In this document: positions 1 through 8,175 of the stretch, piece by piece | Numbering within the stretch: the first letter of the stretch is position 1 | Layout: the number at the start of each line of letters is the position of its first letter | Source: Verrucomicrobiales bacterium | Lineage (GTDB): Bacteria; Verrucomicrobiota; Verrucomicrobiae; Limisphaerales; UBA1100 | Reading direction: 5' to 3' | DNA: 8,175 bases | Assembly (NCBI GenBank): GCA_002721895.1 | Contig: PBLV01000032.1 | Span: 28,131-36,305 of the forward strand | Position numbers and translations under genes: made by a program | Notes under the pieces: model-generated | What the model saw: only the letters and a program-made list of their open reading frames with translations | Told to the model about the DNA's origin: nothing | Database searches by the model: none

Positions 1-629
1 GGGGGATGCGGCGCATTAAACGGAACATAAAGTAAGAGCGGTTTGTTTTTGTCCCGCTTCTGAATGCGCGAAATGGCCTCATCAGCCAACAGGTCGGTCG
101 AATACCCTTCCACATTAACCGGTCTTCCATTGCGGAACCAACCCAACCGGCGTGTGTTGGTGCTGGAATAATAGTTGATACCGCCGCCGTAGAAACCGAA
201 GAACTGATTAAAGCCGCGGGCGTTGGGCCGATAGGCTGCCTCGGCAAATCCAAGATGCCATTTTCCGCTCATCGCCGTCTGGTATCCGGCCTGCCGAAAC
301 AACTCCGGTAAGAACCGTTCTTCTTTGGGCACCCCGCCCGTACGGCCGATAACGCTGAAAATCCCCATGCGCGCCGGTATCCGACCGGTCATCAATGCCG
401 TTCGGGTTGGGCTGCACACCGGGTGAACATAAAATCGATCCAGTTGCACCCCTTCACGGGCCAACTGGTCAATGTGCGGTGTGGCAATTGTACTGCCGTG
501 ATACCCCACCTCATTCCAGCCCATGTCATCGGATACAAAGAGAACAACATGGGGCTTGAGTTGGATACTCCCGCCTGCATGAGATACAGAGGCCAACCCG
601 AAAATAAGAAATCCAATCCATCGAATCAT
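1..629 (-). CDS. Exported sulfatase, formylglycine-dependent (arylsulfatase type), C-terminus outside window
   Basis: The frame stays open from the ATG at 629-627 to the window edge and gives 209 residues of a type I sulfatase, a periplasmic or secreted enzyme that hydrolyses sulfate esters. Residues 1-18 (MIRWIGFLIFGLASVSHA) form a signal peptide. VLFVSDDMGWNEVGYHG (29-45) is the first sulfatase block, with Asp34/Asp35 as expected calcium ligands. VCSPTRTALMTGR (71-83) is the C-x-P-x-R signature; Cys72 (TGC at 416-414) is the residue oxidised to formylglycine. SGKWHLG (121-127) is the usual Lys/His block, and a later stretch has LLYVPFNAPHPP. The family is normally about 450-550 residues, so roughly half is missing. 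The start lies 3 bases after the stop of the upstream thioredoxin-like gene without a good Shine-Dalgarno sequence, so translation is probably coupled. The family is certain; the substrate, perhaps a sulfated polysaccharide, cannot be read from this part. Confidence 0.95.
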   Translation of the reverse strand, partial: MIRWIGFLIFGLASVSHAGGSIQLKPHVVLFVSDDMGWNEVGYHGSTIATPHIDQLAREGVQLDRFYVHPVCSPTRTALMTGRIPARMGIFSVIGRTGGVPKEERFLPELFRQAGYQTAMSGKWHLGFAEAAYRPNARGFNQFFGFYGGGINYYSSTNTRRLGWFRNGRPVNVEGYSTDLLADEAISRIQKRDKNKPLLLYVPFNAPHP

Positions 630-632
630 GGT

Positions 633-1637
633 TTATCGGCGCAACCCCGGCCCGAATCTGCGGCGGCCCTGCCCGTCCGTGTTGGGTGTTTTACTTTCCC
701 AACGTTTGCCGGCCGCCGCGCCTTGGCGCCGGTGTTCCTCATAGGATAGTTCACTTGGCTGATGGCGACCCAGTGCCTCGACCAAGGATTGCTTAAGCTG
801 TTCATCCGAAATGTCCGGGGCAATTTCACGGATCACTTTGCCGTTTAAGCCAAACACCCCCGGCTGGATCACCACCACTCCCGCCTTGGATTGCACCCCT
901 CCAGTCACCTTAAAGGTTTCCGGCTTTGTGACAGGCACATAAAGGGCGCGACCCAAAAAATCGCTCGACCAAGCCAGTGGTTCCAAGCGCTGTTCGATTT
1001 GACTGCGTTGCAATGCATCCCCGAACACCGCCATTAAGGGCAACCGATCTGCAGCAGCCACATTAAGTGCCAATCTGAAATCCGCAAGATAGGGCAGAGG
1101 CACGCGGCCTTTAGGCTTGTTCTTGCCCGGATAGGCCAAGGCTATTACATTCATGGTTTGCGCCATCTTGGCAATCGCCTCCGGTGGCTGTTCATGAATA
1201 CCCCGTCCAGCCTTCCCGCCAAAGGCCCACGCAGGACTACGTCCGGCCCGAATCAATGAGGTGCGGCCATCGGGACTCAATATAGAAAATACCGTGTTTT
1301 GCAGAATACCTCCCGGAGCGAAAATACCCTTGAGCACCTCATTTTCAACGGCATCCTCATAAGTCGCCAACCGGATGCATACGTACTGCTTCGAAGCGGC
1401 AATTACATTTTTGTCGGCCAGGAAACTCCTGTCCATGCTTGTCTTACCCGGTCACCACACCCCGGGCACGTTGTGACACTGTGGTGCGGCAGAAACCAAT
1501 AGTATCGGTTTTCCTGTGCGTTGCGCTTCCGCCAATCCCCCCTTCCAAGTACCGAACCAGACGATTTTCTCAGCCGATGCTGTCACGACCAAGCCGACCA
1601 CAAGAAACGCGCCTAAAAATGTCCCGATATTTTTCAT
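633..1637 (-). CDS. Exported tandem thioredoxin-fold protein, probable selenoprotein with in-frame TGA (Sec62)
   Basis: Read through one TGA (1454-1452), this is a single 334-residue protein ending in TAA at 635-633. Residues 1-22 (MKNIGTFLGAFLVVGLVVTASA) are a signal peptide. Residues 24-50 (WKGGLAEAQRTGKPILLVSA) look like the first helix and strand of a thioredoxin_7-like domain. Then comes PQCHNVPGVW-U-PGKTSMDR, with Cys54 and Sec62. Residues 63-165 continue the fold (ADKNVIAASKQYVCIRLATY, then NTVFSILSPDGRTSLIRAG). Residues from about 192 to 290 look like a second thioredoxin-like unit without Cys. The tail (about 300-334) is basic. The ATG at 1637 is preceded by GGAG at 7 nt. A SECIS-like hairpin follows the TGA. 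A start at the ATG 1436 would lose the signal peptide, the first beta strand and the redox site. Alternatives are a nonsense mutation or a sequencing error of a Cys (TGC/TGT) or Trp codon. A role in envelope thiol redox chemistry is inference; I do not recall a named selenoprotein family for it. Confidence 0.8.
1415..1435 (-). promoter_or_regulatory. Candidate bacterial SECIS hairpin downstream of the in-frame TGA
   Basis: In the transcript the bases after the UGA fold as TGG-A-CAGGA-GTT-TCCTG-G-CCG. There are five perfect upper pairs (C-G, A-U, G-C, G-C, A-U), an A/G mismatch, two more G-C pairs and a final U-G pair. The apical loop is GUU and begins 26 nt after the UGA. Bacterial SECIS models, as I recall them, require a short stem within about 16-37 nt of the UGA and a G in the first two loop positions; both are met. 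The stem lies in coding sequence (codons for M-D-R-S-F-L-A-D) and uses AGG for Arg70, while the next Arg codons in the gene are CGN. The lower stem beyond this is poor. Sequence alone cannot prove that SelB binds. Confidence 0.6.
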
Positions 1638-1644
1638 GATCCCA

Positions 1645-1648
1645 CTCC
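1645..1648 (-). promoter_or_regulatory. Ribosome binding site deciding the selenoprotein start
   Basis: GGAG on the minus strand lies 7 nt before the ATG at 1637. It selects this ATG over the longer open frame that runs on upstream across the EF-hand gene, and over the internal ATG at 1436, which has no comparable site. Confidence 0.6.
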
Positions 1649-1669
1649 GAAGACGCCCACGCCGAAATG

Positions 1670-1699
1670 ATGTTACCCACACCCAATTCGTGCGAGCAA
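1670..1699 (-). promoter_or_regulatory. Possible sigma-70-like promoter for the thioredoxin/sulfatase unit
   Basis: On the minus strand TTGCTC (1699-1694) and TAACAT (1675-1670) are separated by 18 bp. They match the housekeeping consensus at 4 of 6 bases in the -10 box, and in TTG plus one further base in the -35 box. The -10 would put transcription start roughly 25 nt before the ATG at 1637. Such matches are common by chance and the promoter consensus of this organism is unknown. Confidence 0.3.
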
Positions 1700-1747
1700 A
1701 AAACCCGTAACATCCTCGCGCCCACAGCGTCAGAAGGATTGACGGCA

Positions 1748-1761
1748 CGGGCGAATGCCCG
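1748..1761. other. Small perfect hairpin in the divergent intergenic region
   Basis: CGGGC-GAAT-GCCCG is a perfect 5-bp stem with a 4-base loop, about 42 bp before the EF-hand start and about 110 bp upstream of the selenoprotein start. A TTGACG at 1739-1744 overlaps this area on the plus strand, but no convincing -10 follows at the right distance. It could be an operator or a 5' leader structure of the EF-hand mRNA; a short GC-rich palindrome may also be chance. Confidence 0.25.
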
Positions 1762-1803
1762 CAGAGTACACACAGAGTTCCGAAAGGCAACAACCAACCA
1801 CAC

Positions 1804-2619
1804 ATGAAAAAGCACATCCTTATCCCCGCCATCCTAGGCGGAATCATGGCGCTCAACCTCGACGCCAAGGCACAGGATCGCCGCCCCGGCGAGGGCGAAC
1901 GCCCCAATCCCAACGCCATCCGCGAGGCGTTTTTGAAAAAATTCGACAAGAACGGCAATGGCCGGCTCGACGAAAACGAACGCCCCTCACGCGAGGCCAT
2001 CCAGCAATTTTTCCGCGAACGGCTTGGCAACAACCGCCCCGGGGGACGACCCGGTGACGGAGGCCCCGAGGGCCGGCCCGGCGGACGCCCGGACGGCAAC
2101 AACAACCCCGGCGGCAGACCCGGCGGACGCCCCGGCGGCAGACCCGGCGGACGCCCCGGCGGCGGTGGATTTCCCGGTGGGCCCGGCGGTGGCTTCCCTG
2201 GCGGACGTCCCGGCTTTCATCCGCCCAACCCCGTCGTCCAAGCCATTGACGCCAACAACGACGGCGAATTGAGCGCTGACGAACTCAAGAACGCCGCCAA
2301 GGCACTCGCCAAACTCGACCGCAACAAGAACGGAAAAATTGACCGCAACGAGTTGCACCCGCAACCGGGTCCCGGCGGCCGCCGCCCCGATTTCAGGCCC
2401 CGTACCGACGGCGGTGATCGCCCCGACTTCCGTCCACGCCCCGGTGGTGATCGTGATCGCCCCGGCTTCCGCCCGCGTCCCGGCGGCGGCGACCGGCCCG
2501 ACTTCCGCCCGCGCCCCGGTGGTGACCGTGATCGCCCCGACGTCCGCCCGCGTCCCGGCGGCGACCGTGACCGCCCCGACGTCCCCCCACGTCGCGGAAA
2601 AGATCGCGACGACGTTTAA
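1804..2619 (+). CDS. Exported EF-hand protein with Gly/Pro/Arg-rich repeats
   Basis: 271 residues. Residues 1-24 (MKKHILIPAILGGIMALNLDAKAQ) form a signal peptide. Three canonical 12-residue EF-hand loops are visible: DKNGNGRLDENE (48-59), DANNDGELSADE (149-160) and DRNKNGKIDRNE (172-183), each with acidic or amide ligands at positions 1, 3 and 5, Gly at 6 and Glu at 12. Between loops 1 and 2 is a flexible GGRP/PGG linker (about 79-138). After residue 193 there are six tandem units of the RPDFRPRPGGDRD type (194-271), with alternating Arg and Asp. Similar exported EF-hand proteins with low-complexity linkers are frequent in Planctomycetes and Verrucomicrobia. Calcium-dependent structural or adhesive roles are inferred. 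The ATG has only a distant AAAGG upstream, so the ribosome site is weak; the signal peptide supports the start. A terminator follows directly, so the gene is probably monocistronic. Confidence 0.9.
   Translation: MKKHILIPAILGGIMALNLDAKAQDRRPGEGERPNPNAIREAFLKKFDKNGNGRLDENERPSREAIQQFFRERLGNNRPGGRPGDGGPEGRPGGRPDGNNNPGGRPGGRPGGRPGGRPGGGGFPGGPGGGFPGGRPGFHPPNPVVQAIDANNDGELSADELKNAAKALAKLDRNKNGKIDRNELHPQPGPGGRRPDFRPRTDGGDRPDFRPRPGGDRDRPGFRPRPGGGDRPDFRPRPGGDRDRPDVRPRPGGDRDRPDVPPRRGKDRDDV
2110..2157 (+). repeat. 24-bp perfect tandem repeat, two copies, inside the EF-hand gene
   Basis: Bases 2110-2133 and 2134-2157 are identical and encode GGRPGGRP twice. The unit itself is two diverged 12-bp halves. 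Such exact copies suggest recent slippage or unequal crossing over, so linker length may vary between strains. Confidence 0.85.
2383..2616 (+). repeat. Six imperfect 36-45 bp tandem units encoding the Arg/Asp-rich C-terminus
   Basis: Successive protein units begin RPDF, RPDF, RPGF, RPDF, RPDV and RPDV (residues 194, 206, 219, 231, 244 and 257). Most continue as RPRPGGDRD; units 1 and 3 are one residue shorter and the last is degenerate (PPRRGKDRDDV). DNA copies differ mostly at third positions, so this array is older than the 24-bp repeat upstream. Confidence 0.85.
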
Positions 2620-2640
2620 CCCAGCCCCATAAAATCATCC

Positions 2641-2669
2641 AACGGGCGGTACCAGCCGCCCGTTTTTTT
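2641..2669 (+). terminator. Rho-independent terminator of the EF-hand gene
   Basis: ACGGGCGG (2642-2649) pairs perfectly with CCGCCCGT (2656-2663) around the loop TACCAG, and a run of seven T follows (2663-2669). It starts 22 bases after the EF-hand stop codon. The strong GC stem plus T-tract is the standard intrinsic terminator form on the plus strand. Confidence 0.93.
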
Positions 2670-2713
2670 GTGCCCTGACCTACATACTTTGCGACTCCGC
2701 GGGCAATATATTT

Positions 2714-2785
2714 CGCAGAGGCACGAAGACACGGAGAGGTTTACAGAATGGACACTTTGCTTCAGTGTTCTCCGAACACAAAATC
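2714..2785. repeat. Possible dispersed intergenic repeat of the AGAGGCAC/ACGGAGA type
   Basis: The stretch starting CGCAGAGGCACGAAGACA and continuing with CGGAGAGG, then later TTCAGTGTTCTCCGAACAC, resembles the purine-rich CAGAGGCAC/ACGGAGA intergenic repeats I recall from several environmental bacterial genomes. The left CGGAGA and the right TCTCCG are inverted relative to each other, so it may be an imperfect palindrome. Only one copy is in the window, so its repeat status rests on memory of similar sequences. It lies directly before the oxidoreductase gene and fills most of the gap after the terminator. Confidence 0.35.
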
Positions 2786-2788
2786 TTT

Positions 2789-4060
2789 ATGAAAAATTCA
2801 CGCCGGTCGTTTCTGAAAACTACCACAGGTGCCGCAATTGCGTTGCCGAACATCATTTCCAGTCACGCTTGGGCCAACAAGCCGAGCAATACCATCGGCA
2901 TCGGCTTCGTCGGTGTCGGCAAACAAAGCGGCGGCCATCTCGGGTTCTTTCTCGGCCAAAAGGACTGCCGAGTGGTAAGCCTTGCCGAGGTCGCCCAGGT
3001 ACGTCTGGATAACGGACTCAAGCGTGTCGCCGGCCGGTACGGCAAAGATCACGGGTGCAAGGCCACTCAAGATTTCCGGGAAACTCTTGCTGACAAGCGT
3101 GTTGATGCCGTGGTGATTGGCACCCCCGACCACTGGCACGCCATCCCCTCGATCATGGCGGCGGAGGCGAAGAAGGATGTGTATTGCGAGAAGCCATTAA
3201 CAGTGACGATCCACGCGGCACTGGAAACCCTGAGGGCCGCCCGTAAAAACGATATCGTTTATCAGGTCGGCAGCCAGCAACGCACCGAGTTCGGCGGGCA
3301 TTTCCGCAAAGCGGTGGAATGCATCCGCAACGGACGCGTCGGCAAGGTCGGCAAGATCAAGATCGGCGTGGGTGGCCCGGGCGTGCCCTGTGATCTGCCC
3401 GGCGAGAAGAAACCCGACGGCATCGACTGGGATATGTGGCTCGGCCCCGCACCCGAGCACGCCTTCAACTCCGTGCTCTGTCCCACCAACGTCCACGGCC
3501 ATTTCCCACAATGGCGTCGCTATCGCGAATACGCCGGCGGCAGCCTCAGCGACATGGGCGCACACCATTACGACATCGCTAAGTGGGCGATGGACATCGA
3601 TGAGGATGGCCCTGTTAAAATTATCCCGCCCAAGGATGGCAACAGCGGTTTGAAGATGATCTATGCCGACGGCTTAGAGATCATTCACGAAAGCACCAGG
3701 GATCCATATAACGATGTGGTTTTCTATGGCAGCGAGGGTACACTTTATGTCGACCGGCGCGGCATCACCGCCAACCCTAAGAGCGCGGTTGATTCACCGC
3801 TCGGCGGCAAGGACTGGCGACTGCCGGACATCGGCCGGAGCCATCGGCGGAACTGGATCGATTGCATTCGCAGCCGCAAGCGCCCCGTGGCGGATGTGTC
3901 CTATGGGGCCCACACAAGTATTCTCTGCAGTCTGGCAAACCACGGCTACCAACTTCGGCGTGACCTGAAATGGGACGCAAGAAAATACGAGTTTGTCGGT
4001 GACAAGGAGGCCAACGCCCTGCTGGATCGGCCCGGCCGAGGCGAATGGAAACTGGCTTAG
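2789..4060 (+). CDS. Gfo/Idh/MocA family oxidoreductase with Tat signal
   Basis: 423 residues from the ATG at 2789. MKNSRRSFLKTTTGAAIALP (1-20) is a twin-arginine signal, with likely cleavage after the AWA near residue 29. The Rossmann NAD(P) motif is IGFVGVGKQSGG (38-49), followed by DAVVIGTPDHWHA (106-118) and the family hallmark EKP in VYCEKPLTV (131-139). GGSLSDMGAHHYDIAKWAM (250-268) is the typical substrate-side segment of the C-terminal domain. This class performs NAD(P)-dependent oxidation or reduction of sugars and cyclitols, and Tat-exported members that carry a pre-bound cofactor are very abundant in Planctomycetes and Verrucomicrobia. A longer version from the GTG at 2765 is open but would put eight residues (MFSEHKIF) before the Tat signal, and those codons lie in a repeat-like sequence. 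The gene runs alone, convergent with the lipoprotein gene. Substrate unknown. Confidence 0.95.
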   Translation: MKNSRRSFLKTTTGAAIALPNIISSHAWANKPSNTIGIGFVGVGKQSGGHLGFFLGQKDCRVVSLAEVAQVRLDNGLKRVAGRYGKDHGCKATQDFRETLADKRVDAVVIGTPDHWHAIPSIMAAEAKKDVYCEKPLTVTIHAALETLRAARKNDIVYQVGSQQRTEFGGHFRKAVECIRNGRVGKVGKIKIGVGGPGVPCDLPGEKKPDGIDWDMWLGPAPEHAFNSVLCPTNVHGHFPQWRRYREYAGGSLSDMGAHHYDIAKWAMDIDEDGPVKIIPPKDGNSGLKMIYADGLEIIHESTRDPYNDVVFYGSEGTLYVDRRGITANPKSAVDSPLGGKDWRLPDIGRSHRRNWIDCIRSRKRPVADVSYGAHTSILCSLANHGYQLRRDLKWDARKYEFVGDKEANALLDRPGRGEWKLA

Positions 4061-4072
4061 GCAAAAAGCCTA
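4058..4072. other. Hairpin containing both convergent stop codons
   Basis: TAGGC (4058-4062) pairs with GCCTA (4068-4072) around AAAAA. The TAG stop of the oxidoreductase and the TAG stop of the minus-strand lipoprotein gene are the outer three pairs of the same stem. There is no T-tract after it, so termination by this 5-bp stem alone is doubtful. Confidence 0.35.
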
Positions 4073-4384
4073 TTGACGCCAGAAGCGAATGGAGGCGGGC
4101 TCCCCATGCCGCCACCAGCGCGAACGGTATCCACTGTTCAGAAGATTAATCAGGTTTGCCGCACTGGCTTTCTGGTTCAGTTCACCTTTGGATAATCCTT
4201 CGGCTGATCCCGAGGGAATAGTACCCAGACGACGTATCCCGGCGTCCAAATCCTGATACCGCCAGTCCCGGGCCGTCATGACTTCTCGAACATCCCATGC
4301 ATCCCGCGATACGGACGAGTGGTTCGTCGCGCATCCCATACCCAGCAATCCGCAAAAAAATGCACTGTAGAGTGTCGCCCTCAT
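4070..4384 (-). CDS. Small putative lipoprotein of unknown function
   Basis: From the ATG at 4384-4382 this gives 104 residues beginning MRATLYSAFFCGLLGMGC, a hydrophobic signal ending in a Cys followed by ATNHSS. It looks like a lipoprotein signal, although the -3 position is Gly rather than the usual Leu. The mature part is rich in Trp and Arg (DAWDVREVMTARDWRYQDLD; a tail SRWWRHGEPASIRFWRQ) and I do not recognise it. A GTG at 4390 would add two residues (M-R) and overlaps the TGA of the upstream PQQ-like gene as GTGA; the ATG lies 2 bases past that stop. Either way the two genes are tightly coupled, which suggests the lipoprotein is co-translated with the propeller protein and may work beside it in the envelope. 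The stop is TAG at 4072-4070. Confidence 0.7.
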   Translation of the reverse strand: MRATLYSAFFCGLLGMGCATNHSSVSRDAWDVREVMTARDWRYQDLDAGIRRLGTIPSGSAEGLSKGELNQKASAANLINLLNSGYRSRWWRHGEPASIRFWRQ

Positions 4385-4386
4385 TC

Positions 4387-5604
4387 TCACTTCTCCACCC
4401 GGTAAACCGCCGACTTTGTCCTTAGAATCAGCGCGTTGTCCACAACCGCGGGCGTAGCCATGAAGCCATCGTCAAACTTGCCCCGCGAGAGGACTTTAAA
4501 CTGTGGTGTAGCCGCAAATGCAACCATGTTCCCGTTCATGCTGAACCCATAGATTCGGCCCCTGCACAGGATGGGGGATGCGGCAAATTCCCCAGCACCC
4601 AGACGCTCGGACCACAGCGACTCACCCGTGCGCGCCACCATACAGGACGCCACCCCATTATCCGACACCATAAAAAGATGTTCGCCATGGAGAATCACCG
4701 AGGATTTTTTCGGGATGTTTCTCCGCGTGTCCCACACCAAGTCCAGATCCCCTTGCCCCGGCTTGACCGCCGCCATTCCGCCCATCCCATTATTTATGAA
4801 AACCAAGCCGTGCCCAAACACCGGCCGTCCACTGGCATTCATCCCCCCCGTGCGCGCCGTCCACAACAATTTGCCGGTAAACGGATCCAGCGCCTCCGTA
4901 GCAATTGCCGCCGGCGCCACCAACTGCGGCCGGCCCTCCACCATAAACACCGACGGGGTTCCGTAGGCCTTCTTGCGGTCCCCGTTGTTGGTTCTAAAAT
5001 CAAACGCTCGTTTGTGAATCCATTTTGTCTTCCCCGTCTTCTTTTCAATGCCAACCACGAACTGCTTGTCAAATCCGTCAAAAACGAGGACCAACAGGCC
5101 TGCGTGTAGGATGGGCGAACTGGCTGGCGCGCGATGGTGGTTGCAATGCAGTTCGTTATCCTGTCGTTTCCAGACCACTTCCGCCGTCTTCGTGTCCAAG
5201 CAGGCATTGCCATGCGCACCAAAACTCACGTAAACCCGCCCTTCCTCAACCACCGGGGTTGGCGTAGCATAACTGTTCATTGAGATGCAGAACTGCGGCT
5301 TGGCCACCTCGAAAACCAGCTTGTTATGAACTAATTTGCCCGTGTTCGAGTCCAGACACACCGCCCACAGTTTGTGTCCGTCCTTCTCGGCATTCGTGAA
5401 CCAAATCTGGTCGCCCCACACCACAGGTGAACTCCACGCCTTGCCGGGCATGGGAGTCTTCCATTTCACGTCTTTCCCCTCGCCAAACTCCAGCGGCAGA
5501 TCCGCCGCCGTTTTCCCTTCCCCATTTGGCCCGCGAAACTCACTCCACTGCGCAGCCGAGATGGGCCAGACACAAAATACTGTTAAAAGAATGACGCGTA
5601 TCAT
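4387..5604 (-). CDS. Exported PQQ-like beta-propeller repeat protein
   Basis: 405 residues. Residues 1-18 (MIRVILLTVFCVWPISAA) form a signal peptide, followed by WSEFRGPNGEG (20-30), a start I know from many exported PQQ-like propeller proteins of planctomycetes and verrucomicrobia. Blade repeats are visible as a hydrophobic strand, then D-x-x-TGK-x-x-W or similar: CLDSNTGKLVH, CLDTKTAEVVWK, GIEKKTGKTKWIHK, ALDPFTGKLLWTA, MVARTGESLWS. Strands such as SSPVVWGDQIWF and ATPTPVVEEGRVYV complete the blades. There is no dehydrogenase-type catalytic region, so PQQ binding should not be assumed; these proteins often act as scaffolds or ligand-binding proteins. The ATG at 5604 has no clear Shine-Dalgarno sequence. 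The stop is TGA, used here as a normal terminator. The gene overlaps or abuts the lipoprotein gene downstream. Confidence 0.93.
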   Translation of the reverse strand: MIRVILLTVFCVWPISAAQWSEFRGPNGEGKTAADLPLEFGEGKDVKWKTPMPGKAWSSPVVWGDQIWFTNAEKDGHKLWAVCLDSNTGKLVHNKLVFEVAKPQFCISMNSYATPTPVVEEGRVYVSFGAHGNACLDTKTAEVVWKRQDNELHCNHHRAPASSPILHAGLLVLVFDGFDKQFVVGIEKKTGKTKWIHKRAFDFRTNNGDRKKAYGTPSVFMVEGRPQLVAPAAIATEALDPFTGKLLWTARTGGMNASGRPVFGHGLVFINNGMGGMAAVKPGQGDLDLVWDTRRNIPKKSSVILHGEHLFMVSDNGVASCMVARTGESLWSERLGAGEFAASPILCRGRIYGFSMNGNMVAFAATPQFKVLSRGKFDDGFMATPAVVDNALILRTKSAVYRVEK

Positions 5605-5646
5605 TCACACGAGATTATCGACCAAACCGACCAAAGGCAAACCTTC

Positions 5647-6003
5647 TCACGCGTAAGCATTGAACAACCGGCCTGCATTATAGCGAGGTCCCATCAATGA
5701 AAACAGTGCAAGTCCCCGTGCCCCACTGCCAGCCACTTCCGTGGTGGGAACACTTTCGATCATCGACCGCGTTTGCACATTCCCACGTTCGCGGTTCATC
5801 CGCAGGGCGTAATAGTGCTCCCAAGCCGCCCCCTTGGCCTTGGCGTTCACCGGCACACGCTGGGAACGCGATAATCGCTCACGATCCACCGCCAATGGCC
5901 CACTATTGAGCCCACCGACAGAATCCGTGCGCGCATAAAAAGGCACGGCAGATGCACCTGCAATTTCCATGATCGTCCCGACGCAGAAACACACCACGCC
6001 CAC
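5647..6003 (-). CDS. Doubtful small ORF with hydrophobic N-terminus, hypothetical
   Basis: A 118-codon open frame from GTG (6003-6001) to TGA. The first 19 residues, MGVVCFCVGTIMEIAGASA, could be a signal peptide, followed by polar residues (YARTDSVGGLNSGPLAVDRE) and an Arg-rich middle. Third codon positions are mostly G or C, as in the neighbouring real genes. Against it, there is no ATG at the N-terminus, no ribosome binding site is visible, the frame stays open upstream to near 6101 without a good start, and I recognise no family. It fills an otherwise empty 497-bp gap (5605-6101) between two minus-strand genes, which favours a real or decayed gene. The true start may lie elsewhere, or this may be a gene remnant. 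Confidence 0.4.
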   Translation of the reverse strand: MGVVCFCVGTIMEIAGASAVPFYARTDSVGGLNSGPLAVDRERLSRSQRVPVNAKAKGAAWEHYYALRMNRERGNVQTRSMIESVPTTEVAGSGARGLALFSLMGPRYNAGRLFNAYA

Positions 6004-6101
6004 GACGTGGATAAGAATTCTGCCAGCGCCGATGAAGATACCCGGAAATTGCCTCTGGGCAATATTAAAGAATCCCGGCGATTTGAATTGAAAGATACTG
6101 C

Positions 6102-6818
6102 TTAAGGATACCAGTTGCGCAACCGCACCTCGGCCGCATCGCCCACAAGGGTTTTGAATTTGGCGGTATCCTGACCGCGCGAATGGTACGGATAAACCAC
6201 CTTCGGCTTAAACGCCTTCACCGCCTCGGCAGCCGCCGCTACATCCATCGTGTACGGCAGATTCATGCAAAGAAAGGCCACGTCGATGCCCTTGAGCGCG
6301 CGCATCTCCACAGTGCCCTCGGTATCGCCGCTGATGTAAACACGCTTACCGCCGAGGTTGAGCACGTAACCATTGCCCTGGCCCTTTGGATGAAACCGCT
6401 TGCGCTGCACCGTGGTGTTGTAGCTGGCGATCGCCTCAAGCTTGAACCCCACCTTGTCCGTGACCGCGCCATTAGCCAGCGCAATTGATTTCGCCTGTAA
6501 TCCTTCGCCCAACGCCTTTGCCAAGGGAAGCGGTGCGACGATCTGCGTCTTGGGCCCCACCACCGCCTTCAGCACGGCCTCACGATAATGGTCGCCATGC
6601 ACATGAGTCAGCAGTACGAGATCCGGTTTTGGAAACGCCTTGTACCAGGTGGGTTGCCCAACCGGATCGACGTAGATTGTTTTGCCACCCCACTCCACCA
6701 CCATGGTGGCGTGGTTGATGGGCGTGATTACGGCGTTACCCTTGGTGGTCTTGATTTTTTCCGCCGCCGGCAAAGTGAACGCCAATAGCAACGAACCCAA
6801 AATTCGGATCAATTTCAC
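6102..6818 (-). CDS. Exported metallo-beta-lactamase-fold hydrolase (UlaG/UPF0173-like)
   Basis: 238 residues from a GTG start (6818-6816); an in-frame TAG upstream and no ATG in between support it. Residues 1-19 (MKLIRILGSLLLAFTLPAA) form a signal peptide. INHATMVVEWGGKTIYVDP (34-52) is the first strand block of the UlaG-like subgroup. LLTHVHGDH (69-77) is the H-x-H-x-D-H metal motif with His72, His74, Asp76 and His77. SGDTE (163-167) supplies the bridging Asp165, and YPYHS (209-213) the last metal ligand His212. RKRFHPKGQGNGYVLNLGGK (139-158) is also typical of the subgroup. The protein should bind two metal ions and hydrolyse an ester, lactone or phosphodiester in the periplasm; the substrate is unknown. 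It lies 67 bp after an exported hypothetical gene on the same strand, so co-transcription is likely. The stop is TAA. Confidence 0.93.
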   Translation of the reverse strand: MKLIRILGSLLLAFTLPAAEKIKTTKGNAVITPINHATMVVEWGGKTIYVDPVGQPTWYKAFPKPDLVLLTHVHGDHYREAVLKAVVGPKTQIVAPLPLAKALGEGLQAKSIALANGAVTDKVGFKLEAIASYNTTVQRKRFHPKGQGNGYVLNLGGKRVYISGDTEGTVEMRALKGIDVAFLCMNLPYTMDVAAAAEAVKAFKPKVVYPYHSRGQDTAKFKTLVGDAAEVRLRNWYP

Positions 6819-6885
6819 GCCGATAGAATAGTTGCGAAACTACCCAATGGCAATCGATTTACCGTTGCACCTGCCGCACGTCATT

Positions 6886-7512
6886 TCATTTTGCCTTCTT
6901 CAAGGCCACCTTGCCGCGGATATCGCGCAGGGTTTTCCAGATCGCCTTGTCACGCGTTTGCGGCGAGGCGCACACAAACAGGTACTGGTGCGGGGACTTT
7001 GCGTACTGCCAAGTCTGCAGTTCAAAATGCAGCGTCTGCATCTTGCGTGTTGCAAAGGGCTCGATCCATTTCACGGTGGCGGAGAACGATTTCACGTTGT
7101 GTGCCCCCTTTGGTTTGATCTCAAAATGCTTCATCGGTTTCACGGTCACGGCAAACTCGCTCGTATCCAATTTCGGATTATCCAGCCGCGCTTTGGATAG
7201 GCCGGTGTAGTAGGTGAAAAGTTCCTTTTGCAACACCTTGGTGGTCAACTCCGGCTTGGCTTCCACCGCGAAGAGGAAAACATACGTAAAAAAATCCGGC
7301 TGATCGGCCTTGAACATGCCGGGCGCGAAGAGGATTTCCTCGATGCCTTTGAGGCCCAGATCCGGCGCAAAGCCTTTCGGCGGCAGCGCAATGCGTTCGC
7401 CAAACCACTTGGGCGTGGGCTTGGGGATGTCAAACTGCTGCTGCGCCAACGGCTGCGCCGCTGACAAGGAAAAGCCGGCCAACGCCAGGCAGATAAGTCC
7501 GATTTGTTTCAT
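6886..7512 (-). CDS. Exported hypothetical protein, family not recognised
   Basis: 208 residues. Residues 1-18 (MKQIGLICLALAGFSLSA) form a signal peptide, probably cleaved before AQPLAQQQ. The mature protein is soluble, with alternating strand-like segments (FFTYVFLFAVEAKPELTTKV, KSFSATVKWIEPFATRKM, LHFELQTWQYAKSPHQYLFV) and many Lys, ending in GKVALKKAK. There is one Cys and no obvious catalytic motif. It starts 18 bp after the stop of the PQQ-like gene, with AAGGA between them, and is followed by the MBL-fold gene. That order suggests a three-gene unit. The stop is TGA. No function can be assigned from sequence. Confidence 0.85.
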   Translation of the reverse strand: MKQIGLICLALAGFSLSAAQPLAQQQFDIPKPTPKWFGERIALPPKGFAPDLGLKGIEEILFAPGMFKADQPDFFTYVFLFAVEAKPELTTKVLQKELFTYYTGLSKARLDNPKLDTSEFAVTVKPMKHFEIKPKGAHNVKSFSATVKWIEPFATRKMQTLHFELQTWQYAKSPHQYLFVCASPQTRDKAIWKTLRDIRGKVALKKAK

Positions 7513-7530
7513 AATTCTTTTAGGTTCCTT

Positions 7531-8175
7531 TTACTTAGCCCCGATCGCGTACAGCGCCTCGTGGGTGCGGAGGTAGATGCGGCCGTTGCTGGGGGCCGGG
7601 GAGGCGGTGAGGCCACCGGCGAGTTTGTTTTTGGCCAGCACCTTGAATTCGCGGCCGGCCTGCAGCACCGTCACCATGCCGTCGCGGGAGGTGATGTAAA
7701 TCTTGCCGGCGCCGGTCACCGGCGAGGCGCGGTAGGTTTGGCGGTGGGGCGACTCGGAATAAAGCTGCTCGCCGGTCTTGGCATCAAGACAGATCACCGT
7801 GCCGTTTTCGCGGCAGAGATACACGAGGTTGTTGTAGATCACTGGCGAAGGCACGTCCGGTGTGCCGCGGTCAATGCGCCAGACCTCGCCCTTGCCGCCG
7901 GTGCCAATGTAGCCTTTTGCGTTCGCCACACTGATGGCCGCCACGCCGCGGTTTTTGGCCGTGGGAATCACCACCAGATCCCCATGCGCCACCGGTGAGG
8001 CCACAAAACGCAGGGTGCGATTGTAACGGTCTTTATGATTCAAGTCTCCCACCCGCCAAATTTCCTTGCCGGTGGCGGGGTCGTGGCCGATGGCGTAATC
8101 GTTGCCGTGCGTCACAATCTGAAACGTGTTCCCCACCGCCACGGCGCAGGGCGAGGCATACGAATGCTCGCACTC
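7531..8175 (-). CDS. PQQ-like beta-propeller repeat protein, N-terminus outside window
   Basis: The frame enters from the right edge (first residues ECEHSYASPCAVAVGNTFQI) and gives 214 residues to TAA at 7533-7531. The GTG codons near 8142 are internal valines, not a start. Propeller blades are evident: AIGHDPATGKEIWRVGD, then ASPVAHGDLVVIPTAKNRG, SPVIYNNLVYLCRENGTVIC, CLDAKTGEQLYSE, ASPVTGAGKIYITSRDGMVT and a last blade ASPAPSNGRIYLRTHEALYA. The D-x-x-TGK/TGE-x-x-W/Y repeats and the end of the chain match exported PQQ-like proteins such as the one at 4387-5604, though the two are clearly different sequences. The missing part presumably holds a signal peptide and the first blades. The exported hypothetical gene follows 18 bp downstream. 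Confidence 0.92.
   Translation of the reverse strand, partial: ECEHSYASPCAVAVGNTFQIVTHGNDYAIGHDPATGKEIWRVGDLNHKDRYNRTLRFVASPVAHGDLVVIPTAKNRGVAAISVANAKGYIGTGGKGEVWRIDRGTPDVPSPVIYNNLVYLCRENGTVICLDAKTGEQLYSESPHRQTYRASPVTGAGKIYITSRDGMVTVLQAGREFKVLAKNKLAGGLTASPAPSNGRIYLRTHEALYAIGAK

Follow-up and report, generated by a model that had tools for sequence, protein, structure and literature searches.

The only NCBIfam model that matches the protein described here is NF041199, the Trx7/PDZ (seleno)proteins, which have a Thioredoxin_7-like N-terminal domain and a known selenocysteine (Sec) form. The protein is encoded in an 8,175-nt stretch of DNA, the whole of which was analyzed and is called the window in the following. 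It matches NF041199 over residues 27-94 and reaches 14.5 bits compared to a cut-off of 300, with at most 16.5 bits for other members of its family (10 scanned), and it lies below every NCBIfam cut-off. According to the portions of PMC13188914 available to us, the motif of NF041199 is CxxU, whereas the window protein has Cx7U with UPGK. The name of NF041199 also implies a PDZ domain, where our structure model of the window protein places a second thioredoxin fold. The VPGUxxT thioredoxin-like (seleno)proteins (NF041382 and NF041383; models of 349 and 287 positions) have a VPG near Sec in common with the window family, but in the latter Sec stands two residues further on (VPG-V-W-U). At their cut-offs of 350 and 275, the window protein was not matched, and other members reached at best 18.3 and 13 bits, respectively. 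The DsbD C-terminal-type domain (3f9u) and DsbH (2ju5) have a CxxC centre, from which the window protein differs in having Sec without a Cys at +3. ERp44 and AGR2, which are eukaryotic relatives of PDI, in turn rely on a single Cys (CxxS). ERp44 is the top Foldseek entry for our model and AGR2 is among the matches, a likeness at the level of structure; the window protein differs from both in combining Sec with a Cys eight residues upstream.

Comparison with the literature gave a similar picture. In the 119-family table of PMC13188914 (2026), in the form available to us, no stated motif equals that of the window protein; rows of this table without a motif were covered through NCBIfam and Pfam models only. 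None of the new families named in the available parts of PMC12013277 and PMC2398784 equals it, the comparison also extended to the accessible tables of PMC9312934, and no paper describing the family was found in the open-access literature. A term search of the PMC13188914 text, as far as available, gave no mention of the carriers' phylum. Planctomycetes selenoproteins have been reported in PMC4807772 (seen as a partial text), and these may overlap with the window family. We conclude from the sequence comparisons that the protein would represent a new Cx7U family among the thioredoxin-fold selenoproteins, which are a known kind, and that it may be a remote relative of the Trx7/PDZ and VPGUxxT groups.

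A previous sequence-only reading had proposed an unannotated selenoprotein gene on the minus strand, interrupted by an in-frame TGA without any frameshift. In the frame running from ATG 1637 to TAA 633, the TGA at 1454-1452 (codon 62) is indeed the sole break, and translation with TGA as a residue yields 334 residues containing one TGA, followed by TAA. The 267-codon ORF noted in the same reading shares this frame, its ATG at 1436 being codon 68, and translation of the window frame also returned the claimed W61-U62-P63-G64-K65 (Table 1). The expectation that a gene caller would yield a truncated product holds for the nearest database protein (P0002), which stems from a Verrucomicrobiales MAG and is named "hypothetical protein": it is the 267-aa trimmed form and differs in one residue from the window's trimmed form. 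The C following the UGA, which had been taken as a Sec context, turned out to be uninformative, because the next codon encodes Pro (CCN) in 44/44 loci.

Table 1. Features of the window discussed in the text.
Feature	Position	Strand	Details and basis
Putative selenoprotein gene	633..1637	-	334 codons + TAA; ATG 1637-1635; TGA as Sec at codon 62
Probable N-terminal signal peptide, residues 1-22	1572..1637	-	By-eye reading
Predicted N-terminal thioredoxin-fold domain, residues 23-173, with Cys54 and Sec62	1119..1571	-	Pfam scan, structure model
Cys54 codon, candidate resolving Cys (Cx7U), 8 residues before Sec	1476..1478	-	Cys in 44/44 loci
Predicted Sec-UGA codon (Sec62)	1452..1454	-	TGA in 44/44 loci; Cys in 19/21 full-length homologs listed
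Predicted bacterial SECIS hairpin	1416..1434	-	Comparative folding
Codons +7 to +11 after UGA, synonymous sites frozen	1419..1433	-	Same-residue codon identity
Cys87 codon, conserved Cys, strand after active-site helix	1377..1379	-	Cys in 43/44 loci, Thr in 1
Predicted C-terminal second thioredoxin-fold domain, residues 178-293, Cys-free in window protein	759..1106	-	Structure model
Sulfatase gene, co-directional, 3 bp downstream, cut by window edge	3..629	-	BLAST cluster
EF-hand protein gene, divergently transcribed	1804..2619	+	BLAST cluster

With regard to the protein itself, the sequence-only reading had described a signal peptide followed by a thioredoxin-like domain. The thioredoxin fold was recovered in the structure model; the signal peptide is recognized by eye, and the N-terminus of the model has low confidence. 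The model predicts tandem thioredoxin folds, the second one without Cys, and an active-site loop that is modelled poorly (pLDDT 64-66). Pfam Thioredoxin_7 (PF13899) was hit with 22 bits (E 1.8e-4), below its gathering score of 27 bits, and 21 of the 62 aligned members match this family at E 0.01 or better. A sequence search of the PDB with the family profile returned nothing significant (best E 0.47). Whole-chain Foldseek matches reach E 6e-5, with low TM-scores (0.2-0.3) and rmsd values of up to 19 A. The modelled fold resembles PDI relatives, DsbD-type domains and thioredoxins, and, given Sec insertion, the protein probably functions as a thiol-disulfide oxidoreductase. It appears unlikely that the selenoprotein is instead a peroxidase, in which Sec would be peroxidatic and Cys54 or an outside thiol resolving. 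Such a role would suit the lack of a Cys at +3 from Sec, and hence of a classical CxxC-type centre, and glutathione peroxidase-like selenoproteins carry UxxT in the table of PMC13188914, as far as this is available. However, the likeness of the modelled fold to the three groups named above speaks against it, as does the fact that no peroxidase family appeared in the Pfam scans.

The distribution of the UGA codon was followed across homologous loci. The first five loci matched by the window protein have TGA at the same codon in 5/5 cases. Family-profile searches found the gene in 3/288 genomes from the phylum of a Verrucomicrobiales MAG (G001), in 9/196 genomes from its order and in 31/97 genomes from the family of another matching genome, the latter with TGA in 31/31. 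Every genome match in these three samples has one TGA, and no Cys form occurred among the genome matches from the 288, 196 and 97 genomes. The match in G002 shows an additional TAG, located upstream of its ATG. After removal of duplicates (L018, L021, L022 and L029), the set comprised 44 loci, i.e. the window and 43 loci from 42 genomes, and a scan of the 43 source sequences matched the gene in 43/43. All 44 loci have TGA at codon 62 and a Cys eight residues upstream of it, and 43 of them a Cys 25 residues downstream. The loci fall into two clades, clade A with WUPGK (12 loci, including the window) and clade B with FUPGY (32 loci).

Database proteins complement this picture. For the window-protein query, the best 120 of 258 proteins were counted: 20 are full-length by pattern, with Cys (19) or Leu (1) at the Sec column, 85 start at the Met after the UGA, and 15 have other forms, several of which also start near that Met. 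Among the best 120 of 218 proteins matched by a clade B query, one is full-length and has Trp at the Sec column. The homolog check at codon 62 suggested in the sequence-only reading thus gives Cys in 19/21 full-length proteins listed, with one Leu and one Trp against it. The protein with Leu (P0072) is full-length and retains the upstream Cys. In P0137, the clade B relative with Trp, the upstream Cys is displaced by two residues, and this protein has apparently lost its Sec centre. Three start-trimmed proteins among the matches listed (P0056, P0061 and P0064) are named from Planctomycetota, which suggests that the TGA form also exists in this phylum.

Could the UGA simply be a true stop, in a pseudogene, through an assembly error, or at the end of a leader ORF followed by re-initiation at ATG 1436? 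The 267-aa product reported by gene callers (P0002) and the 85 homologs beginning at the equivalent Met (best 120 of 258) would agree with a stop. We nevertheless regard this as very improbable, since TGA and frame are kept in all 44 loci, and since the half before the TGA shows conservation and runs on into the rest without a break in the 20 full-length proteins matched by the window query (best 120 of 258). The part after the TGA is conserved as well, with no decay seen, and an assembly error would not repeat across 42 genomes. The ATG at codon +6, which re-initiation would use in the window, is present in 12/12 clade A loci, but absent in 32/32 clade B loci (5 of which have an ATG at +4); re-initiation is therefore not a family trait.

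The 42 carrier genomes were further searched for components of Sec insertion. SelA was found in 41, SelB in 38, tRNA-Sec in 31 and SelD over cut-off in 41 of them. Accordingly, 11 of the 42 carriers gave no tRNA-Sec, 4 no SelB and 1 no SelA; these gaps may come from draft assemblies and stricter filters, and no carrier lacks all three. Within the 97-genome sample, SelB occurs in 30/31 carriers versus 17/66 other genomes (one-sided Fisher p 6e-12), SelA in 30/31 versus 18/66 (p 2e-11) and tRNA-Sec in 23/31 versus 16/66 (p 4e-6), all three one-sided p values being uncorrected for kinship. In the remaining 11 carriers, SelA was found in 11 (one of them, G005, with a fragment), SelB in 8 (4/5 plus 4/6) and tRNA-Sec in 8. 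The tRNA-Sec model alone is unspecific, being over cut-off in 5/14 control genomes; 39 tRNA loci were checked with ARAGORN, which assigned a UCA anticodon to 37/39 of them, to 3/3 further loci and to 5/5 in the first five genomes. A tRNA-Sec count of 144/196 was discarded: many of the matches were 85-90 nt long and probably represent tRNA-Ser. SelD is likewise unspecific at E 1e-10 (10/14 controls), so that only matches over cut-off were counted. The weakest explanation, an altered code in which UGA is read as Trp or Gly, or a selenium-free readthrough, could cite the Trp at the Sec column of P0137, but has next to no probability in view of the single TGA in every genome match, the Cys in 19 of the 20 full-length proteins found with the window query (best 120 of 258), the enrichment of SelA, SelB and tRNA-Sec in carriers, the SelA and SelB frames found without internal stops, and the tRNA-Trp with CCA anticodon in the carriers G001, G002 and G004.

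SelD itself differs between the clades. In clade B it contains one TGA in 29/32 genomes, which provides a built-in positive control for the use of Sec. SelD from 10 clade A genomes comprises seven sequences without an internal stop, two fragments, which may miss the Sec site, and one sequence with TGA (G499). In the seven clade A genomes with stop-free SelD, the genes for tRNA-Sec, SelD and SelA are adjacent on one contig. The order tRNA-Sec, SelD, SelA was seen in G001:C26, G004:C40 and G465:C145; in the latter two, SelB follows farther along. We infer from its relatives that the window's own genome would have this sel machinery.

Downstream of the UGA, we identified a putative bacterial SECIS element. 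Where two sequences share the residue, codons +7 to +11 are the same in 100% of the pairs within clade A and in 86-100% within clade B. Elsewhere up to 40 codons to each side, clade B stays at 0.70 or below; in clade A, the isolated codons +5 and +22 also reach 1.00 and the remainder at most 0.83. The predicted hairpin of the window has a 5-bp stem (1431-1427/1423-1419), a GUU loop (1426-1424) and lower pairs at 1434-1433/1417-1416, and its loop starts 25 nt after the UGA (24-25 nt across the loci). Clade A shows the stem-loop CAGGA-GUU-UCCUG, and clade B GAACA-GUU-UGUUC, GAAC-CGUGA-GUUC, AGAAC-GGUCU-GUUCU or GUAC-CGUGA-GUAC. Three core pairs are formed in 29/29 distinct sequences, with both sides varying, and a fourth in 22/29; the loop-position G is present in 29/29, the next base being U in 28. 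Overall, 109/116 core pairs are formed compared to 78.5 (sd 3.7, maximum 93) in 5000 synonymous recodings, and the mean of 3.76/4 core pairs per sequence compares to at most 2.72 at 562 slid positions. The paired changes largely divide clades A and B and thus represent few independent events. The SECIS is well supported by comparison, as the clades share the geometry and differ in the stem letters.

The published bacterial SECIS model includes a minimum free energy of -7.5 kcal/mol or lower (PMC13188914, parts available to us), and the hairpin geometry fits this model, the energy limit excepted. In 36-nt folds, the window reaches -8.3 kcal/mol, and -7.5 kcal/mol or lower is reached in 13/44 loci, namely 11/12 in clade A (window included) and 2/32 in clade B. 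The best 36-nt fold differs from the hairpin in 5/44 loci (L032, L046, L048, L050 and L057). When single sequences are folded, the stability of the hairpin does not stand out from shuffles of its composition (z -1.07 to 0.34), whereas the comparative tests described above do set it apart. An Rfam scan of the window gave no match at gathering thresholds. Taken together, the conserved TGA, the Cys homologs, the SECIS-like hairpin and the Sec machinery in carriers support the proposal of an unannotated selenoprotein, and Sec is very probably inserted at UGA codon 62 of the window gene.

The genomic context of the gene is partly conserved. Based on BLAST clusters, a sulfatase gene is next or next-but-one in 8/11 clade A loci, in one of them beyond a second copy of the selenoprotein gene, and the divergent EF-hand gene precedes in 8/11, two of the remaining three having almost no upstream DNA. 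The sulfatase gene of the window contains CSPTR, which we take to be the Cys-type sulfatase motif. One contig (G465:C275, locus L064) carries two tandem TGA-containing copies, which differ in sequence and lie directly before a sulfatase gene. Further along the window, positions 2792-4060 encode a GFO/IDH/MocA-type oxidoreductase, whose SRRSFLK start resembles a twin-arginine signal and whose BLAST cluster includes genes close to the selenoprotein gene at 14 loci. Clade B proteins end in a DxDxDG calcium-binding-like motif in 30/32 cases, the two exceptions reaching the contig end, and EF-hands were found in 2/62 aligned homologs. A link to calcium and to the breakdown of sulfated polysaccharides is a lead only.

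In the mechanism we propose, SelB and Sec-tRNA(Sec) would read the hairpin and insert Sec at position 62, and the product would therefore be the 334-residue exported protein instead of the annotated 267-residue fragment. The mature protein would be a two-domain, PDI-like thiol oxidoreductase, in whose first domain Sec62 would take over from the nucleophilic Cys (W-U-P-G-K, lacking a Cys at +3). A disulfide would be attacked by Sec62 and resolved by Cys54 via a Se-S bridge, and the second, Cys-free domain may bind the substrate or a partner. Tentatively, and with a confidence just short of even, we view the window protein as the representative of a new family that is widespread in Verrucomicrobiota and probably Planctomycetota, consisting of tandem-thioredoxin exported oxidoreductases with a Cx7U selenylsulfide centre.

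If true, this would add one more bacterial selenoprotein family, and the reading would account for many start-trimmed "hypothetical proteins" without export signal and active site. Such start-trimmed entries, seen as protein entries alone among the best 120 of 218, include Oceaniferula spumae, Roseibacillus persicicus and Verrucomicrobiaceae bacterium R5-34; since these are named bacteria, the claim is probably testable in culture. In the closest relatives of the window, where SelD has no internal TGA in 7/10 clade A genomes, this exported selenoprotein may therefore be one of the main clients maintaining the Sec machinery.
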